Translations under genes and position numbers: made by a program | The notes under the pieces: model-generated | The model's input: the letters and a program-made list of their open reading frames with translations, nothing else | What the model was told of the DNA's origin: nothing | Databases searched by the model: none | Shown here: positions 1-55,189 of the stretch, one piece after another | Numbering within the stretch: position 1 is the stretch's first letter | Layout: every line of letters begins with the position of its first letter | Assembly (NCBI GenBank): GCA_004367505.1 | Contig: SFCB01000110.1 | Span: 1 to 55,189 of the forward strand | Source of the DNA: Chloroflexi bacterium OHK40 | Lineage (GTDB): Bacteria > Chloroflexota > Chloroflexia > Chloroflexales > Chloroflexaceae | Length of the DNA stretch: 55,189 bases | Reading direction: 5' to 3'

Positions 1-102
1 CAGCCGTGCGCCACGCAGCGGAGCACGCTCCCTGCGTACGACTTGCATGCATTAGGCACGCCGCCAGCGTTCGTCCTGAGCCAGGATCAAACTCTGCGTT
101 GT
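1..102 (-). rRNA. rrs: 16S rRNA, 5' end (partial)
   Basis: The complement of the universal bacterial 27F site (AGAGTTTGATCCTGGCTCAG on the minus strand) lies at about 76-95. It is followed, reading leftwards, by the usual GACGAACGCTGGCGGCGTGCC start of bacterial 16S rRNA. The gene runs off the left edge of the window. The mature 5' end is set about 7 nt upstream of the 27F site by analogy with E. coli and is approximate. The transcript is fed by the two promoters at 339-367 and 566-594. Confidence 0.97.
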
Positions 103-200
103 GTGAATGAAGCCTGAGTCTCCTCAGACCTACCCACGTCGTGGACCCTCGTACATCATCACGGTTCAGTTGTTCAGGTGCGCGCCCGAGGTTCTGGCCG

Positions 201-274
201 ACAAAAAACCAGGCGGCGGGTTGCCCCTCCGACCTGGCGACGTCTCCGGTTTGTCACCGGCGCGGTTCGCTTGT
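201..274 (-). repeat. 74-bp direct repeat, copy proximal to 16S
   Basis: This 74-bp stretch is repeated at 428-501 with a single mismatch (g at 231 versus a at the matching position). The offset is 227 bp, the same as the offset between the two rRNA promoters. On the minus (transcribed) strand it holds a CCGG/CCGG hairpin followed by the terminator-like hairpin at 203-237. It lies in the rRNA leader between promoter P2 and the 16S gene. Confidence 0.97.
203..237 (-). terminator. Terminator-like hairpin with U6 tract in rRNA leader (copy 2)
   Basis: In the transcript the arms CCAGG and CCTGG close an inner GG-A-GGG/CCC-G-CC stem capped by GCAA, followed directly by six U. This is the form of an intrinsic terminator, yet it sits between promoter P2 and the 16S gene. 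It may act as an attenuator, a site for rRNA antitermination, or a processing structure. The sequence shows the structure only; function is inferred. Confidence 0.75.
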
Positions 275-299
275 CGAGCCTGTTCCCTCGGTTGTGGAA

Positions 300-322
300 G
301 TCTACCTCTCGAGGAGTGAGAC
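300..322 (-). promoter_or_regulatory. Leader hairpin, copy 2
   Basis: The minus-strand transcript carries GTCT...AGAC arms around an inner CTC/GAG-rich stem. It is nearly identical to 529-551 and stands just downstream of promoter P2, so it would be at the 5' end of the P2 transcript. Both promoters are followed by this hairpin and then by the 74-bp repeat. Confidence 0.7.
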
Positions 323-338
323 TTTCAGCACTCAGCAG

Positions 339-367
339 AGTATAACACATTCTAGCTAGCTGTGCAA
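339..367 (-). promoter_or_regulatory. rRNA promoter P2
   Basis: On the minus strand there is TTGCAC, a 17-nt spacer and TATACT, a near-consensus vegetative-sigma promoter. The -35 box is at 362-367 and the -10 box at 339-344. The start point would be near 332, about 230 nt upstream of the 16S 5' end. The -35 and -10 hexamers and the spacing are identical to those of P1. Confidence 0.85.
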
Positions 368-427
368 CTAGTATGTGTTAGAACTTTACTAGCGTGCTTG
401 TACAAGTTGTCCAGGAGGAGCACCCCC

Positions 428-501
428 ACAAAAAACCAGGCGGCGGGTTGCCCCTCCAACCTGGCGACGTCTCCGGTTTGTCACCGGCGCGGTTCGCTTG
501 T
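428..501 (-). repeat. 74-bp direct repeat, distal copy
   Basis: This is the second copy of the 201-274 element, with 73 of 74 positions identical. It lies between promoters P1 and P2, so it would only be part of transcripts started at P1. Such a transcript would carry both copies. Confidence 0.97.
430..464 (-). terminator. Terminator-like hairpin with U6 tract in rRNA leader (copy 1)
   Basis: It has the same CCAGG/CCTGG-closed hairpin and six-U tract as 203-237, here between P1 and P2. If it were an efficient simple terminator, P1 could not contribute to 16S transcription. Either it is read through by an antitermination complex or it is conditional. Confidence 0.75.
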
Positions 502-528
502 GGGTCCGAGCGCCTCTCGACTTGTCCG

Positions 529-551
529 GTCTGCCTCGCGAGGAGTGAGAC
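529..551 (-). promoter_or_regulatory. Leader hairpin, copy 1
   Basis: This is the counterpart of 300-322, placed just downstream of P1. The inner arms CCTCG and CGAGG are fully complementary and the outer arms GTCT and AGAC pair. Conservation of this element, while the sequence between it and the 74-bp repeat differs, suggests it is selected. Confidence 0.7.
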
Positions 552-565
552 CACCAACGCGGCGC

Positions 566-594
566 AGTATAGCACTGGCATGGGGTTTGTGCAA
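566..594 (-). promoter_or_regulatory. rRNA promoter P1
   Basis: On the minus strand there is TTGCAC, a 17-nt spacer and TATACT. The -35 box is at 589-594 and the -10 box at 566-571. Both boxes and the spacing match P2 exactly although the spacer sequence differs. Tandem promoters are usual for rRNA operons. Confidence 0.85.
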
Positions 595-907
595 GTGCCT
601 GGCTGAACACGAACGGAGTAGCACAATTTCCCTTCCTGAAGCCAGAAATCGCACGCACTTACCAGCCGGATAGCCCACGACAAACCTGATAATCAGGTGA
701 TTTTTAGCTGATACAGCTCCTCGGTAGCGGTGCCCTGCGCTTTCCAGCGAGGGCTGCGAGCATGCCGCACTCTGGCCGATCCACCGCAAGGTGGAGTTCC
801 TGCCAGGCCCTTTGGAGGGGAGAGGTTTCATCACCACGGGCGATGCCTTCGGGGCACGGATAGCGCATACTGAAGCGCATAGGGGCGTTGATGGAAGGAG
901 GACGGCC
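595..907. other. Intergenic region upstream of rRNA promoters
   Basis: I see no convincing gene here. Open frames on both strands run through it but lack conserved sequence and ribosome sites. It probably holds upstream rRNA promoter elements and the promoter of the divergent gene at 908, but no clear -35/-10 pair stands out for the latter. Confidence 0.5.
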
Positions 908-1288
908 GTGTACGATCTCGAGGCGCTTGATTATCATCAGCTCGCTCAGCTGCGCGACGCCGTGAACCAGCGCATGCTTCAGCTGCGCCGTACCACCGGA
1001 CTGCGCCTCAGCGAGTTGCTCAACCTCTTTGAGCAGGTGAAGCAAACGCTCCGCGACCAGGGCAAAGAGTGGCGCTCCCTTGAGCGCTGGCAATATATCG
1101 ATGGGCAGATCTGCTTCTGGCTCAACCCGGCTGACCAGAGCCGCTACCGGATGGGCTGGTTCTCGATCGACGACCTGATCCGTTGGAGCTACGACAGCGG
1201 GCCGATCGTTATCGTCGAGAACGACGCAGCCAGTGAAGAGCAGTGGGGTACCTGGCACGATACGCGCGCCTACGATCTCGCGGCCTGA
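908..1288 (+). CDS. Hypothetical protein, 126 aa
   Basis: I do not recognise this protein. I chose the GTG start at 908 because the purine-rich ribosome site GGAAGGAGG (893-901) lies 6 nt upstream. An in-frame ATG at 791 has no such site and would add a composition unlike the rest. The N-terminal half is predicted helical (a repeated L-x-Q-L pattern and a QVKQTL segment). The C-terminal half is rich in W, Y and D and looks like a small alpha/beta fold with no membrane segment. It is convergent with pth, separated by a strong hairpin. It is probably a real cytoplasmic protein, since codon third positions are G/C-rich as in the neighbours, but no function can be given. Confidence 0.65.
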   Translation: MYDLEALDYHQLAQLRDAVNQRMLQLRRTTGLRLSELLNLFEQVKQTLRDQGKEWRSLERWQYIDGQICFWLNPADQSRYRMGWFSIDDLIRWSYDSGPIVIVENDAASEEQWGTWHDTRAYDLAA

Positions 1289-1330
1289 TCTGCCACCAGG
1301 CGCTCGGGGTCTGGGGTTGTGGATAGCGGA

Positions 1331-1372
1331 GCGGGCGCCACCAGGGATCAACGATCCTCCCGTGGCGCCCGC
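1331..1372. terminator. Bidirectional hairpin between convergent genes
   Basis: The arms GCGGGCGCCAC (1331-1341) and GTGGCGCCCGC (1362-1372) are perfectly complementary, and an inner GGATC/GATCC stem closes a short loop. It sits between the stop of the 126-aa gene and the stop of pth. There is no U tract on either side, so it is a possible rather than a classical terminator. Confidence 0.6.
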
Positions 1373-1397
1373 ACACCATTGACGGCCAGTGACGATC

Positions 1398-1964
1398 CTA
1401 CGCGGGGTTGTATGTATTCATCGCCACAGTGAGACCCGCACGGATGACCAGCTCTACTGCGTCGGCGATCGTATCGAGGAGCATTGGCAGCTCGGCCTCC
1501 TCCTCCTTGCTAAAGCGAGCCAGCACATAGGCCGCCGCGTCCATCTTGCCGGGGGGCTGGCCGATCCCTATGCGGAGGCGCGGGAACTCGGTGGTGCCAA
1601 GCTGCTGGACGATCGAGCGCATGCCGTTGTGGGTGCCGGCACTGCCACGCTCGCGCAGCCGTAACTTCGCAAAGGGCAGGTCCAGATCATCGTAGACGAC
1701 CAGCAACTCCCTGGCCGGATCGATCTTGTACCAGCCACGTAGCGCTGAGACGGCCTGGCCGCTGAGGTTCATGTAGGTTTGCGGCTTGACCAGAGCCACA
1801 CGCTGGCCGCTGATCATGCCCTCGGCGATCAGACTGTTGGCGCGCTTGCCGCGAAACTCAAGCCCGTGGCGCCGCGCCAGGGTGTCGAGCCCCTCGAAGC
1901 CGATGTTGTGCCGCGTGCGGGCGTAGCGCTCGCCAGGGTTCCCCAGGCCGACAATCAGCCACAT
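1398..1964 (-). CDS. pth: Peptidyl-tRNA hydrolase
   Basis: The protein cleaves the ester bond of peptidyl-tRNAs dropped from stalled ribosomes and recycles tRNA in the cytoplasm. At 188 aa it has the usual bacterial length. It starts with the family signature VGLGNPG, in which Asn9 is the substrate-binding residue. The catalytic His19 lies in the TRHNIGF motif and Asp93 in YDDLDLP. PQTYMNLSG (61-69) is also conserved. It begins at an ATG that opens the conserved N-terminus. The upstream minus-strand gene is a RIO-type kinase, 215 bp away, so it probably has its own promoter. Confidence 0.97.
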   Translation of the reverse strand: MWLIVGLGNPGERYARTRHNIGFEGLDTLARRHGLEFRGKRANSLIAEGMISGQRVALVKPQTYMNLSGQAVSALRGWYKIDPARELLVVYDDLDLPFAKLRLRERGSAGTHNGMRSIVQQLGTTEFPRLRIGIGQPPGKMDAAAYVLARFSKEEEAELPMLLDTIADAVELVIRAGLTVAMNTYNPA

Positions 1965-2179
1965 CGTGTATCCATTCAGCGTGTATGTGCGGGGACATCC
2001 GCATCACGGCGCGCTTCCGCGCAATACAGGAGCGCATGGCAACGCCCCTGGCGCACCCGTTCCGCGCAACGCCGCTATGGTAGCGGCAAGGGCGGCAGCC
2101 GTCAACGGGCTAGGTCAAGGACGCGGCACGGTGCACCGTGCCACGTCCATGCTTATCCGGCACCCCTTCGTCTCGGATG

Positions 2180-3154
2180 CTAGCCTTGCAGGTAGGCCCA
2201 CCAGAGCCTGTCGGCAATGGCGTGGGCGTCAGCGCGGGCCCCGAAGGGAGCGAGCGCCGCGACGACCCGCGCTACGTCGCGGGCCAGCAGGGCGCGGGCA
2301 TCGTCGCCGTGGCGCGGATCGACCGCCTGGGCGAAGTCGATGAGATAGGCCTGGCCCTCCCAGGCCAGGATGTTGTAGACCGAGAGGTCGCCGTGGATGC
2401 GATGAGCGCCGAGCAGGCGCTCGATATCCTCCAGGAGCCCGTCGAGGAGATCCTGGGCGACGCCCCGATCGACCTCGATCTCAGCGAGTCTCGGCGCGAC
2501 GGTGTGGGCATCGCCGATGTAGGCCATCAGCAGGCCATTGCCCGTCTGGGCGTAGGGCCGGGGCGTGCGCACGCCAAGCCGGTAGGCGAGCTCCTGGGTG
2601 GCATACTCGTAGCTGATCCAGCTGGAGACCTGGAAGGCTCGGCCTTTTGCACTCGCCCGGCTCGGGATGCCTTTGCCAGTGAGCTTGACCTGCTTGCCCG
2701 ACTCGTTGCGGACCGTGCGGCCCTCGCGGTAGACGGCGTCGTTGCTGAGGCTCCGGAACATGCGCGGCCGGTAGATCTTGGCCGCCAGGAGCTCGGCGCC
2801 GCTGGCCGGCCCGCCACTGCAGCAGAAGACCGTCGCCTCTTTGCCGCTCTTCACTTCGCGCAGCACATCGGTGATCAGTTCCTGCTCGTAGAAGCTGGTG
2901 AGCGATGAGAGTACCCAGGGGCCATCACGCCGGCCAACCAGCGCATCGGGCGCGAAGGGCGCTCTGGCGCCCTCGCCCTCGCTGGACTCGCGCAGCCAGC
3001 GCTGCACATCAGCGTTGGACTCGAAGCTTTGCTTGGCGACGCCGGCACGGGCCTGAGCCTTGCGCTGCTTGTGGGCCTTGAAGCGGGTGCCGTAGGCCGG
3101 CGTCTCGTCATCGGGGTCGTCCCAGGGGCCAGGAATGATCAGATTGCGCGTCAT
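2180..3154 (-). CDS. RIO-type Ser/Thr protein kinase
   Basis: A 324-aa cytoplasmic atypical protein kinase of the RIO1 family. It has a P-loop-like KSGKEATVF segment, an AAKIYRP strand with the ATP-binding Lys, the catalytic loop HGDLSVYNIL and the metal-binding LIDFAQAVD motif. I set the start at the ATG (3154) that opens MTRNLIIPG, since GAGGAG lies 4 nt upstream. A longer frame to 3262 adds 36 low-complexity residues. Bacterial RIO kinases are poorly characterised; roles in ribosome maturation are known for the archaeal and eukaryotic members only. The N-terminal 90 residues are charged and likely disordered. The neighbour pth also serves translation, but there is no operon link. Confidence 0.9.
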   Translation of the reverse strand: MTRNLIIPGPWDDPDDETPAYGTRFKAHKQRKAQARAGVAKQSFESNADVQRWLRESSEGEGARAPFAPDALVGRRDGPWVLSSLTSFYEQELITDVLREVKSGKEATVFCCSGGPASGAELLAAKIYRPRMFRSLSNDAVYREGRTVRNESGKQVKLTGKGIPSRASAKGRAFQVSSWISYEYATQELAYRLGVRTPRPYAQTGNGLLMAYIGDAHTVAPRLAEIEVDRGVAQDLLDGLLEDIERLLGAHRIHGDLSVYNILAWEGQAYLIDFAQAVDPRHGDDARALLARDVARVVAALAPFGARADAHAIADRLWWAYLQG

Positions 3155-3522
3155 ACGCTCCTCAACACTGCAAGGAATCACGACAGCGACCGAAGACCTC
3201 TGAGAGGCATCTGGCCGCTGTGGCGCAGGTGAGGCGCGTCGGGCAGGGAGCGACCGGATCACGCAGCCCTGCCGCTTTCACGGCAGGCCTTGCTCCGGCA
3301 CCTCCAACCCATCAGGCTCAGGGAAGCGCTAGGGATCAGCGGGACATGCAGGCCCACTCAGAGGTAGTGGCGGTGGTTGTGTAGCTACCCATGAGACCTC
3401 CTTTTGCGCCTGCAGGCAGTTCATTCCGGGGCTGAGTGTAGCCGAGCTCGGGGGAGCAGCGCATCGGGCTTGAGGCGGAGGGCGGAGGCACCCGGCCCCC
3501 CCTCCGATTGGCAGCCCACCCG

Positions 3523-4605
3523 TTATGCCGAGAGGGTATAGCGCACGTACTCTTGCTGGCAGGGCGGGCCGTCGGTGAGGTAGAGCGCCCCCGCGTGCAG
3601 ATCCATCACCACCGAAACCACGCTCTCATAATGCTCCTCGGGCGGCTCAGCCGGGTCGATGTGAAAGCAGACCGAATAGGGGTGGCCCTGGTGGTCGCGC
3701 AAGGCGGCCTGGATGTCGGCGAGGGCGAGCGGACGTTCTGTGGCGAGCAGGGCCTCCAGGCGGGCCAGGCGGTGGTAGGAGTGCAGATTCGGCTCGACAT
3801 TGCGCTCACGCACGCCGAGAACCGCCGGATCGATGAAGTGGTTGCTGTGTACCAGGCACCCTCCCGAACAACGCCTGGCCACCGCACTGCCGGGGGCGGT
3901 TTCGATATTCAGAGCGCGACCGGGGGTCTGAGCGAGCAAGAAGTTCGCGGAGCAGGAACGATCCTCACCGGTCACCACGCGCGCGGCCACATCCAGGTCG
4001 GCGCTGCGCAGGATCTCGTAGCAGCGGGTATGGAAGGGCCGCCGCAGCCGCGACCAGTCGTCGTCGTGAGAGGTGAGGCCGTTGATGGCGAGGCCAAGGC
4101 CCCGTGAGCTCAGGCCGATCTTGCCGCCGAAGATCCCGGCCTCGCTGAAGGCGAGGGTCTGCAGGCCATCGGCCTCGCGCGTGTGGAGCACAGCACCGCG
4201 CACACCGGCGATCCAGTCCCAGTTCTCGCCGAGGTAGAGATGGCCGTCGGCGGTGGCGTCGGGCAAGATCGCGAAGGCGGTGCAGCCATCGGGCAGCGGC
4301 TTTTCGACGAACTCATCATAGAACAGCTCGTAGCGCACGTTGAGCGCCGCGATAGAGGCGAAAGCGAAACCCGAGCCCTCGGCGATGCCGCGCATCCCGG
4401 CGTGATAGGCGGGGCTCTGGACGGCCAGAGCAGCGGCGTAGCGCTCGGCCCGGGTGAGGGTCTCGGCGCGCGTGAGCTTCAACTCGCGCTCGAAGCGAGC
4501 GAAGTAGAGCTCCAGGTTGTGGCCGATCTGCTCGCGCAGGGCCTCGCCGTGCTGCACACCCTGCTCGAAGGGGGTGCCCTCCAGCCGCACCAGTGGAAGT
4601 GTCAT
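3523..4605 (-). CDS. C45 family acyltransferase/peptidase (isopenicillin N acyltransferase-like)
   Basis: A 360-aa Ntn-hydrolase of the acyl-CoA:6-aminopenicillanate acyltransferase type. The motif DGCTAFAI at 106-113 holds the Gly107-Cys108-Thr pattern at which these enzymes cut themselves to expose Cys as the N-terminal nucleophile. GENWDW and NGLTS, further on, are also family features. There is no signal peptide, so it is cytoplasmic. The ATG start overlaps the stop of the upstream acetyltransferase (TGATG), indicating translational coupling. The substrate is unknown: bacterial homologues are mostly uncharacterised amidases or acyltransferases, and a beta-lactam role should not be assumed. 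A function paired with the GNAT enzymes upstream is likely. Confidence 0.88.
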   Translation of the reverse strand: MTLPLVRLEGTPFEQGVQHGEALREQIGHNLELYFARFERELKLTRAETLTRAERYAAALAVQSPAYHAGMRGIAEGSGFAFASIAALNVRYELFYDEFVEKPLPDGCTAFAILPDATADGHLYLGENWDWIAGVRGAVLHTREADGLQTLAFSEAGIFGGKIGLSSRGLGLAINGLTSHDDDWSRLRRPFHTRCYEILRSADLDVAARVVTGEDRSCSANFLLAQTPGRALNIETAPGSAVARRCSGGCLVHSNHFIDPAVLGVRERNVEPNLHSYHRLARLEALLATERPLALADIQAALRDHQGHPYSVCFHIDPAEPPEEHYESVVSVVMDLHAGALYLTDGPPCQQEYVRYTLSA

Positions 4606-5573
4606 CAGGGCGCCTCTCGCAGTTTGACAAAGGTGATCCATGGGGGGAGCTTCTCAAAACCCAGGGCCTCGTTGATCCGGAGCATGGGCCGGTTGGTCGA
4701 GGCATTGTCGGTCCGGATGAACGGCGCGCCCACGCGGCGCGCATAATCGATGGCCCGCAGCTTCAGGGCCAAAGCGATCCCGCGGTGCCGGTACTCCGGA
4801 TGGGTGGCCGTGAAACCGGTATCGAGCAGGGTATCGGCCTCGCGTCGCCAGAGGCTACTGAGACCGACGTAGCGCTCACCGTCGAGGGCGATGAAGTAGG
4901 CCTCGGGCAGGAGGTTCGGGTTTCCCTCGAAGAACTTCAGCCAGGCTTCGTAGGGCGGAGGGGTGAAGGGCTCTGGCATTGGCACATCGCGCGAGGCGAT
5001 CATATCGAGCTCGTAGAGCTTCGGCCAGACCGGATCACCCGCGTCGAGCAACTCACGCACCGTGGTGATCCGGATGCCACCGGCGCATACCCGCTCCTCC
5101 ACACCAGCGAAGCGCGAGGGATCGAAGCGACGCACGTCCAGCCGCGACTCCCAGGTTCGCATCTCTTCGACGAAGCCGCGTCGCTGGAAGAACCGGAGCG
5201 CATTGGTATAGTCCTCGCGCAGCGTGTTGCGCAGCGCGAGGGGTCCATAGGGCTCTAGCTCGCGCATCAGGCGCTCGTAGAGGGCGCTGCCGATACCCTG
5301 GCGCTGCCACTCGGGATGCACATAGACGCCGACAAAGAACTTCTGCGGGTGGTACATCCAGGGAACATTCTCGTACAGCGCCCCACCGACAGCCACGCCA
5401 TCGAGTTCGGCAACAAAGCGGGCGAAGCGCAGACGCGCCTCGCGCTGCTCGTCCCAACGGCGATACTCAGCGGGGGTAAAGGGGTAATCGGGGTAGCAGG
5501 CCTTGCGGATCGCCGCCAGGTCCTCATAGTCCCGATTGCTCCCCGTGAACGGGCGAATGATGAGGTGTGTCAT
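4605..5573 (-). CDS. Double-domain GNAT N-acetyltransferase (1)
   Basis: A 322-aa protein with two GNAT folds. The N-terminal domain has the acetyl-CoA loop VHPEWQRQGIGSALY (about 85-100). The C-terminal domain has EYRHRGIALALKLRAIDYA and ends in the Asn-rich NRPMLRINEALGF segment typical of mycothiol-synthase-like GNATs. It is the closest in position to the C45 gene and is coupled to it by a stop-start overlap. It is one of three tandem paralogues (4605-7707) that keep the same two-domain layout. The acetylated substrate is unknown. The start at 5573 fits the conserved LIIRPF N-terminus. Confidence 0.92.
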   Translation of the reverse strand: MTHLIIRPFTGSNRDYEDLAAIRKACYPDYPFTPAEYRRWDEQREARLRFARFVAELDGVAVGGALYENVPWMYHPQKFFVGVYVHPEWQRQGIGSALYERLMRELEPYGPLALRNTLREDYTNALRFFQRRGFVEEMRTWESRLDVRRFDPSRFAGVEERVCAGGIRITTVRELLDAGDPVWPKLYELDMIASRDVPMPEPFTPPPYEAWLKFFEGNPNLLPEAYFIALDGERYVGLSSLWRREADTLLDTGFTATHPEYRHRGIALALKLRAIDYARRVGAPFIRTDNASTNRPMLRINEALGFEKLPPWITFVKLREAP

Positions 5574-5686
5574 AGCACCAGCCTGTGTCGAGCAGCTGGC
5601 CGGTTCTGGCGGCCAGGCGACGAGCGCACAAACCGCGAGCCACGGCCAGCTGATAGGGTTCTGACGCGCGCGAGGACTCCGTTATG

Positions 5687-6646
5687 TCAGAGCTGTCTGG
5701 CGTACGACACCCAGACAGGCTGTTTGACGAAGCCGAGGGCCTCGTTGATGCTGAGCATGGGCCGGTTGCGCGTCTCGTTACCGGTACGGATCTCCCGAGC
5801 GCCACGTTGCTGGGCAAAGGCCACCGCCCGCAGCTTCAGGGCCAGGGCGATACCTTTGCGGCGGTAGTCGCGGCGGGTTGCCGTGAGCCCGGTGTAGAGC
5901 ACATCGGGCTCGGCACCGAGCCAGAGCTGGCTCACGCCCGCGATCCGGCCCTCGTGCAGCGCGATGAAATATCCCTCCGGCAGCAGGTTGGGATGCCCAA
6001 GGTGTGTCTTTGCCCACTGCTCAAAACCGGGCGGAGTGTAGGGATCGGGGGAGGGGACATCCCGGGCCATCTCCGTGATCGCCTCGTACAGCGGCGTGCG
6101 ATAGTCGCCGCCTCGATCCATCAGATCGCGCAGCGTGATGATCGTGATCCCCTGGGCAAGAACCTTCGCCGTGTGCCCCTCCCAGGGCGAGGGGTCGAAG
6201 GGGGCGACGGCGAGGCGCGACTCCCAGAAGCGCATCTCCTCGGTATAGCCGTGCTTCTGGAGGAGGTGGATGGCGGCACGATGGTCCTCGCGGGCCTCGG
6301 CGCGCAGCAGGATCGGATTGTAGGGGGCCAGGCGCCCGAGCAGGTGCTCGTAGAGCTGGCCGGCGATCCCGCAGCTCTGGTGGGCCGGGTGGGTGAAGAC
6401 GTCGAGGTAGAACTTCTGGGGGTGGAACATGCCCGACATGTGTGAGAAGCTACCGTAGGCCACGATCTGGCCTTCGCGCTCGGCCACCCAGCGCTCGAAC
6501 ACGCAGTGGGCCGGGCGGGTCTGGTCCCAGTGGTGCCAGTCTTCGACAGTTTCGATGTAATCGGGGAGAGCGGCGTTGCGAACGGCGATTACGGCCTCGT
6601 AGTCGGCGTCGCTGAAGCTGAAGGGGCGGAACTGAAGGTTGTGCAT
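5687..6646 (-). CDS. Double-domain GNAT N-acetyltransferase (2)
   Basis: A 319-aa paralogue of its neighbours. The N-domain has FTHPAHQSCGIAGQLYEHL and the C-domain has DYRRKGIALALKLRAVAFA, ending in NRPMLSINEALGF. In the first loop the usual arginine-glycine pattern is changed (QSCGIAG in place of QRQGIGS), which may weaken acetyl-CoA binding in the N-domain. I prefer the ATG at 6646 because its MHNLQFRPF aligns with the start of paralogue 1. An ATG at 6667 would add seven residues, and neither has a strong ribosome site. The gene is 48 nt from the stop of paralogue 3 upstream, so the two are probably cotranscribed. Confidence 0.9.
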   Translation of the reverse strand: MHNLQFRPFSFSDADYEAVIAVRNAALPDYIETVEDWHHWDQTRPAHCVFERWVAEREGQIVAYGSFSHMSGMFHPQKFYLDVFTHPAHQSCGIAGQLYEHLLGRLAPYNPILLRAEAREDHRAAIHLLQKHGYTEEMRFWESRLAVAPFDPSPWEGHTAKVLAQGITIITLRDLMDRGGDYRTPLYEAITEMARDVPSPDPYTPPGFEQWAKTHLGHPNLLPEGYFIALHEGRIAGVSQLWLGAEPDVLYTGLTATRRDYRRKGIALALKLRAVAFAQQRGAREIRTGNETRNRPMLSINEALGFVKQPVWVSYARQL

Positions 6647-6693
6647 AGGGGTACTGGGAGCCGGCATCCGGACGGGAGAGCCCGGGCGGCGCG

Positions 6694-7707
6694 CTACTCC
6701 TGTTTGATGAGTTTACGGTAGCTGATCCAGACCGGCCGTTTGACGAAGCCCAGGGCCTCGTTGATGCGCAGCATCGGCCGGTTGATCGAGGCATTGCTGG
6801 TGACGAGCCGGCGGAAGCCCCGGCGCCGGGCGTAGTCAATTGTCCGCAGCTTGAGGGCCAGCGCAATTCCGCGACCGCGATACTCCCGCAGCACCCCGGT
6901 GAAGCCCACGTGGAGCTCCGTCGGGTCGCCCTGGTTGGCGCCAAGAGTGCTCATGCCGATGTAGCGATCTCCATCAAGAGCGATGAAGTTTGCCTCGGGC
7001 AGGTAGTTCGGGTCGTCGAACACCCAGGCCTCGTACGTCGCCTGTGGGACTGGCGTGATCGGCTCGGGGTGGGGCTCATCGGCGGTGGCAGCCTGATCGA
7101 GCTCGTAGAGCTTACGGCGGTAGTGCGGGTCGCGTGCCTGGAGCTCAGCCACGGTGGTGATGGTGATGCCACTGGCCAGGGCGCGCTCCTCGGCGCCGGC
7201 AAAGGGTGCCGGGTCGAAGCTGGCCAGCTCGAGGTACGATTCCCAGAAGCGCATATCCTCGACAAACCCGCGCTCGGTGACAAACCGAACCGCACGGGCC
7301 ATATCGGCGCGGACTTCGGCGCGCAGGGAGATCGGGTCGTGCGGCGCCAGCGCGGCAAGGATGTGCCCGTAGAGCGCGCGGCCAATTCCACGGCCCTGGT
7401 GGGCCGGATGGACTGCGAGCGAGAGCCGGAACTTCTGCGGGTGGTACATGCTCTCGGACTGGCCATACTCGCCGAAGCCGACCGCCTCCCCGTTGAGCTC
7501 CGCGATCCAGCGCTGGTGCTTGATGCGCGCCGTGCGGGTGGAGTCCCAGTGGCGCCACTCCTCGACGCTGTCGGGGTTCTCCGGAAAGCAGATATTGTTC
7601 AAGGCCACGACGGCCGCGTAGTCGGCAGCGGTTCCTTCGAAAGCGCGGATGGACAGCCCGCCGGGCGCGGCGCTTGTAGTCGCGTCTGATGGGATGGCGA
7701 GCGACAT
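6694..7707 (-). CDS. Double-domain GNAT N-acetyltransferase (3)
   Basis: A 337-aa protein, first of the tandem set in transcription order. The N-domain has VHPAHQGRGIGRALYGHIL and the C-domain has EYRGRGIALALKLRTIDYA followed by NRPMLRINEALGF. The start at 7707 (MSLAIPSD) has a GAGAAAGGGG stretch upstream; an in-frame ATG at 7791 is less likely. It carries about 20 extra N-terminal residues compared with paralogue 1. The promoter should lie in 7708-7800, where an inverted repeat (7758-7794) is seen. Likely operon: GNAT3-GNAT2-GNAT1-C45 acyltransferase. Confidence 0.92.
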   Translation of the reverse strand: MSLAIPSDATTSAAPGGLSIRAFEGTAADYAAVVALNNICFPENPDSVEEWRHWDSTRTARIKHQRWIAELNGEAVGFGEYGQSESMYHPQKFRLSLAVHPAHQGRGIGRALYGHILAALAPHDPISLRAEVRADMARAVRFVTERGFVEDMRFWESYLELASFDPAPFAGAEERALASGITITTVAELQARDPHYRRKLYELDQAATADEPHPEPITPVPQATYEAWVFDDPNYLPEANFIALDGDRYIGMSTLGANQGDPTELHVGFTGVLREYRGRGIALALKLRTIDYARRRGFRRLVTSNASINRPMLRINEALGFVKRPVWISYRKLIKQE

Positions 7708-8154
7708 GGTTGCTGCCCCTTTCTCGCCCGTGCGGGCTGTGGTGTGCCAGGCCGATTCTGATGAGTACCGCTTCCAAACGTACCGGCTCATCAGCGTTGC
7801 CGTGACAGGCTCTTTGCTGCGATCTGGTGTGTGCGGTCACTTCATTGTAGCGGGGGCCGCGCGGGGCCTTCATCAGTCCGAGGACCCAGACGGGGTGCGC
7901 AATGGGGCCGATATGGGCGAAACACTCGAGCGCCCTCCCGGGGAGCAACCCCGCAGCGGGCGCCCTGTCGCATGCCCGGGTGGCCTGTCGGCGCAAAGTA
8001 GCCACGTTCACAATTGGTAACAGCTGCATAACCGGCAGAGCCTGGATCGACGAACGCCGCCGTGCTACAACAGGCTGGGAAGCGTTGGCCGCCCGTGGGG
8101 CCCACCATGATCGGGCCTCCAGACGAAAGCGGCACGGACAGGAGAGAATCAGCT
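7708..8154. other. Divergent intergenic region, GNAT cluster / lipoprotein
   Basis: This 447-bp region separates the minus-strand GNAT cluster from a plus-strand lipoprotein gene. Apart from the inverted repeat at 7758-7794 I see no tRNA, no clear promoter hexamer pair and no conserved small gene. Confidence 0.4.
7758..7794. promoter_or_regulatory. Inverted repeat upstream of the GNAT cluster
   Basis: The arms CTGATGAG (7758-7765) and CTCATCAG (7787-7794) are perfect inverted copies separated by 21 nt. Just inside them, GTACCG occurs twice. The element lies 51-87 bp upstream of the GNAT3 start. It may be an operator or the stem of a leader RNA. No function can be shown. Confidence 0.45.
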
Positions 8155-9282
8155 ATGGCTCGCCACCTGCTCTTGATCGTCGCGCTGCTCGGCGCACTGC
8201 TGCTGGCCGCCTGCGGCCAGAGCCTGCCGACGGCCGAGGAGATTGTAGACCGCATGGAGGCCGCCCGGGCGGCTACGAACGACGCCCACGCCATCGTCGC
8301 GATCGACTTCACCTCCCCCGAGCGCTCCGGCAGCCTCGTGGTCGAGGGCTGGATGGAGAAGACCGGGGAGACCGACGCGGCGGGAGAGCCGCTCGCGCGC
8401 CTGCGCATTCAGGTGCTGGAGGCTAGCGAGGAGGGCCTCAAGGACACGCTGGTCGTGAGCGACGGCGAGACCTTCTGGCTGTACAACCCGGCCGAAAACA
8501 CCGTGATCACTGGTAGCGCCAGCGAGATGGGCGAGCGAGGTCCGACCGACCCGGCTGGCGCCGCCGACGCGCTCCAGCGCATCGTCGGCGAGGGCCTGGA
8601 CGCTCTGGAGCTCACAGTGGTAGGCGAGGATCAGATTGCCGGCAAGCCCACCTGGAAGGTAGACTTTACCCCAAAGGCTGAGACAAGCGCGCAGTTGCAG
8701 CTCGACGGCGTGATCGAAGGCAGCATGTGGGTAGACGAGGCGCTGGCCATCCCGCTCAAGCTCACCCTCGACGCGAGCGACTTCGGGCAGGGATCGGTAG
8801 AGGTGCGCAATATCGAAACCAACACCGGCCTGAGCGCTGAGCTCTTTCGCTTCACCCCGCCGCCTGGCGCCGAGGTCGTGCAGGCCGCCGAGCTGGTGAG
8901 CCGGCTCCAGCCCCGGGCCAGCACGCTGGAGGAGGCCCGCACCGCCGTGAGCTTCGCGCTGCGCGAGCCCGGCTACCTGCCGGCGGGCATGAGCCTGGTG
9001 GAAGTGCGGGTGATCGGCACCGGCACCGTGATCCTCAACTACACCGGCGAGAGCGGCAGCGTCAGTGTCGTGCAGAGCAACGAGGAGGTCGGCCGCGACC
9101 GCGAGCCGCCCGCCGGCAGCGAGGTGCGCACCGTCGCGGTGGGCGGGGCGACCGGCACCCTGATCACGGGTGGCGACGGCCAGGGCAGCCTGCTGCGCTG
9201 GGAGCAAGACGGCATCCGCTACGTGGTAGCTGGCACCATCTCCAGCGACGAGGCGCTGCGCGTGGCCGAGGGGCTCGAATAG
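8155..9282 (+). CDS. Lipoprotein with LolA-like and DUF4367-like regions
   Basis: A 375-aa secreted lipoprotein. The first 20 residues form a lipoprotein signal peptide ending in the lipobox LLAAC (Cys20). The next 230 residues (TAEEIVDRMEAA, FWLYNPAENTV, KPTWKVDF, SMWVDEALAIPLKL) resemble the LolA/LppX/DUF2092 beta-sheet fold that carries or senses lipids. The last 120 (REPGYLPAGMSL, ending IRYVVAGTISSDEALRVAEGL) resemble DUF4367, often found in anti-sigma and sporulation-type lipoproteins. The start at 8155 has AGGAG upstream; the frame extends to 8062 without support. The next gene is an ABC ATPase of LolD/MacB type, so a role in lipid or lipoprotein handling is possible but not shown. Confidence 0.85.
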   Translation: MARHLLLIVALLGALLLAACGQSLPTAEEIVDRMEAARAATNDAHAIVAIDFTSPERSGSLVVEGWMEKTGETDAAGEPLARLRIQVLEASEEGLKDTLVVSDGETFWLYNPAENTVITGSASEMGERGPTDPAGAADALQRIVGEGLDALELTVVGEDQIAGKPTWKVDFTPKAETSAQLQLDGVIEGSMWVDEALAIPLKLTLDASDFGQGSVEVRNIETNTGLSAELFRFTPPPGAEVVQAAELVSRLQPRASTLEEARTAVSFALREPGYLPAGMSLVEVRVIGTGTVILNYTGESGSVSVVQSNEEVGRDREPPAGSEVRTVAVGGATGTLITGGDGQGSLLRWEQDGIRYVVAGTISSDEALRVAEGLE

Positions 9283-9347
9283 GACGGCGGCCCATCTATC
9301 GTCGCGGGAGGGGCGCGGCACTACCGCGACCGTGTTATCATCACGGT

Positions 9348-10151
9348 ATGAGTACTCCACCCCTGATCCGAACCCTGGGCCTCGCCCGGCGTTATGCGAT
9401 GGGCAAAACCTTCGTGGACGCGCTGCGCGGGGTGGACCTCACGGTGGCGCCGGGCGAGTTTGTGGCGCTGGTTGGCCCCAGCGGTAGCGGCAAGAGCACA
9501 CTGCTCCACCTGATCGGCGGGCTGGTGCGCCCCACGGGCGGCGAGGTCTGGGTGAACGGCCTGGAACTCGGCCGCAGTAGCGACGCCGAGCTGGTGGCCT
9601 ACCGCCGCGATACGCTGGGCTTCATCTTTCAGAGCTTTAACCTGCTGCCGATCAAAACAGCCTGGGAGAATGTGGCCGTGCCGCTGATGCTGGCTGGCAC
9701 ACCCCTGGCCGAACGGCGCGCCCGCGCCCACGAGCTCCTGGAGCAACTGGGCCTGGGCCGGCGCGCCAACCACCGCCCGGCCGAACTGAGCGGCGGCGAG
9801 CAACAGCGCGTCGCGATCGCCCGGGCCCTCGCAAACCGCCCCCGGCTCCTGCTCGCCGATGAGCCCACTGGCAACCTGGACAGCCGCACCGGTGGCGAGA
9901 TCCTGGACCTGTTGCAGCGCCTGGTACGCGAGGAGGGGCTCACCATGCTGCTCGTCACCCACGACATGGGGGTCGCGCGCCATGCCGAGCGTATTGTGCA
10001 CCTGCGAGATGGGGAGATTCAGTCGATCGAGGAGCCAGGCGCCCCGACTCCGGAGCCTGAGCGGGATCAGGAAGCATCCGAGCTCGATCCGGCAGCCTCG
10101 AACATGAGATCATTGACCGGCAGGCTGTCAAACAGGGTGCGGTGGGGATGA
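9348..10151 (+). CDS. ABC transporter ATP-binding protein (LolD/MacB-type)
   Basis: A 267-aa ATPase with Walker A GPSGSGKST (43-51), a Q-loop in FIFQSFNLLP, the signature LSGGEQQRVAIARAL, Walker B LLLADEPTGNLD and the H-loop VTHDMG. It belongs to the MacB/LolD/FtsE clade by the FNLLP and EPTGNLD features. About 40 extra residues at the C-terminus are Pro/Glu-rich and not part of the fold. No permease gene lies next to it: upstream is a lipoprotein (65 bp), downstream a HAD phosphatase. The ATG lies about 7 nt after a TATCAT -10-like box (9336-9341) with no ribosome site between, so the mRNA may be leaderless. Confidence 0.93.
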   Translation: MSTPPLIRTLGLARRYAMGKTFVDALRGVDLTVAPGEFVALVGPSGSGKSTLLHLIGGLVRPTGGEVWVNGLELGRSSDAELVAYRRDTLGFIFQSFNLLPIKTAWENVAVPLMLAGTPLAERRARAHELLEQLGLGRRANHRPAELSGGEQQRVAIARALANRPRLLLADEPTGNLDSRTGGEILDLLQRLVREEGLTMLLVTHDMGVARHAERIVHLRDGEIQSIEEPGAPTPEPERDQEASELDPAASNMRSLTGRLSNRVRWG

Positions 10152-10176
10152 TCGAGCCAGCGCCCAGACGATCGAA

Positions 10177-10977
10177 ATGGTGAAACGCATGCCCGGGCCC
10201 AAGCCTGTGAGTTCCCCATCTCCCATTCCCCGCTTCCAGCCGCCTATCCGAGCATTGATCTTCGACTTTGACGGCCTGATGGTCGATACGGAAACGCCCG
10301 CCCTGGCGAGCTGGCAGCAGATCTATGCCGAGCACGGGTTTAGCCTGGCACTGGAGGAGTGGGCGGGCGCGCTGGGCACGACGCATGGCTTCAACGCCCT
10401 GGAGCACCTGCTGGGCCTCGTGTCGCAAGCCGATCCAGCCCGTGGAGCGGCCCTGCGCGCCGAGGCCGAGGCCCTGGCCGCCCGCCGCCAGCACCTCAAG
10501 GAACAGCTCAGCGCCGGCCAGGGTTTGCTGCCCGGGGTCACCGAGCTCCTCGACCAGGCCGACGCGCTGGGCATGCCGTGCGCGGTGGCCTCCAGCAGCA
10601 GTCTGCGCTGGGTGGGCGGCTGGCTGGAGCGCCTGGGCATCCGGGCACGCTTCCGCTGCCTGCGCACCGCCGACGATGTGGAACGCACCAAGCCCGATCC
10701 GGCACTCTTTCTCAGCGCCGCCGCCTGCCTGGGGTACCCCCCCGCTAGCTGCCTTGTGCTCGAAGACTCGCCCAACGGCATCCGGGCAGCCCGCGCCGCC
10801 GGCTGCCCGGTTGTAGCCGTGCCGAGCGCGCTCACCGGCCAGCTCACGCTCCCCCCCGCCGACGTCGTGATTCCCTCGCTCGACGCCATGCCCCTCACCG
10901 ACCTGCTCGCGGCCGTGAGAGCAGCGCGAACAGCAACGCAGGGCAGCCCCCCGGGCCCACCCGCGCGCACGGGGTAG
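10177..10977 (+). CDS. HAD-superfamily phosphatase (beta-phosphoglucomutase-like)
   Basis: A 266-aa HAD subfamily IA hydrolase. Motif I IFDFDGLMVDTE (28-39) supplies the nucleophile Asp30 and the acid/base Asp32. Motif II is the VASSS segment, motif III the Lys in ERTKPDP, and motif IV LEDSPNGIRAA. The cap domain between motifs I and II is helical, as in beta-phosphoglucomutase and phosphoglycolate phosphatase relatives. Substrate cannot be told. About 25 N-terminal residues before the fold are Pro/Ser-rich; the true start could be further inside, and there is no clear ribosome site at 10177. It is followed by a good terminator. Confidence 0.92.
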   Translation: MVKRMPGPKPVSSPSPIPRFQPPIRALIFDFDGLMVDTETPALASWQQIYAEHGFSLALEEWAGALGTTHGFNALEHLLGLVSQADPARGAALRAEAEALAARRQHLKEQLSAGQGLLPGVTELLDQADALGMPCAVASSSSLRWVGGWLERLGIRARFRCLRTADDVERTKPDPALFLSAAACLGYPPASCLVLEDSPNGIRAARAAGCPVVAVPSALTGQLTLPPADVVIPSLDAMPLTDLLAAVRAARTATQGSPPGPPARTG

Positions 10978-11013
10978 CATCGGGGCAATACAGACGCCTC
11001 GGGGGCGGCATTC

Positions 11014-11042
11014 AGACGCCTCGGGGAGGCGTCTCTTCTCTT
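11014..11042 (+). terminator. Intrinsic terminator after the HAD gene
   Basis: The arms AGACGCCTC (11014-11022) and GAGGCGTCT (11026-11034) form a 9-bp stem with a GGG loop, followed by the T-rich CTTCTCTT. A half copy (AGACGCCTC-GGGG) stands at 10992. The arms resemble those of the palindrome array at 32305-32510, so this may be a member of the same repeat family used as a terminator. The hairpin also lies just past the stop of the convergent oxidase subunit IV gene. Confidence 0.8.
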
Positions 11043-11043
11043 A

Positions 11044-11424
11044 TCAGGGGAGCGGCCCGGGCGCGGGCGGCCAGCCACGGGCGAAATAATCGATCATTAC
11101 GATGATCACCAGGAGCGCGAAGCCCACAAAAGAGGCTGCGGCGTAGAGCTGGGTGATCCGCTCGCTGATCTTAATATGCATAAAGTAGAGCACGATCAAC
11201 GCTGTCTTCGTGCAGGCGATCGCCATGGCGATGATCACGCCGACGAGCCGGTTGAAGCCGAGCAGCGGCTCAACATAGAACGCCACAACGGTGAGAATCA
11301 TCAGCACCATGAGCGCGCCGAAGACGCGGAAGTAGGTGCCACGACCGATATGGCCGTGGGCATGCTCGTCGTGGGTACCTGCCCCGTGACCATCGGCGCT
11401 GTGGGTGGGATTTGTCGTTGCCAT
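11044..11424 (-). CDS. Cytochrome c oxidase subunit IV (caa3-type)
   Basis: A 126-aa integral membrane protein with three predicted membrane helices (ALMVLMILTVVAFYV, a VIIAMAIACTKTALIVLYFMH segment and FVGFALLVIIVMIDYF). It matches the small prokaryotic caa3 oxidase subunit IV, whose second helix carries the conserved K-x-x-L/I-x-x-x-x-F-M-H pattern. The cytoplasmic N-terminus is His-rich (DGHGAGTHDEHAHGH). The ATG overlaps the stop of coxC by TGATG, so translation is coupled. It is the last gene of the respiratory operon. Confidence 0.9.
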   Translation of the reverse strand: MATTNPTHSADGHGAGTHDEHAHGHIGRGTYFRVFGALMVLMILTVVAFYVEPLLGFNRLVGVIIAMAIACTKTALIVLYFMHIKISERITQLYAAASFVGFALLVIIVMIDYFARGWPPAPGPLP

Positions 11425-12251
11425 CAGTGCACCAGGTAAAAGAGCGGGAAGAGGAATACCCAGACAATATCGATCAGGTGCCAGTAGAGCCCGCCGATCT
11501 CTACCGGAGTGAAGTAGCTGGGGGTGAAGAGCCCGCGCCAGGATAGGAAGGCGAGGATCGAGACAATCGTGATCCCGATGATCATGTGCACGGCGTGGAG
11601 GCCAGTGGCCACGAAGTAGAGGAAGTAGAAGAGCTGGTAGGGGCTCTTCAGGCCGGGCTGCACTGCCGCAGCCTCGCCGTGGGCCACGCCCTCGGCGGCA
11701 GCGCCCGCTGGGGCGCCCTCGGCACCGTGCTCCACCGGGAAGATGAACGCGCGGCCAGGCACCAGGCACTCGTCCACGGCGTGCTGGTCCGTACCCGTCA
11801 CCCAGTTGAGCGGGGTCGAGTAGCCGTTGCAGTGGGAGAACTTCTCACTATATTCGTAAGCTTTGATCCCGAGGAAGGCGAAGCCGAGCAGCAAGGTGAT
11901 GCCGAGCATAGTGAGCAGGGTGCGGCGATTGCCCGACTCAGCGGCATGGACGGCGAGCGCCACGGTGAGGGAGCTCACGAGCAGCACCACGGTATTGACG
12001 GTACCGAGGGGCGTGTTGAGATGGTGGGCCGACTCGGCCCAGACATCGGGGAAGGCCCATCGATAGAGGATATAGGCCATAAAGATGCCGCCGAAGAGCA
12101 TCACCTCGGTAACGAGGAAGGCCCACATGCCGAGGGTTGCCGCCTCTTTCTGCTGGCGCGCCGTCTCGAAGTGGTGGCGCAGCTCGGGGCCGTGATGGGC
12201 GTGGCCGTGGGCCTGCGCCGTGGGCACTGCTGGTCGCGTTGTTGTGGCCAA
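11424..12251 (-). CDS. coxC: Cytochrome c oxidase subunit III
   Basis: About 275 aa, with five or more membrane helices. LGMWAFLVTEVMLFGGIF and the closing GGLYWHLIDIVWVFLFPLFYL are subunit III signatures. Start choice: TTG at 12251 has GGAGGA 8 nt upstream and yields an N-terminus that begins just before the His-rich AQAHGHAHHG stretch. The open frame extends to 12416 into coxA but there reads as low-complexity sequence. Residues of about 160-210 form a hydrophilic insert rich in Ala/Gly/Glu between membrane helices, absent from the shortest subunit III proteins. It lies 100 bp downstream of coxA. Confidence 0.92.
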   Translation of the reverse strand: MATTTRPAVPTAQAHGHAHHGPELRHHFETARQQKEAATLGMWAFLVTEVMLFGGIFMAYILYRWAFPDVWAESAHHLNTPLGTVNTVVLLVSSLTVALAVHAAESGNRRTLLTMLGITLLLGFAFLGIKAYEYSEKFSHCNGYSTPLNWVTGTDQHAVDECLVPGRAFIFPVEHGAEGAPAGAAAEGVAHGEAAAVQPGLKSPYQLFYFLYFVATGLHAVHMIIGITIVSILAFLSWRGLFTPSYFTPVEIGGLYWHLIDIVWVFLFPLFYLVH

Positions 12252-12351
12252 AGTAGCGCTCCTCCTACCGATACCAGGAGCCGGTTCCGGTGGTGCGGGG
12301 GCGCAGCGCACTGCGCCCGTCCATCGCGCCGACGGCTCCTCCGTTGTGCAG

Positions 12352-14010
12352 TTACAGCGGGCTACCGGGCCGCCAGCTCCGGGCGTCCAGCTCGGCGGCC
12401 TCGGGCGGATAGGCATAGGCCTCAGTGGTGACGATCGGCGTCTCGTGGAAGTTGTGGGTCGGGGGGGGCGAGGACGTCTGCCACTCCAGGCCGGTCGCGT
12501 CCCAGGGGTTATCGCCAGCCGGCTTACCGGCGATCAGCGAGCCCATTAGGTAGATGATTGGAATGATGAAACCGATCGCCAGAATGCTGGCCCCGGCGGT
12601 AGAGAGCACGTGGAGGATCTGGAACTCCTCAGGATAGACGTGGTAGCGCCGGGGCATGCCCAGGTAGCCCAGCACAAACTGGGGGAAGAAAGTCATATTG
12701 AAGCCAACGAAAACGATCAGGGCCGAGATCCCGCCCCAGACCTCGTTGTACATCCGGCCCGTCATCTTCGGCCACCAGTAATGCAGGCCGCCGAGGTAGG
12801 CCATGATCGTCCCGCCGACCATCACATAATGGAAGTGAGCCACCACGAAATAGGTATCAGTCACGTGGATGTCCACCGCCACCACACCGAGGAAGATCCC
12901 GGTCAGGCCCCCGATCACAAACAGACCGATAAAGCCCAGCGCGTAGAGCATGGGCGTCCGGTAGCTAATCGAGCCCTTGTAGAGCGTGGCCGTCCAGTTA
13001 AAGACCTTGATCGCCGAGGGGATCGCCACCAGCATGGTGATGAAGCTGAAGATCAGGCTGGCGTAGACCGACTGGCTACTCACGAACATGTGGTGGCCCC
13101 ACACGAGGAAGCCAAGGATGGCGATCGCCATGCTGGAGAAGGCGATAAACTCGTAGCCGAAGATCCGCTTGCGCGAGAAGGTCGCGATCAGCTCAGAGAT
13201 GACCCCGAAGCCGGGGAGGATCATAATATAGACGGCGGGATGGGAGTAGAACCAGAAGAGGTGCTGGAAGAGCACCGGATCGCCGCCGAGGGCCGGATCG
13301 AAGATCCCCACGCCCCAGATTCGCTCAATCGCCACCAGGAGCAGCGTGATCCCGACCACCGGGGTTGCGAGCACGATGATCAGGCTCGTCGCGTAATGGG
13401 ACCAGATAAAGAGCGGGAGGCGGAACCAGGTCATCCCGGGGGCGCGCATCTTATGGATGGTAACGATAAAGTTGAGCCCGGTGGCGATCGACGAGAAGCC
13501 CATGATAAACGCGCCGGCGATGGTGAGGATGACGTTGGAGTTGGAGTAGGTGGAGCTGAAGGGGGTATAGAACGTCCAGCCGGTATCCACGCCGCCGAGC
13601 ACCGCCGCCGAGAGGGCGAAGATGCCGCCGAACATGTAGAGGTACCAACTGAGCAGGTTGATGCGCGGGAAGGCCAGATCGCGGGCCCCGATCATGAGCG
13701 GAACGAGAAAATTGCCCAGGACCGACGGGATGACGGGGATGAGGAAGAAGAAGACCATAATCACGCCGTGGAGCGTGAAGGCCCGGTTATAGACATCGGA
13801 CGACATCAGGTCGCCCTGAGGCGTCACCAGTTCGATGCGCACCACCGTAGCAGCGAGACCGCCGAGCAGGAAGAAGAAATTGATGCTCAGCAGGTAGAGG
13901 ATCGCGATGCGCTTATGGTCGACGGTGAAGAGCCACGACTTGATCCAGGCCCACAGGCCGGGCGTATCGTCGTGGAGATACGTGCTCTGCGGAAGTGCGG
14001 TGGTGGCCAT
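12352..14010 (-). CDS. coxA: Cytochrome c oxidase subunit I (A2-type, caa3)
   Basis: The 552-aa catalytic subunit reduces O2 at the heme a3-CuB site and pumps protons. Conserved ligands are visible: [10 protein letters not shown] (low-spin heme), [14 protein letters not shown] and HHMFV (CuB) and VVAHFHYVM (hemes a3 and a). The YSHPAVY motif in place of GHPEVY places it in the A2 group, which uses Tyr-Ser instead of the D-channel Glu, as in caa3 oxidases of Thermus and Rhodothermus. The start at 14010 (MATTAL) follows the coxB stop by 4 nt; an ATG at 14043 would overlap coxB. The N-terminus carries [10 protein letters not shown], usual for this family. Confidence 0.97.
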
Positions 14011-14014
14011 GGAT

Positions 14015-15472
14015 CTAGTTCCCCAGTGACTTGATATACTCAACCAGCTGCGCCAGCTGGTCGTCGCTGATCTGGCCCTGGTAGGGCGGCATGATCGGTT
14101 GGTAGCCTTCGGCGACTCTGGCCTGGGAGTTGAGGATCGACTCGATCAGGTAGGCCTCATCGGCGGTGATCGTACTGCCATCAGCGAGTGGGCGCTCACT
14201 ATTGTACAACCCCTGCAGCGCCGGGCCAACCCCTGAGTTGTGGCAGCTTGCGCAGCCGAGGTTGGCAAAGACCTGATCGCCCTGGGCGGCGAGGGCCGCA
14301 TCGAAGCCGCCCGACGCCGCTGGGGCAGCGGTGGCCGTAGCCAGGGCAGCGGCGGGCGTGGACGATGCCGTCGGCGCGGTGGTGGCTGTGGGAGCGGCGG
14401 TGGCGGCAGGCGCGGCGGTACCCTCAGCCGTGGGGCCACTGGCCTGGGGCGATGGTTCCGGCGTCGCGGCCTGGGCCCCGGCATCGGAGAGCGACTTGAT
14501 ATAGGCGATCAGCTGGTTCACCTGATCGGCGCTGAGCTGCCCATCGTAGGATGGCATGATCGGCTGGTAGCCATCGACCACTCTGGCCTGGGGGTTCAGG
14601 ATCGACTCAGCGAGATAGTTCTCATCAACGAGAACACTACTCCCATCAACGAGGCGCTCCTGATTGCCATAAAGGTTCACCAGGCTCGGCCCGGCGCCGG
14701 CGCCATCATCGCGGTGGCAACTGGCGCAACCGAGGTTGGCAAAGAGTTGGCCTCCGACGAGGGCCATCGGGTCACCCTGATCCTGGCCAGGCTGGGGAAC
14801 AGGCAGGGCGCTACCGGCGCTCCCATCGGGGAGGATCACCTCACCGGGCGTCACCAGCCACTGCTCGTAGGCGGCAGCGCTCATTACTACCACGCGGCCA
14901 CCCATCCGGGCGTGCTCGGTACCGCAATACTCGGCGCAGAAGAGGTGGTATTCACCCTCCCGGGTCGCCTCGAACCACATGGTGGTATAGCGACCGGGGA
15001 GCACATCCTGCTTCACGCGGAAGGCAGGGATGTAGAAGCTATGGATCACGTCCTGCGAGGTCATGATCAGCTTGACCTGGCGACCGATCGGCACGTGGAG
15101 CTCATTATTCTCGCGTTTACCGTTCGGGTGTTGCGCATGCCACATCCACTGCTTGCCGATGACATAGACTTCGAGGGCCCGCGCGGGCGGCGTGCGCATC
15201 TGCACGAAGAGAAAGGCGCCCCAGAAGAAGACACCCATCACCAGGAAGAGCGGAATGATCGACCAGGTGAGCTCGAGGGGCAGGTTGGAGTGCACCTGGT
15301 TCGTACGGTCGACGCGCTGGTTGCTGCGGTGGTAGCGCACCATCAGGTAGAGGATGATGAAGGGCAGCACCCCACCGAAGATCAGGCTGAGCCCGATCAG
15401 CACCCAGTAGAGAAGATCGACCTGCCCCGCGAAGGTGGAGGCCTGCTCCGGGAACAATGGGAAGTCGCGCAT
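14015..15472 (-). CDS. coxB: Cytochrome c oxidase subunit II with two fused cytochrome c domains
   Basis: A 485-aa membrane-anchored protein with two N-terminal membrane helices ([20 protein letters not shown] and the [16 protein letters not shown] segment). The CuA domain follows: His in DVIHSFYIP and the cluster [14 protein letters not shown]. Then come two cytochrome c domains, each with NLGCASCH and a distal IMP-x-Y Met ligand. They are joined by a long Ala/Thr/Pro linker of about 55 residues. Known caa3 enzymes carry one c domain here; two domains sharing LADGS and YQPIMP segments indicate an internal duplication. The start at 15472 has AGGAAG upstream and opens MRDFPLF; the frame to 15541 is not supported. 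Confidence 0.96.
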
Positions 15473-15552
15473 ACTGCTTCCTAATCCGGGGCGGGCCACG
15501 CCCGCCATTCCCAGCCTGCCGTAGCCGCAAGCGGCGGCCAACTGTTAGGAGC

Positions 15553-16383
15553 CTAGCCGAGCGCCCTTGCGGGACCGTGGGGCGCGCCGGGGGCGCCGGG
15601 GCCACGGCTGAGCGCATAGATCAGAGCCACCAGGCCAAGGACGAAGAGCGCGCTCACGACGCGCACGAGGGTCATCACGAAGCCGGTATACTTCCCGGTC
15701 GCCGGATCGTAGCTATAGCAGAGCAGCAGCAACTGATCGACCGGCGTACCGATCGTGTTCCCGGAGGTCTCAACCAGGCCGAGGCGCAGATCGCTGGCGT
15801 TGAACTCAACGCCATAGAAGTAGCGGGACAGCGTACCGTCCGGGGTAGCGAGCATCATCCCGGCAGCGTGGGCATACTGGTCGATGGTCTCATCGTAGTA
15901 GTAGCCGAAGCCCACCGCATCGGCGAGGCGCTGGATGCTATCCTGGGTGCCGGTGAGGAAATGCCAGCCTTGCTCGCTCCCGGGGCGTCCATAGCGCGAG
16001 ACGGCGGTGGCCCTGGCATTCGCGGCGTTCATCGGCGTCTCGGCGGGGTCGATGCTCACATAGACCACCTGGTAATCGCTGCCGACATCGAGGGTCACAT
16101 CGCTGAGGGCCCGCACCATGCCATCGCGCACGAGGGAGCAGAGCATGGGGCACTCATAGTAGCCCAGGGCGAGGGCCACGGGCTGCTCGCCGAAGTAATC
16201 GCCGAGCGTCACCGCGCGGCCTGCCTCGTCCACGAACGGCAGATCGAGGGGCAACTGCTCGCCGAGGCGCTGCTCGAGCCGCACCTTGCTGAGGGGATCG
16301 TCGGGGGTGCCCTGGGCCGTGGCCACACCGGGGGCTACGGCGGCGAGGAGCAGCGCGAGTAACAGCAGGCGGACAATCATCAT
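15553..16383 (-). CDS. SCO1/SenC copper chaperone
   Basis: A 276-aa thioredoxin-fold protein that delivers copper to the CuA site of subunit II. It has an N-terminal signal or anchor (MMIVRLLLLALLL) and the copper-binding CPMLC motif with Cys78 and Cys82. The distant His172 lies in DQYAHAAGM. A C-terminal membrane helix (VVSALFVLGLVALIYAL) anchors it on the outer face. The start was placed at the first ATG of an ATGATG pair directly before the signal peptide; the open frame extends to 16614 without similarity. It sits directly upstream of coxB. Confidence 0.93.
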   Translation of the reverse strand: MMIVRLLLLALLLAAVAPGVATAQGTPDDPLSKVRLEQRLGEQLPLDLPFVDEAGRAVTLGDYFGEQPVALALGYYECPMLCSLVRDGMVRALSDVTLDVGSDYQVVYVSIDPAETPMNAANARATAVSRYGRPGSEQGWHFLTGTQDSIQRLADAVGFGYYYDETIDQYAHAAGMMLATPDGTLSRYFYGVEFNASDLRLGLVETSGNTIGTPVDQLLLLCYSYDPATGKYTGFVMTLVRVVSALFVLGLVALIYALSRGPGAPGAPHGPARALG

Positions 16384-16504
16384 ACGGCGCTCAAATCCAG
16401 GCGTATCCGCGTAGAGCAAGCCAAGCCGAACCGCGAACGACGAACCGCTGTACGGCCACGAGGTGCTGTCAGCACAACGCGGCGAGAATGGCGCGATCGA
16501 TCCA

Positions 16505-16945
16505 TCACTGCCCACTGCCCTGGGCAGGGCCGGTGCCGAAGGGGGCAATCCCACGCTCCACGAGCAACTCCATCGCGCGCTCGATCGGGATATGGGCGAG
16601 GTTCTCGCGCTCATTCACCCACCCGTAGCTCTCGAGTTGCTCGGTGGCCTCGCGCAGCAGCCGGTCGCCGTCAACATTCGGGTTCTGCTCGAGACGGGGC
16701 TCGGGCGGAAGCTGCCGCGCCACCTCGGTAGGATTGAGCGTATTACTGAGGTCGGTGGGCGCATTACCGGCGAGCAGCAGCAACACGCCCATCAGGATCG
16801 CGGTAACAACCAGCAGCACAAAGACGCTGATCGTCCCGATCACCAGCGGACGAGCGCGGGTATCGGCGAGCTCATAGCCAGCCGCGATACTCTCCGGCGC
16901 GGCGCCCTCACCAGCCGCGTGGCCATGTCCGTGCCCGTGGCTCAT
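16505..16945 (-). CDS. Small membrane protein of the ACIII/oxidase cluster
   Basis: A 146-aa protein with a His-rich N-terminus (MSHGHGHGH), one membrane helix (about 35-62) and an outer domain ending in WVNERENLAHIPIERAMELLVERG. This last segment is a conserved feature of small proteins next to SCO1 in alternative complex III/oxidase clusters of several phyla. It may correspond to the protein called ActG or to an assembly factor; I cannot decide between them. It lies 12 bp after actA and 121 bp before the SCO1 gene. Confidence 0.8.
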   Translation of the reverse strand: MSHGHGHGHAAGEGAAPESIAAGYELADTRARPLVIGTISVFVLLVVTAILMGVLLLLAGNAPTDLSNTLNPTEVARQLPPEPRLEQNPNVDGDRLLREATEQLESYGWVNERENLAHIPIERAMELLVERGIAPFGTGPAQGSGQ

Positions 16946-16957
16946 GCGATCGCTCCT

Positions 16958-17620
16958 CTAGCGATGACAGACGTAGCAGTTCGTCAGGCGACCGTCGGTG
17001 GGGATCTGATACTCCGCCACCAGCGCGACGCGCTGTTCGAGCGGCAACGATCGGGGGTCGAAAGCCATATTGAAGACTTCGTCGCGCGGGCGGACGTTAT
17101 CCTCGGGGTTGCGGTGGCACCCGAGGCACCAGCCCATGTAGAGCGGCTGGGCCTTGGCCGTCAGGTGCTGCTGGTCGATCCGGCCGTGGCAGGAGGCGCA
17201 GCCGATCCCCTTGGCCACGTGCACGCTATGGTTGAAATAGACGAAGTCGGGCAGGTCATAGATCCGATTCCAGACCACCGACTCACCACTCTGATAGCTA
17301 TCGCGCACGGGCTGGAGCAGAGGGCTATTTGTCCACACCTGCGAGTGGCAAGACATACAGGTATCGGTAGAGGGAAACCCGGCGTGCGCCGCCCGCTCGA
17401 CCGTCGCGTGGCAGTAGCGGCAATCGATCTTCAGCTGGTCGACGTGGTGTTTATGGCTGAAGGGAACGGGCTGCTCCTTTGCCACGCCCACCTCGGTATA
17501 CCAGGGCGAGAGGTAGAGCCCCACGAGGGCCGCCACGATCCCGCCGATGAGCAGAACGAGGCCAATGATACTCACCCAGACGAGGGCATTGGCATTACGC
17601 GGGAAGATCTGTGCAGACAT
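16958..17620 (-). CDS. actA: Alternative complex III pentaheme cytochrome c subunit
   Basis: A 220-aa protein with one N-terminal membrane helix (SIIGLVLLIGGIVAALVGLYL) and five heme-binding motifs in order: CRYCH, CMSCH, CASCH, CLGCH and CYVCH, the last at the very C-terminus. The leading FSHKHH supplies likely axial His ligands. This is the layout of the multiheme ActA subunit, which passes electrons from quinol oxidation on the outer face. The ATG follows the stop of actE directly, showing close coupling. Confidence 0.94.
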   Translation of the reverse strand: MSAQIFPRNANALVWVSIIGLVLLIGGIVAALVGLYLSPWYTEVGVAKEQPVPFSHKHHVDQLKIDCRYCHATVERAAHAGFPSTDTCMSCHSQVWTNSPLLQPVRDSYQSGESVVWNRIYDLPDFVYFNHSVHVAKGIGCASCHGRIDQQHLTAKAQPLYMGWCLGCHRNPEDNVRPRDEVFNMAFDPRSLPLEQRVALVAEYQIPTDGRLTNCYVCHR

Positions 17621-18217
17621 CTATTGCCCCCCGAGTTGCTGGCGCTCTTCGGCGGTCAGGTCGTTCGCATCGACATTCTGGCTGAGTTGCAGCGCCCGGA
17701 CGTAGGCCGCCACGGCCCAGCGATCCTCGGGGGGGATGCGGTTGGCGTAGCTGTACATCCGGTTAATCCCGTTGGTGATCACATCGAAGAAGTAACCGAC
17801 CTGCACCGTCCGCAGACGATCATTGTGGAGGCTAGGCACCTGGATCCCACCTCGGTAGGCGATGACGCCATTGCCATCGCCGGCGAGGCCGTGGCAGGGT
17901 GCGCAGTAGGCGTTATAACGGGTCTGGCCACGCTCCAGAAGCTCGGCGGTGAGCTCCATGGGCAACTCAACCGCGAGCTCGCCATTGGCACGGCCGGTAA
18001 GCATGACCGAGTCGGGCGGCTCATCGGTCATCGGGACGGTATTCGGCACCGGCGGCCGCATGGCCCGACCGTCCTCGAAGAAGTCGCTCGGCTGGTTGGC
18101 CGTATACCTCGGCTGATCGTACATATCGATGTGGCAGGCCGCCAGCAGGAGGCAGAGCGGGATCCAGGCCACACGGGCGAGGCGAGACGGGTTCAGGGTA
18201 CGCGCGGCAGATTCCAT
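17621..18217 (-). CDS. actE: Alternative complex III monoheme cytochrome c subunit
   Basis: A 198-aa lipoprotein. The lipobox LLAAC lies at the end of a short signal peptide, and the CAPCH heme site is in the middle (RYNAYCAPCHGLAGDGNG). The probable distal Met is in the NRMYSYA segment. GRAMRPPVPNTVP upstream of the heme domain is a known ActE feature. The start at 18217 (MESAART) keeps a short n-region before the signal; the frame to 18301 is longer but low-complexity. It lies 86 bp after actB and abuts actA. Confidence 0.92.
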   Translation of the reverse strand: MESAARTLNPSRLARVAWIPLCLLLAACHIDMYDQPRYTANQPSDFFEDGRAMRPPVPNTVPMTDEPPDSVMLTGRANGELAVELPMELTAELLERGQTRYNAYCAPCHGLAGDGNGVIAYRGGIQVPSLHNDRLRTVQVGYFFDVITNGINRMYSYANRIPPEDRWAVAAYVRALQLSQNVDANDLTAEERQQLGGQ

Positions 18218-18303
18218 ACCTGGACGCTCATTTCTAGTACGCTCACGAGGCCGGCTCGGCGTGCAGGGGGCGGAGCGCGCTCCACTCCCTCCATCCCTCA
18301 TGC

Positions 18304-21300
18304 TCAGGCCTCGCCCTCACCAGCCAGGTCCGCGTTCCGGTTGTGGATCCGGGCGATATAGCTCGTGCGCGGCTTCGTATTGAGAAAGTTGAGCACCGTA
18401 TAGTTATGGGGCTGTGTCTTCAGGCGGGCCACCTGGCTCGCGGGGTTGTTAATGTCACCAAAAATGATCGCCTGGGTAGGGCATGCCTGGGCGCAGGCGC
18501 TCGTCACCTCGCCATCAGCGACGAACTGGCTCCCATTCACCTTGGCGCGGGCACGGGCGGCGTTGATGCGCTGGACACAGTAGGTGCATTTTTCCATCAC
18601 ACCGCGGTTCCGCACCGTCACCTCGGGGTTGCGCATCAGCTTGAAAGTCGGCTCATTCAGATCCTGGTACTGCAGGAAGTTGAAGCGGCGCACCTTGTAG
18701 GGGCAGTTATTGGAGCAATACTTGGTACCCACACAGCGGTTGTAGACCATATTATTGATGCCCTCGGCGTCGTGCACGGTGGCGGCCACCGGGCAGACGA
18801 GCTCGCAGGGAGCCTGCTCGCAGTGCTGGCAGGTCATCGGCATCACGTAGGTCTCGGGGTTGTCGAAGTTGGCGCCGGCGAAGTAGCGGTCGATGCGGAT
18901 CCAGTGCATCTCGCGGCCTTTGGCCACCTCGCTCTTGCCGACGATCGGGATATTGTTCTCGGCCTGGCAGGCCACCACGCAGGCATTACAGCCGATGCAG
19001 GCGGTCAGATCGATCGCCATGCCCCACTGGTTGCCGACGCTGTAGTCGAAGCCGGGCAGCACCTGGCCACGTCCCTGGGGCAACACGCTCTCATACCCCG
19101 GCTGCTCCGGGTCGAAGCCGGGCTGGGTGCGGCCATACTCCTCGACGTAGACCTCCTCGGCGATATATTTGGGGTTGAGCTTGAACTCCTCGAAGTTCCC
19201 GGAGCGAACGATATCGCGGCCCTCGAGGGTCCAGTGGTCCTGGGTACTGACGAGTTGATAGACCCCGCCGGGAACACGGGTCTCAAGGCCGCCGCCGAAC
19301 CAGGGCGCATCGCTGGTGCGCAGGCTATAGGCGTTAAAGCCCGTCCCGGCGCCGATCCGGCCGGTGAGCTCGCCACGGCCGTAGCCCAGGGTCACGGTCA
19401 CGGTATCCTCGGCGTGGCTCGGGACGATCCAGATCGGCAAGGTGAGCGTACGGTCACGGTAGCGCAACTCGATCAGGGTCCCATTGACCTGGGAGAGGCG
19501 CTCGAGGTTACGCTGGGCCACCTCGTTGTCCTCGGTGGCGAGCTCATTGGGGCTGATCGGCAGATTAAGCAGGCGAATGGCCGTATTGGGGCTCACCAGA
19601 GCCGCATTGTCCCAGGTGAGCTTGGTAGTGGGCCTGGGCAACTCCTGGAGCCAGCCATTGTTGCTATAGCGCCCATCGTAGATCGACGGGTCGGGCCGGA
19701 AGATCAGTTCGAGGCCCTCGGCCACGGCGGGCAGGTTGTAGTTGATCCCACTCTGGAGGGTAACCGCCCGGGCGGGGAGGGCGGTATCGGGAACGAGCCC
19801 CTGGTGCAGGGCGCGCTTGAAGAAGGTCTCGAAGGCCTCGCCCTCCAGGCCACGCTGGGCCTGCCAGTAGGCCCGCACGAAGTCGTAATCGGTCTGGCCG
19901 CTCTGGCCAAGCATGGCAGCGAGCAGATCGTGGGCGTTGCGACCGCCGTAGAGGGGCAGGATGAGCGGCTGAATGATCGTGGCGGTGCCATCGTAGGCGC
20001 GCACATCGCTCCAACTCTCCAGCGCGTGGGTCGCGGGAACGAACCAGTCGGCGAGGGCAGCCGTCTCATCGTTGTAGTAGTTCAGCACCACCTTGAAGCG
20101 CGCCTTCGCCATCGCCTCGGCGAAAGCGAAATCGGCGGGAGCCGTGTAGACCGGATTGGAGTCTATCACCACGAGCACTTCCACCGCACCGGCGTTCAGG
20201 TCATCGACGAGGCTCCGCAGGCCGGCGAGTTGGTCGGCCCCGGCGGCGGGGTTGGCAATCACCGGGTCGGTATACTCGACGGTGGTGCCCACGGCGCCGA
20301 GCGCCGCGTTGATCGCGTGGGCGAGGGCGTGGACGGCGGGCGGCTGGGCCTCACCGGCAAGGACGACACCCCTGGCGCCAGCGGCCCGCAGATCCGCTAC
20401 CAGCGCATCGAGGAACGGCCCTGCCTCGGCGGGCAGGGTAGCCTGGGGTGCGCCGGCCACCCCGAGAGCGCCGGCGATGTAGGCGGCGGCCTGGCCAACC
20501 TCAGCGGCCTTCAGGCGCAGGCGATGGTCGGCCACAATACCGGTATTCGAGAGCACCGGCTCGATGGCATAGAGTCGGCTGACCTCCTCCGTCTCGGCGA
20601 GGACACGGCGGCCAGCGCTCCAATCGCGGGCGTAGCGCACCCGGCCAGGACCCTCGGAGAAGAAATCGGCATCGAGGGCCACGATCACCCGGGCCTGATC
20701 GAAGCGGTAGCGCGGCTCGACAGGCTCGCCGAAGGCGAGGACGGCGCCGGCGTAGGTGTTGGAGCGACCGACGGGATCGTACTGAACCCAGCGCGCGGCG
20801 GGGAAGGTGGCCTGCAACTCGGCCAGTTGCCCGGCGAGGGTCGGGGAGGTGATAGTCGGGGTAAGGATGCGCAGGCCCTGGCCCTGGAGCGCGCGCTGGA
20901 GCTGCATCACCTCGCCGAAAGCAATGAGGAACTGGTCCCAGGTGCTGATCAGGCCCTGGTTCAACACCGTCTCCGGGCGGTCCGGATCGTAGAGCTGTAG
21001 GATCTCGGCCTGGGCGAAGAGATCGGTGCTCCCGAGGCTTGCGGGGTGCGCGGGGTTGCCCTCCAGCTTCACGGGGCGGCCATCGTAGCTGCGCACCGCG
21101 ACCCCCAGCCCGAAGCCGTCGAGGCTGGTGGCGGTCGCGTAGTACATAGGAATGCCCGGCTCCTGGTCGTAGGGGGCGCGGGCGAAAGGGGCCACCTTTT
21201 CCTGGGGCTGGCGGATGGCGGCGGTGCAACCAGAGAGCCCGGCGAGGGCCAGCGAGGCCCCGGCGAGCTTCAGAAATGTGCGCCGCGTAACCGGATCGCT

Positions 21301-21468
21301 CAGCTCAGCGGCGCCCGCCGGAAACTCCCGGCGCAGCAACTCGTGGAAGGCCGGCGTATCGGCGAGCTCGTCCAGCGAGCGCCAGAACTGCTTTCCACGG
21401 GCGGATTGCAGGCGGGCACGTACGGCAGCGAGCTCGCGCTCGGTCGAGTGGAGGGTGATGTCACTCAT
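18304..21468 (-). CDS. actB: Alternative complex III iron-sulfur subunit (molybdopterin-like + ferredoxin domains)
   Basis: A 1054-aa fused subunit. Residues 1-60 are a cytoplasmic helical region, then a twin-arginine motif (TRRTFLKLAG, Arg62-Arg63) and a lipobox ending in Cys81, so it is exported folded and probably lipid-anchored. About 85-720 is the molybdopterin-oxidoreductase-like domain, which in ACIII holds no Mo cofactor. About 780-1010 is the ferredoxin domain with CIGCNACVVAC, CQHCEQAPCELVCP, the CVGTKYCSNNCP segment, CTYCVQRI and CAQACP, enough for three 4Fe-4S and one 3Fe-4S cluster. It is the first gene of the operon. The NrfD-like ActC and ActF subunits that normally oxidise quinol are not in this cluster. 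Confidence 0.95.
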   Translation of the reverse strand: MSDITLHSTERELAAVRARLQSARGKQFWRSLDELADTPAFHELLRREFPAGAAELSDPVTRRTFLKLAGASLALAGLSGCTAAIRQPQEKVAPFARAPYDQEPGIPMYYATATSLDGFGLGVAVRSYDGRPVKLEGNPAHPASLGSTDLFAQAEILQLYDPDRPETVLNQGLISTWDQFLIAFGEVMQLQRALQGQGLRILTPTITSPTLAGQLAELQATFPAARWVQYDPVGRSNTYAGAVLAFGEPVEPRYRFDQARVIVALDADFFSEGPGRVRYARDWSAGRRVLAETEEVSRLYAIEPVLSNTGIVADHRLRLKAAEVGQAAAYIAGALGVAGAPQATLPAEAGPFLDALVADLRAAGARGVVLAGEAQPPAVHALAHAINAALGAVGTTVEYTDPVIANPAAGADQLAGLRSLVDDLNAGAVEVLVVIDSNPVYTAPADFAFAEAMAKARFKVVLNYYNDETAALADWFVPATHALESWSDVRAYDGTATIIQPLILPLYGGRNAHDLLAAMLGQSGQTDYDFVRAYWQAQRGLEGEAFETFFKRALHQGLVPDTALPARAVTLQSGINYNLPAVAEGLELIFRPDPSIYDGRYSNNGWLQELPRPTTKLTWDNAALVSPNTAIRLLNLPISPNELATEDNEVAQRNLERLSQVNGTLIELRYRDRTLTLPIWIVPSHAEDTVTVTLGYGRGELTGRIGAGTGFNAYSLRTSDAPWFGGGLETRVPGGVYQLVSTQDHWTLEGRDIVRSGNFEEFKLNPKYIAEEVYVEEYGRTQPGFDPEQPGYESVLPQGRGQVLPGFDYSVGNQWGMAIDLTACIGCNACVVACQAENNIPIVGKSEVAKGREMHWIRIDRYFAGANFDNPETYVMPMTCQHCEQAPCELVCPVAATVHDAEGINNMVYNRCVGTKYCSNNCPYKVRRFNFLQYQDLNEPTFKLMRNPEVTVRNRGVMEKCTYCVQRINAARARAKVNGSQFVADGEVTSACAQACPTQAIIFGDINNPASQVARLKTQPHNYTVLNFLNTKPRTSYIARIHNRNADLAGEGEA

Positions 21469-21723
21469 CGGCAGCAGCCAGACTAGGCGGGCGGGCGGAG
21501 GAACCCCCGGCGCGTACTTTGTGAAGGGAGGAACGAGCCGCAGCGCCTATTATAGCAGATCGCCCCGCGTCGTCTGGGGGAGCATTGAGATCTTTCGACG
21601 CTTACGACCCTGCTCGGGAGGAATGAGCATGAAGCGTGGCGGTAGGGAAAGACACGTGTGGGTTGGGGGTCGGCCAGGGCTAACCCGTTTTTCGCAGTAT
21701 AAGTATGTCCCTACGGCGGGGTT

Positions 21724-21753
21724 ATATTAGCATATGTGCCTTTTTTTACGCAA
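21724..21753 (-). promoter_or_regulatory. Candidate promoter of the act-cox operon
   Basis: On the minus strand TTGCGT (21748-21753) and TAATAT (21724-21729) are 18 nt apart. They lie in the only AT-rich patch between the glcF terminator and actB. A second -10-like TATACT stands about 20 nt further downstream, so the exact start is uncertain. Confidence 0.5.
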
Positions 21754-21770
21754 GCTGAACAAGCCCTGTG

Positions 21771-21801
21771 CAAGCGAAAGCCCCCATCGCAACGATGGGG
21801 G
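21771..21801 (-). terminator. Intrinsic terminator of the glycolate oxidase operon
   Basis: The arms CCCCCATCG (21781-21789) and CGATGGGGG (21793-21801) form a perfect 9-bp stem with a 3-nt loop. The minus-strand transcript continues into CTTTCGCTT. It lies 28 nt past the glcF stop. Confidence 0.85.
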
Positions 21802-21828
21802 CCAGCGTAGGGAAAAGCTGTGCAATTG

Positions 21829-23235
21829 TTAGGCAGCGGGGGCGGGCCCTCGGCGATAGCTCTCGTCGAGGAGCTCAACAATATAGCGCACCTGCACGTC
21901 CTTCCCCCGGCGACGGAGCTCACCAGCGAGCTGGAGCGCACAGCCCGGATTGCCGGTGGCGATCACGGCTGCCCCGGTAGCGAGGGCATTCGTCACCTTG
22001 CGGGCGCCGAGGCGGGCCGCCATCTCGGGCTGGGTCACGTTATAGATCCCGGCGGAGCCGCAGCACAGGGCGCTCTCGTGCATCTCGCGGAGCTCAAGCC
22101 CCGGGATGGCCTTGAGCAGGGCGCGGGGCTGGGCGCTGATGCGCTGGGCGTGTGCCAGGTGGCAGGGCTCCTGGTAGGTCACGCTGATCTCCAGGCGGCC
22201 GAGGGCGGCCCGGTTGAGCTCGATCCCGGCGAGGAACTCGTGGATGTCGCGGACCTTCTTGCTGAAGGCTACGGCCCGCTCGTGCCAGGCCGGATCGTCG
22301 TGGAGCAGGTGGCCATACTCCTTGAGCGTGCCGCCGCAGCCGGCCGCATTGATGATGATCGCGTCCACCCCGAGGCCCTCGAAGGCCGCGATATTGATGC
22401 GGGCCAACTCCCGGCCGCCGTCGAGATCGCCGCCGTGGGTGTGGAGGGCGCCGCAGCAGCCCTGGCCGGGTGGGAGGATCACCTCGACGCCATTCTTCTG
22501 CAGCACGCGGATGGTGGCCTCGTGGACCTCGGCGAAGGCGGTGCTCATGATGCAGCCCGTGACCAGGGCCACGCTGTAGCGCCGCTGGCCCTCGGCAGGG
22601 AAGATCTGGCCACGGGGCGCGATCATCTTGCCGCTGAGGGCCGGGAGCATGGTCTCGGTCTCAGCGAGGCCGAGCAGCTTGAGGATGCCACTCTTGCGGG
22701 CGATCCACTGGGCGCCGCTCTTCTGGTAGAGCACCATGGAGCCGGTAAAGGCGCGGAAGAGGCCCATGTGCTTGAAGAGACCCCCGAAGACGGCGCCGCG
22801 AAGTGCGCGCTGCCAGAGGGGGCGCGGAGGAAGGGCCGGGTTGTCGGGCACTTCAGACGGGACGCCAGGCCGGGCCGGGATCTTCCCGGCCGCGCGGGCC
22901 TGCTCGATCTGGGCGCGGCTGGCCTCGAGGATGGCGCCGTACTGCACACCCGAGGGGCAGACGGCCTCGCAGGCACGACAGTTGAGGCACTGGCTCATCT
23001 GCTCCTGAAAGACCTCACTCTCCAGGCCGATCCGCCCCTCGTCCACGGCTTTCATCAGGTAGATCCGGCCACGGGGCGAAGACATCTCCAGGCCTGTCTC
23101 ACGGTAGGTAGGGCATGAAGAGAGGCAGAGCCCGCAGTGTACGCAGGTGTTGATGATATCGGTGCTGGGCCTGTCTTTGGCGCTGAAAGGGATCAGCGGG
23201 ATGCTCACAGGCTGATCGGCGGACACACGTTCCAT
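21829..23235 (-). CDS. glcF: Glycolate oxidase iron-sulfur subunit
   Basis: A 468-aa protein of the GlcF family that takes electrons from the flavin subunits GlcD/GlcE to the quinone pool. Two 4Fe-4S motifs are present: CVHCGLCLSSCP and CLNCRACEAVCP, both near the N-terminus. Two C-terminal CCG domains follow, with GCCGALHTHGG and LCCGSAGIYN. The start at 23235 (MERVSADQ) has GGAGA upstream; the open frame runs to 23367 without support. It is the last gene of the glc operon, 277 bp after the glcD-glcE fusion, and is followed by a terminator. Confidence 0.95.
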   Translation of the reverse strand: MERVSADQPVSIPLIPFSAKDRPSTDIINTCVHCGLCLSSCPTYRETGLEMSSPRGRIYLMKAVDEGRIGLESEVFQEQMSQCLNCRACEAVCPSGVQYGAILEASRAQIEQARAAGKIPARPGVPSEVPDNPALPPRPLWQRALRGAVFGGLFKHMGLFRAFTGSMVLYQKSGAQWIARKSGILKLLGLAETETMLPALSGKMIAPRGQIFPAEGQRRYSVALVTGCIMSTAFAEVHEATIRVLQKNGVEVILPPGQGCCGALHTHGGDLDGGRELARINIAAFEGLGVDAIIINAAGCGGTLKEYGHLLHDDPAWHERAVAFSKKVRDIHEFLAGIELNRAALGRLEISVTYQEPCHLAHAQRISAQPRALLKAIPGLELREMHESALCCGSAGIYNVTQPEMAARLGARKVTNALATGAAVIATGNPGCALQLAGELRRRGKDVQVRYIVELLDESYRRGPAPAA

Positions 23236-23512
23236 GTGCGGTTTCTCCACGGTTGGCAGGTGGCGGTCCCTGGCGGTTGGCTCCGAGCGGCACGGCACAG
23301 ATAGGCCGAGGGTAGCAGAAAGCAGAGGGGCCATCCTGGTGTGGCAGGCGAGGCTCCCCCAGGGCATGCAAGGGCAGGCAGACTACCACACGATCCCTTT
23401 CGTGGCGTCAGACGGCACACCTGCCGACCCCGGCACAGCCGTCCGGATGCGGCAAACGATCGGGCACGGTTTCGGCCTGAACCCCATTCCGGGGCATCGT
23501 CGCAAACCGGGC

Positions 23513-26206
23513 TCACGTATGCAGCGCGACTGGATCGACCCAGGCGAAGCCTCCCCCTGGATTCATTGTACCGTACGGATCGAGCTCGCGCTTAAGAGCG
23601 CGCATGAGCTCAGCAGCGGGCGGCGGGGCGCCCCACACGGGGAGCCCGGCGACAACCTGTGGGGCACCGGCGAACAGGTGGGCGTGGCGCCGGCGCCTCA
23701 CAAGCTCCGTGAAGAGGCCCCTCAGCCCGACCGGCGGCCCGGCGGCGCGCAGGTAGGCCACGCCGCTGAGCCCACGGGCGGTGACGACGAGGGTGACGGC
23801 GCGGGCCTGAGCCTCTGCCTGAGCCTCCGCCAGCGCCGCACCGAGCTCCGCCGGCGGCACACAGAGCTTGAGGCAGGCTGTATCCTCGGCTTCGGCCGGG
23901 GCGGTTCGCCCGACCACAGCCGTCCAGAGCGCTGTCTCCTCTTCCCCGCGCACCTCGGACGCAGCGCCGCCGTGGCGGGCCGCCAGCCCGACGAGCTCGC
24001 GCATGTGGCGCTCCACGGCGGCAGGCAGACCTTCGGCCCGCACGCAGAGGAGTGCCGGCGCCGCCCTCGGCGCGGGCAGCGCACCGCCCTCCAGGTAGTC
24101 GGCGGCGGTGGGCAGGAGACGGGCGGCGGCCAGATCGTCGAGCAGAGCAAAGGCGGCGCCCCGATCCGGGAGTTCGAGCACCGCAGTCGCGGAGGCGGGC
24201 GGGCAGGGGAACATGCGCAGGCTCACGGCGGTAATCACGCCGAGCGTGCCATGGCTGCCAACAAAGAGCTTGACCAGGTCGTAGCCGGTGACGTTTTTGA
24301 CCACCTGGGCACCGAGGCGCACCACAGTTCCGTCAGCCTCAACCACGGTGAGGCCGAGGGTCCAGTCGCGCAGCGTGCCGTATCCCAGGCGGCGCGGGCC
24401 CTCGGCGGCACAGGCAACGAGCGCACCGAGGGTTGCATGCGCGGGATCGGCAACCTCGAGCGGCAGCATCTGGCCGTGAGCGGCAAGAATAGCCTGGAGC
24501 TCGGCGAGGGTCATCCCGGCCTCGACCCCGATCGTCAGGTCGTCGGGCTCGTAGGTGAGGATGCGATTGAGGCGGCGCAGTGCCAGCATCACCGCCGGCT
24601 GAGCAGCGGCCGCCGGCGCACGATGGCCACCTGTCGGTACGATGGCGGCCCCGGCACGGTGGCAGGCCGCTACGACGGCGGCGAGCTGCTCCACGGTTTC
24701 AGGCGCGACCACGGGCTCGTACGGAGACGCAGCCTGCTGCGTCCCGACAGGCCCATCGCCCTGCTGCATTCGCCCTTGCCGCATCCGCGCTCGCCGCTCC
24801 TCGGCCAACTGCGCGGGACCGCTGCCAGAGGGGAAGATCTTGGCAGGGTTGAAGTGGTCGCCGGGGTTGAAAACAGCGTACACAGCGGCCTGAATCTGGA
24901 GTTCGGCGCGGCTCAAGAGCAGTGGCAGGTACTCTTGCTTTTCGAGGCCGACACCGTGCTCGCCGCTGATCACACCGCCCTGGGCGATGCTCAACTCAAG
25001 CACGGCGCCGGCGATCGCGTGGGCACGCCGAACCTGGTCAGGGTCGCGCGGGTTGTAGAGCACCAGGGGGTGCAGGTTGCCATCACCGGCGTGAAAGACA
25101 TTGCAGATCTCCATCGCGTGCTCGTGGCGCAGGCGCTCGATCTGCTCCATCATCAGCGGGAGGCGGGTGCGGGGCACGACGGTATCGACGAGCAGATAGG
25201 CGGGGGCCAGGCGCCCGATGGCGCCGGCCACCGACTTGCGGGCGACCCAGACGCGGGCCTGCTCGGCGGGGGTGCGGGCGGGCCGTAGCTCGAAGGCGCC
25301 GTGCGCGCGGCAGATGGCGAGGATGGCCTCCAGCGCCTCATCGAGGCCATCCTCCACACCATCAACCTCAACGATCAGCAGGGTGGTGCCCTCCGCCTCA
25401 GGCAGGCCGAGAGCGTAGGCCCCGTTCACGGCGCGAATGGCGTTGTGGTCCATCACCTCCAGCGAAGTAGGGAGTGACCCGGTGGCGATCACCCGGCTGA
25501 CGGCGGCCGAGGCAGCGACGACGCTGGGAAAGAGGGCCAGAGCCACGCGGTTGGCTTCGGGCAGTGGCGTGAGGCGCACCAGCGCCCGGGTGACAAGGCC
25601 GAACGTGCCTTCGCTGCCCACCACCAGACCGGTCAGATCATAGCCGGCGGCGTCGGGCGTGCCATCACTCGTCCAGATCAGCGAGCCGTCGGCGCGGGCG
25701 AGTTCGACGGCGAGGGCGTGGTTCGTGGTGACGCCGTACTTGAGGCAGTGAGGGCCGCCGGCGTTGGTGGCAAGGTTGCCGCCGATCGTGCTGGCGCGCT
25801 GGGAGGATGGGTCAGGTGCGAACTGCAGGCCGAGCGGCGCGAGGCGGGCGTTGAGCTCGGCGTTGACCACGCCCGATCCAACGAGGGCACGGCGTGAGCG
25901 GGGCTCGATCGCTTCCACCCGATCCATGCGAGCGGTGCTGAGGAGCAGGCCGCCGCGCACGGGCACGGCGCCCCCAGCGATGCCGGTGCCGGCACCACGG
26001 GGGACCACGGCGAGCCCGGCGCTTACCGCGAGCGCCACCGCACGGGCGGCCTGGGCAGCATCGGCGGGCAACGCCACGACCTGCGGGGGATGCGCGACGA
26101 TCATGCTAGCGTCGGCATCGTAGGTGCGCAGGGCATCGGGCTCGACCACCACGGCCTCTGGCCCCAGGGCACGGCGCAACTCGGCGATCAGATCAGTGAG
26201 GCGCAT
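23513..26206 (-). CDS. GlcD-GlcE fusion protein (FAD-linked glycolate oxidase subunits in one chain)
   Basis: An 897-aa protein. Residues 1 to about 480 are a complete GlcD: FAD-binding VPRGAGTGIAGG, PDPSSQRASTIGGN and NAGGPHCLKYG. The C-terminal substrate domain has FHAGDGNLHP and GEHGVGLEKQEYL and ends FNPAKIFPSG. A charged linker of about 30 residues follows. From about 510 on there is a GlcE-like domain with YEPDDLTIGVEAG, GPRRLGYGTLRD and VVKNVTGYDLVKL, ending in LDPYGTMNPG. In the GlcE part the usual FAD-contact GGGTK is GGHRA, so flavin binding in that half may differ. The operon also has separate glcD and glcE genes, making this a second D/E set. It lies 31 bp after glcE. Confidence 0.93.
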   Translation of the reverse strand: MRLTDLIAELRRALGPEAVVVEPDALRTYDADASMIVAHPPQVVALPADAAQAARAVALAVSAGLAVVPRGAGTGIAGGAVPVRGGLLLSTARMDRVEAIEPRSRRALVGSGVVNAELNARLAPLGLQFAPDPSSQRASTIGGNLATNAGGPHCLKYGVTTNHALAVELARADGSLIWTSDGTPDAAGYDLTGLVVGSEGTFGLVTRALVRLTPLPEANRVALALFPSVVAASAAVSRVIATGSLPTSLEVMDHNAIRAVNGAYALGLPEAEGTTLLIVEVDGVEDGLDEALEAILAICRAHGAFELRPARTPAEQARVWVARKSVAGAIGRLAPAYLLVDTVVPRTRLPLMMEQIERLRHEHAMEICNVFHAGDGNLHPLVLYNPRDPDQVRRAHAIAGAVLELSIAQGGVISGEHGVGLEKQEYLPLLLSRAELQIQAAVYAVFNPGDHFNPAKIFPSGSGPAQLAEERRARMRQGRMQQGDGPVGTQQAASPYEPVVAPETVEQLAAVVAACHRAGAAIVPTGGHRAPAAAAQPAVMLALRRLNRILTYEPDDLTIGVEAGMTLAELQAILAAHGQMLPLEVADPAHATLGALVACAAEGPRRLGYGTLRDWTLGLTVVEADGTVVRLGAQVVKNVTGYDLVKLFVGSHGTLGVITAVSLRMFPCPPASATAVLELPDRGAAFALLDDLAAARLLPTAADYLEGGALPAPRAAPALLCVRAEGLPAAVERHMRELVGLAARHGGAASEVRGEEETALWTAVVGRTAPAEAEDTACLKLCVPPAELGAALAEAQAEAQARAVTLVVTARGLSGVAYLRAAGPPVGLRGLFTELVRRRRHAHLFAGAPQVVAGLPVWGAPPPAAELMRALKRELDPYGTMNPGGGFAWVDPVALHT

Positions 26207-26237
26207 ACGGGATTATCGATTGGACCAGGACCGTCTC

Positions 26238-27524
26238 CTAGACGACAAAGCGCCCAGGGTTGAGCACGTTCTCAGGGTCGAACTCGGCCTTGATCCGCCG
26301 CATCAGCTCGAGATTGGCGGGCGGCGCGCCCCACACGGGCAACTCGGCCGCCAGGCCAGGCGCGACGCTGGTGATCATCAGGTGGGGCCAGCGGGCCAGC
26401 AACTCCCCGTGCCAACCGCGCAGGCGCTCAGCATCGCCGTCGGCGGCCTCGGCGCGCATGTAGGCGACCCCGCTGAGGGCATAGGCGAGCACCCGGAGCG
26501 CCACCGCGTACCGAGCGGCGAGGGTGCGGGCATCGGCCAGGGCGGTGGCGAGGGAGCCGGGAAGACAACCAAGGCGCAGGGCGAGGAGGCCGGGGGCCGG
26601 ATCGAGTGGGTGAGCCTGCTGGCTCAACGCGGCCCACTGCTGCTGCTCGACCGGCGCATCGTTCAGGGTGACATCCAGCGCTCCCGCCTCGCCAGCCAGC
26701 GCCCGGAGATCGCGGGCGTGGCGCTCCACAGCGGCAGGTAGGCCCTCCACGCGCACCAGGAGCGTGGCGGGCGCATCCAGCCAGCCCTCGACGTACTGGA
26801 GACCGGCGGGAGCCAGCTGGCTCGCGGCGATCGACTCGGCGAGCTGCAGGGCACCCTCGGGACCCGCGAAGCGACACTCGAGTGTCGCGGCGGCACGGGG
26901 GCGGGGAACAAGCTTGAAATTGGCGGAGGCGATGATCGCCAGCGTGCCCAGGCTGCCAAGGTAGAGCTTCATCAGATCGAAGCCGCTAACATTCTTGACG
27001 ACCATCCCGCCTGCTTTGCTCACCCGACCGGTGGCCTCGATCACGCGGATGCCGATCAGCAGATCGCGGGCGGTGCCGTAGAGCAGCCGCCGGGGGCCAT
27101 CGACGGCGGTCGCGAGCACACCACCGATGGTGCTGCGGGAGGGCCAGGGGGCGTCGAGAGGCAACATCTGGCCATTGCGGGCGAGCTCGTCCGTGAGGGC
27201 CTGCAGGGTCATGCCGGCCTCAACGGAGATCGTCAGGTCGTCGGGCTCGTAGATCAGCACCCGATCGAGCCGCGCGGTACGCAGCACCACGAAGCGCTCG
27301 GCGGTGAGGGGGCGCCCCCAGCCCTGCTTCGTCCCACCGCCCCAGGGGAGCACGGCAACGCGGGCAGTGTGGCAGACGGCGACGCAGGCAGCGAGCTCCT
27401 CGACGCTGCCCGGTGAGGCCACGAGCAGCGGCGCCCGGCCATGGACGGCGTACGGGGACGGGTCAGCGAGGTGCGCCGTGCCGACAATCGACTCGAGTTG
27501 GCTGGAGAGCGTTCCGCCATTCAT
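26238..27524 (-). CDS. glcE: Glycolate oxidase FAD-binding subunit
   Basis: A 428-aa GlcE protein. It has the PCMH-type FAD-binding fold with VLPWGGGTKQGWGRP, YEPDDLTISVEAGMT, GPRRLLYGTARDLLIG and VVKNVSGFDLMKLYLGSLG. It ends in LMRRIKAEFDPENVLNPGRF, usual for the family. The start at 27524 (MNGGTL) has GAGGAG upstream; 15 more residues in frame are unsupported. It stands between glcD (225 bp upstream) and the glcD-glcE fusion (31 bp downstream). Confidence 0.94.
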   Translation of the reverse strand: MNGGTLSSQLESIVGTAHLADPSPYAVHGRAPLLVASPGSVEELAACVAVCHTARVAVLPWGGGTKQGWGRPLTAERFVVLRTARLDRVLIYEPDDLTISVEAGMTLQALTDELARNGQMLPLDAPWPSRSTIGGVLATAVDGPRRLLYGTARDLLIGIRVIEATGRVSKAGGMVVKNVSGFDLMKLYLGSLGTLAIIASANFKLVPRPRAAATLECRFAGPEGALQLAESIAASQLAPAGLQYVEGWLDAPATLLVRVEGLPAAVERHARDLRALAGEAGALDVTLNDAPVEQQQWAALSQQAHPLDPAPGLLALRLGCLPGSLATALADARTLAARYAVALRVLAYALSGVAYMRAEAADGDAERLRGWHGELLARWPHLMITSVAPGLAAELPVWGAPPANLELMRRIKAEFDPENVLNPGRFVV

Positions 27525-27749
27525 CGCTGGCTCCTCGCATACCAGGAGAAGTGGACAAGGGGCAAGCAAGACTACTGGATGACATTGCGATAATCGGCAG
27601 ATTTAGTCCGTTAGCGAGCAGATCTCCGTGAGAGGAAACGCACACGACAGTTCGAAGACGTGCATCGCCGCATCAAAGGCCCGCTTCTACCGCACACCGT
27701 GCTGGAGCTGCACGGATTCGGCTACACCTCCCCTATCCCCTCACCTCCC

Positions 27750-29198
27750 CTACGCCCCCTTCAATGCGCTCCACTCGATCCCCGCCCGCCGAAGCGCCGC
27801 GAGCTCGCCGCAGCCCCGGCCCTTGGGGAAGACCTTGCCGGGGTTAAAAAGATCGTGGGGGTCGAAGCTCTGGTGGAGGCCAGCCATGGCGGCGAGATCA
27901 TCGGTGGTGAAGAGCAGGGTCATATAATCCTGCTTTTCGACGCCGATACCGTGCTCGCCGGAGATCACACCGCCCTGCTCGATGCTCACGTGCATCACGC
28001 CGGTAGCGGCCTCCAGAGCGCGTTGGTTCTGGCTCCTGTCGCGGCGGTCGAAGAGGATGATCGGGTGGAGATTGCCATCGCCGGCGTGGAAGACGTTGGC
28101 GATCGGCAGGCGGTACTCCTGGGAGATACGACCGACCTGCTCCATGGTGTAGGGCAGGCGAGTGCGCGGCACCACCGTATCGACCAGGTAGTAGGTGGGG
28201 GCGAGGCGGCCCATGGCGCCAAAGGCATTCTTGCGGGCAGCCCAGACCTGGTTCTGCTCCTCGAGCGTGCGGGCGGGGCGCACCTCGATCGCGCCGTTAC
28301 GCCGGCAAACGGCCGTCACGTCATCAAGCAGCGCATCGAGGCCGTCTTCCACGCCGTCCACCTCGATCAGCAGGGCGGCGCCGGCGCTCTCGGGGAGGCC
28401 GAGGCGGTACATATCGTTCACGGCCTTGATCGCCAGCCGGTCCATGATCTCCAGGGCGGCGGGCAGAAAGCCCCCGGCGATCACCTGAGAGACGGATGCA
28501 GACGCACCGGCGATGTCGGGGAAGAGGGCCAGCACCACGCGCAGGGCCTCGGGGAGGCGGGTGAGCTTGAGCCAGGCCGCGGTGACGAGGCCGATCGTGC
28601 CTTCGCTGCCAGTGACGACGCCGGTGAGGTCGTAGCCGGGGGCCGCAGGGCTGCCATCGCCGGTCCAGATGATCGCGCCGTCGGGGAGCACCAGTTCGAC
28701 ACCGAGGACGTGGCTGGCGGTGATGCCGTATTTCAAGCAGTGGGGGCCACCGGAGTTGTTGGCGATATTCCCGCCGACGGTGCAGGCCTTCTGGGAGGAT
28801 GGGTCGGGGGCGAACTGGTAGCCATAGGGCTTGAGATACTGAGAGAGCTCCCAGTTGATCACGCCGGGCTGGCAGAGCACGCGGCCGTTGCGAGTGTCCA
28901 CCTCGAGGATCTTGTCCATGCGGGCAGTGCTGACGACGATCCCGCCGCTGATGGCGGTGGCGCCGCCAGAGAGGCCGGTGCCCGCGCCGCGAGGCACGAT
29001 CGGCACACCGTAGCGGGCGGCCAGGCGCACCACGCCGCTCACCTCCTGGGCGGTGGTGGGCAGCACGACCACGTGGGGCTCACCCGTGTCCATCACGCAG
29101 CCATCGGCGTCGTAGGTCATCAGGGCGTGGGGATTGTCGACCACGCCACCGGGACCGACCACCCGCCGCAGCTCCTCGACGAGTTGGGTGCGGTTCAT
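27750..29198 (-). CDS. glcD: Glycolate oxidase catalytic subunit
   Basis: A 482-aa FAD-linked oxidase of the GlcD/D-lactate dehydrogenase group that converts glycolate to glyoxylate. FAD-binding residues lie in VPRGAGTGLSGG and APDPSSQKACTVGGNIANN. The C-terminal domain holds NVFHAGDGNLHP and SGEHGIGVEKQDYM. It ends FNPGKVFPKGRGC. The ATG at 29198 has GAGGAGG upstream; the open frame to 29498 includes non-conserved sequence. It is the first gene of the glc operon and a close paralogue of the first half of the 23513-26206 fusion. Confidence 0.95.
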   Translation of the reverse strand: MNRTQLVEELRRVVGPGGVVDNPHALMTYDADGCVMDTGEPHVVVLPTTAQEVSGVVRLAARYGVPIVPRGAGTGLSGGATAISGGIVVSTARMDKILEVDTRNGRVLCQPGVINWELSQYLKPYGYQFAPDPSSQKACTVGGNIANNSGGPHCLKYGITASHVLGVELVLPDGAIIWTGDGSPAAPGYDLTGVVTGSEGTIGLVTAAWLKLTRLPEALRVVLALFPDIAGASASVSQVIAGGFLPAALEIMDRLAIKAVNDMYRLGLPESAGAALLIEVDGVEDGLDALLDDVTAVCRRNGAIEVRPARTLEEQNQVWAARKNAFGAMGRLAPTYYLVDTVVPRTRLPYTMEQVGRISQEYRLPIANVFHAGDGNLHPIILFDRRDRSQNQRALEAATGVMHVSIEQGGVISGEHGIGVEKQDYMTLLFTTDDLAAMAGLHQSFDPHDLFNPGKVFPKGRGCGELAALRRAGIEWSALKGA

Positions 29199-29512
29199 CG
29201 TATCCTCCTCACTCCGAGCCAGGGTTGGCGATTGGTGGTCGCGGCTGGGGATTCTGCTGCCATAGGGTTTCATCCGGCGCCCGGGGCGCTCGGCTCCACA
29301 GTACGCAGCGACGCGGCGCTGGCGCGCGGCGGGCAAACGGGGATTGCAGGATCGGGACGGGCTTTTGAATGTATTGTAGCACGCAAAGAACAACCGCCCC
29401 GGGCGCGTGGGCGGGGCGGTGGGACAATCTGATTGCTGTTTTGTTCTGTTTATCGCCTCAGGCAACGCGCGCGGCTTGCCACTGCGCTTAATCTGCAATC
29501 CGCAGCCTTGTC
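29199..29512. other. Upstream region of glcD with hairpin
   Basis: A -10-like TACAAT on the minus strand (29373-29378) may start the glc operon, though no good -35 box is found. The arms ACCGCCCC (29393-29400) and GGGGCGGT (29413-29420) form a strong hairpin. On the minus strand TTGTTCTTTG follows, so it may terminate transcripts entering from the right. No gene is seen. Confidence 0.45.
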
Positions 29513-29655
29513 TTATACTCCAAGCCAGTCAGCGATCTGCAACGCCGGCTCGAAGGGATTGACGAAGCGGACGCCTTCGAGAACGCTACCGACGTTGAAG
29601 TTCTCGCTGAAGACGACGGGCAGCTGATTGAGCCGTGCGGCAGCCCAGAGCCGAG
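29513..29655 (-). pseudogene. PIN-domain protein remnant (C-terminal end)
   Basis: Read on the minus strand, this stretch encodes LWAAARLNQLPVVF, then SENFNVGSVLEGVRFVNPFE and finally PALQIADWLGV before TAA (29513-29515). The pattern L-P-V-V-x-S-E-x-F followed by E-G-V-R-x-x-N-P-F is the C-terminal end of PIN-domain (VapC-type) ribonucleases. The first two thirds of the gene, with the catalytic acidic residues, are absent: the frame joins tnpB-like DNA near 29645. It is a remnant of a toxin-type gene cut by the event that brought the tnpB fragment. Confidence 0.75.
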
Positions 29656-30694
29656 CGGAAGCTGGCCTATCAGGAGCGGGGCGAAACGTTAGCCTTTGCC
29701 CGCCAGTGTGCCGCCCTGCCGCAGCTCAAACGGACCTGGCACCAGCTCAAGCGCGTCCACTCCCAGGTGCTTCAAGACGTACTGCATCGCCTCCAGCACG
29801 CCTTTGACGGCTTCTTTCGTCGCCGCAACGCCGGTCGGACCCCTGGCTATCCCCGCTTTCGGGGCACGGGCTGGTACGACAACTTCACCTACCGCCAGTG
29901 GGGCAACGGGGTCACGCTGGAGCGCGGGCGGCTTGTCCTGTCCAACATCGGCGCCGTCCGTATCGTGCGCGACCGGCCCCTCCAGGGGACGCCCAAAACC
30001 CGCACCATCGTGCGGAAGGCTGACGGCTGGTACGCCCACATCGCCTGTGAAGTTGCGCCCGAACCCTTGCCGCCAACCGGCAAGGCTGTCGGCGTGGATG
30101 TGGGACTGGAGCGCTTCGCGACGCTCTCGGATGGCACGCATATCCCCAACCCCCGCCTGTATCGGGCTGCCGAGCGGAGGCTGCGGCGCGCGCAGCGGCG
30201 GCTGTCGCGGCGGGTGAAGGGGAGCAACCGCCGTCGCAAGGCGCGTGAACTGCTGGCGAAGGCCCATCTGAAGGCGCGTCGGGCGCGGCTGGACTTCGCC
30301 CACAAGACGGCTCGTGCCCTGGTGAACGCGTACGACCAGATCGTTGTCGAGCAACTGAACATCCAGGGGATGGCGCGGAATCATCCCCTCGCCAAGTCGA
30401 TCAGCGATGCCGGATGGGGCCTCTTTGTGACGGTGCTGCGCGCCAAGGCCGCGAGGGAAAGGGCACGTGGTCGTGGAGGTCAACCCGGCCGGAACGTCGC
30501 AGACCTGTGCGCGGTGTGGTGAGCGCGTCCCCAAGCGGCTTGCCGTGCGGTGGCACGCCTGCCCGTATTGTGGGTGTACGCTGCACCGTGACCATAACGC
30601 CGCGCTGAACATCGTGCAGAAGGGCGGGGGCACCGCCTTCGGGGAGGCGCTGCCGGTGGGCAGGCCGCAGAACCGAGAACCCCGCACCCGTTAG
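29635..30694 (+). pseudogene. tnpB: RNA-guided endonuclease TnpB, truncated and frameshifted
   Basis: Two frames together give most of a TnpB. The first (29635-30522) runs from ERKLAYQERGETLAFARQ through GVDVGLERFATLSDG (RuvC-I Asp) to IVVEQLNIQGMARN (RuvC-II Glu). The second (from about 30452 to 30694) supplies VVEVNPAGTSQTCARCG, CPYCG (zinc ribbon) and LHRDHNAALNI (RuvC-III Asp). A +1 shift is needed within 30450-30467, in or near a GGGAAAGGG run. About 35 N-terminal residues are missing, replaced by PIN-remnant DNA. All three catalytic acids survive, so decay is recent, or the shift is a sequencing error; the lost N-terminus argues for a dead gene. Confidence 0.85.
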
Positions 30695-30708
30695 GGGCCG
30701 GAGTGTCA
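29645..30708 (+). mobile_element. IS200/IS605-type element remnant
   Basis: The element consists of a 5'-truncated tnpB and a right end. Past the tnpB stop the sequence forms a CCCC/GGGG hairpin (about 30679-30698) and closes with GGAGTGTCAG, a right-end form common in IS605-group elements. The 3' part of tnpB and this end are where a guide (omega) RNA would be encoded. The left end and any tnpA are missing. It lies between a PIN remnant and the last codons of a WD40 gene, both on the minus strand. Confidence 0.7.
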
Positions 30709-31483
30709 GATCCCGCTCGGGCACTGCTCCAGCTGTAGGTACTGGCGACACTCCTCGGGCATCCAGGTGCGCGTGAGACGCTCGCGCCCCAGGGCGATTA
30801 GCTCGGCCAGGTCGAGGGTGAAGAGCGTGGCGCTGTTGGCGCCCGTGCTGGCAATCAGGTGCTGACCGCTGTTCCCTCTGCCGGGGCCTCATACTGGCTC
30901 AACCGCGCCCCAGTTGCCAGGAAGCCGGCACTATACCCGGCACGCTCCCACTCAGCCGCCTCCTGGGCCAGCCGCCGCTGCACCAGCAGGTCGGACCTGG
31001 CGGCGTCGAGCCAGCCCCGTAGACGCGGCCACTCGCGCATCAGGGCCTTGTGGGCCACCTCCACCGTCGGCTCACGGGTGGTCGGTCGATGAAGTCGGCC
31101 CGCAGTGTCACTACGATCCGCAGCCGCGAGCGCTCATCGAGCATGGCCGTGACGATGCTATCCAGCAGCCGGGCGCGGGTTGCCTCATCGGGGGTGAGGG
31201 TGAACAACTCCTCGAACTGGTCGATCACCAGCAGCAGCTCGGTGACGGGGTCAGCGGGCAGCACCAGGCGGGCGGCGCGCACAAAGGCGGCGCGCTCATC
31301 GGGCGGGACGGCCAGGGAGACGGCGAGGCGCTCGGCGACCTGCCGCGAGGCGCGCAGGGCGCCTGCCTCAATCTTGCGGATGGTGATCGCGGCGCAGCCG
31401 ACGCGGCGGGCCAACTCGTCCTGGGTCAGGTCGAGGGCGCGGCGGCGCTCACGCACCTGGCGGCCAAAGGGAATCGCTCCCAT
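30706..31483 (-). pseudogene. XRE-nSTAND1-WD40 protein, collapsed by internal deletions
   Basis: Fragments of one multi-domain gene follow in correct order on the minus strand. From 31483 there is an XRE-type helix-turn-helix (FGRQVRERRRALDLTQDELA, then VGCAAITIRKIEAG). It runs straight into the nSTAND1 Walker B region (ELLLVIDQFEELFTL...VVTLRADFIDRP) with the P-loop part absent. After a frame change comes TREPTVEVAHKALMREWPRL to GARLSQYEAPAEG, the end of the nSTAND1 domain. After a third change comes SGQHLIASTGANSATLF and LTRTWMPEECRQYLQLEQCP, the last WD40 repeat and C-terminal tail. The intact gene would be above 1000 codons; about 260 remain. The stop (30706-30708) falls in the right end of the IS605-type remnant. 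Confidence 0.82.
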
Positions 31484-31572
31484 AGCGGGCCATCCTGATG
31501 TCGATAACCGACGGCAGATGAGGGTCATTCTAGCCCGCAGGCGCGCTGCTGTGAAGGTGGCGCCGTCCCTTG

Positions 31573-31632
31573 TATCGCTTTCTCTATCGCTTGTTAATGG
31601 CGCTTTACAAAGTGTATCGCCTGCGCTATCGC
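31573..31632. promoter_or_regulatory. Four TATCGC repeats in two pairs
   Basis: TATCGC occurs at 31573, 31585, 31615 and 31627, that is, two direct-repeat pairs with 12-bp internal spacing whose first copies are 42 bp apart. Between the pairs is an AT-rich patch. The block lies between the start of the XRE-type pseudogene and the plus-strand gene at 31712. It may be the operator of the lost XRE regulator or of another factor. Confidence 0.5.
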
Positions 31633-31711
31633 TCGGGGCCTGTACGCGGCCGGCGCCGCCTGCTTTACTGGAGCCAGTGAACCGCAGCGCACAACACCCG
31701 AGGAGGCTACG

Positions 31712-32176
31712 ATGCATCCGGACCAACTCTACACCACCCGCACCCTGCAGCACAACGACCTGCTCGCCGAGGCCGAGCGCGAGCGACAGCAGCGCCAGGG
31801 GCCCGGGAAGCGCCCCACGGGGAGCCGGGGCCTGCGCGGCCTGCTGCTCGCAGGCGCCGGCGGCGCGGGCGCGGCATTGCTGGCGCTCGTCATCTCCGCG
31901 CCCTGGGGCGGGCCGGCCCGCACAGGCGCCACCACGCAGCCCTTCAACCGAATCTTCGCCGACGAGGCCCGCTCCACGCCAGCGATCGAGGAGTACCTGG
32001 CGGTGCTGGCGACCTCGACCGACCCGGGCGACACCCTGGTTGTGCGCAGGGCCCCCGGCGCCCCCACGCCTGTGGAGTGCCGCCTCGGACAGTTGCCCGG
32101 GCTGCTGATCTGCGCCCCTGGCGTCGATCCCGGCTCACAGGGCAGGGTCACGCTCCAGCCAGGTGGGCCGCGCTAG
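31712..32176 (+). CDS. Hypothetical membrane-anchored protein, 154 aa
   Basis: The start has GAGGAGG upstream. The N-terminus MHPDQLYTTRTLQHNDLLAE with a following charged stretch resembles the short N-terminal segment of many small Actinobacteria/Chloroflexi proteins of unknown role. One membrane helix (about 44-63) follows, rich in Gly, Ala and Leu. The outer part of about 90 residues has no known motif but includes two Cys (CRLG and ICAPG) that could pair. It is convergent with the 32508 gene and followed by the palindrome array. I cannot assign a function. Confidence 0.6.
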   Translation: MHPDQLYTTRTLQHNDLLAEAERERQQRQGPGKRPTGSRGLRGLLLAGAGGAGAALLALVISAPWGGPARTGATTQPFNRIFADEARSTPAIEEYLAVLATSTDPGDTLVVRRAPGAPTPVECRLGQLPGLLICAPGVDPGSQGRVTLQPGGPR

Positions 32177-32304
32177 CGTAACGGTTGGGCCTTCAGCATA
32201 GCGCCGGATGTCCCCCACGCGATGCGCGCAGACTACGGCGGCATTGCGGCGGCGCCCGGGCGTCCCACACGCCCGGGCCCCCCACCGGGACACCCCGTAG
32301 GTAC

Positions 32305-32510
32305 AGACGCCCCACTGGGGCGTCTCTCCCAAGACGCCCCACTGGGGCGTCTCTCCCAAGACGCCCCACTGGGGCGTCTCTATCCCCCACCCGGGCGGTA
32401 CAGACGCCCCACTGGGGCGTCTCTATCCCCCACCGGGGCGTCTCTCCCAAGACGTCCCACTGGGGCGTCTCTATCCCCCATCGGGGCGTCTCTCCCTAGA
32501 CGCCCCACTA
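32305..32510. repeat. Array of 21-bp palindromes (REP-like)
   Basis: Each full unit has arms AGACGCCCC and GGGGCGTCT around ACT. Full units lie at 32305-32325, 32332-32352, 32359-32379 and 32402-32422, with one variant (one base changed in the left arm) at 32450-32470. Half units keeping only one arm are at about 32426-32443, 32474-32491 and 32498-32510. The first three have an exact 27-bp period with CTCTCCCA spacers. The last half unit overlaps the stop codon of the 32508 gene. The arms resemble the terminator at 11014-11034. Between convergent genes the array could stop transcription from both sides. Confidence 0.92.
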
Positions 32511-33170
32511 GCCCCGCAGCAGCACAAACACGCCGAACCCGGCGACGATGGCGCCGACGAGGCCGAAGAGCGCGCCGAAGACCGGCAGAAAAACGGCGGC
32601 CTGGCGCTGGCCGGCGATGTACTCGGCCCGGGTACCGGCATAGACGAGCTCGGCGCGCAGCTCGTTGCCCTCGGGGCCTTCAGCCACCGTACCGATCGCC
32701 GTCACCACCTGCCCTGCTACCAGGCCCCGGTAGCGCTTCGTGCTCTCGCGGGCAAGGTCGCCCCTGGTGAGCGGGCCGGGGTCCTGGTACTCGGCGTGAG
32801 AGTGCTCCAGGCGGTAGTCCTCGTTGCCCACCGACACCAGGCCGCCGGCCTCAATGATCAGCGGTGGTGTCACCGTATCGATGAGTGCCCACTCGGGGTC
32901 GCCGTCGTCGTCGACGCCACGGTACTCTTCGACGGTATAGGCAACGAACTCGCGGAAGCGGGGCCGGTTGCGCGGGCTGAGCGCACCCTCCACCAGCACC
33001 TCAGCCCCAACCGGCGTGTCCTCGATGGCGGCTGCGCCTCTCGGCGCAAGGCGCTCGGCCAGGGCGGCCCGGGCCAGCGCGTCACGCGTGCCAAAGACCC
33101 CGATCGCCACTCCCGCGCCCAGAAAGATCAGCCCGATGCCGAGGAGAAACAGTTTGGCCCAGAGTGGCAT
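32508..33170 (-). CDS. Membrane protein with GIDE/MULAN-like domain
   Basis: A 220-aa protein with one membrane helix at each end (LFLLGIGLIFLGAGVAIGVF and the closing FGALFGLVGAIVAGFGVFVLL segment). The middle about 130 residues (VGAEVLVEGALS, FVAYTVEEYRGV, ALIDTVTPPLIIEAGG) resemble the GIDE/BAM domain of E3 ligase MULAN relatives. In bacteria this domain occurs in membrane proteins of unknown function without the RING finger, which is also absent here. The topology places the domain on one side of the membrane between the two helices. The stop codon lies in the last unit of the palindrome array. Confidence 0.75.
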   Translation of the reverse strand: MPLWAKLFLLGIGLIFLGAGVAIGVFGTRDALARAALAERLAPRGAAAIEDTPVGAEVLVEGALSPRNRPRFREFVAYTVEEYRGVDDDGDPEWALIDTVTPPLIIEAGGLVSVGNEDYRLEHSHAEYQDPGPLTRGDLARESTKRYRGLVAGQVVTAIGTVAEGPEGNELRAELVYAGTRAEYIAGQRQAAVFLPVFGALFGLVGAIVAGFGVFVLLRG

Positions 33171-33584
33171 GGCTGTGCTACCTTTCAGAATGGCTGGTTA
33201 CGGACGGCCCACAGGCGCTTCACGCTGCTGCCACACAATATCACCCGGGCGCCTCCGTACTATCACGGCCAGCTTGATACCATGCATCGGCGGGGAGGCG
33301 TGGAGGGGCTGCAAGCCCCCTCGCAACCCATAGAATACGCTGCGTCCGACCGGGCTACCGAACGACCCTGGCGACTATCATACGTGGAGCGCAGGGTGGT
33401 TGTGGCCGCGACACGGCCCGGGAGCCGGGTGCGGCGTACCAACCTGCGCGCCACACGTCGTGGGCTTCAACGCCACGGCTAGATCAGAGCAAAGGCCGCG
33501 TGCGCTGCCCCTCCTGAGCTTGCCCAGAGGCCCGTCTCGGGGTACCCTGTACGGGTGAGATGCGCACCTCGGAGGAGAGCAGCG
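33171..33584. other. Divergent intergenic region
   Basis: 414 bp between the minus-strand GIDE-like gene and the plus-strand antirepressor-domain gene. A hairpin with arms around GCA stands at 33303-33322 (GAGGGGCT/AGCCCCCTC). Open frames here look non-coding. No tRNA or clear promoter pair is found. Confidence 0.4.
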
Positions 33585-34346
33585 ATGATCTGGTTCTACG
33601 CCGACGACGTGATCGCCTGGCTCCAGCTGGACCCGAACCGCACCTACGTGCCCGTGGCCGATCTCTGCGCCAGGCTCGGCCTGATGGTCCAGCGCGAGGA
33701 GCGGCGGGTGCGAAGCCACGCCCTGCTCGCGAGCGGTGCCCGCAGGCTCGAGATCGAGACGGACGAGGGCGACACCCTGGTACAGCTCTGCCTGCGCGTC
33801 GAGCTGCTGCCACTCTGGCTCACGACGATCGATCCGGGTGAGGTAGGCGACCCCGAAGCACGGGCGCGGCTGGAGCTCTTCCAGCGCGAGGCGGCCTCGG
33901 TGCTGTGGCAGGCCTTCCGCCCCCAGGGCTTCGACAGCGGCGATCTCCTCCTGCCGCCCCGAGCCCAGCAGGGCCACGCCGAGCAGGCCTACGTGGGCAG
34001 TATGGCTATCGCCGCCATGGCTCGCCAGCAGCTGCTGCTCGAGCGCCAACTCGACGAACCGGGCAGCGATGAGGAGCCTGGCGCCGACCCCTGGGCGGCT
34101 CGGGCTGCCGCGGTGGACGACCCCGCCGCAGCGCGGGTGGCCCAGACCGTGCGCAAGGTGGCCCGCACCCTCGGCGAGCGCACGCGCCGCAACGAGTACT
34201 GGGGCGCCCTCAGTGGCCTCTACCGCAACTTCGGGATCGCCTCCTACCGGCGCATGCCCTCCGGCCGGCTCTACGAGGCGATGGAGTGGCTCGAACGGTG
34301 GTACGGCGATATGATGGGTGAGCCAGAACCTCCGCCCGATATTTAG
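33585..34346 (+). CDS. P22 antirepressor N-terminal-domain protein
   Basis: A 253-aa protein. Residues of about 15-90 (YVPVADLCARLGLMVQREER, then RVELLPLWLTTID) match the phage antirepressor N-terminal domain (P22_AR_N), which in phages is part of proteins that neutralise repressors. The rest is helical, with an acidic stretch about 165-185 and a basic C-terminal helical part (RKVARTLGERTRRNEY). The start at 33585 has GAGGAGAG upstream. No phage genes are nearby, so it is a domesticated or stand-alone regulator. Its partner is unknown. Confidence 0.8.
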   Translation: MIWFYADDVIAWLQLDPNRTYVPVADLCARLGLMVQREERRVRSHALLASGARRLEIETDEGDTLVQLCLRVELLPLWLTTIDPGEVGDPEARARLELFQREAASVLWQAFRPQGFDSGDLLLPPRAQQGHAEQAYVGSMAIAAMARQQLLLERQLDEPGSDEEPGADPWAARAAAVDDPAAARVAQTVRKVARTLGERTRRNEYWGALSGLYRNFGIASYRRMPSGRLYEAMEWLERWYGDMMGEPEPPPDI

Positions 34347-34503
34347 CGCCATCCGATCAGCAGGAACCCGAGCGCCGCAGGCGAACGGCGTACTGCCACA
34401 CTCCAGCCACCCTTGCAGATGGCTCAAGCTGTTCGAGAGTGTTCCAGGACAGCCTGGGGCCAGCGTCGGGGTGCCCCACGAGCAGGAACGGCGGCCCCCC
34501 CGA

Positions 34504-35709
34504 CTAGCGCCGGTTCTGCGAGCTCACCGCGAGGAGCGGCGTGAGGCCGAGGTAGGCGTCGCGCTGGGGGTCGATGAACTGGCCGAGACAGTCGATCCGG
34601 CTCGTCCCCACCCGGGCGCAGCCCGGCCCCGTCACCAGGGTCACGGCCGTGCGGTTATCCACCAGGGCGGGGCGCTGCCACTGGCCGTTGTAGGTCAGCT
34701 GGTAGAGCCGCATATCGAGCCCGCGCACGAAGACATCGAGCAGAAGCGGATTGGTGCCCACGACGCTGGGCGTCGCATTGCTCTGGGTCGTTGCGTTCGC
34801 GGGGAGCTGGCTCCAGCCAACCCAGCGCCCGCCCCAGGCAACCGTCTCGTCATAGTAGAGCTGCATGAGCAGCCCACCCGATCCGACGGCGAAGCAGTCG
34901 ATGATGCCGGCGGCCCGCGAGCTACAGGCCGGGGCAGAGAAGATCGGGATGTTGTTGCCCAGCGGCTCCCAGTTCGGCGGCGACCAATCAGCCAGGCCTG
35001 GCTGCCAGTAGCGGTGGATGACCGTCCCGTTGAAGTTGCGGACGAGCACGCTGAGCCGCCCGCCACCCCATGCGACGATCGCCGGCGCCGAGGAGGCATC
35101 GCCGCCGAGATCGTTGCGCCCCCAGCGCTGCCCGTCCCACCAGAACTGGTGCACACCGTCGTAGCCCTCGCGCAGCGCCACACAGTTGATCCGGTTGACG
35201 GCGTAGGAGGCGCATGAGGGAGCCGAACGCAGCACCAGGCCCCGCAACTCGCTCGGGGTGGCCCAACCCGTCCAGCCACCGTTCCCATCGCGGGCGTTTT
35301 GCACGACTTCGCCGCTACTCCCACGGGCGAAGACATCGATCCGGCCGCCGCCCCAGGAGACAGCCGCAGGCGCGGAGGTGATCGCCGCACCCGGCAGTTC
35401 GACCCAACTGCCCCATCCCTGGGCGCTCTGAGCATCCGCGCTGGCGGGCGGAGCGGACGCCGGCGCGGCGCCGAGGCCCAGCAGCGTCGCGCTGTCGGCG
35501 GGGGCACTGGCTGGCGCCCCGCTTCCGGCGATCGGCAGCGCGGCCATCACCTGAGCGGCCGGCGCCTCCGTTGGCGCTGCCGCCTCGCGCGCGGGGGCGA
35601 GCGCCGTAGGCGCCGGGCGCGCGGCAAAGGCGAGGATCACAAACACTAGGGCGAGGATGAGGGCAAGCAGAATCAGGGCCACCCGCGACGGCCGTTGGAA
35701 GGCTGCCAT
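34504..35709 (-). CDS. Exported beta-propeller lectin-like protein
   Basis: A 401-aa protein. An N-terminal membrane helix (VALILLALILALVFVILAFA) serves as anchor or signal. An Ala/Pro-rich linker of about 60 residues follows, then about five repeated blades of the kind AxSWGGGRIDVFARGSSGEV, each with a WGGGR or RI-D-x-F/V pattern and a W-x-x-W. The repeats resemble DUF346/PLL-type or fucose-lectin propellers that bind sugars outside the cell. Single Cys at corresponding blade positions may pair. The start at 35709 has GAGGAG upstream. The divergent promoter region (35782) is shared with the Rsm22-like gene. Confidence 0.8.
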   Translation of the reverse strand: MAAFQRPSRVALILLALILALVFVILAFAARPAPTALAPAREAAAPTEAPAAQVMAALPIAGSGAPASAPADSATLLGLGAAPASAPPASADAQSAQGWGSWVELPGAAITSAPAAVSWGGGRIDVFARGSSGEVVQNARDGNGGWTGWATPSELRGLVLRSAPSCASYAVNRINCVALREGYDGVHQFWWDGQRWGRNDLGGDASSAPAIVAWGGGRLSVLVRNFNGTVIHRYWQPGLADWSPPNWEPLGNNIPIFSAPACSSRAAGIIDCFAVGSGGLLMQLYYDETVAWGGRWVGWSQLPANATTQSNATPSVVGTNPLLLDVFVRGLDMRLYQLTYNGQWQRPALVDNRTAVTLVTGPGCARVGTSRIDCLGQFIDPQRDAYLGLTPLLAVSSQNRR

Positions 35710-35781
35710 AGCAACTCCTCTTGTCCGGCGGCACAGCCACGGGCCGCGCTTCGCCGGGGTAGCAGGGTCTGGATAGCGTAT

Positions 35782-35787
35782 ATTATA
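35782..35787 (-). promoter_or_regulatory. TATAAT -10 box of the propeller gene
   Basis: A perfect minus-strand TATAAT at 35782-35787 lies 73 bp upstream of the propeller gene start. The same AT-rich core reads TATTAT on the plus strand, 58 bp upstream of the Rsm22-like gene. Overlapping divergent promoters are likely; no convincing -35 box is seen for either. Confidence 0.5.
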
Positions 35788-35843
35788 GGACGGCAACGCA
35801 AGCCCTGCGGCACGCTGGTCTGCGTCTTGCAGCAAAGGAAAGC

Positions 35844-36821
35844 ATGGAGCTGCCGAATGCCCTCCGCCTGGCACTGGAGCGTGAGCTACACGGGAACGAC
35901 GGGCCGGCCCTTGCCCGTGAGGGAGCGACGCTTTCGGCACACTACCGCCACCCCTACGCGGCCACGGGAACCCTCACCCCGCGCGCCGCGCTCGCCTACG
36001 CCACGGTTCGGATGCCCGCGACCTTTGCTGCGGCAGCCGCTGCCCTCGGCGCCGTGGCCGCCGCCCGCCCCGATCTCGCGCCAGTCTCCCTGCTGGATGC
36101 CGGCGCTGGCACCGGCGCGGCGCTCTGGGCCGCAGCCATCACCTGGGAGCATCTGGAGACGGCAACCTTGCTTGAGCAAAACGAGACGCTGACGAAGCTC
36201 GGCCAGCGCCTGGCCCGCTCCGCGCGGCTTCCGGCGTTGCAACGGGCCACCTGGCAGCAGACCAATCTGCTCGGAACGTGGGACGCGCCAGCCCACGACC
36301 TGGTAACCGCAACCTATGTCCTGGGTGAGCTACCGGAGGCGGCACGGCCAGCGCTGGTGGCACAACTCTGGGAACGGGCGCGGATGGCGCTCGTGCTCGT
36401 CGAGCCCGGAACGCCACACGGCTGGGCGGTGATCCGCGCAGCGCGCGAGCAACTCCAGGCGGTCGGGGCGCAGATCCTGGCCCCCTGCCCACACCAGGAT
36501 GCCTGCCCACTCCCCGCCAGCGACTGGTGCCATTTCGCGCAGCGCCTCGCCCGCAGCCGGGCCCAGCGCGCGGCGAAGGGCGCCGAACGTAGCTACGAGG
36601 ATGAGAAATACAGTTATGTCGCCGTTGGCCGGGCAGCCGGAGTACCGATCGGGGCGCGCATTCTCCGCCATCCGGTGGTACGCCCCGGCCACATCGGGCT
36701 GACGCTCTGCACTACTTCCGGACTCCAGCAGATGACCATCACCCGCTCGGCCGGCGAGCGCTGGCGCCAGGCTCGCGATGCCCGCTGGGGCGATGCCCTC
36801 CCGGCGGAGTTTCTGGATTGA
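35844..36821 (+). CDS. Rsm22-family methyltransferase (small ribosomal subunit)
   Basis: A 325-aa protein. The S-adenosylmethionine motif I is LLDAGAGTGAALWAA (83-97). A cysteine cluster follows: Cys215, Cys221 and Cys229 in CPHQDACPLPASDWCHF. Then come RLARSR and YEDEKYSYVAV. These are the signatures of Rsm22/METTL17 proteins, which carry an iron-sulfur cluster and act on mitochondrial or bacterial small-subunit maturation. It is cytoplasmic. The ATG has AAGGAA upstream. A GC-rich hairpin follows the stop. Confidence 0.92.
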   Translation: MELPNALRLALERELHGNDGPALAREGATLSAHYRHPYAATGTLTPRAALAYATVRMPATFAAAAAALGAVAAARPDLAPVSLLDAGAGTGAALWAAAITWEHLETATLLEQNETLTKLGQRLARSARLPALQRATWQQTNLLGTWDAPAHDLVTATYVLGELPEAARPALVAQLWERARMALVLVEPGTPHGWAVIRAAREQLQAVGAQILAPCPHQDACPLPASDWCHFAQRLARSRAQRAAKGAERSYEDEKYSYVAVGRAAGVPIGARILRHPVVRPGHIGLTLCTTSGLQQMTITRSAGERWRQARDARWGDALPAEFLD

Positions 36822-36828
36822 CAGGAGA

Positions 36829-36849
36829 GCGCTGGCGCCATGCCAGCGC
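36829..36849 (+). terminator. Hairpin after the Rsm22-like gene
   Basis: The arms GCGCTGGC and GCCAGCGC form a perfect 8-bp stem with a 5-nt loop, 7 nt past the stop. No U tract follows, so it may be a weak terminator or a 3' stabiliser. The next gene starts 28 nt later. Confidence 0.5.
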
Positions 36850-36876
36850 CACAGGCGCTCACACTGAACACAAACC

Positions 36877-37191
36877 ATGGAAGACTCGAAACGCCAGGGC
36901 TCCTGGACCTTCCTGACCAACCACGCGCAGGTCTTGCTTGTGATCGCCCGTAACCGTAGCGCAACCGCCCGCGAGATTGCCGAACAGGTGGGCATTACCG
37001 AGCGGGCAGTCCAGCGCATTCTGCGCGATCTGCACGAAGCCGGGTATGTGAGCCACACCCGGGATGGCCGCCAGAACCGCTACGAGATCCACGCCGACAC
37101 CCCGATGCGCCACCCCGCCCAGCGGCACCATCCGATCCGTGACCTGCTCGCCATCCTTGGCAATGATCCCCCCGGATCGGGTAGGCCGTAA
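36877..37191 (+). CDS. Winged-helix transcriptional regulator (ArsR/MarR-like)
   Basis: A 104-aa protein with a single winged helix: ATAREIAEQVGITERAVQRI as helix-turn-helix and LHEAGYVSHTRDGRQNRYEI as wing. There is no sensor domain or metal-binding Cys. The short C-terminus is His/Pro-rich (MRHPAQRHHPI) and could bind metal. It is 86 bp upstream of sbtA in the same direction, with an inverted repeat between them, so control of the bicarbonate genes is plausible. No ribosome site is obvious directly before the ATG. Confidence 0.85.
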   Translation: MEDSKRQGSWTFLTNHAQVLLVIARNRSATAREIAEQVGITERAVQRILRDLHEAGYVSHTRDGRQNRYEIHADTPMRHPAQRHHPIRDLLAILGNDPPGSGRP

Positions 37192-37207
37192 CTACCCGTT
37201 CTTCCGA

Positions 37208-37257
37208 AGTACGAAGATTTTTTCGTGATATTATATTCACGTTATCTCTCTCGTACT
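37208..37257. promoter_or_regulatory. Nested inverted repeats upstream of sbtA
   Basis: The outer arms AGTACGA (37208-37214) and TCGTACT (37251-37257) are perfect inverted copies. Inside them CGTGA (37224-37228) and TCACG (37237-37241) flank an AT core TATTATAT. The 50-bp block is the most AT-rich in this region and holds the likely sbtA promoter, with a -10-like TACTAT at 37254-37259. It is a good candidate operator for the regulator encoded just upstream. Confidence 0.6.
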
Positions 37258-37277
37258 ATAGGAACACGGGTGGAGCT

Positions 37278-38300
37278 ATGGAACTGGCCGGGACGTTCGG
37301 TATCCTGCAACAGAATTTGCTCTCGCCCCTCACCCTGGCCTTCCTGCTAGGGATGCTCGCCACCCTGGTAAAGAGCGATGTCGAATTCCCCGAGCCGGCC
37401 TACAAATTCATCGCCTTTTACCTGATGTTCGCTATTGGCCTGAACGGCGGCGTGGAGCTGGCGGGCACCACCTTCGCCGCATTCGCCCTGCCTGCTCTGG
37501 CGACGATCTTCCTGGCTTTCCTGCTGCCGAGCCTCTGCTACGTCGTGTTGCGCGCCATCTTCCGCTTCGACGTAGCGAACGCCGCCGGGGTAGCCGCGCT
37601 CTACGGCTCGGTCTCATCGGTCACCTTCGCCGCCGGGATCGGCGTCGTCGAGGCGGCCGGGATGGGCTACGAGGGCTTCATCCCGACGATGGCCGCCCTG
37701 GCCGAATGGGGCATGATCGTCGCCCTGTTCTGGGGCCGTCTGGGGCTCAAGAGTAGAGGCGACGCGATCGGCAAGGTGGTGCAGGAGACGCTGACGGGCC
37801 GCAGCGTGATCCTGCTGATGGGTGGCCTGGTGATCGGCGCGCTCATCGGCGAGCCTGGCTTCGAGCGGATTGCCGTGGTCTTCAGCCAGGGGCCCGAGGG
37901 GCTCTTCCGTGGCGTCCTGGTGCTCTTCCTGGTCGAGATGGGCATGGTGGCGGCCCGGCAGCTCCGCGAGTTCGCCCGTGTCGGCCCACGCATGCTTGTC
38001 TTCGGAACGATGATGCCCGTGCTCATGGGGCTGCTCGGCGCCACCCTGGGAAGCCTGGCCGGGCTCTCCGTTGGCGGTGCCTTCATCCTCGCGGCGATTG
38101 CCGGCAGCGCCTCCTACATCGACGCCCCGGCCGCCGTCCGCACGACCTTCCCTCAGGCCAACCCGAGCATCTACCTCACCTCGTCGCTGGGGATTACGTT
38201 GCCCTTCAATCTGCTCCTTGGCCTGCCGCTCCTCTACGCCTATACCCAGTGGTTCTGCGACCAGCTGGCCCGCTGCCCGGTGCTCCCGCCCGGAGCCTAG
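37278..38300 (+). CDS. sbtA: Sodium-dependent bicarbonate transporter SbtA family
   Basis: A 340-aa membrane protein with about ten helices in two inverted halves. The first half has LMFAIGLNGGVEL and ALYGSVSSVTFAAGI. The second has VEMGMVAARQL and IAGSASYIDAPAAVRTTFP. These are the SbtA (DUF897) bicarbonate-sodium symporter signatures; the two Ser-rich motifs line the substrate site. It imports HCO3- in cyanobacteria; here it may feed HCO3- to carboxylases. An sbtB-like gene follows 25 bp downstream, as usual for this pair. Confidence 0.93.
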   Translation: MELAGTFGILQQNLLSPLTLAFLLGMLATLVKSDVEFPEPAYKFIAFYLMFAIGLNGGVELAGTTFAAFALPALATIFLAFLLPSLCYVVLRAIFRFDVANAAGVAALYGSVSSVTFAAGIGVVEAAGMGYEGFIPTMAALAEWGMIVALFWGRLGLKSRGDAIGKVVQETLTGRSVILLMGGLVIGALIGEPGFERIAVVFSQGPEGLFRGVLVLFLVEMGMVAARQLREFARVGPRMLVFGTMMPVLMGLLGATLGSLAGLSVGGAFILAAIAGSASYIDAPAAVRTTFPQANPSIYLTSSLGITLPFNLLLGLPLLYAYTQWFCDQLARCPVLPPGA

Positions 38301-38325
38301 CATTTCAATGGAGGAGGCACCACCG

Positions 38326-38628
38326 ATGGGACCAACCACTGTCACGCTGCTCACGATCATCGCCGAGGGTTTGCTCCGTGAGCGCCTGATCGACGACGTG
38401 ATGCGGCTGGGCGCCAGCGGCTACACCCTGAGCGAGGTCCATGGTCGCGGCACCCGCGGGATTGCCGGCCAGTTCTGGCACGGTGCTCAGGTGCGGATCG
38501 AGGCCCTGGTAGGTACCGCGACGGCCGACAGCATTCTGGCCCACCTGGAGACGCACTACTTCGCCGACTACTCGGTGATCGCCTACACGACTGAGGTTCG
38601 CGTGCTCCGCCCCGACAAATACACCTGA
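38326..38628 (+). CDS. sbtB: PII-like regulator SbtB family
   Basis: A 100-aa PII-fold protein. GASGYTLSEVHGRG and the T-loop area lead to ADSILAHLETHYFADYSVIAYTTEVRVLR, the usual SbtB core. The start at 38326 is backed by GGAGGAGG. The chain ends shortly after the last strand, without the Cys-rich C-terminal loop seen in cyanobacterial SbtB. In cyanobacteria SbtB binds cAMP/AMP-type nucleotides and gates SbtA; similar control is inferred from the gene pair. Confidence 0.9.
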   Translation: MGPTTVTLLTIIAEGLLRERLIDDVMRLGASGYTLSEVHGRGTRGIAGQFWHGAQVRIEALVGTATADSILAHLETHYFADYSVIAYTTEVRVLRPDKYT

Positions 38629-39192
38629 CGCCTGGCGCCGGCTGGCTGGCTCGCAAGCGCCCACTGCCCTCACGCAAGCGTAGGGCCGCCGCGAGCCTGC
38701 TTCAGCGGACCCACCTGCGCGAGCTCACGCGGTGGCCGTGATGCCCACGATGGGCTCGCTGGCAAAACGATACGCCGTACCCCTCAAGCGCGGGTGCGGC
38801 GTCCCGTTCCGCAGGTATGAGCGGGGCAGAGGGCGGCGTATCAGGCCTGTCCCGCCCGCGCAGCCGGGCGTCCAGGGGGCGGCGCGATCGGCCGCCGGTG
38901 GCGCTCACGGTGGGCTGGCGGGCAGGATGGGAAACCGCAACCGGAACAGAAGGGTGCGCCGCACACGTCACCTACCGGTGGTATACTCCTCATAGAGCGC
39001 TGAGATCCCCGCCTGCCACGGCGGTGGGCAGCCCGGTAAGCGCCCCGCCGGGGCGCCTTTCTCTTGCGCATCTGGCTCTGTTCCTGATCGTACTACCGCG
39101 CCTGACCGTGGCGGACGGCCCGTGAGCGGCCGCGTGGGGGGCGATATGCCGCATCATCAGGATGCCAGGCTCATCATCTCGCGGGAGGAACT
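38629..39192. other. Intergenic region with short leader and terminator before crtI
   Basis: 564 bp. No convincing gene. A -10-like TATACT on the plus strand (38982-38987) is followed about 55 nt later by a strong terminator (39040-39065). Then 127 nt lead to the crtI start. The short transcript between contains a CCGCC/GGCGG hairpin (about 39010-39025). It could be an attenuated leader or a small RNA gene. Confidence 0.5.
39040..39065 (+). terminator. Terminator/attenuator upstream of crtI
   Basis: The arms GCGCCCC (39040-39046) and GGGGCGC (39050-39056) with a GCC loop are followed by the T-rich CTTTCTCTT. No plus-strand gene ends nearby (sbtB ends 410 bp before). It therefore ends either a small RNA begun near 38994 or a regulated leader of crtI. 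Confidence 0.7.
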
Positions 39193-40722
39193 GTGACGAA
39201 GATCGCCGTGATCGGCGCCGGGCCGGGGGGGATGGCTACCGCCATGCGCCTCGCCGCCGCAGGCTACCAGGTTTCCATCTACGAGGCGGCCGACCGGGTG
39301 GGCGGGCGCATGCGAGGCCTCGAGCTCGGCCCTTACCAGTTCGATACCGGCCCGACGATCCTGCAGGTGCCCCATCTCTACGAGCAACTGTTCCAGGATT
39401 GCGGCCTGCGCTTTGCCGACTACGTCCGGTTGATCCGGCTCGACCCCAACACCCGCATCAGGTTCTGGGACGGCACGCACCTGGATCTGAGCTCGAACCT
39501 CCCCGCGTTCAAGGCCCAGCTGGCACAGTTTGGTCCGGGACTGCCCGCCGCCTTCGAGCGCTGGTACGCCGAGCACCTGCGCAAGGAGGTGGTTGGCTAC
39601 GGCCCCTACCTGGGTACACCGGTGCGCTCACCGCTTGGCTACCTGCGGCCAAAGGAAGTGGCAGCCGCGCTCCCATTTCGTCCCTGGGAGAGCCTCTACA
39701 CCCACTTCGAGCGTTTCTTCCCCGACGAGCGGCTCGTCTACGCGATGGGCTACCAGGCCAAGTACCTGGGGATGCACCCCACCGCTTGCTCCAGTGTCTT
39801 TAGCCTGGTGACCTTCCTGGAGTTCCACTACGGCATCTGGCACCCGGAGGGCGGCTTCCGAGCGCTCGCGCGCGGGCTGGCCCGCGCCGCCGAGGATCTC
39901 GGCGTGCAGATCCATCTGGGCCGCCCGGTCCACCAGGTACTCGTCGAGGGCGGCCGGGCCACTGGCCTGCTCCTTGCCGATGGTGAGCGCGTCGCCGCAG
40001 ATGCGGTGCTCGTCAACGCCGATTTTGGCCACGCCGTGCAGCACCTGCTGCCAGCCCAGGCCCGTGGCCCCTACACCGATCGCTGGCTGGAGCGCAAGGA
40101 GTTCTCCTGCTCCACCTTTATGCTCTACCTCGGGGTCAACCGGCGCTGGGAGCACCTGCCCCACCATCAACTCTACCTCTCGGCGCATATTCGCCGCCAC
40201 GACCCGCTGTGGGCCCGGAGTGCTGTGCTCGACGAGGAGGACCCCTCGTTCTACGTCTGCAACCCCACGATCGTCGATCCGGCCAACGCCCCCCCGGGCC
40301 ACAGTACGCTCTTCGTGCTGGTACCCATCCCCAACCTGCGCTACCCCGTCGACTGGGCAGCGCGGAAAGGCCCCTATCGCGAGCTCATCCTGCGCCAGCT
40401 CGCCAAACTCGGCTACGATGGCGTCGAGAACCACATCGTGGCCGAGCACTGCTACACCGCCGAGACCTGGCGCGACGAGCACCGCACCTACCTGGGATCG
40501 GTCTTTAACCTCATCCACAGTTGGAACCAGCTCGGCCCGCTACGCCCGCACATCCGCCACCGTGGCGCGCGAGGGCTCTACTGGATCGGCGGGGCGGTTC
40601 ACCCGGGCAGCGGCCTGATGACCATCCTCGAGGCGGCGAAAAGCGCCGCACACTTTATTGGTGAGGATGTTCCGGCGCCGAAGCCCATTCCAACCGGGGC
40701 GCTTCAGGAAGCGGGCCACTAG
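39193..40722 (+). CDS. crtI: CrtI-family carotenoid desaturase
   Basis: A 509-aa flavoprotein. The dinucleotide-binding motif is VIGAGPGGMATAMRLAAAG with ADRVGGRMRG just after it. The C-terminus has GLYWIGGAVHPGSGL, the FAD-binding end typical of phytoene desaturases. GYQAKYLGMHP and WHPEGGF in the middle also fit. It probably inserts double bonds in phytoene or a related C40/C30 carotene; the exact product cannot be told. The GTG start has GGGAGG upstream. Its 3' end overlaps the convergent histidine kinase gene by 68 bp. Confidence 0.88.
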   Translation: MTKIAVIGAGPGGMATAMRLAAAGYQVSIYEAADRVGGRMRGLELGPYQFDTGPTILQVPHLYEQLFQDCGLRFADYVRLIRLDPNTRIRFWDGTHLDLSSNLPAFKAQLAQFGPGLPAAFERWYAEHLRKEVVGYGPYLGTPVRSPLGYLRPKEVAAALPFRPWESLYTHFERFFPDERLVYAMGYQAKYLGMHPTACSSVFSLVTFLEFHYGIWHPEGGFRALARGLARAAEDLGVQIHLGRPVHQVLVEGGRATGLLLADGERVAADAVLVNADFGHAVQHLLPAQARGPYTDRWLERKEFSCSTFMLYLGVNRRWEHLPHHQLYLSAHIRRHDPLWARSAVLDEEDPSFYVCNPTIVDPANAPPGHSTLFVLVPIPNLRYPVDWAARKGPYRELILRQLAKLGYDGVENHIVAEHCYTAETWRDEHRTYLGSVFNLIHSWNQLGPLRPHIRHRGARGLYWIGGAVHPGSGLMTILEAAKSAAHFIGEDVPAPKPIPTGALQEAGH

Positions 40723-41989
40723 GCAGACGCACCCAGAAGCGGCTCCCGGCGCCCAACTCGCTCTGCACTCCCACCTCGCCCCCGTGGTGGGTCACGATCT
40801 GGGAAACAAGGGCCAGCCCGAGACCAGTGCCCTCGTACTGCCGCGCCAGGCGCCTGTCGAGCTGTGAGAAGGGCTGAAAGAGCTGCCCAAAACGGGCGGG
40901 GTCGATCCCGATCCCGGTATCCTGGACGGCGAACTCCACGCGCTGGCCCTCCTCGATCAACCGCGCCTCCAGCCCTACGCGCCCACCGCTGGGCGTGAAC
41001 TTCATCGCGTTGCTCAGCAGGTTCAGCAGCACTTGCCGCAGCCGCATGAAATCGCCGGGGATGAGCCCCAGGGCCGGATCGAGAGTGAGCGTAAAGGCGA
41101 GCCCACGGCGCTCCATCTGGCCCCTCACCAGGCGCTCGCACTGCTCGCAGAGATCGCGAACAGGCACCTCGCCCAGATCGATTCGGAACGATCCCGCCTC
41201 CATCTTCGCCAGGTCGAGCAGATCGTTGATCAGGTAGAGCAGGTGCTGGCCACTCTCGGTCATGGTGCTGAGCGTCTGCCGCTGGCGCTCGTTGAGCGGC
41301 CCGTAGATCTCCTCGTTGAGCAACTCCATGCTGCCGAGCATAATGTTCAGCGGGGTACGCAACTCGTGGCTCACGCTCGCCAGGAAGAAGTCCTTGAGCT
41401 GATTGGCTCGCCGTAGCTCGGCGTTCGCCTCGGCGAGTTCGCTGGTGCGCTCGGCTACCCGGAGTTCCAGTTGGCTCCGCTCGGCGTCGAGGAGCCGGGC
41501 CTGCTCCTCAGCCCTGGCGCGGGCACCGTCGATCACCTGGCGTGCCACCACCAGGCTCGCCACGCAGAGCCAGTAGACAAGCAAGGCCACCGGCGTGGTA
41601 TAGATCCCCTGCCAATCCGCGCGCAGCAGCAGTAGCAGCAGCTGGAGCGCCGCAGTCCCGACCACCCACACAGGTGTGGCGAGGATCAGCGCGAGTAGCG
41701 GCGCCAGGATGAGCACCAGCGGCGCGTACTCGCTAACGAAGGGTTCCGGTAGGAGCAAGCCCACGAGTGCGCCAAAGCCGACACATGCGACGTAACGCGC
41801 CCAATCGTAGCCGCGCAGGTAGAGCAGCAGCGGGAGCACGAGCATGATGCCCGCGAGCAGCACCTCGCCGATGAGCAGCCCCCCCTCAAGCCGGGGATTG
41901 GCAAAGAGGATCATCCCGCCCGCACAGAAGATCTGCAGCGCGAGCAGGCCCGTGACGACACGCCGCTCTGGTCCAGGTGAGTCGGCCAT
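40655..41989 (-). CDS. Membrane sensor histidine kinase
   Basis: A 444-aa protein. About six membrane helices fill residues 10-170 without a known extracellular sensor domain. A coiled coil follows (residues of about 180-215, EEQARLLDAERSQLELRVAE). The HisKA box is FFLASVSHELRTPLN with the phospho-accepting His. The ATP-binding domain has NLLSNAMKFTPSGG, DTGIGID and GTGLGLALV. No response regulator gene is adjacent. The start at 41989 (MADSPGP) is the last good ATG before the first helix. It overlaps crtI tail-to-tail. Confidence 0.92.
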   Translation of the reverse strand: MADSPGPERRVVTGLLALQIFCAGGMILFANPRLEGGLLIGEVLLAGIMLVLPLLLYLRGYDWARYVACVGFGALVGLLLPEPFVSEYAPLVLILAPLLALILATPVWVVGTAALQLLLLLLRADWQGIYTTPVALLVYWLCVASLVVARQVIDGARARAEEQARLLDAERSQLELRVAERTSELAEANAELRRANQLKDFFLASVSHELRTPLNIMLGSMELLNEEIYGPLNERQRQTLSTMTESGQHLLYLINDLLDLAKMEAGSFRIDLGEVPVRDLCEQCERLVRGQMERRGLAFTLTLDPALGLIPGDFMRLRQVLLNLLSNAMKFTPSGGRVGLEARLIEEGQRVEFAVQDTGIGIDPARFGQLFQPFSQLDRRLARQYEGTGLGLALVSQIVTHHGGEVGVQSELGAGSRFWVRLPSGPLPEAPRLEWASAPEHPHQ

Positions 41990-42081
41990 TGGAGCACACT
42001 TTCCGCCTGCGTACGGGCTGCAACGTCGCTGTGCTGAGCGTACAACGCTGTCCTTACCGTACGCGTAGCCGGGAGTGGCCA

Positions 42082-43737
42082 CTACCTCCTGCCGCGCCCA
42101 GCAGCCCAGATCCCGGCTGCCAGCGCGCCCGCGCCTGCGGCAAGCGGCACCCAGTTGCGCCGGCGCAGATCGCTCAGCACTACCCGGGCGGTGTTATGGC
42201 CACTCGCCCCGAACACCCCACCACCAGGATGGGTACTTGCTCCTGTCAGGTAGAGCCCCCGAATGGGCGTCCGATACCCCGCGAGCTCGGGGAGTGGGCG
42301 GAAGAAGAACATCTGGTCGAAGCTCATCTCCACGTGCATGACGTTGCCACGCAGCAGCCCGATCCGCCGCTCGAGATCCAGTGGCGTCTGGATGAAGCGG
42401 TCGATGATCTTGCCGCGCATATTCGGCGCGTAGCGGTAGAGCACCTCAAGAATGGTGTCGGCCACCTCCTCACGCAGATCGTCCCAGTGGCGGCCACCAC
42501 TCAACTCGTAGGGGAAGTACTGGGCCCAGAGGAAGACGGTATGTTTGCCCGGCGGGGCCACATCGGGGTCGATCGCCGAGAAGGTCATCGCGATCACCGC
42601 CGGGTCTCGCGAGGGCTCGCCGCGCAGGTAGTCCTCGTAGGCGCGCCGCACGTAGCCCATACTCGGGCTGAGCAGCTGCAGGCCGTGGTGGCTCGGGTGG
42701 GGCCTACCGCCGCTTGGCGCACCGGCATAATCGGGCAACTCCTCGGCGGCGCAGCGTACGGTCATCCCGAAGCCGTTGCCGATGCGGATGTGACCAAGCC
42801 GCTCGACCAGCCGGCTCGAGAGGTGCTCGGGGCCTACCAGCGTGAGCATGGTCGTTAGCACGTGGGCATTGGAGACCACCACCGGGGCGCTGTAGCGCTG
42901 GCCGTCGTCGGTCTCGATGCCCCGTACACGGCCGTTCCGCACCAGGATGCGCCGTACCGGTGCGCCCAGGGCCACCTCGCCGCCGAAGCTCTGGAGCGCG
43001 CGCGCCATGGCCTGGGTAAGCATCCCGCTACCACCACGGGGGTGAGCGGCACCGCTGTAGTGCAGCATACTGTGCCAGCCGAAGAAGTCGCCAGCCCCGA
43101 TCTCATCGGGGGGTGGGCCACTCTGGGCGGCCAGCCATGTCATCGCGGCCCGCATCGCCTCGCTCTCGAAGGTCTCACCGATCAGCTGAGCGTAGCTGGT
43201 GAAGAGCCGCCGCGTCACTTCGAGCGGGTTCCGCTCTCCGGCTGGCAGGCGCGGCACGGCGGCGGCCACACTGCCGAAGAGCCGCGTGACCGACGGCGGG
43301 TTGAGGAAAACATCGAACACCGCCTCGTTCAGGGGCGTCCAGAAGGCCAGAAACTTGCGGTAGGCCTCGGCATCGCGCGGGCTGACGCTGGCAATACTCT
43401 GGACGGTCTTCTCCGTATCCTTATAGAAGCTGATCGCACCGCTCCCGTCGGGGAGCGGGTAGAAGGCGAAGGGGTCCATGGGGATGTACTCGAGCCCGTG
43501 GCGCTCGAGTTCGAGGTCGCGCACGATCGGGGTGAGGTGGACCATAATGTGCGCGGATGAGCCGACATCGATCTTGTAGCCAGGGATGGCCTCCTCGGTG
43601 CACACGGCCCCACCGACGATCGGGCGCCGCTCGGCCACCAGCACCCGCAGCCCCGCCTTTGCCAGATAGCCGGCGCAGGTCAGGCCGTTGTGGCCGCCGC
43701 CCACCACGATCACGTCATAGTCGGTCGATCGATCCAT
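42082..43737 (-). CDS. CrtO-like carotenoid oxidoreductase
   Basis: A 551-aa flavoprotein with [19 protein letters not shown] at the N-terminus. The C-terminal [20 protein letters not shown] motif is shared by CrtO-type beta-carotene ketolases and the wider PYROXD2-like group. A short membrane helix closes the chain ([19 protein letters not shown]). CrtO ketolases add a 4-keto group to carotenes, fitting the crtI gene nearby, but the wider group includes other enzymes, so the product is not certain. A minus-strand TATACT (43774-43779) lies 37 bp upstream of the start. Confidence 0.8.
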
Positions 43738-43918
43738 GCATCTACTTTCCAGCTGAGCTCATCACGTGTATGTAGTATATCAGCTCGATCCCTGAATGGA
43801 CTGGGTGCGGCCTCACAACGCCGCCTGGTACGAGCCGGGAAAGCCTGGTATGCTACGATTGCGCCCCCGCCACCAGTTTGCGGGTAGCAGTACACTCACA
43901 GAGGAGGACGTCACACCC

Positions 43919-44464
43919 ATGGCCCGCTTTCCGCTTGTCGCCGAAGACGCCGTCACCGACCCCATCGTCGCCGAGGTCTACGCCGAGATTCGCCGCGAGC
44001 TCGGCTTTGGGATCGTGCCCAACCTGTTCAAATCCATGGCGATCAACCCCCCTCTTCTGCGGGCCAACTGGCACAAGTTCCGCGCCACGGTGCTTACCGG
44101 TCGGCTGCCGCGCACGCTGAAGGAGATGGTCGGCGTGCTGATCTCCCAGGCGAATGCCAGCGAGTACGCCTTGCGCGTCCATCTCCACGGCCTGAGCGCG
44201 ATGGGCATGTCGGATCACGTGCTCCAGGATCTGGTGCGCGACTACGCTAACTGCCCGCTGCCCGAGCGCGAGAAGCAGATCCTTCGCTTTGGTCTGCTCT
44301 GCGCGACCGACCCGCTGCAGATCACCGACGCCGACTTCGACGCGCTGCGGGCCCATGATCTGAGCGACGAGGAGATTTTCGAGGTGGTGGCCACGGCGGA
44401 TCTCTTCGCCTCGGTGAACGCCTACACCGACGCGATTGGCCTGGAGATCGACTCCCTCGGGTAG
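43919..44464 (+). CDS. AhpD-fold (carboxymuconolactone decarboxylase-like) protein without redox cysteines
   Basis: A 181-aa all-helical protein of the peroxidase-related CMD group. LPRTLKEMVGVLISQANASEYALRVH is the family core (residues 63-88), but where the family has N-x-C-x-Y-C-x-x-x-H this protein has Asn79-Ala-Ser81-Glu-Tyr-Ala84, with His88 kept. Both redox Cys are thus lost and peroxidase activity is unlikely. The start at 43919 has GAGGAGGACG upstream. It is 10 bp before a histidine kinase gene and probably cotranscribed with it, which suggests a sensing or scaffolding role. Confidence 0.85.
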   Translation: MARFPLVAEDAVTDPIVAEVYAEIRRELGFGIVPNLFKSMAINPPLLRANWHKFRATVLTGRLPRTLKEMVGVLISQANASEYALRVHLHGLSAMGMSDHVLQDLVRDYANCPLPEREKQILRFGLLCATDPLQITDADFDALRAHDLSDEEIFEVVATADLFASVNAYTDAIGLEIDSLG

Positions 44465-44474
44465 GGATCTGCGC

Positions 44475-46103
44475 ATGCCACGCCGACCACCGCCGCGCCC
44501 GCCCCAGCCCCGCGACGACAACCAGGTTGATCGTGGGCAGGTGCGGGCGCTCCTTGCCGAAGCACAGGCGCTCTCAGCCCGCCTGGCGGCCCTGAACGAA
44601 GTGGCTGCCGCCATGCAGGCCAGCCTGGAGTTCGAGCGGGTGCTGGAGACAGCGGCCCGCGAGGCCCGCTGGCTGCTCGACTTCCAGTATTGCTCCGTGA
44701 CTGAGCGCCTGGGCGAGAGCTACTACGAGCGGGTGCTGAAGGGCCCAACCGGCGCCATGCCCACGCCGGTACGTCGCCCCCTGGACGACAGCCCGCTCAG
44801 TACGGCGATGCGCCTGGGCCACGCGACGCTGCTCCGTGATGCCACCGCAGCCGGGCGCCTGGCTCCCGGCATGCAGTCGGGCCTGATCGTGCCGCTGCGA
44901 GCCGGCGGCGAGGTGATCGGGACGCTGAACTTCTTCGCTGAGCGACCGGAGAGCTACTCCTACGACGACCTGCGGGTCGTGTCGGCGCTGGCCGCCCAGC
45001 TGTCGGCCGCAGCCCAGAATAGCCGGCTCTACCGCGAGGTGACCGACGCGCGCAACGAGCTGCAGATCGTTCTCGAGTCGATCAGCGATGGCGTGCTGGT
45101 GCTCTCTGAGGCCGGGCACGTGCTCCTCGCCAACCCGGCGGCCCGGCGCATGTTTCACCTGGCCAGCCTCCCCCTGGAGCGGCACGTCCTCACGGCTGCC
45201 GCCCAACTCCGCGTCCGTGGCCAGCGACTGATCCCGATCGCCCAGCTACGCACCGCCCTGGCCCAGTTTCACCGTGAGCGGCGGGGCGTCCTCCACCTCA
45301 GCACGGGTACCCACATCGAGTGGGCCGCCGCGCCCCTCAGTGGGGGAGCCAGCATGCCGGGCTTCGTGGTCAGCTTCCGCGACATCAGCGATAAGGTGGC
45401 GCTGGAGGAGCTGCGCGACGATATGATCAGCATGCTCGTACACGACCTGCGCACCCCGCTGAACGGGCTCATGCTCAGCCTCGACATGCTCGGCCAGAGC
45501 CGGCGTAGCGGGAGCCAGGAGTACGACGAGGAGTTGATCGAGCGAGCGGGGCAGAGCGCCCGGCAGCTGCTGCGCCACGTGAATACCCTGCTCGACCTGC
45601 GCAAGCTCGAGGCCGGGCGATTGGAGCTCGACATCCAGCCCATCCGGGCAGGCGCGCTGATCCAGCGCGTTGTGCCACGCTTTGAGCTACTTGCCGAGCT
45701 CGGGCGCATCGCCTTGAAGACGGAGATGCCGCCGGGGCTGCCCGTGCTGGCCGTGGACCACGCGCTGGTAGAGCGTGTGCTCGAGAACCTGCTCGGCAAT
45801 GCGCTCAAGTTCACGCCCGAGGGCCGCAGCGTCACGGTTGGCGCGCGGCGCCACGCCAGCGACCCGAACTGGGTGGAGCTCTTTGTCCGCGACGAGGGGA
45901 TCGGCATCCCACCGGAGCTACGGAGCCTGGTCTTTGAGAAGTTCGGCCAGGTGCAGAGTGCGCTCAGCCGGCGAGGTACGGGCCTGGGGCTCACCTTCTG
46001 CAAGCTGGCTGTCGAGGCCCACGGCGGTCAGATCGGTGTGCGCGATACGCCAGGTGGTGGGAGTACCTTCTGGCTGACACTCCCGGTCAGCGCCGCATCC
46101 TAA
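44475..46103 (+). CDS. Cytoplasmic GAF-PAS histidine kinase
   Basis: A 542-aa soluble kinase. A coiled coil (about 18-50) leads into a GAF domain (about 50-195; MQSGLIVPLRAGGEVIGTLN). A PAS domain follows (about 200-310; ISDGVLVLSEAGHVLLANPAA). The HisKA box is MISMLVHDLRTPLNGL and the ATPase domain has NLLGNALKFTPEG, DEGIGIPPE and GTGLGLTFCKL. The start at 44475 (MPRRPP) follows the CMD-like gene by 10 bp. It overlaps the convergent ubiA-like gene by 17 bp. Confidence 0.92.
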   Translation: MPRRPPPRPPQPRDDNQVDRGQVRALLAEAQALSARLAALNEVAAAMQASLEFERVLETAAREARWLLDFQYCSVTERLGESYYERVLKGPTGAMPTPVRRPLDDSPLSTAMRLGHATLLRDATAAGRLAPGMQSGLIVPLRAGGEVIGTLNFFAERPESYSYDDLRVVSALAAQLSAAAQNSRLYREVTDARNELQIVLESISDGVLVLSEAGHVLLANPAARRMFHLASLPLERHVLTAAAQLRVRGQRLIPIAQLRTALAQFHRERRGVLHLSTGTHIEWAAAPLSGGASMPGFVVSFRDISDKVALEELRDDMISMLVHDLRTPLNGLMLSLDMLGQSRRSGSQEYDEELIERAGQSARQLLRHVNTLLDLRKLEAGRLELDIQPIRAGALIQRVVPRFELLAELGRIALKTEMPPGLPVLAVDHALVERVLENLLGNALKFTPEGRSVTVGARRHASDPNWVELFVRDEGIGIPPELRSLVFEKFGQVQSALSRRGTGLGLTFCKLAVEAHGGQIGVRDTPGGGSTFWLTLPVSAAS

Positions 46104-47151
46104 AGCCCAGCGCCCAGCGGAGCGCGTCGTAGGTCATCCCGTTGGGAAGCAGCGGGAGCAGATGGGCGGCGAGGAGTGCGGCGCGGGCGCGCGGCGCCAT
46201 ACCTGGCGCCACAAGCGCCACCGGCGCGCTGAGCAGCAACACCAGGTGGGCCATACCGGCGCCGATGGGATCGCCGAGATCGTGGGCAGCGGCGACGAGC
46301 AGCGCGACGGTAGCGGCAGCAACACCGCCCACGGCCCCCGCCGCCACCACACGCTCGGCAGGCGTGTAGCCTGGCAGATTCGCCACAACCCCACTGATGG
46401 GCAGGGCGAGCAGGGCCAGTTGCAGCGCCGCAGCATAGCCGAGCAGGCCCGGCGGCAGGCGCAGCCGATCGCCGGGGAGGACGCTGGCACCAAAGAGGAT
46501 GGCGGTCGTGTGCGCGCCACGGGCGGCGTCGTTGGCAAGATCGCGCAGGGCGCCGTGGAGACCGTTAACGAGCATGATCAGCAGGATCTCGTAGGCCACG
46601 AGGAGCTGCGTGAGGCGGGAGGGCTTACCCGTGGCCGCCGCGCCATAGTGGATCAACGCGGCCCAGCCCAGCGCCTGGACGAAGTCGGTCAGGGGCGGCA
46701 GCGGGCAACGCTTGCCCCACCGGTTATAGGCCGCCAGCAAAAGGAAGGCGTGAGCAAGATGCGCGCCCCGCCCACGCCCGGTCGCGTGGGACCGCCCCAC
46801 CAGCCACCGATCCAGGCCAAAGGCGAGCGGCACGCAGGCGAGGGCGATCGCCAGGGCCACCCGTGGCGCGATGGCGCCACGCACGAGCGGATAGTGGGCC
46901 CGCCGTGGCTGCGTGCGGTCGAGCTCGAGATCGCACACATCGTTATGGATGTAGGCGAACGCATGAAAGGCGGTGGCGACAGCGAGCAGCCCGGCCACCT
47001 GGCGCGGCGCCACCTGCGGCCGCGCACTCGCGGCCCCGAGGATGGGGAGCGTCGCGGTGGCGCCCAGGGCGGAGAGACGAATGAAGTGGTACAGGTCAAC
47101 GTACAAGGCAACCTGGCCTGCGTGATGCATGCTATGTGGTACCCCGGGCAT
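46087..47151 (-). CDS. UbiA-family prenyltransferase
   Basis: A 354-aa membrane protein with about nine helices. The first Asp-rich motif is HNDVCDLELDR, binding the Mg-diphosphate of an isoprenoid donor. The second is altered: DLANDAARGAHTT. Such enzymes attach prenyl chains to quinone rings, tetrapyrroles, sugars or other acceptors; the acceptor is not evident. The ATG lies 3 nt after the stop of the kinase-STAND gene, so it is translated in the same mRNA. A second ATG at 47130 is possible. The carotenoid genes nearby show isoprenoid flow, but no direct link is proven. Confidence 0.85.
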   Translation of the reverse strand: MPGVPHSMHHAGQVALYVDLYHFIRLSALGATATLPILGAASARPQVAPRQVAGLLAVATAFHAFAYIHNDVCDLELDRTQPRRAHYPLVRGAIAPRVALAIALACVPLAFGLDRWLVGRSHATGRGRGAHLAHAFLLLAAYNRWGKRCPLPPLTDFVQALGWAALIHYGAAATGKPSRLTQLLVAYEILLIMLVNGLHGALRDLANDAARGAHTTAILFGASVLPGDRLRLPPGLLGYAAALQLALLALPISGVVANLPGYTPAERVVAAGAVGGVAAATVALLVAAAHDLGDPIGAGMAHLVLLLSAPVALVAPGMAPRARAALLAAHLLPLLPNGMTYDALRWALGFRMRR

Positions 47152-47154
47152 TGA

Positions 47155-50100
47155 TCAGGGGAGCGTCCACTCACTCAAATTAAAGCCGGCCTCGCGCAGC
47201 ATGCGAAAGACCGTTGCCGTGTAGGCGCCGATAAACTCCTGGGGGGCGCGCGCCCGCGCCAGCATCTCCATGGCGCCCATCGCCATCTGCCGGCGCATAC
47301 GAGGGTAGAAAAGGCAGGAATGGACAACCTGGTTGTAGAGGCCGAGCCAGTAGATGTAGCGACGCACCAACTCGGTATCGGCGGAGGCGGCCACCCGGCG
47401 TTGCAACTCGTCGCTGAGCCCCACGCGCGCCATGAAGACGTCCACCGCGTCCAGGTGCAGCGTACGAATGGTGGCGAGCGTCGAGACCATCGCCGCCGGC
47501 AAGCTGTTGCCTGTGGCGGCCACCACCTCGCCGAGGAGCCGCAGGGTGGGCTCGGGGAAGTAGAAGCCCACCGCCGCCAGGCCGGCCACCACCCGCTCCA
47601 CCTGGCGCCGGTCATCGCGCAGCAGACCGTCCTGGAGCAGCAACTCGATCAGCGGCATGGTCTGGCCGAGCTTGCCATAGACGAGGCCGAGCGGCAGTAG
47701 CAGGATGTCGAAGGACTGGAGCACGCTGGGTGCCGCGCCGTACACCAGATCGGGGTGGTCGCGGAAGAGCGCCTCGGTGAGCTCTTCCACCAGCGGCGCC
47801 CAGGCGGCCGGGGTCTGCGGGAGCAGCACGCTGAAGCCGAGCAGCAGCCAGAGTCGGCCCCGGGGTGGCAGGCGCCGGAAGAGCTCGCGAATCACCGGGG
47901 CCGTTCCAGACGGATTGGCGAAGGCGTGGATGGCGCAGTGGGCTGCGCCAACGAGCGGAAAGACCTCGTGCTCAGCGCGGAGGAGAGCCTCCAGGTCGGC
48001 CAGGTAGGGAGCCAGCGGGGTGCTCGGATCGAAAAGGGGCGCCGCCCGCACAAGCACGGCCCGTTGTTCGTGGGGAAGCGCGAAGAAGGGTTCGACCGGC
48101 ACGATCTCAGCGAGCATCATCGTATCGAGGATGGGCTGGGAGAAGGCGCTCGCCACGGCCTGAAAGATCAGGTCCTCGACCGTTTTGCCGAACACACCGG
48201 TGTTGAGAACATCCAGGTGCAGGCGCTGGCGGGCCAGTTCGTAGTAGAGCTCCACCGTCGCGTCACGCACATCCGGACGCTCCGGATGGTTGATGTAGAT
48301 CACCACCGAGAGCTCAAAGAAGAACTCAAGCATGGTGCGCAGGTCGCGCAGGGCACCCGGGCCAATGCGGGCCACCAGATCCTTCAGCAGGCCATAGGTA
48401 AAGTCCGGGTCGGAGCGCCAGATCAGGTAGAGCGCATCGCGGGTGACGCGGCGCAGCGCGGGGCTCCCACGGCCGGCTGCCCAGAGGAAGATCTCGCGGG
48501 CGCGGGGGCCAATGTAGTAGGCAGCCTTGAGGGCCGTACGGCGAGCTTCGTCGGAGTCGCGCTGGCAGAGCGTCTTGATCAGCTCCGTCGCGGCGCCGGG
48601 ATCGTCGGCGTGGAGCTCGACCAGGCTCCGGGTGACGAGCTCGCGCAGCTCGATATCGGGCGACTGGGCAAGGGCGGCGATGGCCTCGGGCTGGCGAGCG
48701 ATCAGCAGCACGTAACGGGCCACATCGGCGGCCAGCGGGAAGCTACGGGCGCGCTCGACGAGGGCGGCCACGGCGGCGGGTACGCCATCACGCGCGGCGC
48801 CATCACGCAGGAGATGGCGCGCAAGCACAAAGGCGCCCAGCTCGGCGTAGGCAAAGCTGACGACCTCGCCAGTGAAGATATCGCCGCCCTGCTCGGCGAG
48901 GATGCCGCCATCGAGGAGGCGACAGTAGGACGAGTCGGGATCGTCGCTCAGCACCTCATCGCGCAGGCGCTCGTTGCGGGCCAGGTCGGCCACGGGGACG
49001 GCGGGCTGGCCCCGATGGAGCATCTCGGCGGCGAGCTCATCGAGGAAGAGCTGCTCGCGGCGCTGGCGCACACGCTCCTCGACGAGGCGGCGGAAGAGTC
49101 CCAGGCTGAGGCCCCGGGCGGCGAGTACGATCGGCCCGTCGCGGTAGCTCTCGGCGATCATGCGCAACATGAGGGGCCGATGCAGGCGCTCGCGCAGGCT
49201 GAGCGGCAGGTTCTCCAGCGGCGTCTGAAGCTGGAAGAAGCGCTGGTAGCGCGCATAGGCCTCGGCGAGCTCGCCGTCGGTGAAGGGACCGAGGCCGAGC
49301 AGTGGCTCACCGTCGGGGCCGTGATGGTAGGCGGCCCAGTAGAGCCGCGTGGCGCCAGCCCGCTCGAGCTGGCCCCAGGTGGCGCTATTGCAGCTGATCA
49401 CCACGCGCAGATGGGGGCCAGCGACGCGGCCCACCAGGGCGTCGATCTGCTTGAGCAGGGCCTCGGGGCCCGCGCTCGCGCCACTCCGGTACTCGTTGAG
49501 CGCATCGAAGATCAACAGCAGACGCCGGCCAGCCCCCGCGGCTAGCCTGGCGATCTGGGCCAGGTCGTGGGTGAGCAACTCGGGCGCCTCGCGGCCCAGA
49601 TCGCGGGCGATCTCGCGGTCAAGCTCGGCGCCAAGCGACCCACCGCAGCGGTAGAAGAGCACGGCATCGCCAGACTCACGCACGCGCTGGGCCCAATGGG
49701 CGAGCAGGGATGTCTTGCCGACCCCCGACTCGCCAACGAGCAGCAGGGCGCCGCTCGGACCCCGCAGGAAGGACTGAAGCTCCGCCTCGGTGGCCGCCCG
49801 GTGTACATAGGTCTCGGGGAGAAAGGGGCCGAGGCGGCGCGGAGTGCCAGCGAGCTCGCGCAGAACGGGCTCGGCCTGCGCACGGGCGGCGGCCGCCACC
49901 TGCTCCCAATCCACGCTGATCGGCCGGCCATGGACCACCACAGGGTCAGCCGGAGTGGGCAGCGCTGCGGGCCGGAGCATACCAGCGCCGACCGTATCGG
50001 CCACCTGCACCGCAGCCACACGGAGCTCGTCGCGCATGGCGGCGGCGCTGGACGGCCGATCCTCGCGGCGCAGGGCCAGGGCCCGGCCTAGCAGTGCGCT

Positions 50101-50814
50101 GAGCTCACGGGGAACCCCGGGGAGGAGCTCGTGGGCAGGGCGCAGCGGATCGGGCTGGCCCGCGAGCAGGGCGTCGGCGCGGATGGGCGCGCTGGCTGGC
50201 GCGGTGTCGGTGAGCAGGTGGTAGAGGGTAGCGGCGAGGGCGTAGAGGTCGGAGCGGGGCTCGGTGCCGCTGCCATCGATCTGCGCGAGCGGCGCGTACT
50301 GGAGCGTGTAGCCGAAGAAGCTCTGGGGCTGGCCCACGCCCTTGGCGAGCCCGAAATCGAGCAGCACGATCTGGCCCTCGGGGGTGAGCTTCAGGTTCTG
50401 GGGCTTGATATCGCGGTGGAGCACCGGCGGCTGGCGCGTGTGGAGGTAGTCAAGCGCGGCCAGGAGCTGGTCGGCCCAGGTGACGATCTCATCGACGGGG
50501 AAGGGCGCGGCGCGGCGAGCCTGGAGAGCGGCAAGATCGGCGCCACTGAAGAACTCCATCACCAGGAAGCGCCCACCACCGTCACGGAAGTAGTCGATCA
50601 CCTTGGGGAGGGCCGGGTGGCGCAGGGCGGCAAGGATCTGGGCCTCGCGCTCGAAGGCCTCGGCATTCTCCTCGGCGCTGCCGATCATCTGTTTGAGGGC
50701 CACCGTGTTCCGCAGGCGTCGGTCGATCGCCTCGTAGACGGCGCCCATGCCGCCACGTCCAACCAGGCGCACGATCTGGTAGCGCTGGAACAGCAGAGAT
50801 CCGGGCTCGAGCAT
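47155..50814 (-). CDS. Ser/Thr protein kinase fused to a STAND-type NTPase and helical repeats
   Basis: A 1219-aa cytoplasmic protein. Residues 12-270 are a complete Hanks-type kinase: VGRGGMGAVYEA, Lys42, HRDIKPQN (133-140) and DFGLAKG (153-159). After a linker comes a P-loop NTPase: Walker A GESGVGKTS (361-369) and Walker B LLLIFDALNEY (432-442). From about 700 to the end there are helical, HEAT-like repeats. No membrane helix is present. The start at 50814 opens MLEPGSLLFQRYQIVRLVG. Kinase-STAND proteins act as signal switches in bacteria; a role in defence or stress is possible but not shown. It is divergent from an FHA regulator. Confidence 0.92.
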   Translation of the reverse strand: MLEPGSLLFQRYQIVRLVGRGGMGAVYEAIDRRLRNTVALKQMIGSAEENAEAFEREAQILAALRHPALPKVIDYFRDGGGRFLVMEFFSGADLAALQARRAAPFPVDEIVTWADQLLAALDYLHTRQPPVLHRDIKPQNLKLTPEGQIVLLDFGLAKGVGQPQSFFGYTLQYAPLAQIDGSGTEPRSDLYALAATLYHLLTDTAPASAPIRADALLAGQPDPLRPAHELLPGVPRELSALLGRALALRREDRPSSAAAMRDELRVAAVQVADTVGAGMLRPAALPTPADPVVVHGRPISVDWEQVAAAARAQAEPVLRELAGTPRRLGPFLPETYVHRAATEAELQSFLRGPSGALLLVGESGVGKTSLLAHWAQRVRESGDAVLFYRCGGSLGAELDREIARDLGREAPELLTHDLAQIARLAAGAGRRLLLIFDALNEYRSGASAGPEALLKQIDALVGRVAGPHLRVVISCNSATWGQLERAGATRLYWAAYHHGPDGEPLLGLGPFTDGELAEAYARYQRFFQLQTPLENLPLSLRERLHRPLMLRMIAESYRDGPIVLAARGLSLGLFRRLVEERVRQRREQLFLDELAAEMLHRGQPAVPVADLARNERLRDEVLSDDPDSSYCRLLDGGILAEQGGDIFTGEVVSFAYAELGAFVLARHLLRDGAARDGVPAAVAALVERARSFPLAADVARYVLLIARQPEAIAALAQSPDIELRELVTRSLVELHADDPGAATELIKTLCQRDSDEARRTALKAAYYIGPRAREIFLWAAGRGSPALRRVTRDALYLIWRSDPDFTYGLLKDLVARIGPGALRDLRTMLEFFFELSVVIYINHPERPDVRDATVELYYELARQRLHLDVLNTGVFGKTVEDLIFQAVASAFSQPILDTMMLAEIVPVEPFFALPHEQRAVLVRAAPLFDPSTPLAPYLADLEALLRAEHEVFPLVGAAHCAIHAFANPSGTAPVIRELFRRLPPRGRLWLLLGFSVLLPQTPAAWAPLVEELTEALFRDHPDLVYGAAPSVLQSFDILLLPLGLVYGKLGQTMPLIELLLQDGLLRDDRRQVERVVAGLAAVGFYFPEPTLRLLGEVVAATGNSLPAAMVSTLATIRTLHLDAVDVFMARVGLSDELQRRVAASADTELVRRYIYWLGLYNQVVHSCLFYPRMRRQMAMGAMEMLARARAPQEFIGAYTATVFRMLREAGFNLSEWTLP

Positions 50815-50849
50815 GGTGTCACCACGGGGGCATGGCGTCGCTGCGGCGT

Positions 50850-50890
50850 ATTGTAGCAGATCGCCGCGAAGGGCGGCGGTGCGGTACAAT
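50850..50890. promoter_or_regulatory. Divergent promoter region, kinase-STAND / FHA regulator
   Basis: A -10-like TACAAT occurs on both strands: minus at 50850-50855 (kinase, 36 bp to its ATG) and plus at 50885-50890 (FHA gene). The plus-strand box ends 6 nt before the FHA ATG, so that mRNA would have almost no leader. Only 82 bp separate the two genes, so joint regulation is likely. No good -35 boxes are seen. Confidence 0.5.
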
Positions 50891-50896
50891 GGAGCT

Positions 50897-51547
50897 ATGA
50901 GCACCCATGAGGAGAGCCCGCCGGCACGGCTGGTGGCGCTGAGCGATGAGGTGGAGCCGGCGGAGCTGGCCCTAAGCGGGGCCGAGCATACTGTGGGCCG
51001 CGCGCCCGGCTGCGATATCGTGGTGCGCCGGCAGACCGTTTCGCGTCTGCACGCGCGCATTCTCCGCGAAGGCCCGCGCTATGTCCTCTATGACGTAGGC
51101 AGCGCCAATGGCACCTTTGTGAATGGCCAGCGCCTCACCGCGCCCCACCTGCTCGGCCACCGCGATACGATCGGCCTCGGCGCCGCCGGCGATCTGCTAC
51201 GCTTTATCGACCCGGACCCGACAGTGGTGCCGAGCTCGCGCCTGCGCTTCGACGAGCGGACGCAGAGCTTTTCTCTCGCTGGCCAGCTCCTGGATCTCAC
51301 GCCGGCCCAGCATCGCCTGCTGCTGCACCTCTATCGCCACCTCGGGGCACTCTGCACCCGCGAGGCATGTGCCGCCGCCATCTGGGGCCGCGATTACGAC
51401 CCGGGGCTCGACGCCGAGGCCCTCGATCGGGCGGTGAGCAACCTGCGGGCAGCCCTGCGCCGCGCCGATCCAACCGCCGAGCTCATCCAGACTCGCCGCG
51501 GGTTGGGGTATACGCTGCTGCCCGCTAGCGAAGCGCAGCGCGAGTGA
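50897..51547 (+). CDS. FHA domain - winged-helix (OmpR/PhoB-type) regulator
   Basis: A 216-aa protein. The FHA domain (about 28-100) keeps the phosphothreonine-binding residues: Gly34-Arg35, Ser49, His52 and Asn71-Gly72. The C-terminal domain (about 115-210) is an OmpR-type winged helix: LDLTPAQHRLLLHLYRHLG, DRAVSNLRAALRR and TRRGLGYTLL. The FHA domain stands where a response regulator has its receiver. The divergent Ser/Thr kinase is the natural candidate to make the phosphothreonine it reads. GGAG lies 3 nt before the ATG, closer than usual. Confidence 0.93.
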   Translation: MSTHEESPPARLVALSDEVEPAELALSGAEHTVGRAPGCDIVVRRQTVSRLHARILREGPRYVLYDVGSANGTFVNGQRLTAPHLLGHRDTIGLGAAGDLLRFIDPDPTVVPSSRLRFDERTQSFSLAGQLLDLTPAQHRLLLHLYRHLGALCTREACAAAIWGRDYDPGLDAEALDRAVSNLRAALRRADPTAELIQTRRGLGYTLLPASEAQRE

Positions 51548-51901
51548 GCGCAGCGGCGCGCCGATTGCCTCTGCGCATCCGAGCTCGCTTGAGGCCGGGC
51601 AGCGCACGTGCGCGGAAGGCACTTGAGCGTGGCCCGTTGTGAGGTAGGCTCCTCTCCCACACGGGCGAGAGCGCCACTGCTTCCGCCCCGCCTGCGTGGG
51701 GGCGCCCTCCGGAGCGGGTATCACGAGCGGCCGGCGCGTCTGGTTGGCAACACGGTCGATGGCACTGGGACGCGCGTAGCCATCACCCCCGTTCTCTGCT
51801 CGCTCCGGGGGCGAAGGAGCGCAGCCCGTCAGGACGGGGCAATCGGCCAATCGCACACCCGATCTGTCCGCCCCTGAAACAGTGGCCACAAGGAGGCGAA
51901 C
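51548..51901. other. Intergenic region between convergent genes
   Basis: 354 bp between the FHA regulator and the WYL gene stop. It is GC-rich with several short GC hairpins. No tRNA, conserved small gene or U-tract terminator stands out. Third-position composition does not support the open frames here. Confidence 0.4.
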
Positions 51902-52936
51902 TCAGCCCTCGACGCCTGCATCAGCGCCGTAGAGCCGGATGAGCCCTGCCGCTGTCTTGCGGAATAACGCGACCAGTTCGGGCGGCTCGTGCACCAGGCA
52001 GGCGTCGCCGTAGCGCAACAGGATCTGGCGCGTCTGCCAGAGGTTCGTCACCATTGCCGTCACCGTGGCGCTACCGTCGTCGTGGTAGACGATCGTCGTA
52101 TCGGGGAAGTAGCTCGCCACGTCGCGGCGCCGCGCCACCCGGGCCACCAGCGTGTAGCGCAGCCGGAAGCGTGGCACGGGGATGCGCTCCGGCGGCAGCA
52201 CTGTCGGCAGCACCTCGACGCTCCCCGCCACGATCCGGTCGAGCCGGTAGTCGATCACGGCGTAGATGCTCTCCCCGCCCGGTGGTGTCACGTCCAGCAG
52301 GGTTGCGTCCAGGTAGCCGTGGCCCTCCGGGCGGAAGGTGATCCCGTAGGGCGCCACGCGGTGGCGCCGCGGTGTATCGTCGTCGAAGCTGCTCAGGTAG
52401 TCGAAGGCCAGTTCGCGCCGCTGCTCACAGGCCGCCTTCACTAGCGCCAGCACCTGCGGGTCGAGCCGCCCACCGCCCGCGCCCACCCGTAGCTGCAGGG
52501 CGCTGCGCCTGCGGCGCAACCGGGCCTGGCGGGCCGGCGGCAGCAGCAGCAGCACCCGCTCCAGCAGCGCGCGCACATTGGCGTGATCGGGCAGCCCGCC
52601 GCCGGCTGGAAAGCTCGCCTCCAGAAAGGCCAGCGCCTCCATGCACGAGTCGGGTAAGTCGAGCAGCGCCAGCTCACCCAGGTCTACGAGGGCGTACCGC
52701 CGCGTGCGCCGGTCGTAGCTGATCCCACAGCCGTACTCGCCCTTGAGCGCATCGAAGTCGTGCTTCAGCGCGGCGGTGGCCGCCTCGGGGTAGCCTTGCT
52801 CGCCAAGTTCGGCGTTGATGGCGGCGATAAGCTCGGCGGAGGTGGCCGGGCCACGGAGCAGGGTGCGCACCAGCAGCAGGCGCCGCCGAAAGGTGAGCCA
52901 GGAGCTGCGCTTGGTCCCGCCGCCGGGGTTACTCAT
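51902..52936 (-). CDS. WYL-domain transcriptional regulator
   Basis: A 344-aa protein. The N-terminal winged helix (about 15-80: TFRRRLLLVRTLLRGPATSAELI) is followed by the WYL domain (about 165-260: RRELAFDYLSSFDDDTPRRHRVAPYGI) and a WCX-like C-terminal extension. WYL proteins sense nucleotides or nucleic acids and often regulate defence or DNA repair genes. The start at 52936 lies inside the end of a small upstream gene (8-bp overlap). The first conserved block begins right after it. No target gene is evident from the context. Confidence 0.88.
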   Translation of the reverse strand: MSNPGGGTKRSSWLTFRRRLLLVRTLLRGPATSAELIAAINAELGEQGYPEAATAALKHDFDALKGEYGCGISYDRRTRRYALVDLGELALLDLPDSCMEALAFLEASFPAGGGLPDHANVRALLERVLLLLPPARQARLRRRRSALQLRVGAGGGRLDPQVLALVKAACEQRRELAFDYLSSFDDDTPRRHRVAPYGITFRPEGHGYLDATLLDVTPPGGESIYAVIDYRLDRIVAGSVEVLPTVLPPERIPVPRFRLRYTLVARVARRRDVASYFPDTTIVYHDDGSATVTAMVTNLWQTRQILLRYGDACLVHEPPELVALFRKTAAGLIRLYGADAGVEG

Positions 52937-53159
52937 GGGTCTGCTCGTGCTGGAGCTGATAGATACTCCATAGGATAGCACGAGCCTCAAACGAGGTGCG
53001 GGCCATGGCGAGGGCCGGGGCGGCCTGGAGCACGAGTATCTCGAGGGCGAGGGCCTCCAGGGCCCAGCCATACTGGGTGTTGGCCTCCTGAGCCAGTGGC
53101 AGCCAGCCCTCCAGCAGTCGCTGGCGTTCGATGGCACCCGGCTCAGCGGGAGCCATCGG
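52929..53159 (-). CDS. Small helical protein, 76 aa, overlapping the WYL gene
   Basis: The ATG at 53159 has GGAGG 5 nt upstream. The 76-residue product is nearly all alpha-helical (RQRLLEGWLPLAQEANTQYGW, then LEALALEILVLQAAPALAMA) with Ala/Leu heptads and no membrane helix. The stop overlaps the WYL start, so the two are translationally coupled. The same frame is open to 53429, where the added 90 residues are Pro/Ala-rich and probably not translated. No family is recognised. Confidence 0.55.
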   Translation of the reverse strand, partial: PMAPAEPGAIERQRLLEGWLPLAQEANTQYGWALEALALEILVLQAAPALAMARTSFEARAILWSIYQLQHEQTHE

Positions 53160-53504
53160 TGCCTCCAGGCCCAAGCGCCGGTTCACAGGCGAGCCGGGTG
53201 CGGCTCCCACGCAGGCATGGGGCGGCGCGCTCCATGCCGGGGCACGTGTCGCGCCTGGCGCTCCGGGCCGCGCCACGCGAGCCGAGGGCGTGGCCCGCAG
53301 GGGCGCCTTCGGCACATCCGCAGGGGCGCCGGGCCGTAGGTGGATCGAGCTGGCTGGCGCGAAGGGCGAGCAGGCAGATCTGCTGGCGGGCGCCGAGGGG
53401 GCCAGGGGCGCGCCATGCTGGGATGGCACGCAGCGTGGCGCGCTCCATCGTCGAGCTCCTCAGAGGCGTGGAGCAGCGGGCTCCACGCCCCCGACCTGTG
53501 ACGG
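53160..53504. other. GC-rich region with possible small gene
   Basis: On the minus strand an ATG at 53448 with GAGGAG 8 nt upstream opens a 101-codon frame to 53143. The product is Ala/Arg/Cys-rich with no recognisable motif, and another frame is open over the same bases. I do not call either as a gene. Nothing else is seen. Confidence 0.3.
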
Positions 53505-54149
53505 CTACTGCCGGGCCAGGCTGACAATTGCCGGCGTGCGATCGAACATCCAGAAGGCGAGGGGAAGACCAAGCCCCAGCGAGAAGCCGACGATGCCCCA
53601 GGCAGCGCCGAGCCAGACACCGCTGAGCCACCAGCCGACGAGCAGGAAGTAGAGCGCTCGCAGCCAGAAGGGGTGCTGGGCCACCTGGCCCTGGCTGACT
53701 ACCACCACGCCGCCCTGGCTCGAGACGTGGGTCTGCGTGCGAACCGGCTTGAGGGTCATCACCTGGGGAATGCGGTTGAGCATGAGTAGGCCAAGGGGCA
53801 GGCCGATGATGCTCACGAGCAGCAACCAGGCGACTCCGGTCCAGATGGCGCCGAGCCAGATGCCGACGAAGCAGAAGTAGAGAGCGCGCACAAGGCAACC
53901 CGGCCCGGCAGTCTGGGCGGCAACCACGACGACGGGGCTGGGCGCCGGCGCAACAGGCGGCGCGTGAACGGTCACGTTGATGGTCTGGGCGAGGGCTGGC
54001 GCAGGTGCTACAGCCGCGGCTGGGGCCGGCACAGAGGCGGCCTCGGCCGTGGCCAGGGGCGCGGCTGAGGCGGGAGAGAGCGCCGCGCCGCAGCCGGTGC
54101 AGAAGCGGGCGTCGTTGGGGTTGAGATGATCGCAGCCGGTGCAACGCAT
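53505..54149 (-). CDS. Zinc-ribbon membrane protein, YccF-like
   Basis: A 214-aa protein. The N-terminus is a zinc ribbon: CTGC at 3-6 and CTGC at 17-20 with 10 residues between. A Pro/Ala-rich linker of about 50 residues follows, then two similar membrane modules (VRALYFCFVGIWLGAIWTGVA and the LRALYFLLVGWWLSGVWLGAA segment). Each is followed by a second helix ending in LNRIPQVMTL or FDRTPAIVSL. The pattern L-P-L-G-x-x-M-x-(N/D)-R-x-P is that of YccF/DUF307 proteins, here in duplicate. The ATG at 54149 begins right before the ribbon. Function unknown. Confidence 0.8.
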   Translation of the reverse strand: MRCTGCDHLNPNDARFCTGCGAALSPASAAPLATAEAASVPAPAAAVAPAPALAQTINVTVHAPPVAPAPSPVVVVAAQTAGPGCLVRALYFCFVGIWLGAIWTGVAWLLLVSIIGLPLGLLMLNRIPQVMTLKPVRTQTHVSSQGGVVVVSQGQVAQHPFWLRALYFLLVGWWLSGVWLGAAWGIVGFSLGLGLPLAFWMFDRTPAIVSLARQ

Positions 54150-54460
54150 GGATGGGGCTCCTTCAAGCTCGTATCGGTGGTACCACTGCGATGAGTGTAT
54201 CCACGAGGGCGCGCGCAAATGCGCCCGAATGGAACACCACCCCGGCACCATCCCTCACGCTTGACGAGGCTCTACCGGCAGCGTACACTGAGGCGCGTCC
54301 CCGGGATTCACGGTGGCGCCGGCTCGCCCAGCGTGGGTGCTATCGCGGGAAAGGGCACGGCTGATCCGGGCCTCCGGCCACTCGGCGCGCAGCCATCCTT
54401 CAATGCGGTGGCGCGGCGCCGGGCACAGCGACGGTGTGCGGTCACCGACGTGGAAAGGCA
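54150..54460. other. Divergent intergenic region with promoter
   Basis: 311 bp between the zinc-ribbon gene (minus) and the LuxR-type gene (plus). It holds the plus-strand promoter at 54261-54289 and about 165 nt of leader before 54461. No small gene is supported. Confidence 0.5.
54261..54289 (+). promoter_or_regulatory. Promoter upstream of the LuxR-type gene
   Basis: TTGACG (54261-54266), a 17-nt spacer and TACACT (54284-54289) give a near-consensus vegetative promoter. Transcription would start near 54296, leaving a leader of about 165 nt before the ATG at 54461. Confidence 0.65.
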
Positions 54461-54979
54461 ATGCTGTTGGACCCGGGTGAGATTCTGCAAGCCGCTGCGG
54501 CGCACCTCTGGCTTCCGCGGCCACGGCCCCTGCTGCTGTATACCCCTCAGCCGCTGCTCATTGCGCGGGAGCTGCCCGCCCCGGCACCATCCCACGTACC
54601 GCGCCGCCCTGCGGATCGGCGGGCGCCGCCTCTCGGGCACCGGGTACGGCTCCTCCCACCGAAGCTCGATCTCGAGGCCTTCCAGCCGATCGCGCTTCCC
54701 GGAGCCTCCCATGCGCTCGCGTCACCGCCTCGCGCCCAACCGTCGGTTGGCCGCACCACACTGCTCGAGGCGCTGAGTGAACGGGAGCTTGAGCTGCTGC
54801 GGGCGCTGGCGCAGGGCTACAGCAACCGCGAGCTGGCGGAACTGCTGGGGATCAGCGCAGGCACTGTGCGCTGGCACCTCACCAACATCTACGGCAAGCT
54901 CGGCGTTCAGCGCCGTACCCAGGCCATCGCCAGGGCTCGAGCGCTCCGGCTGATCGAAGTGTTGCCCGGCTCAACCTGA
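54461..54979 (+). CDS. LuxR-type HTH protein, short form
   Basis: A 172-aa protein. The C-terminal 65 residues are a LuxR/MalT-type helix-turn-helix: LSERELELLRALAQGYSNRE, then GISAGTVRWHLTNIYGKLGV and RRTQAIARARAL. The N-terminal 105 residues are Pro/Leu/Ala-rich with no receiver, PAS or ATPase domain. The HTH closely resembles that of large LAL (MalT-like) ATPase regulators, so this could be a remnant of such a gene or a small stand-alone regulator. The ATG at 54461 has GGAAAGG upstream. An MFS gene begins 75 bp downstream. Confidence 0.8.
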   Translation: MLLDPGEILQAAAAHLWLPRPRPLLLYTPQPLLIARELPAPAPSHVPRRPADRRAPPLGHRVRLLPPKLDLEAFQPIALPGASHALASPPRAQPSVGRTTLLEALSERELELLRALAQGYSNRELAELLGISAGTVRWHLTNIYGKLGVQRRTQAIARARALRLIEVLPGST

Positions 54980-55054
54980 TCTTCGTCAGGTCACAGCGTC
55001 GCCGTCTGCTGCTAGGCTTGCCCGGTGGCAAGCGTTAGAGCAGATGGAGGCGGT

Positions 55055-55189
55055 ATGCTGGGGCTACGAGGATTCGTGCGCACACCCGGCGCGCGGATGT
55101 TCCTGCTGGTGTGGGCTGGCCAGGTCGTCTCGCTCGTGGGCTCGGGGTTGACGCAGTTCGCGCTCGGGGTGTGGGTGTTCACCGTAACG
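55055..55189 (+). CDS. MFS transporter, N-terminal part (runs off the window)
   Basis: The ATG at 55055 has ATGGAGG upstream and opens 45 codons to the window end. The first helix reads MFLLVWAGQVVSLVGSGLTQ followed by FALGVWVFTVT. The G-Q-x-V-S-x-x-G-S-x-L motif is that of the first helix of MFS drug-efflux transporters (MFS_3/DHA3 type). It follows the LuxR-type gene by 75 bp and may share its promoter. Substrate is unknown. Confidence 0.8.
   Translation, partial: MLGLRGFVRTPGARMFLLVWAGQVVSLVGSGLTQFALGVWVFTVT

Follow-up and report, generated by a model that had tools for sequence, protein, structure and literature searches.

The 16S rRNA gene at the start of the window, the whole 55,189-nt stretch of contig SFCB01000110.1 from Chloroflexi bacterium OHK40 analysed here, is preceded by two tandem copies of a structured rRNA leader that is conserved in the Chloroflexales. 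Its terminator-like hairpin would serve as a conditional terminator or a long pause before boxA; I put the probability of this reading at roughly 0.5. The hairpin and its U tract survive with unrelated sequences in different families and lie between the promoter and boxA, and they therefore likely act on RNA polymerase, either as a terminator or as a long pause.

Two promoter-leader modules precede the 16S rRNA gene

Two 227-bp modules, each consisting of a promoter and a leader, lie upstream of the 16S gene on the minus strand of the window. Their TTGCAC-17-TATACT promoters at 594..566 and 367..339 are 227 bp apart, and both were recovered by a promoter scan, against 0.5 expected in shuffles. 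A 77-bp repeat (75/77 identical between 198-274 and 425-501) includes the 74-bp block that was noticed first (73/74 identical), while a second repeat block (300-322 / 529-551) is a GTCT/AGAC hairpin, P1. The order within a module is promoter, P1 hairpin, P2 outer stem, P3 conserved core hairpin, and a terminator-like hairpin with a U6 tract, called P4 or T; the whole leader is thus P1-P2-P3-T-boxA. The terminator-like hairpins (CCAGGTYGGAGGGGCAACCCGCCGCCTGG then TTTTTTGT; stems 464..436 and 237..209) have a GCAA loop, fold at -17.8 (distal) and -19.7 (proximal) kcal/mol, and run into U6 tracts at 435..430 and 208..203. A simple consensus terminator scan of the window listed neither of them, because their stems have internal mismatches. 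The original prediction of a duplicated promoter-hairpin-terminator-like module was right in its coordinates and sequences, as confirmed by the window sequence, the promoter scan, and the repeat alignment. The features are as follows.

566..594, minus strand: distal promoter TTGCAC-17-TATACT (promoter scan and sequence; promoter-to-P1 spacing kept in relatives)
528..552, minus strand: distal P1 hairpin GGUCUCACUCCUCGCGAGGCAGACC (folds at -9.2 kcal/mol; covariation at 6/8 P1 pairs)
498..504, minus strand: distal P2 5′ strand CCCACAA (partner UUGUGGG at 431..425; duplex -26.0 kcal/mol, cognate partner rank 2/38)
463..497, minus strand: distal core and P3, GCGAACCGCG-CCGG..CCGG-AGACGUCGCC (P3 has 100% of cells paired and double changes in 4/4 pairs)
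428..464, minus strand: distal terminator-like hairpin CCAGG..CCUGG and UUUUUUGU (base pairs 100% paired in 38 copies; -17.8 kcal/mol)
425..431, minus strand: distal P2 3′ strand UUGUGGG (duplex test; takes in the 3′ end of the U tract)
339..367, minus strand: proximal promoter TTGCAC-17-TATACT (promoter scan and sequence)
299..323, minus strand: proximal P1 hairpin AGUCUCACUCCUCGAGAGGUAGACU (folding and covariation)
271..291, minus strand: proximal P2 5′ strands CCGAGG (291..286) and GGCUCGACAA (280..271) (duplex -25.7 kcal/mol, cognate partner rank 1/38)
236..270, minus strand: proximal core and P3, GCGAACCGCGCCGGUGACAAACCGGAGACGUCGCC (alignments and covariation)
201..237, minus strand: proximal terminator-like hairpin CCAGGUCGGAGGGGCAACCCGCCGCCUGG and UUUUUUGU (-19.7 kcal/mol; kept across Chloroflexales)
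186..204, minus strand: proximal P2 3′ strands UUGUCGGCC (204..196) and CCUCGG (191..186) (duplex test)
164..181, minus strand: boxA-like sequence GCACCUGAACAACUGAAC (sequence; downstream of the second terminator-like hairpin only)
1..102, minus strand: 5′ end of the 16S rRNA gene, the contig ending inside the gene (RF00177, 70.8 bits, E 9.7e-19)

The stretch that follows P1, ACAACYGAG (294..286 on the minus strand of the window; also in L004, L007, L124, and L156), is similar to the 3′ part of the boxA region that lies further on, ACAACUGAA. Together with P1, it may represent an antitermination site that was duplicated in part.

A search of the window's genome with RF00177 found no 16S gene, probably because the contigs end about 100 nt into it, and the 16S starts of this genome were located with a 16S 5′-end pattern instead. 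Both rrn leaders in the assembly (window 1-102, and the start of contig C54 of this genome, G000) stop about 100 nt into the 16S gene. Thus, the rRNA operons are collapsed or missing in the assembly.

Elsewhere in the window, three consecutive genes with a GNAT acetyltransferase domain lie at 4605-7791 (minus strand), each with two matched stretches for the main family; they are apparently a tandem family. The gene at 2180-3262 (minus strand) encodes a kinase-like protein with a RIO domain, whose N-terminal part is extended; it lies next to a peptidyl-tRNA hydrolase gene (1398-1964).

The leader RNA has a conserved structure

In 38 aligned copies of the module, 96% of the cells are standard pairs across P1, the core triloop, P3, and the base of T. 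Changes on both sides were found in 11/20 pairs, against 3.7 (sd 1.3) in shuffles, and 0/500 shuffles reached this count; when the partners were slid by 1-3 columns, pairing fell to 25-44%. Covariation in relatives, on which the original prediction could stand or fall, is thus present and supports the leader structure. Since the base of T (CCAGG/CCUGG) is nearly invariant, it is uninformative alone. The upper part of T is wholly changed in sequence between copies and still folds in every one of them. The alignments contain a conserved core of 26-28 invariant columns, and the P1 loops vary in both sequence and length. Each leader starts from a strong promoter, and P1 sits about 20 nt past the -10 box.

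P2 is a separate stem, in which the stretch after P1 pairs with the end of the U tract and the bases after it. Over 38 modules, the cognate P2 duplex has a mean of -15.6 kcal/mol, against -11.5 kcal/mol for non-cognate strands (0/5000 permutations). The two copies in the window have differing but self-consistent P2 stems (CCCACAA/UUGUGGG versus CUCGACAA/UUGUCGG); this is a compensatory change inside one genome. The conservation of the U tract is partly structural because its 3′ half pairs in P2. The first 3-4 U residues after the hairpin lie outside P2 in many copies, yet they are conserved.

The module is widespread in Chloroflexales

Is the module common upstream of other rRNA operons? To answer this, 100 related genomes were searched at the DNA level, and 84,980 species genomes were scanned for the module pattern. 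Chloroflexus, Oscillochloris, Chloroploca, Kouleothrix, and other Chloroflexales have the same module upstream of their 16S genes; the element precedes 16S throughout Chloroflexaceae and also in Roseiflexus/Kouleothrix relatives. Nearly all of the 30 matches in the pattern scan lie upstream of 16S; a Brucella match (L047) has no 16S nearby and was taken as a chance match. Viral contigs had no match to the module pattern, and a phage origin was rejected on this ground. With a covariance model, the module was found in 37/82 genomes of the order, a lower bound since draft genomes often miss or cut rRNA operons. The expectation that relatives carry the same module before their rrn operons was therefore borne out. 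A second rrn leader in the window's own genome (L002) has a single copy of the module.

The fully assembled genomes of three Chloroflexus and one Roseiflexus provide complete sets of rrn leaders, for which every 16S start was taken. All 10 leaders (2+3+3+2) have P1 and a terminator-like hairpin with a U tract before boxA, and both leaders found in the window's genome likewise have P1 and T. In Chloroflexus, the type I leader has CCAGG..CCUGG, a GCGAAMCGCG core, and U4GU4 (U6 in other Chloroflexaceae), whereas the type II leader has CUAG-GUCAC..GUGAC-CUAG-U6 without the GCGAAMCGCG core. Roseiflexus has kept P1 and CCAGG..CCUGG-U6, while its core is an ordinary stem, GCGACAG..CUGUCGC. Thus, P1, T, and the U tract persist where the core is absent or rebuilt. 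Among these genomes (L185-L195: the complete Chloroflexus and Roseiflexus genomes and the window genome), Chloroflexus mixes the leader types in one cell, with one operon of the CCAGG/core type and the others of the CUAG type. The mixture could give rise to operon-specific control.

Two leaders come from records with other labels, L058 (NZ_JXCA02000018.1, labelled Scytonema tolypothrichoides) and L061 (JAAUTF010000039.1, labelled Candidatus Gracilibacteria), and both are Chloroflexaceae rRNA leaders. The 16S of L058 is 89% identical to a Chloroflexaceae 16S, and L061 matches a genome placed in Chloroflexaceae. Contamination or misbinning is likely for both records, the 'Scytonema' contig being probably a contaminant.

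The element adds an uncatalogued structured RNA family. Searches against Rfam gave no match at E<=1 for the leader region of the window, and for the loci of eight relatives SSU rRNA alone was found at the gathering threshold. Among open-licence PMC papers, none was found on the element, on rRNA leader attenuation, or on Chloroflexus rRNA promoters.

Tandem copies recur in other genomes

The duplication recurs: besides the window, at least five genomes or contigs (L004, L006, L007, L008, and L058) have the promoter and module in tandem. The near-identity of the blocks in the window had been put forward as a sign of selection. As stated, this argument is not supported because the fast-evolving P3 loop is identical too. 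Within a genome, the P3 loop is identical in three pairs (window, 7/7; L004, 6/6; L058, 6/6), while between species mostly 0-3 of the 6-7 positions match. Thus, homogenisation or recent duplication accounts for part of the within-genome identity. In the remaining three tandem pairs the distal copy has drifted, in 2/3 of them also in the core. By the evidence of their conservation between species, and not of the 73/74 identity in the window, the conserved blocks are under selection.

The terminator-like hairpin is kept in most leaders of the order

A leader was scored as having T when a hairpin of -8 kcal/mol or better, with a U-rich tract directly after it, lies upstream of boxA. By this definition, T is present in 65/73 distinct Chloroflexales leaders, against 6.8% of dinucleotide shuffles; together with the matching structure of the 38 aligned copies, this places the predicted module beyond chance. 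The hairpins range from about -8 to -22 kcal/mol, most are followed by U6 or U4GU4, and their sequences are wholly different between groups (CCAGG, CTAG, TCGAG, and TCCGC types). T is retained even in families without a recognisable core or P1. A T joined directly to a U tract over such deep divergence is what attenuation or pausing would lead one to expect, or a gate coupled to antitermination.

A boxA-like sequence resembling GCACCTTNACAACTGA, called from sequence alone, lies upstream of 16S in most leaders examined, and in most of them it is 14-35 nt past the U tract. As far as T only is considered, boxA does not precede the terminator in the 65 leaders whose hairpin lies upstream of it.

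P1 is the most widely conserved partner of T, although the link between them is loose: P1 occurs in L123/L137 with no T, while in Herpetosiphon-type leaders T is present and P1 cannot be recognised. The methods used to find P1 are simple, and their counts are too low. Eight of the 73 leaders lack T by the definition above, and at least two of these, L110 and L111, lack both P1 and T; neither is thus essential for making rRNA.

How far does the trait extend beyond the order? Within the class, a scan of the readable leaders from its other orders found no terminator-like hairpin. Elsewhere in the phylum, a family from a different class (f14; L155-L159) has P1 in 5/5 leaders, against 2% in shuffles. 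It has the form GAUCUCGUC..GACAGAUC with the same bulge, followed by ACAAC or AAAAC, and it comes after the rRNA promoter. Before boxA, these leaders also have a stem resembling P3 and a hairpin whose U tract is shorter (U3-U5), the tract of L156 being interrupted. P1 is therefore either ancient or convergent.

A possible checkpoint after initiation, and its alternatives

Control of bacterial rRNA synthesis is usually described at initiation, and antitermination then protects elongation. If nearly every rrn operon of this mostly photosynthetic order has a conserved T after the promoter and ahead of boxA, a second, post-initiation control point would be implied, in a deep-branching phylum whose bacteria are photosynthetic and filamentous. 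In the reading favoured here, T would be a working, conditional intrinsic terminator or a long pause, reached about 130 nt after initiation, and RNA polymerase would meet it before a boxA antitermination complex can form. Passage would be set by the state of the polymerase, through factors bound to the polymerase itself or to P1 and the core, so that T may serve as a post-initiation checkpoint on rRNA output. P2 would pair the end of the U tract only after the polymerase has passed, and may mark or stabilise the read-through RNA. In the window, this putative gate was duplicated along with its promoter; a transcript begun at the distal promoter would meet two gates, and one begun at the proximal promoter a single gate. 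The two tandem copies suggest that ribosome production is controlled after as well as at the start of transcription. Against the gate reading, efficient termination in each rRNA leader would come at a high cost.

What would open such a gate? No conserved cis antiterminator was found: in the truncated RNA, from which the 3′ arm of T was left out, the partners of the 5′ arm differ between species. A CUGG near the 5′ end of type I leaders was considered as a partner of CCAG, and was rejected because it is absent in L040, L045, L046, L050, and L055. T forms with a mean probability of 0.92 when transcripts cut at the U tract are folded. Since T is this probable and no competing pairing is conserved, a cis attenuator of the classical kind is unsupported. 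Control in trans is thus favoured; it may be exerted by polymerase-bound factors, or by a protein or a surface of the polymerase that recognises P1 and the core. I know of no such trans factor. Leaders that lack the core, P1, or T exist as natural variants and make the idea directly testable.

The alternative that survives best, possible but on balance unlikely, is a promoter-proximal antitermination signal. P1 and ACAAC, with the core in Chloroflexaceae, would act on the polymerase, alone like the put and EAR RNAs or via a bound factor; T and later terminators would then be ignored, and T would remove unmodified polymerases. In its favour, almost all Chloroflexaceae rrn promoters are followed directly by P1, among them upstream promoters that have no terminator (L005, L009, and L015); P1 is also conserved more widely than the core, and no cis antiterminator was found. 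However, Herpetosiphon-type leaders retain T with no P1 that can be recognised, the L123/L137 leader has P1 and no T, no binding partner is known, and the window's genome and the complete Chloroflexus genomes encode a single NusG. A bolder and doubtful proposal would be that P1-ACAAC near the promoter, elaborated by the core in Chloroflexaceae, reprograms the polymerase, and that the leader terminator upstream of boxA discards the polymerases that were not reprogrammed. The rRNA synthesis of Chloroflexota would then be regulated at elongation, by a checkpoint previously undescribed.

It is improbable that the P2-P3-P4 domain is a structural element for pre-16S processing, RNA stability, or 30S assembly, its likeness to a terminator being incidental. 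P2 does pair the end of the U tract and enclose the hairpins, and leader RNA matters for 30S assembly in E. coli (PMC10250234). The part that is essential there is the leader-trailer helix downstream of boxA (PMC10250234), whereas the domain described here is upstream of boxA. Also speaking against it are the conserved U residues outside P2, and a U tract that stays joined to unrelated hairpin sequences in several families.

A further alternative, that T ends most transcripts and the leader RNA of roughly 130 nt is itself a regulator, is very improbable. A core with 26-28 invariant columns exceeds the needs of a terminator alone, but Roseiflexus, type II Chloroflexus leaders, and other families retain T with this core replaced or missing. 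Finally, terminators often flank operons, but it is hardly credible that the hairpins insulate rrn from upstream read-through, since they lie between the rRNA promoter and 16S in essentially every leader and rRNA transcription would stop too.

Comparison with known systems

The E. coli rrn leader (boxB-boxA-boxC, with NusA/B/E/G, SuhB, and S4) shares with the Chloroflexales leader a boxA-like sequence shortly before 16S and a hairpin upstream of it (boxB there, P1 here). In contrast, a conserved terminator-like hairpin with a U tract lies between promoter and boxA in Chloroflexales, while the E. coli antitermination elements come right after promoter P2 and no terminator is described ahead of boxA (PMC10250234). 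The antitermination activity of S4 has been described as specific for Rho-dependent terminators (PMC10931766).

The leader also resembles attenuators and riboswitches in having a conserved folded domain followed by a sequence-variable terminator, like an aptamer with its expression platform. It differs from them in that no conserved alternative pairing disrupts T, the regulated gene encodes rRNA, and the families do not share a conserved core. Pausing or attenuation in the leader of E. coli rrnB was reportedly seen in vitro in the 1980s. Multiplied promoter modules are found in mycobacterial rrn operons. The put RNA of phage HK022 and the EAR RNA of Bacillus eps are structured RNAs that start long transcripts and are thought to act on RNA polymerase. 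The Chloroflexales element is likewise a structured RNA early in a long transcript; unlike them, it ends in a terminator-like hairpin and serves rRNA operons, and it has no Rfam match to any family. The Rfam family Chloroflexi-1 (RF01698) is listed for Chloroflexus aggregans (PMC2864571); it has no match in the Chloroflexus leader loci and is not this leader element.

In the LoaP leaders of the dfn and mln operons of Bacillus velezensis, a small hairpin governs read-through of an intrinsic terminator before the operon (PMC12691694). LoaP requires a UNCG-type hairpin and a NusG paralog, whereas the P1 loops of Chloroflexales vary freely. The window's genome (G000) and the complete Chloroflexus genomes have one NusG match each, while some other relatives have a second NusG-like protein. 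With a single NusG in the former genomes and no UNCG loop in P1, a LoaP system was rejected. In its logic, LoaP is nevertheless the closest of the known systems, since in both a small leader hairpin is followed by a leader terminator before the operon.
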